The notes beneath the pieces are model-generated. The model was not told the origin of the DNA. It was given only the letters and a program-made list of their open reading frames with translations, and did not search any database. Shown here piece after piece: positions 1 to 12,858 of a stretch of DNA of 12,858 nucleotides (position 1 is the first letter of the stretch; every line of letters starts with the position of its first letter). Made by a program: the position numbers and the translations under genes. Origin of the DNA: an uncultured Bacteroidia bacterium (lineage in GTDB: Bacteria; Bacteroidota; Bacteroidia; Bacteroidales; UBA932); the NCBI GenBank assembly GCA_902766985.1, contig CACXFP010000032.1:1-12858 (forward strand), written 5' to 3'.

Positions 1-473
1 ATTTCAGGATACTCGAGGTGCTGGTTAACCCACTTGCTGAATTCATTGGCATCTCCGCCGTTGAAAGAGGGTTTCTCTTCTACCAACTGGAACGGGATGG
101 CTTCTTCCTCTACCTGTTCCTCTTCAGGAGCCTGCTCTACATAGTCCATGATTTCAACACCCATGTTGGCATCATCTTCGAGGTTGAGAATATTGTCTTC
201 AACCTTGATGTCGTCGTCAACGATGTCGATCTGGTCGGAGAGAACAGGAATCTTCGGGGCCTCGGGGGGAGGTGGAGGGGTTTCCTGGGTAATGGGAACC
301 ATGTCCTCTACTTCCACGACTGTCTGGTCATCTGCGAAAGCGTCGTTCTTTGCCTCTTTTGTCTGATACTCAAAGGCGAAGAATACGGCAAGCAGAGCCA
401 GGACCATACCGATCTCGGTGAAGAGAAGTCTCTTGTTCTCAAGACTGGCTTTCGGTGATTTCTTTACTTCCAT
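1..473 (-). CDS. TonB-family energy transducer, C-terminus cut by window edge
   Basis: Partial gene: the ATG is at 473 and reading stays open to base 1, giving 157 codons. Residues 1-16 are a short basic cytoplasmic tail, residues about 17-35 form one membrane segment (core IGMVLALLAVFFAFEY), followed by a periplasmic linker with the run TPPPPPEAPKIP (65-76) and then a very acidic stretch (80-128). The last visible residues, VEEKPSFNGGDANEFSKWVNQ and on to HLEYPE, match the start of the TonB C-terminal domain of Bacteroidetes proteins. By family, such proteins link the inner-membrane ExbB/ExbD motor to outer-membrane SusC/TonB-dependent transporters. The linker is acidic rather than the Lys/Pro-rich type of E. 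coli TonB. It is transcribed divergently from ybeY, with a good promoter candidate at 506-536. The family call is firm; which transporter it serves is unknown. Confidence 0.85.
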   Translation of the reverse strand, partial: MEVKKSPKASLENKRLLFTEIGMVLALLAVFFAFEYQTKEAKNDAFADDQTVVEVEDMVPITQETPPPPPEAPKIPVLSDQIDIVDDDIKVEDNILNLEDDANMGVEIMDYVEQAPEEEQVEEEAIPFQLVEEKPSFNGGDANEFSKWVNQHLEYPE

Positions 474-505
474 TTCAGTATAAGTTATACTTTCGGTTTG
501 CGTGG

Positions 506-536
506 TAAAGTTATAAATAATTATTGGTATTTCAAA
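506..536 (-). promoter_or_regulatory. Promoter of the TonB-family gene
   Basis: Read on the minus strand: TTTG (536-533), a 19-base spacer, then TAACTTTA (513-506). This fits the Bacteroidetes primary-sigma consensus TTTG-N19-21-TAnnTTTG with one mismatch in the -7 box. Transcription would start near 500-502, about 28 bases before the ATG at 473. It is the best two-box match in the window; the assignment is by consensus only. Confidence 0.5.
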
Positions 537-555
537 TTTTCTCGTTTCCTTTTTG

Positions 556-563
556 TAGTTTTG
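556..563 (+). promoter_or_regulatory. -7 element upstream of ybeY
   Basis: TAGTTTTG matches TAnnTTTG exactly and sits 17 bases before the ybeY ATG. There is no clean TTTG at the usual distance; the nearest candidate is TTTC at 530-533 with a 22-base spacer. That overlaps the -33 box of the divergent TonB-family promoter, so the two promoters may compete. Confidence 0.35.
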
Positions 564-579
564 CACAAAGTTTTCAACA

Positions 580-1002
580 ATGGTTAGATATTTTTCCGAG
601 GATATAAAATTCGATTTCAAGGGCCGCAGGGCCAATAACAGCTGGCTGTCAGCCGTTGCAGAAAACGAAGGAAAGAAGCTCGGAGATGTAAACATCATAT
701 TTTGTTCCGACCCTTATCTTCTTGAGGTCAATAAGAAATATCTCGGTCACGATTACTATACCGATATAATAACATTCGATTATTGTGAAGGTAAAATCCT
801 TTCCGGCGACCTTTTCATAAGTGTAGATTCCGTCAGGGATAATGCTTCTTTCTACGGTGCCGCTTTTGATGATGAACTCCACAGGGTCATAGTCCATGGA
901 GTCCTTCACCTTATCGGATATGACGACCATACTGACGAAGAAAAAAAGACGATGAGATCAAAGGAAGACCAGTATCTTTCCTTGCGGGCCTCTCTTTCCT
1001 GA
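580..1002 (+). CDS. ybeY: Endoribonuclease YbeY (16S rRNA maturation factor)
   Basis: A 140-residue protein, slightly shorter than E. coli YbeY (about 155). YbeY is a zinc-dependent single-strand RNase used in 16S rRNA 3'-end maturation and ribosome quality control in the cytoplasm. The diagnostic block is HGVLHLIGYDDHTDEE at residues 106-121, followed by TMRSKED. The first two metal-ligand histidines (H106, H110) are present. The position of the third histidine of the usual HGxLHLxGYDH motif is Asp116, with a His immediately after it; from memory, Asp or Lys there is common in Bacteroidetes YbeY, so I do not read it as inactivation. The ATG at 580 has no Shine-Dalgarno sequence. The gene stops three bases before mnmG, so the two are almost certainly one transcript. 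Confidence 0.93.
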   Translation: MVRYFSEDIKFDFKGRRANNSWLSAVAENEGKKLGDVNIIFCSDPYLLEVNKKYLGHDYYTDIITFDYCEGKILSGDLFISVDSVRDNASFYGAAFDDELHRVIVHGVLHLIGYDDHTDEEKKTMRSKEDQYLSLRASLS

Positions 1003-1005
1003 TCC

Positions 1006-2976
1006 ATGGAAAAGAATTATGACATAATAGTTGTCGGTGGAGGACATGCCGGTTGCGAAGCTGCCATGGCGGCTGCCAACCTCGGATCATCCGTCCTTCT
1101 TGTTTCTCCGGATATGCTCGGCTTTGCCAGGATGTCCTGTAATCCCGCGGTCGGCGGAATCGCTAAGGGACAGATCGTCCGCGAGATCGATGCCCTCGGC
1201 GGCTATATGGGAATTGTCACCGATGCGTCAACCCTGCAATTCAGGATGCTCAACAAGTCGAAGGGTCCTGCAATGTGGAGCCCCCGCGCCCAGTGTGATA
1301 AAACAGCATTTTCCCTGAACTGGAGAAATATTCTTGAAAGTTGCTCAAAATTAGATATTTACGCGGATTTTTGCACAAAACTTCTCTTTGAGAATTCAAA
1401 AATTGTCGGAGTCTGTACTAATACCGGGGCAATTTTTCATTCTCAAGCGGTTATCCTTACCGTCGGAACCTTCCTTGATGGGATGCTTTTCATAGGGAGG
1501 CACAGTTTTGAAGGCGGACGTATCGGCGAACTTTCATCCCATGGCATAACTGGCCAACTGAAATCTCTTGGCATTTCTTCCGGGAGGATGAAGACCGGCA
1601 CACCTCCTAGGATTGACATTTCTTCAGTCGATACCGATAAACTTGCACTTCAGTTCGGAGACGAATCTCCTGAGAAGTTCTCCTTCCTTCCTTACCTTTC
1701 CCCGGTCCAGTCCGGCACTCCACAGATGCCGTGCTATATCCTTCACACGAATTCCAAGGTACACGATATTCTTCGTTCCGGTTTCTCCGAGTCACCGATG
1801 TTCACCGGAATGATTCATGGAAAGGGTCCGCGTTATTGCCCGAGCATCGAAGACAAGCTGAGGGTTTTCCCTGACAAGGATTCGCACCAGTTGTTCCTTG
1901 AACCAGAAGGGAGACATACCGGAGAGTATTACCTCCAGGGATTTTCTTCGTCCCTTCCGCTTCAGGTACAGCTTGACGCCCTTCATTCTATCGAAGGACT
2001 TGAGGATGCAAAAATATTCAAGCCGGCCTATGCCGTTGAATATGATTACTTTGACCCTTCGCAACTTCGGTCGACGATGGAATCGAAATGCGTTGACAAT
2101 CTGTATCTTGCAGGTCAGATTAACGGTACTACAGGCTACGAGGAAGCTGCGGCTCAGGGTATAATCGCCGGTATAAACGCCCATCTCAAGATTGCTGGAA
2201 AGGGACCTTTTATCCTGCGCAGGGACGAAGCTTATATCGGGGTTCTGATTGATGACCTGATCACGAAGAGTGTTGATGAACCCTACAGGATGTTTACCTC
2301 CAGAGCCGAGTATCGTATCTTGTTGAGGCAGGAAAACGCTGATGCCAGGCTGACATTCAAGTCTCATGAAATCGGACTGGCAGATGATTTCAGGTATGGA
2401 TATACCGTGTCCAAGTATGAAAACATCTCCAATCTATCCAATCTTTGTTATTCGGTAAAGATAAAGGCGGACAAGGTCAATCCGATTCTTGAATCAAAGT
2501 CTTCTGCTTCGGTTGCGGAATCCAGAAAGGTGTCTGATTTTATCGCCCGTCCAGACCTTGGTCTTTCAGACATTATCGATATTGTTCCACGTGGAACAAT
2601 TGAGGACCATTTGGTAAAATTCGATGCAGTAGAGGCTGATCTGAAGGGAAACCTGCCGTATGTTCTTCAGGACAACAAATTCTCTTTTGCCGAAAAGATT
2701 AAAGAGACTTACAGAAAAGAAATAATTGAGGCGGTAGATATTGCTGTCAAATACAGCGGTTATATTGACAGGGAAAAGGATGTTGCGGAAAAGATTCTGC
2801 GCCTGGAGAATGTAAAGATTCCGGAAGACTTTGACTTTGATTCCGTCTCCGGTCTTACGATCGAATGTCGTCAGAAGTTGTTGAGATACCGCCCGACCAC
2901 CATTGCCCAGGCTTCCAGGATATCAGGAGTTTCGCCATCCGACATATCTGTTCTTCTCGTCTATTTTGGAAGATAA
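1006..2976 (+). CDS. mnmG: tRNA uridine-34 5-carboxymethylaminomethyl modification enzyme MnmG (GidA)
   Basis: A 656-residue FAD protein; with MnmE it installs the cmnm5 group on wobble U34 of certain tRNAs. Visible hallmarks: the FAD-binding [10 protein letters not shown] at 11-20; the [16 protein letters not shown] block near 41-56; TGTPPRID near 198; [18 protein letters not shown] near 368-385; [16 protein letters not shown] near 431; and the C-terminal helical domain ending [20 protein letters not shown]. Typical family members are about 620-630 residues, so this is slightly long but complete. It follows ybeY by three bases. A perfect parS site is embedded at codons 526-532 (IVPRGTI), and a second lies just after the stop codon. 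In many bacteria mnmG (gidA) is an origin-proximal gene, which fits those sites. Confidence 0.97.
2581..2600. other. parS: parS centromere site, copy 1 (inside mnmG)
   Basis: ATTGTTCCACGTGGAACAAT is a perfect 20-base palindrome. Its inner 16 bases (2583-2598) equal TGTTCCACGTGGAACA, a known form of the ParB (Spo0J) binding site parS, as in Pseudomonas; the Bacillus form has TTTC/GAAA instead of TTCC/GGAA. It lies in frame in mnmG, encoding Ile-Val-Pro-Arg-Gly-Thr-Ile. ParB loads here and recruits ParA/SMC to segregate the origin region. The sequence identity is seen directly; binding is inferred. Confidence 0.88.
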
Positions 2977-2994
2977 TTGTTCCACGTGGAACAA
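2977..2994. other. parS: parS centromere site, copy 2 (mnmG/ruvA gap)
   Basis: A perfect 18-base palindrome whose core TGTTCCACGTGGAACA (2978-2993) is identical to copy 1. It occupies most of the 38-base gap between the convergent 3' ends of mnmG and ruvA. As the only intergenic copy it is under no coding constraint, and it keeps the full consensus. A terminator role is less likely because there is no GC-rich stem with a loop and the identity to parS is exact. Confidence 0.9.
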
Positions 2995-3014
2995 AATAAC
3001 AGAAAATAGAAGCC

Positions 3015-3602
3015 TTACAGAATCTTGAGGGCTTCTTTTATTATTTCCTCCACAGAGGCTTCTGGGTTTGCTGTCTGAATTGTATGAACCGCCTTGTGGA
3101 CGTTGGGTTTTGAAAATCCCAGCAGAACAAGGGCGGTAACGGCCTCTTCTGCAATAGTTGCCTTTCCTCCGATACTTTCTCCAACAGAAACGCTGCCTTC
3201 CCCTTTTACGATCTTGTCCTTAAGCTCCAGTATGACCCTTTGGGCGCTCTTTGCCCCAATGCCTTTTACGCTTTTAATCTTTGCAATGTTCTCGGATAGG
3301 ATTGCCTCTCGAACTTCGTCAGAACTCATTGAAGAAAGCATCATCCTTGCTGAACCAACACCGATTCCGGAGACGCTGATCAGGAGTCGGAAAATTTCCC
3401 TCTCGTCTTTAGTGTAGAATCCGTAAAACTCTTCGTCATCTTCCCTGAGATGGTGATGGACGTAGATCTTAGCCACTTTTTCATCCTTTACCGCCTCATA
3501 TGTCTGAAGGGAAATCAGCATGCTGTACCCGACTCCGTTGCAATCTATCACGACCTGGGTCGGATTGATTTCAGCAACTTGTCCTTTAATGTAATCTATC
3601 AT
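3015..3602 (-). CDS. ruvA: Holliday junction branch-migration subunit RuvA
   Basis: A 195-residue protein, normal for RuvA (about 190-205). It binds four-way DNA junctions as a tetramer and loads the RuvB helicase. The N-terminal OB fold (MIDYIKGQV to about 62) carries the conserved VHHHLREDDEEFYGF segment at 48-62. Two helix-hairpin-helix motifs follow at about 73-90 (LLISVSGIGVGSARMML) and 108-126 (SVKGIGAKSAQRV). The flexible linker (about 132-150) leads to domain III (AVTALVLLGFSKPNVHKAV), which contacts RuvB. ruvB and ruvC are not in the window, so this is a stand-alone ruvA, as is common in Bacteroidetes. The ATG at 3602 is divergent from sufS and the 3' end converges on mnmG. Confidence 0.96.
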   Translation of the reverse strand: MIDYIKGQVAEINPTQVVIDCNGVGYSMLISLQTYEAVKDEKVAKIYVHHHLREDDEEFYGFYTKDEREIFRLLISVSGIGVGSARMMLSSMSSDEVREAILSENIAKIKSVKGIGAKSAQRVILELKDKIVKGEGSVSVGESIGGKATIAEEAVTALVLLGFSKPNVHKAVHTIQTANPEASVEEIIKEALKIL

Positions 3603-3625
3603 GATCGCGACGTTGTTTCTTTTCC

Positions 3626-3656
3626 CAAAAATAATCTATTTTTAAGTCTTTTAAAA
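3626..3656 (-). promoter_or_regulatory. Putative ruvA promoter
   Basis: On the minus strand TATTTTTG (3633-3626) matches the Bacteroidetes -7 consensus exactly. TTTT (3656-3653), 19 bases upstream, matches three of four -33 bases. The predicted start, near 3620-3622, leaves about 20 bases before the ruvA ATG. The -33 part lies within the AT-rich palindrome TCTTTTAAAAGA (3647-3658). Confidence 0.4.
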
Positions 3657-3666
3657 GATGAATTGT

Positions 3667-3674
3667 TAAATTTG
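3667..3674 (+). promoter_or_regulatory. -7 element of the sufS-sufE-sufT-folK operon
   Basis: TAAATTTG matches TAnnTTTG exactly and lies 20 bases before the sufS ATG. The best -33 candidate is TTTA at 3641-3644 with a 22-base spacer, which is weak. The palindrome TCTTTTAAAAGA (3647-3658) lies between these boxes, where a repressor or activator could act on both this promoter and the divergent ruvA promoter. Confidence 0.35.
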
Positions 3675-3694
3675 CAGTTCACCGGAAAAGAACC

Positions 3695-4918
3695 ATGCAC
3701 GTAGAAGAGTTGAGAAAATGCTTCCCCGGTCTGTCACAGACCGTCTACGGAAAACCGCTTGTCTATTTTGACAATGCGGCTACTTCCATGCGCCCCGTGC
3801 AGGTCATCGACAAATTGAGCAATCTCTCACTGCTTAAGAATTCCAACATACACCGGGCTGTCCACGCCCTTGCCGCCGAGGCAACGGAAGAGTATGAAAG
3901 AACCAGGGAATACGTACGCGCATACCTGAATGCTGCCGGCCGGGAGGAAATCGTGTTCACTTCCGGGACAACTGCCGCGATTAATCTTGTGGCTTTCTGT
4001 TTCGGCGAAGCTTTTATCGAAGAAGGGGACGAGATAATAGTTTCAGAGGAGGAGCATCATTCCAACATTGTTCCCTGGCAGATGATGTGTCAGAGGAAAG
4101 GGGCGACACTCAAGGTGCTTCCTGTTGATGACGAAGGCCATCTCAGGCTTGATGTCCTGAAAGGAATCCTTACTCCCAGGACGAAACTTCTTGCTGTTGC
4201 CCAGGTATCCAACACACTTGGAATAGAAAACCCCATAAAAGAAATTGTAAATATCTGTCATTCAAAGAATTGTCTTGTGTTGACAGACGGGGCCCAGGGA
4301 ATCGTCCACACAGGTATCGATGTACAGGATGCCGGCTGCGATTTCTATGTTTTTTCGGGACACAAGATATACGGAGCTACCGGAACAGGAGTCCTTTATG
4401 GCAAAAAAGAACTCCTTGAGAAAATGCCGCCGTACATGGGCGGAGGGGAAATGATTGCGACTGTAAAATTCACCGGTACTACCTATGCACCGTTGCCTGG
4501 AAAGTTCGAGGCCGGGACACAGAATATCAATGCAATTCCGACCCTGGTGCCAGCTCTGGAAATGGCGAAACAAATGAGCGACAACGAATTGGTCCGATAT
4601 GGGAAGGGTATTTCCGATTATCTTTACCAGGCATTGTCGTCGAATTCCAGAATCCGTCTTTTCGGTGTTCCACGTGGAGCAGAAAAGAAAATACCCCTGT
4701 TTTCTTTCACTGTAGAAGGGGTGCACCATGAGGACCTTGCGCTGATTCTGGACAAAATGGGAATAGCGGTCCGTTCCGGGCAGATGTGTGCTGAACCCAT
4801 GATGGACAGGTTCGGGGTGACGGGAATGCTGCGCGCGTCCCTTGCTCCGTATAATACGATGGAGGAGGCCGAGAGTTTCATAAAATCGCTTGAAAAAGCG
4901 ATAGATATGCTTTTGTAG
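3695..4918 (+). CDS. sufS: Cysteine desulfurase SufS (class V aminotransferase fold)
   Basis: A 407-residue PLP enzyme that takes sulfur from L-cysteine as an enzyme persulfide for Fe-S cluster assembly. Visible features: the N-terminal YFDNAATSMRPVQVID (24-39); the cofactor-stacking His in EEEHHSNIVPWQ (118-129); the PLP-phosphate/ring residues around LTDGAQ (196-201); the Schiff-base lysine K224 in SGHKIYGATGTG; and the catalytic Cys365 in RSGQMCAEP, equivalent to the RTGHHCAMP loop of E. coli SufS. The short loop around the cysteine marks it as group II (SufS) rather than IscS/NifS. It is the first gene of a compact operon with sufE next. A near-perfect parS lies at 4666-4681. The ATG has only a weak purine stretch before it. 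Confidence 0.96.
   Translation: MHVEELRKCFPGLSQTVYGKPLVYFDNAATSMRPVQVIDKLSNLSLLKNSNIHRAVHALAAEATEEYERTREYVRAYLNAAGREEIVFTSGTTAAINLVAFCFGEAFIEEGDEIIVSEEEHHSNIVPWQMMCQRKGATLKVLPVDDEGHLRLDVLKGILTPRTKLLAVAQVSNTLGIENPIKEIVNICHSKNCLVLTDGAQGIVHTGIDVQDAGCDFYVFSGHKIYGATGTGVLYGKKELLEKMPPYMGGGEMIATVKFTGTTYAPLPGKFEAGTQNINAIPTLVPALEMAKQMSDNELVRYGKGISDYLYQALSSNSRIRLFGVPRGAEKKIPLFSFTVEGVHHEDLALILDKMGIAVRSGQMCAEPMMDRFGVTGMLRASLAPYNTMEEAESFIKSLEKAIDMLL
4666..4681. other. parS: parS-like site, copy 3 (inside sufS, one mismatch)
   Basis: TGTTCCACGTGGAGCA differs from the two perfect copies only at position 14 (A to G). It is in frame in sufS and encodes Val-Pro-Arg-Gly-Ala, the same reading as the copy in mnmG. 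The central CACGTG core and 15 of 16 bases are intact, so ParB binding is plausible but perhaps weaker. Confidence 0.75.
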
Positions 4919-5338
4919 ATGGAAACAATGAGTTTGGAAGAAGCCAAAAATCAGGTAATAGAGGACTTTTCCCTTTATGACGAATGGCTTGATAAATACG
5001 AATATCTGATTGAACTTGGAAAGAATCTGGATTCTTATCCTCAGGAGGCCAGGACTGATGACAGGCTCATCAAAGGGTGCCAATCGAGGGTTTGGCTGGA
5101 TTGGCAGCTGAAGGAAGGGAAAATCTGGTTTGCAGCGGACAGTGACGCAATCATTACCAAAGGAATAATTTCCCTTCTGATAAGCGTTTATTCAGGGAGA
5201 ACCCCGCAGGAGATCGCTGCGGATGATTTTGGCTTCATAGAACAGATAGGTCTTAAGGAAAACCTTTCGCCGACAAGGGCCAACGGCCTTGTGTCAATGA
5301 TCGGAACCATCAAGCGGGTGGCTGCGGAAAATCTTTGA
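4919..5338 (+). CDS. sufE: Cysteine desulfuration protein SufE
   Basis: A 139-residue protein, the normal length for SufE. It accepts persulfide sulfur from SufS and passes it to the SufBCD scaffold. The active-site cysteine is C54 in the conserved LIKGCQSRVWL segment (50-60). Other family features are the YLIELGKNL helix near 29-37 and the C-terminal ISLLISVYSGRTPQEI block. The sufS stop codon abuts this ATG with no gap, pointing to translational coupling; an in-frame ATG three codons later (4928) is an alternative start and cannot be excluded. The pairing with SufS fixes the role. Confidence 0.94.
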   Translation: METMSLEEAKNQVIEDFSLYDEWLDKYEYLIELGKNLDSYPQEARTDDRLIKGCQSRVWLDWQLKEGKIWFAADSDAIITKGIISLLISVYSGRTPQEIAADDFGFIEQIGLKENLSPTRANGLVSMIGTIKRVAAENL

Positions 5339-5344
5339 TATAGG

Positions 5345-5707
5345 ATGGACGAGAAGAAACAGGAAAAAGAAGTGCTTACCGCTGAGGACGTCAAGGAGCT
5401 TGCGCCCATCTATGATAATGTCGTGATGGCCCTTAAGCAAGTATATGATCCGGAAATCCCGGTGAATATCTATGACCTCGGACTCATATACGAGTTGAAT
5501 ATAACGAAGGATCATGTCGCCAACATAACGATGACCTTCACCGCACCGAATTGCCCCATGGCAGATGAGGTCCTCCTTGACGTGAGGACCAGCGTAGAGG
5601 ATGTCCCCGGAATAAAATCATGCAATGTAGAACTTACGTTCGACCCCGTATGGGATCAGAGCATGCTGTCCGACGAGGCCAGGGTCGAACTGGGAATGGA
5701 TATCTGA
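5345..5707 (+). CDS. sufT: MIP18/DUF59-family Fe-S assembly protein, SufT-like
   Basis: A 120-residue protein of the MIP18 (DUF59) family. It has the signature DPEIPVNIYDLGLIYEL at 35-51 and the conserved Cys70 in MTFTAPNCPMADEV; family members act as auxiliary factors in maturing Fe-S proteins (SufT, YitW; the PaaD relatives act in ring hydroxylation). Residues 1-20 are a charged, probably disordered leader, and the C-terminus keeps the FDPVWDQSMLSDEAR block seen in SufT-type members. It sits six bases after sufE, which favours the Fe-S role over phenylacetate degradation. The exact target proteins are not known from sequence. Confidence 0.88.
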   Translation: MDEKKQEKEVLTAEDVKELAPIYDNVVMALKQVYDPEIPVNIYDLGLIYELNITKDHVANITMTFTAPNCPMADEVLLDVRTSVEDVPGIKSCNVELTFDPVWDQSMLSDEARVELGMDI

Positions 5708-5712
5708 CCGAA

Positions 5713-6204
5713 ATGACAGACCTATACCTTTCCCTTGGATCTAATATTGGAAACCGCAGGGAAAACCTTCTGCAGGCGATAGCGTCTCTTGATGAAAGGC
5801 TTGGATGCCGTCATCATTCCCTTTCAGGCATCATTGAGACGGATGCCTGGAATTTTGAAGGAGAAAAATTCCTTAACTGTGCCGTTCTCTACAAGATCAA
5901 TCTTCCAGATAATCCGGTCGAGCAGGCAGCAGAGGACATTCTCAGGATATGCAAGGGTATTGAGAAGGCAATGGGACGGACAGACGAGGAAAAATATTCC
6001 TCCGAAGGAAAAAGAATCTACCAATCCAGGGTAATCGATATTGATATCCTTTTCCTTGGAAAAGAGAAGATAAATACCAGAAAACTGACGATTCCCCATA
6101 AGGGGATAGCCAATCGCCCGTTTGTGATGATTCCCTTGCTGGAAATAGCCGAACCTTCCGTCAAGGAATCCTTCCCTGAAATATTCCAAAACACCCGTAA
6201 ATAA
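5713..6204 (+). CDS. folK: 2-amino-4-hydroxy-6-hydroxymethyldihydropteridine pyrophosphokinase FolK (HPPK)
   Basis: A 163-residue protein when started at the ATG at 5713, typical for HPPK (about 160). It transfers pyrophosphate from ATP to hydroxymethyl-dihydropterin in folate synthesis. The start LYLSLGSNIGNRRENL (4-19) is the family N-terminus, which rules out the longer in-frame reading beginning at 5620 inside sufT. The Mg-binding aspartates are D109 and D111 in SRVIDIDILFLG, and the conserved IPHKGIANRPFVMIPLLEI is at 127-145. It begins five bases after the sufT stop, so it should be the last gene of the suf operon; the association with Fe-S genes is probably just operon sharing. No terminator is obvious before glyS. 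Confidence 0.93.
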   Translation: MTDLYLSLGSNIGNRRENLLQAIASLDERLGCRHHSLSGIIETDAWNFEGEKFLNCAVLYKINLPDNPVEQAAEDILRICKGIEKAMGRTDEEKYSSEGKRIYQSRVIDIDILFLGKEKINTRKLTIPHKGIANRPFVMIPLLEIAEPSVKESFPEIFQNTRK

Positions 6205-6227
6205 TGGAGTTATTCGTCCATTTTGAC

Positions 6228-6235
6228 TATTTTTG
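6228..6235 (+). promoter_or_regulatory. -7 element upstream of glyS
   Basis: TATTTTTG matches the Bacteroidetes TAnnTTTG box and lies 30 bases before the glyS ATG, in the 61-base gap after folK. No clean TTTG is present 19-21 bases upstream. It suggests glyS can be transcribed apart from the suf-folK operon. Confidence 0.4.
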
Positions 6236-6265
6236 CGAGAATTAATAAATCAGACATATTAAATC

Positions 6266-7804
6266 ATGACACAAGACGAACTGTTCAAGGTGCTGGTAGC
6301 CCATTGCAAGGAGTACGGATTCATATTCCCTTCCAGCGAGATATATGACGGACTTTCAGCTGTTTACGACTACGGCCAGATGGGAGTTGAGCTTAAGAAC
6401 AATATCAAATCATACTGGTGGCAGGCAATGACGAGGCTGAACGAGAACATCGTCGGGATAGATTCCTGCGTGTTCATGCATCCTAAGACCTGGGTTGCTT
6501 CCGGCCATGTCGCCGCCTTCAACGATCCCCTTATCGACAATAAGGATTCCAAGAAGAGGTATCGTGCAGACGTACTCATCGAGGATTATCTCGGCAAGAT
6601 CGAGGAGAAGATGAACAAGGAGGTCGAGAAGGGACGCAAAAGGTTCGGCGAGGCCTTTGACGAGGCCAAGTTCCGCGAAACCAACCCCAACATCCTCAGG
6701 GAGAAGGCCAAATACGACGAGGTTCACAACCGTTATGTCGCTGCCGAAGAGGCAAACGACCTCAAGGAATACAAGCAGATTATCCTTGACTGCGGCATAG
6801 TGGATCCGATTTCCGGGACCGCCAACTGGACCGACGTGAGGCAGTTCAACCTCATGTTCAGCACCCAGATCAGCAATACCGGGGCTGACGACGACAAGAT
6901 ATATCTGCGTCCCGAGACCGCTCAGGGCATTTTCATCAATTACCTGAACGTGCAGAAGACCGGCAGGATGAAGATTCCTTTCGGTATCGCCCAGATAGGA
7001 AAGGCCTTCCGCAACGAGATCGTCGCGCGTCAGTTCATATTCAGGATGAGGGAATTCGAGCAGATGGAAATGGAATTCTTCTGCAAGCCGGGCACCGAGA
7101 TGGAATGGTTCGCCAAGTGGAAGGAAAACAGGATGAAATGGCACAGGTCCCTCGGCATGGGAGACGACAACTACCGTTTCCACGACCACGAGAAACTGGC
7201 CCACTATGCCAACGCCGCCACCGACATCGAGTTCCATTTCCCCTTCGGTTTCAAGGAGCTCGAAGGAATCCACTCCAGGACCGATTTCGACCTTGGCAAC
7301 CACCAGAAACTCTCCGGAAGGAAGATCCAGTATTTCGATCCCGAAACCAACGAGAGTTATGTTCCCTACTGCGTCGAGACCTCCATCGGAGTCGACCGAA
7401 TGGTCCTCGCCGTCCTTTCCCACTCCTATAAGGTGGAAGAAGTCGGCAACGGAGAGACCAGGGTTGTCCTTGCCATTCCCGCTCCGATAGCCCCCGTAAA
7501 GGTCGCCGTCCTTCCCCTTGTCCGCAAGGACGGTCTTCCCGAGCTCGCCCAGAAAGTGGTCGACGAGGTCAAGTTCGATTTTACCTACCAGTACGACGAA
7601 AAAGACGCTATCGGCCGCCGCTACCGCCGCCAGGACGCAATCGGAACCCCTTTCTGCGTGACCGTTGACTATGACTCCCTCAAGGACAACACGGTTACCA
7701 TCCGTGAGCGCGACAGCATGACCCAGGAAAGGGTTCCCATTTCCGAGCTCCGCTCAATCATTGACAAGAAAGTGAACATGAGCAACCTGCTCAGGCAGCT
7801 GTAA
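6266..7804 (+). CDS. glyS: Glycyl-tRNA synthetase, dimeric single-chain type
   Basis: A 512-residue class II aminoacyl-tRNA synthetase of the alpha2 type (as in archaea, eukaryotes and some bacteria), not the two-gene glyQ/glyS alpha-beta form. It charges tRNA-Gly. Landmarks: the N-terminal YGFIFPSSEIYDGLSAVYDYGQMG; the glycine-specific RPETAQGIF at 215-223; motif 2 KAFRNEI at 246-252, continuing into FRMREFEQMEMEFF; motif 3 TSIGVDRMVLAVL at 372-384; and an anticodon-binding domain from about 410, starting APVKVAVLPLV. Codon choice is strongly biased to AAG, ATC, CTC and GAG compared with mnmG or folK, as expected for a highly expressed gene. It converges on the next gene with only three bases between stop codons. 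Confidence 0.97.
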   Translation: MTQDELFKVLVAHCKEYGFIFPSSEIYDGLSAVYDYGQMGVELKNNIKSYWWQAMTRLNENIVGIDSCVFMHPKTWVASGHVAAFNDPLIDNKDSKKRYRADVLIEDYLGKIEEKMNKEVEKGRKRFGEAFDEAKFRETNPNILREKAKYDEVHNRYVAAEEANDLKEYKQIILDCGIVDPISGTANWTDVRQFNLMFSTQISNTGADDDKIYLRPETAQGIFINYLNVQKTGRMKIPFGIAQIGKAFRNEIVARQFIFRMREFEQMEMEFFCKPGTEMEWFAKWKENRMKWHRSLGMGDDNYRFHDHEKLAHYANAATDIEFHFPFGFKELEGIHSRTDFDLGNHQKLSGRKIQYFDPETNESYVPYCVETSIGVDRMVLAVLSHSYKVEEVGNGETRVVLAIPAPIAPVKVAVLPLVRKDGLPELAQKVVDEVKFDFTYQYDEKDAIGRRYRRQDAIGTPFCVTVDYDSLKDNTVTIRERDSMTQERVPISELRSIIDKKVNMSNLLRQL

Positions 7805-7807
7805 TCC

Positions 7808-8590
7808 CTACCTGTCGAGACATTCGACAAAGAAATCCTTGTCTGGCGCCTGTGAATCCGCAATCCGGTTCTTAAGGCGCCAGATCCTGTTATAGACGAT
7901 GCTCTTGTCCTTTTCCAGGATGGTGGATATGGTGGTGCTGGAGAATCCGGCCGCAGCATAGGTGAACAGCCGGATATTGTCTTCCGAAAGATCCGGGAGT
8001 TGCTCCCTGAGACGGGAAACGACGTTGTTCTTGTTCCTGTCGAGCATCAGTTCCAGTCCCTTTCTGGAAGAATCGCTGCGGAGCTCCCCGATGACGTCCT
8101 TGACCTCTTTTAGGATCTTCGGCTGGAGGTTCTCTGTACCTTCATAGACATAATACTGTTCGCACAGGCGCTCCAGGACGTCGAATTTGGCTATTGAGAG
8201 ATGTTTTTCGGAAGGAAGCCTCCGCGAAGCCGCCTGAAGCTTTGTCTGGAGGTCCTCGGCGATTTCCATGTACTTTTCCGCCTCGGCCTTTTCTTCCTTA
8301 AGCTTCCTTTCCGCCTGGATCTTCATCACCCGGAAATACCAGAACAGGGTTGCCAGGATGGCCGTGAAAAGCAGCACGAGGGCCCAGAACCTCATTCTGT
8401 CCACCTTCTGCTGCTCCTCGATAAGCGCCGAATAGGCCTTCAGCGCAGAGACGTCCCCCTGCTCCCAAGCCTGTTCGATTTCCTCTTTGAGGTTTCCGTA
8501 CCTTTTCTGGAACGAGCCGCTTCCCGTGCCGGAAGAACATCCGGCCAGGACGATCAGGAAGGAGACGAGTATGGGCAGGAAACGTTTCAT
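7808..8590 (-). CDS. Lipoprotein with one membrane segment, coiled coil and C-terminal HTH (TPR-less regulator)
   Basis: A 260-residue protein starting at the ATG at 8590; a TTG lies one codon upstream, but the ATG gives a proper lipoprotein signal (MKRFLPILVSFLIVLAGCSS, lipobox Cys18). After a short periplasmic stretch (19-66) comes a strong membrane segment (about 67-87), then a highly charged predicted coiled coil (88-125). The C-terminal LSEDNIRLFTYAAAGFSSTTIS (201-222) with DKSIVYNRIWRLKNRI resembles the LuxR-like helix-turn-helix at the end of Bacteroidetes TPR regulators (pattern NDIRLxxLxxLxxSxKEI). Those proteins have several periplasmic TPRs, absent here, so this is a minimal version. 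I infer a membrane-tethered transcriptional regulator; the signal sensed and the targets are unknown. The HTH call is by pattern only. Confidence 0.75.
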   Translation of the reverse strand: MKRFLPILVSFLIVLAGCSSGTGSGSFQKRYGNLKEEIEQAWEQGDVSALKAYSALIEEQQKVDRMRFWALVLLFTAILATLFWYFRVMKIQAERKLKEEKAEAEKYMEIAEDLQTKLQAASRRLPSEKHLSIAKFDVLERLCEQYYVYEGTENLQPKILKEVKDVIGELRSDSSRKGLELMLDRNKNNVVSRLREQLPDLSEDNIRLFTYAAAGFSSTTISTILEKDKSIVYNRIWRLKNRIADSQAPDKDFFVECLDR

Positions 8591-8647
8591 CAACCCAAAA
8601 ATAACAATAAAAGATTAAGAAAAAACCGGAGGTGAGAGAATTTAAGA

Positions 8648-8690
8648 TTTTGTAAAAAGTTAAAATAATATTAATCAAATATTTACAAAA
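8648..8690. repeat. 9-bp inverted repeat in the AT-rich gap upstream of the lipoprotein gene
   Basis: TTTTGTAAA (8648-8656) and TTTACAAAA (8682-8690) are perfect inverted copies separated by 25 AT-rich bases; the arm centres are 34 bases apart. The repeat starts 57 bases upstream of the lipoprotein-HTH ATG and ends 30 bases before the proposed plus-strand promoter at 8721. An operator is possible, but local AT-richness makes chance plausible. Confidence 0.35.
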
Positions 8691-8720
8691 GCAGAAGAGA
8701 GAGATTTTGAGAGCCCGGTT

Positions 8721-8753
8721 TTTAGGTATTTGGAAAAATCCTCTCTACCTTTG
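8721..8753 (+). promoter_or_regulatory. Promoter for the proposed small RNA
   Basis: TACCTTTG (8746-8753) matches the -7 consensus TAnnTTTG exactly. TTTA at 8721-8724 gives three of four -33 bases with a 21-base spacer. No credible protein gene follows on the plus strand until 9993; what follows immediately is a highly structured element. Transcription would start at about 8756-8758. Confidence 0.45.
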
Positions 8754-8756
8754 CAA

Positions 8757-8876
8757 TGTGGGAAAAGGAGGAAATCCGCTCCCGCAGTGTTTTAAGAAAA
8801 TAATGTTTGTGCACTGAATTGCAGAAATTCAGAACCGGCGTTCTCCAAATCGGTTTGCAGGAGAACGCCGGTTTCA
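8757..8876 (+). ncRNA. Candidate structured small RNA (about 120 nt)
   Basis: Starting just after the promoter box, three hairpins can be drawn. Hairpin 1 pairs GTGGGA (8758-8763) with TCCCGC (8780-8785), including one G-U pair, around a purine-rich loop containing GGAGG. An AU-rich linker follows. Hairpin 2 is a perfect 7-bp stem CTGAATT/AATTCAG (8814-8820/8826-8832) with a 5-base loop. Hairpin 3 is a perfect 14-bp stem (8833-8846/8860-8873) followed by TTT. The layout suits an independent small RNA ending in a terminator. A 15-codon ORF (MWEKEEIRSRSVLRK, 8756-8803) could be read as a leaderless peptide, but folding looks the stronger signal. I do not recognise a known RNA family: no SRP, tmRNA or riboswitch signature is seen. 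Confidence 0.4.
8833..8873. terminator. 14-bp stem-loop, terminator candidate
   Basis: AACCGGCGTTCTCC (8833-8846) pairs perfectly with GGAGAACGCCGGTT (8860-8873) across a 13-base loop. It lies 18 bases downstream of the stop codon of the minus-strand ThiL-like gene, and at the end of the proposed plus-strand small RNA, so it could stop transcription from both sides. The U-tracts are short: TTT on the plus strand, and TT then TTT within ten bases on the minus strand. Confidence 0.6.
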
Positions 8877-8890
8877 CATTCCAGGCGGCA

Positions 8891-9874
8891 TCAGTCTTCT
8901 TCTTTCCAGCCCTGGGCCCTGAGCGGGAGTTCAACCCCGTCCGGGGTGACCAGCACCGCCCCGACTTCGGACTGCGCCAGATGGCCGATCACGTCGAAGG
9001 TCTGGAATTCCCTGCGGAACTTCTCTGCAAGGAGGATGGGAATCGTGAAGAGGATCTGGCAGTCCTCCCCTCCGTTCATGGCTGCTGAAACGGGATCGAT
9101 GTCCAGGACCTTCCCGGCATCGAAGGAGTTCCCTTCGAAAGGAAGCCTGTCCACATAGATCTTGGCTCCGAGCCCGGAGTCCCTTACCAGCCGTTTAACG
9201 GCATCTGACAGGCCATTTGAGACAACGTAGCCGAAAGAGGGGTATAATTCCTCTTCTTCCAGCCGGGATACCGTAGAAGGGCTTATTTCGGGTTTGAGGT
9301 AATCCCCGATGATCATCTTGTATTTCTCCAGGGCGTTCTGGTCGACGGGGGAACTCTTTTCCGAGAACTTTTTGTTTTCCTTTTCAAGTATCTGCTGTCC
9401 GAGGTAGGATGCCCCGAGGGGGCCGGACACCACGATCAGGTCCTTGCTTTTGGCCTTCGGCCGCCTCTTTTCGGTAAGGGTCTTTATGTTCCCGCTTGCA
9501 CAGACGCTTATGGTAAGTCCGTTGCGGGAAGGTTTCAGGTCCAGGTCCGCTCCTTTGTACCCGTGTTCCTTTGCGGCCGAAACCATTCCGTCCCAGAGTT
9601 CCTTGATCTGTGGGAAATCCAGTTTTGAAGACACGCCCAGCCGTACGGAGAGGTCTTCCGGATGTGCCATCCTTGAATAAAGCTCTGCGGTTGCCAGAAC
9701 TATAGCCTTGTAACCCAGATGTTTAAGGGGAAAATAAGTCAGGTTGAAGTCCGTCCCCTCCATAAGAAGCACGGAAGCCTGGTTCCCCGTCACTCCTTTT
9801 TTGAAGGAGCCGCTTTCCATCAGGAGGTCTATCGCTCCCACCTTTCCCAAATCGAAGAAATTATCTGCCATCAT
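8891..9874 (-). CDS. ThiL-like (AIR synthase-related) protein lacking conserved metal/ATP aspartates, probable pseudoenzyme
   Basis: A 327-residue protein with the overall layout of thiamine-monophosphate kinase ThiL. Recognisable blocks are LTYFPLKHLGYKAIV (45-59), NGLTISV (118-124), LGASYLGQQILEKE (153-166), SGLGAKIYVDRLPF (233-246), NGGEDCQILFTIP (267-279) and a C-terminal RAQGW. The residues that normally hold Mg and ATP are changed. The GIGDDAAV motif reads GVTGNQASV (27-35); the following strand with TTD is deleted, leaving LMEGTDF; the SDI(Y/A)AM site reads AELYSRM (63-69); GDT reads GAD; GDLG reads GPLG (151-154); SDGL reads SNGL (219-222). So I expect a ThiL paralogue with no kinase activity, perhaps structural or regulatory. 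Two adjacent ATGs (9874, 9871) are possible starts. Confidence 0.75.
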   Translation of the reverse strand: MMADNFFDLGKVGAIDLLMESGSFKKGVTGNQASVLLMEGTDFNLTYFPLKHLGYKAIVLATAELYSRMAHPEDLSVRLGVSSKLDFPQIKELWDGMVSAAKEHGYKGADLDLKPSRNGLTISVCASGNIKTLTEKRRPKAKSKDLIVVSGPLGASYLGQQILEKENKKFSEKSSPVDQNALEKYKMIIGDYLKPEISPSTVSRLEEEELYPSFGYVVSNGLSDAVKRLVRDSGLGAKIYVDRLPFEGNSFDAGKVLDIDPVSAAMNGGEDCQILFTIPILLAEKFRREFQTFDVIGHLAQSEVGAVLVTPDGVELPLRAQGWKEED

Positions 9875-9891
9875 CTTATTCTTAGCATTTG

Positions 9892-9899
9892 CAAAAATA
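9892..9899 (-). promoter_or_regulatory. -7 element upstream of the ThiL-like gene
   Basis: On the minus strand TATTTTTG matches TAnnTTTG and lies 17 bases before the ATG at 9874. No TTTG is found at the expected upstream distance, so only half the promoter is supported. Confidence 0.3.
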
Positions 9900-9927
9900 G
9901 CAAAAGAAAAAAATTACTGTCGGATAA

Positions 9928-9959
9928 ATTGGCAAATCCGGAGATAATGGTTAATTTTA
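9928..9959 (+). promoter_or_regulatory. Putative promoter of the secreted phosphatase/nuclease gene
   Basis: ATTG (9928-9931), a 20-base spacer and TAATTTTA (9952-9959) each match the Bacteroidetes consensus boxes with one mismatch. The start would fall near 9963, giving about a 30-base leader before the ATG at 9993. Confidence 0.3.
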
Positions 9960-9992
9960 TCACCATAATAAACAAAAGTAAACCGGATTGAA

Positions 9993-10838
9993 ATGAAAAA
10001 GATTTTCCTTCTTGCCGCCGCAGTGGTGGCGTTTGTTCCATCCTGGCTCGCCGCCGCCGACAAGACGAAAGGAGAGCTCAAGGTGATATCCTACAATATC
10101 CGCTACATGGAAGCCAACGACGGCACCAATTCCTGGCAGTACCGCTATCCTGCCTCCGCCATGATGATCATGGACCAGAAGCCGGACATCTTCGGCCTTC
10201 AGGAGGCGAAGCTTGCGCAGAAGAATTACCTTGCAGATGTCTGCAAAGGATACAAGGGCGTCGGCGTCGGCCGCGATGACGGCAAGAAAGAAGGAGAAAT
10301 AATGGCCATCTTCTACAATACGAAGACCGTCAAGCTCCTCAAATGGGGAACCTATTGGCTGTCAGAGACTCCCGACAAACCCTCGATGGGCTGGGACGCG
10401 GCCTGCTACCGCACCGCCACCTGGGCCCTCCTCAAGGACAAGGCCACCGGCAAGAAGTTCTACTATGTCAACACCCACCTGGACCATGTCGGCTGGGAGG
10501 CCCGCAAGAACGGCCTCGCCCTCATCATGAACAGGATTGCCGACATGAACAAGGAAGGCTATCCGCTTGTCATCACCGGAGACTTCAACATGACCGTCGA
10601 CCGTCCTGAATTCGATGAAATCAAGGCCAGGATGCACAACGCCCGCGAAGAGGCCGTCACCACCGACCACCACAACACCTATAACGGCTGGGGCAAGGCT
10701 CCCGCAACGGCAATCATCGATTATGTCTGGTACAGCGGTTTCAGCAGCTGCATCGAGTACGAAACCATTACGAAGCCCTACATGGACCGGACCTACATCT
10801 CCGACCACTTTCCCATCAGGGCCACCCTTATTTTCTAG
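9993..10838 (+). CDS. Secreted endonuclease/exonuclease/phosphatase-family hydrolase
   Basis: A 281-residue protein with a Sec signal peptide (MKKIFLLAAAVVAFVPSWLAAA, cleavage near residue 22). The rest is a complete DNase I-like (EEP) domain: ISYNIR (32-37); the metal-binding glutamate in FGLQE (E71); NTHLDHVG (160-167); GDFN (196-199); IDYVW (242-246); and the terminal SDHFPI (270-275) catalytic Asp-His. Family members cleave nucleic acids, sugar phosphates or phospholipids using Mg; the substrate cannot be read from sequence. The signal peptide places it in the periplasm or outside. It is monocistronic, convergent with prsW nine bases downstream. Codon use is GC-ending, like glyS. Confidence 0.9.
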   Translation: MKKIFLLAAAVVAFVPSWLAAADKTKGELKVISYNIRYMEANDGTNSWQYRYPASAMMIMDQKPDIFGLQEAKLAQKNYLADVCKGYKGVGVGRDDGKKEGEIMAIFYNTKTVKLLKWGTYWLSETPDKPSMGWDAACYRTATWALLKDKATGKKFYYVNTHLDHVGWEARKNGLALIMNRIADMNKEGYPLVITGDFNMTVDRPEFDEIKARMHNAREEAVTTDHHNTYNGWGKAPATAIIDYVWYSGFSSCIEYETITKPYMDRTYISDHFPIRATLIF

Positions 10839-10847
10839 GAAATAAAT

Positions 10848-11675
10848 CTACTGCTCGTCGACGGAGTCGTCTCCGTCGGGGTAGTAGTAATGCCTCATGT
10901 CGCGGCCGAAGAAATTGTTTTCAGCGTTCCTGTAGAAGTCGCGATGCTTGGCGTAGAAGCCGTTCTCGGAATTGTTCGAGGCGGCTTCCGCTATTATGCG
11001 GTTCCTCGTGTGGACGAACATTCTCCAGCAGAACCAGAACAGGGCCAGGGTAAGGATGGTGGACCAGAATACAGACATGCTTTCAAGCCCGCTCGCAAAG
11101 CAGATGGTATCGTAGATGCCGTGAAGGAGGACGGGGTAGGCCCACATCTTCCAGGCAGCACCCCTCTTCTCCTCGGCATTCCAGGAAAAATGCTGCTTCG
11201 AATAATAGTAGCCCATCACTATTGCAAAGGCGAAATGGCCGGGAACGGCAAGGAAGGCCCTGGAGACTGCCACCTGGAAGAAGCTGAAACCGCTGCTCAA
11301 GAGATAAAGGAGATTCTCAAGCGTAGCGAAACCAAGACCTACGGCCGCTGCATACACCAGTCCGTCATATCTTTCATCAAAGTCCTTGCAATGGCGCAGG
11401 AGCAGCCAGAGCATGATGAGCTTCGCCGTCTCCTCAGGAATCGCAGCACCGAAAAACGCGGTTTTGGCCGCCTCTATGAGTGAAGAAGGATTGTTTGTGA
11501 AAACCCCCATCACCATCATAGGGCCGGAGAATACTGAAGAGACAAGAGTGGCAAGAGCCCCGAAAAAGAATCCCTTCATGACCAGGTTGCCGGGTTCTGG
11601 GGAGATATCCTTGGAATAAACGAACCAGAAAAGGACAATGGCCGGCAGGGCGGCTGCGCAAAAAATCAGTAGCAT
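10848..11675 (-). CDS. PrsW-family intramembrane metalloprotease
   Basis: A 275-residue multi-pass membrane protein. It carries the three PrsW motifs: EExxK as E81-E82-T-A-K85 in AAIPEETAKLI; FxxxE as F116ATLE120 in GLGFATLENLLYLL; and HxxxD as H185GIYD189, plus the conserved PGH (145-147). About seven hydrophobic stretches can be seen between residues 1 and 222. In Bacillus, PrsW cuts the anti-sigma factor RsiW; here the substrate is unknown. After the last membrane helix there is a polar tail (about 225-275) rich in Asn, Tyr, Arg and Asp that ends DGDDSVDEQ. The ATG at 11675 follows the dnaE stop by 19 bases on the same strand, so the two are probably co-transcribed. Confidence 0.88.
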   Translation of the reverse strand: MLLIFCAAALPAIVLFWFVYSKDISPEPGNLVMKGFFFGALATLVSSVFSGPMMVMGVFTNNPSSLIEAAKTAFFGAAIPEETAKLIMLWLLLRHCKDFDERYDGLVYAAAVGLGFATLENLLYLLSSGFSFFQVAVSRAFLAVPGHFAFAIVMGYYYSKQHFSWNAEEKRGAAWKMWAYPVLLHGIYDTICFASGLESMSVFWSTILTLALFWFCWRMFVHTRNRIIAEAASNNSENGFYAKHRDFYRNAENNFFGRDMRHYYYPDGDDSVDEQ

Positions 11676-11694
11676 TTGTCAGAGATGGTTAGGG

Positions 11695-12858
11695 TCAAAG
11701 TTTCTTTTCAACCTGCCAGGTGACACCGAGAGCGTCGAGGTCATAGCAGAAATCGGTCGAAACTGCGACGGTAAACTTATGTGAAACGAATTCAACGCGG
11801 TATTTCGTCTTAGGGTCATAGAGGAACATTGTCAGGGGGATGTTTCCCTTGTTCCGCTTAAGCAGCGTCACGAGTTTCTTCCGGAACTCTTCGGTCAGCA
11901 TCGGGGTGGTGACGTTTATCGCGAATCCTTTGACCATTGTGTCAGCTACATTGCCCAGAAGGATTATCTTCTGGATCCTGAATCCGTAAGGCGGTTTTGT
12001 CGCCGGCTTTTCGGCATCCTGCTTGGTGTAGAAATCCCTCCGCTTGATCTCTCCCTCGATGTACAGGGCGGTCTTTTCCTGCATGAAGCTCATGTAGTTT
12101 TCCATGTCCTTTCCGAACAGGGGGAATTCCGCGCTGCCGGAGAAATCCTCAATAGTGGCGACAGCCATCGGCCTTCCCGTCCTTGTCGTCTTCGCCTTGT
12201 AGGATGTCACAAGTCCGGCAAGGGCTACTTTCCTGGGCTTGTCGGTGGCGTCACATTCCGCCACGGCCTCGCTGAGGGAAGCCATCTGGCAGCTTGTAAA
12301 GTTCTCTATCTCAAAGGAATACTTGTCGAGAGGATGGGAAGAAAGGTACATTCCCACGAATTCCTTTTCCTGCTGCAGCAGGGCCATCTCGTCTTCCTCG
12401 CCGGTGAAGGATGGAATTTCGGGTCGTACAGGCTTGAACTCCTCGCTGTCGCCGAACAGGGACACGGCTTCGGATTCCTTGTCCTGCTTGTACAGGTCGG
12501 CATACCTTACCAGTTCGTCGATGAACGGTTCCCCGCTCTTTCCCGGCATGAAATACTGGGACCTCTTCAAGCCGAAGGAATCGAAGGCTCCGGCATAGAC
12601 AAGGCATTCCACGGCCTTCCTTCCCATGGTGACGGGGATCCTTTCCATGAAATCGAAGACATCCTTATATGGGCCATTGGCGTTCCTTTCAGAGACGATT
12701 GCATCAACTATGTTCGCGCCGAAACTCTTGATGCCTCCGAGGCCGAAACGGATGTTTCCCTCCCTGTTTACGCTGAAATGGGAGTCACTCTCGTTCACGT
12801 CAGGGTTCAGGACCTTGATCCTTCCTTTGCGGCAGTCGTCCATTATCTCCTTGATCTC
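11695..12858 (-). CDS. dnaE: DNA polymerase III alpha subunit, C-terminal part (N-terminus beyond window)
   Basis: The frame is open through the right edge, giving the last 387 residues of replicative polymerase DnaE (normally about 1150-1280). The visible part starts with EIKEIMDDCRKGRIKVLNPDVNES, followed by the tandem helix-hairpin-helix region (FGLGGIKSFGANIVDAIV and GRKAVECLVYAGAFDSFG). The FVGMYLSSHPLDKY motif comes next. Then the OB-fold domain (VALAGLVTSYKAKTTRTGRPMAVATIEDFSGSAEFPLF, here in shortened view as positions 207-244 of the partial chain) and a C-terminal domain that in the family contacts the beta clamp and tau. The palm with catalytic Asp residues lies outside the window. 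The Met at 12843 is internal, not a start. prsW follows in the same direction. Confidence 0.95.
   Translation of the reverse strand, partial: EIKEIMDDCRKGRIKVLNPDVNESDSHFSVNREGNIRFGLGGIKSFGANIVDAIVSERNANGPYKDVFDFMERIPVTMGRKAVECLVYAGAFDSFGLKRSQYFMPGKSGEPFIDELVRYADLYKQDKESEAVSLFGDSEEFKPVRPEIPSFTGEEDEMALLQQEKEFVGMYLSSHPLDKYSFEIENFTSCQMASLSEAVAECDATDKPRKVALAGLVTSYKAKTTRTGRPMAVATIEDFSGSAEFPLFGKDMENYMSFMQEKTALYIEGEIKRRDFYTKQDAEKPATKPPYGFRIQKIILLGNVADTMVKGFAINVTTPMLTEEFRKKLVTLLKRNKGNIPLTMFLYDPKTKYRVEFVSHKFTVAVSTDFCYDLDALGVTWQVEKKL

Follow-up and report, generated by a model that had tools for sequence, protein, structure and literature searches.

The locus comprises the genes mnmG (gidA), ruvA, and sufS and three copies of a palindromic 16-mer. 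All positions refer to the window, i.e., the whole stretch of 12,858 nucleotides that was analyzed.

1006..2976, plus strand: mnmG (gidA); TIGR00136, 778.9 bits against a cut-off of 524.85
2581..2718, plus strand: MnmG residues 526-571, unaligned between the matched parts of the solved chain 3cp8_A; site 1 lies at its start
2583..2598: predicted parS site 1, within mnmG; perfect; read (I)VPRGT, MnmG residues 527-531
2978..2993: predicted parS site 2, in the mnmG-ruvA gap between the convergent genes; perfect; starts one base past the mnmG stop codon
3015..3602, minus strand: ruvA, between sites 2 and 3; TIGR00084, 198.5 bits against 85
3695..4918, plus strand: sufS, carrying site 3; TIGR01979, 494.8 bits against 475.1
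4666..4681: predicted parS site 3, within sufS; one mismatch; read (G)VPRGA
4667..4675, plus strand: SufS insertion of three residues, VPR, created by site 3 and missing from the solved chain 4w91_A

The sequence TGTTCCACGTGGAACA is a perfect 16-bp palindrome with exact copies at 2583-2598 and 2978-2993, and the third copy at 4666-4681, TGTTCCACGTGGAGCA, deviates from it by a single mismatch (base 14, G in place of A). Scanning the window at a tolerance of 3 mismatches confirmed these two exact copies and one near-exact copy, which the original prediction had reported together with the lack of other CACGTG-centered matches, and yielded no match beyond them. Its view that chance is negligible holds as well: base composition predicts 3e-6 exact copies per window and 4e-4 per 1.72 Mb, and 200 dinucleotide shuffles of the window gave a mean of 0.04 matches and a maximum of 1. 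The proposed scan of the draft genome (1.72 Mb, 297 contigs, 88.5% complete) with up to 2 mismatches found only the same three places, all inside 2.1 kb, so that the sites form one cluster and are not scattered; a backward-pattern control gave 2 forward matches in the draft, i.e., the genome-wide background at 2 mismatches is above zero, and further sites may be absent from this fragmented assembly. The perfect copies differ at the two known variable bases from TGTTTCACGTGAAACA, the parS consensus used in a Hi-C study (PMC10197239).

A ParA-type ATPase of 260 aa is encoded on another contig of the draft (C41), and its end overlaps the start of parB. The parB reading frame runs off the end of this contig and the HTH part begins contig C292, with TIGR00180 scoring above cut-off on both pieces. 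ParB_N and HTH_ParB are the Pfam domains found, among solved structures the HTH piece hits chains of ParB, Spo0J, and Noc, and the ORF contains a GERRYKA motif, which we take to be the CTP motif of ParB. The ATPase matches ParA, MinD, and RepA models, none of the 25 matches listed being above its own cut-off. R173 and G201, the residues of parS-type specificity, described as absolutely conserved across extant ParB orthologs (PMC7383237), are kept in this ParB and in all 49 UBA932-family ParBs aligned to its HTH part. Within the UBA932 family, 110 of 119 genomes were found to encode ParB. The parB gene on which the original prediction depended is thus present, and the encoded ParA and ParB are of the chromosomal type.

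In relatives, the site is found mainly at mnmG. The order Bacteroidales contains it at up to 1 mismatch in 81 of 149 genomes (68 being without), and the fetched 3 kb include mnmG in 27 of 30 loci, the other three having no mnmG within 1.5 kb. In the UBA932 family 82 of 119 genomes have a site, with mnmG nearby in 26 of 29 fetched loci and the remaining three sites at ruvA or sufS. Throughout the phylum, exact TGTTYCACGTGRAACA occurs in 221 of 296 genomes, and mnmG is near the site in 23 of 29 newly fetched loci; in the other six, mnmG is absent within 1.5 kb and the neighbors include threonine synthase and proline racemase. All these locus counts cover at most 30 loci per search and thus a part of all matches. 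In many relatives the site is within about 25 bases of the 3' end of mnmG, and other families have sites before or after the gene rather than inside it. A looser pattern, applied to 18 of the 68 site-less order genomes, matched 13 and gave no match in 5; a CACGTG-centered site stands beside mnmG in 12 of the 13, and 1 of the 18 has its match away from mnmG only. Among the 17 loci fetched from these 18 genomes, five lack mnmG and have non-CACGTG centers, as chance would give, and the ratio of 25 forward to 8 backward matches in the 18 genomes indicates that part of the matches are due to chance. One CACGTG-centered match to the looser pattern in genome G109 is located ~178 kb from that genome's own mnmG site.

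Loci picked by MnmG similarity alone, i.e., blind to parS, carried a sequence within 1 mismatch of TGTTYCACGTGRAACA in 29 of 34 Bacteroidota cases and had no site at 1 mismatch in five, and most of the sites immediately flanked mnmG on either side, lay within it, or were further toward sufS. Outside Bacteroidota, parS-like sites were detected in 7 of 40 mnmG loci, all seven having at least one at mnmG. The pairing is therefore older than the phylum or not exclusive to it, and we consider the greater age probable. Judging by the fit to the consensus, the ParA and ParB genes, and the conservation at mnmG, the 16-mer almost certainly represents a parS variant, as had been proposed.

The relation of the sites to the replication origin was analyzed in three single-contig genomes of the UBA932 family (G151, G157, and G223), using twenty 20-kb windows in each. 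In all three, mnmG follows ybeY, and ruvA and sufS are found a few kb further; the order ybeY-mnmG-ruvA-sufS spans the contig end in G157, if this contig is circular. Most windows on one side of parS have a negative GC skew and most on the other side a positive one, individual windows being exceptions. When the windows are split at parS, the mean differences between the halves amount to 0.1375, 0.0592, and 0.0670 in G151, G157, and G223, respectively (permutation p = 0.0008, 0.012, and 0.020), whereas a split at dnaA gives -0.052, -0.022, and 0.002. The best skew split is 4.8, 0, and 2.1% of the chromosome away from parS, and the corresponding distances of dnaA from parS are 27.4, 38.6, and 33.3%. 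The distances between parB and parS are 21.8, 25.2, and 23.1% of the chromosome. Such a location of parB in the relatives is unlike the usual origin-linked arrangement.

The sites could be parS and the locus could nonetheless lie apart from the replication origin region of this species, whose own genome is a fragmented draft; the window has no cluster of DnaA boxes, and dnaA and parB are located elsewhere in the relatives. However, skew changes sign at or near parS in all three single-contig family genomes, and an origin at dnaA leaves the skew differences near zero or negative. Moreover, a Hi-C study that included two Bacteroidetes among 12 gut strains set the origins by parS clusters and GC skew with supporting read coverage, notes that they are not always at dnaA, and regards dnaA as an unsafe marker (PMC10197239). 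We thus consider a locus remote from the origin very improbable; most likely, the locus marks the origin region. The original prediction that the window lies near the origin is in this respect supported by the skew switch at or near parS in the three complete relatives (0-4.8% of the chromosome), a position whose displacement would have spoken against it. An oriC within the window is not supported, as DnaA boxes at up to 1 mismatch give 4 matches against 6.6 expected, below expectation and without a cluster, and the suggested use of the distance to dnaA would have been misleading, since in G151, G157, and G223 this gene is separated from the sites by 27-39% of the chromosome.

Searches of Bacteroidales loci with other DnaA-box patterns revealed no cluster. 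Some Chryseobacterium-type loci have 2-4 DnaA boxes grouped about 2.5-2.9 kb past mnmG. In two genome papers on Flavobacteriaceae, the origin is assigned to mnmG on the basis of Ori-Finder and GC skew (PMC11278836, PMC12843772); in the former, dnaA is off the GC skew, and one figure legend swaps the labels of oriC and ter (PMC11278836).

Palindromes of this kind might also act as RNA stem-loops or terminators or as the operator of a local regulator. Site 2, in the short mnmG-ruvA gap between convergent genes, would suit the former, and a 16-bp palindrome could equally be an operator. Yet some sites are part of coding sequence and others precede mnmG, and the would-be loop reads CACGTG in 27 of 27 mnmG-linked sites of the order, a set chosen at up to 1 mismatch. 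The plus strand has no T-run after site 2, and the draft holds three copies only and encodes ParB, all of which makes a role as stem-loop or operator very improbable.

Two of the predicted parS sites are read as protein. In MnmG, site 1 opens a stretch of 46 residues, compared to 16 in the closest solved GidA chain, 3cp8_A, and the length of this stretch differs between relatives. Of 18 Bacteroidales MnmG sequences, comprising 17 fetched ones and that of the window, 14 have VP(R/H)GT as the translation of the site region, and four (L075, L076, L130, and L137) lack the peptide. At the site, codon CCA is used in 13 of 14 cases as opposed to 13.6% in the remainder of the same mnmG genes, and CGT in 13 of 13 as opposed to 16.9%; the same comparison gives 14/14 against 34% for GTT, 14/14 against 36% for GGA, and 10/14 against 18% for ACA. 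The binomial p values of this test count related species as independent. A site in the SufS codons, at the position of site 3, is present in 4 of 15 other sufS-bearing loci, perfect in one and degraded in three. Selection thus acts at the codon level on the parS letters of the coding sites. Because the codons are fixed and the peptide lies in tolerant places, the DNA element seems to have written its peptide into MnmG and SufS, two unrelated enzymes. The converse, that MnmG and SufS need a VPRG(T/A) peptide and that DNA identity is secondary, would fit two of three sites being coding in the same frame with the same peptide, but is scarcely credible given that site 2 is intergenic, that the codons fixed at the site (CCA 13/14, CGT 13/13) are free in the rest of the genes, that the closest solved structures lack the segments containing the peptide, and that other families have their sites before or after mnmG.

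The core of the predicted parS sites varies within the UBA932 family: CACGTG is changed in 9 of 29 family loci, compared to none of 27 mnmG-linked order loci, a set chosen at up to 1 mismatch that leaves out three mnmG-less loci, including one with an altered core (L007). An alternative figure of 11/35 adds 6 family loci obtained with a pattern admitting variants only. Most of the changes affect base 6 of a single half-site, giving CACGAG, CACGGG, or the reverse of either, and in four genomes (G177, G207, G244, and G254) both sites have the identical core change. In ParB, K204 replaces R204 in 34 and K172 replaces S172 in 43 of the 49 aligned UBA932-family sequences; residue 204 is otherwise R in ParB and Noc, and G201, the ParB residue located at base 6, makes no base-specific contact (PMC7383237). 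Base 6 is one of the two bases that distinguish parS from the Noc site. K204 was considered as a residue tracking the CACGAG and CACGGG sites and was rejected; it was found with both CACGTG and variant cores, and no covariation is therefore claimed. None of the ParB residues was seen to follow the variants. This comparison comprised 50 genomes, of which 7 were labeled site-less, 1 was labeled unknown, and 4 were assigned by count only; 4 of the 50 loci could not be parsed, and the pattern itself required R or K at 173 and G or A at 201, a bias from which the 49-ParB alignment is free.

Noc binds NBS, a site that departs from parS at bases 1 and 6 (PMC7383237). Noc is a related HTH protein, and some UBA932-family sites resemble NBS by having C at base 6 in one half. 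However, the ParB of this genome keeps R173 and G201 instead of Q173 and R201, and the sites in the window have G1 and A6 instead of A1 and C6, which speaks against membership in the Noc/NBS system; they also occupy a single place. On the two ParB pieces, the NCBIfam Noc model reaches 136.7 and 120.6 bits, under its cut-off of 315.

The original prediction further envisaged that SMC is loaded at the locus. In its canonical form, the loading of SMC-ScpAB condensin at parS is not supported: SMC_prok_B was above cut-off in none of 15 Bacteroidales genomes including this one, with weak matches far below it, compared to 10 of 14 controls, and ScpB was matched in 0/15 and in 9 of 14 controls. The search consisted of the SMC and ScpB models only, and the genome containing the window is 88.5% complete. 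The Hi-C study likewise found no known condensin in its two Bacteroidetes (PMC10197239).

We conclude, with a probability of roughly 0.9, that the three palindromes are parS sites of a chromosomal ParABS system and form the only centromere detected in this genome, at which ParB would load and from which ParA would separate the origin region. By extension of established ParB work, CTP-bound ParB dimers would load at each site and slide into the flanking mnmG-ruvA-sufS DNA, and ParA would move the ParB-bound copies apart, so that the newly copied origin region would be separated first. It looks as if dnaA and parAB had moved out of an old origin neighborhood, leaving parS and mnmG as its core. 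A more far-reaching reading is possible but, taken as a whole, rather doubtful. It holds that the centromere of Bacteroidota was ancestrally located at mnmG and stayed there while dnaA and parAB moved off, that ParB operates without SMC-ScpAB, using another condensin or none, and that the need for the DNA was written into VPRGT insertions of MnmG and SufS in the UBA932 family. ParB would in addition be tolerant at base 6 and accept lopsided sites such as TGTTCCACGAGGAACA, which in some genomes would be half way to the Noc type.

In practice, mnmG together with parS could serve to mark the origin in drafts of Bacteroidota, for which dnaA can be deceptive, and such a marker affects coverage-based growth-rate estimates, genome rotation, and the reading of Hi-C data. 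The retention of ParB and parS without detectable SMC-ScpB offers a natural system for telling the segregation and condensin-loading roles of ParB apart, and the coding sites clearly exemplify how a centromere shapes the sequence of proteins. A survey of parS sites was reportedly made in 2007. A description of parS at mnmG in Bacteroidota was not found in the literature searched, in which subscription journals were thinly covered; within these bounds the phylum-wide anchoring at mnmG, the coding-embedded sites, and the drift of parS base 6 in the UBA932 family are apparently new.

Among known systems, the Flavobacteriaceae origins predicted from skew in Mariniflexile litorale and Algorimicrobium likewise have mnmG at the origin, but these bacteria belong to a different taxonomic order and the relevant text of both papers leaves ParB sites unmentioned (PMC11278836, PMC12843772). 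With the chromosomal ParABS systems of Bacillus subtilis (Spo0J), Pseudomonas aeruginosa, and Caulobacter, the locus shares the 16-bp palindrome with its CACGTG center, the small number of copies, the clustering near the skew switch (as seen in three relatives), and the presence of ParA and ParB in the genome; in P. aeruginosa, four of ten putative parS sites are close to oriC (PMC4368675). It differs from these systems in that, in the three complete relatives, parS is separated from parB by 22-25% and from dnaA by 27-39% of the chromosome, that canonical SMC and ScpB were not found in the 15 Bacteroidales genomes, and that the sites are anchored to mnmG. The locus is a real origin-marking parS cluster and, as such, of a kind already known.

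In loci from genomes of the window's own family (L036-L038, L040, L041, L047, L052, L063, L139 and L140), the CACGTG core of parS-like sites, which are predicted ParB-binding palindromes of 16 bp, carries a base change. The core variants encountered in the family are CACGAG, CACGGG, CCCGTG and CTCGAG, and four family genomes have the identical change in both of their parS-like sites. The three complete genomes of the family, G151, G157 and G223, each a single contig, have parS and parB separated by 22-25% of the chromosome. This separation is strikingly uniform across the three.

The window also encodes the following products:
3-473, minus strand: TonB-like protein, N-terminal part (judged by eye)
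7808-8593, minus strand: 261-aa protein, lipoprotein with a membrane segment (judged by eye)
10848-11675, minus strand: PrsW-type membrane protease
11695-12843, minus strand: piece with helix-hairpin-helix and OB-fold domains (Pfam), close to the contig end

Pfam searches with the proteins at 3-473 and 7808-8593 returned no match above the cut-off, and NCBIfam contained no match to the latter. The piece at 11695-12843 is taken for the putative C-terminal part of DnaE.

In some Chryseobacterium-type genomes, DnaA boxes occur in small groups of two to four approximately 2.5-2.9 kb 3' of mnmG, and these groups are candidates for oriC:
about 14360-14760 in L080, L082, L083, L087 and L136: DnaA-box group

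The locus L070 contains a copy of TGTTCCACGGGGAACA far from its remaining sites:
2536-2551 in L070: TGTTCCACGGGGAACA copy, ~9.5 kb ahead of the mnmG end

In many Flavobacteriales, parS-like sites immediately precede and follow mnmG, as in the alphaproteobacterial loci L124, L125, L127 and L128, where such sites closely flank the gene on both sides.
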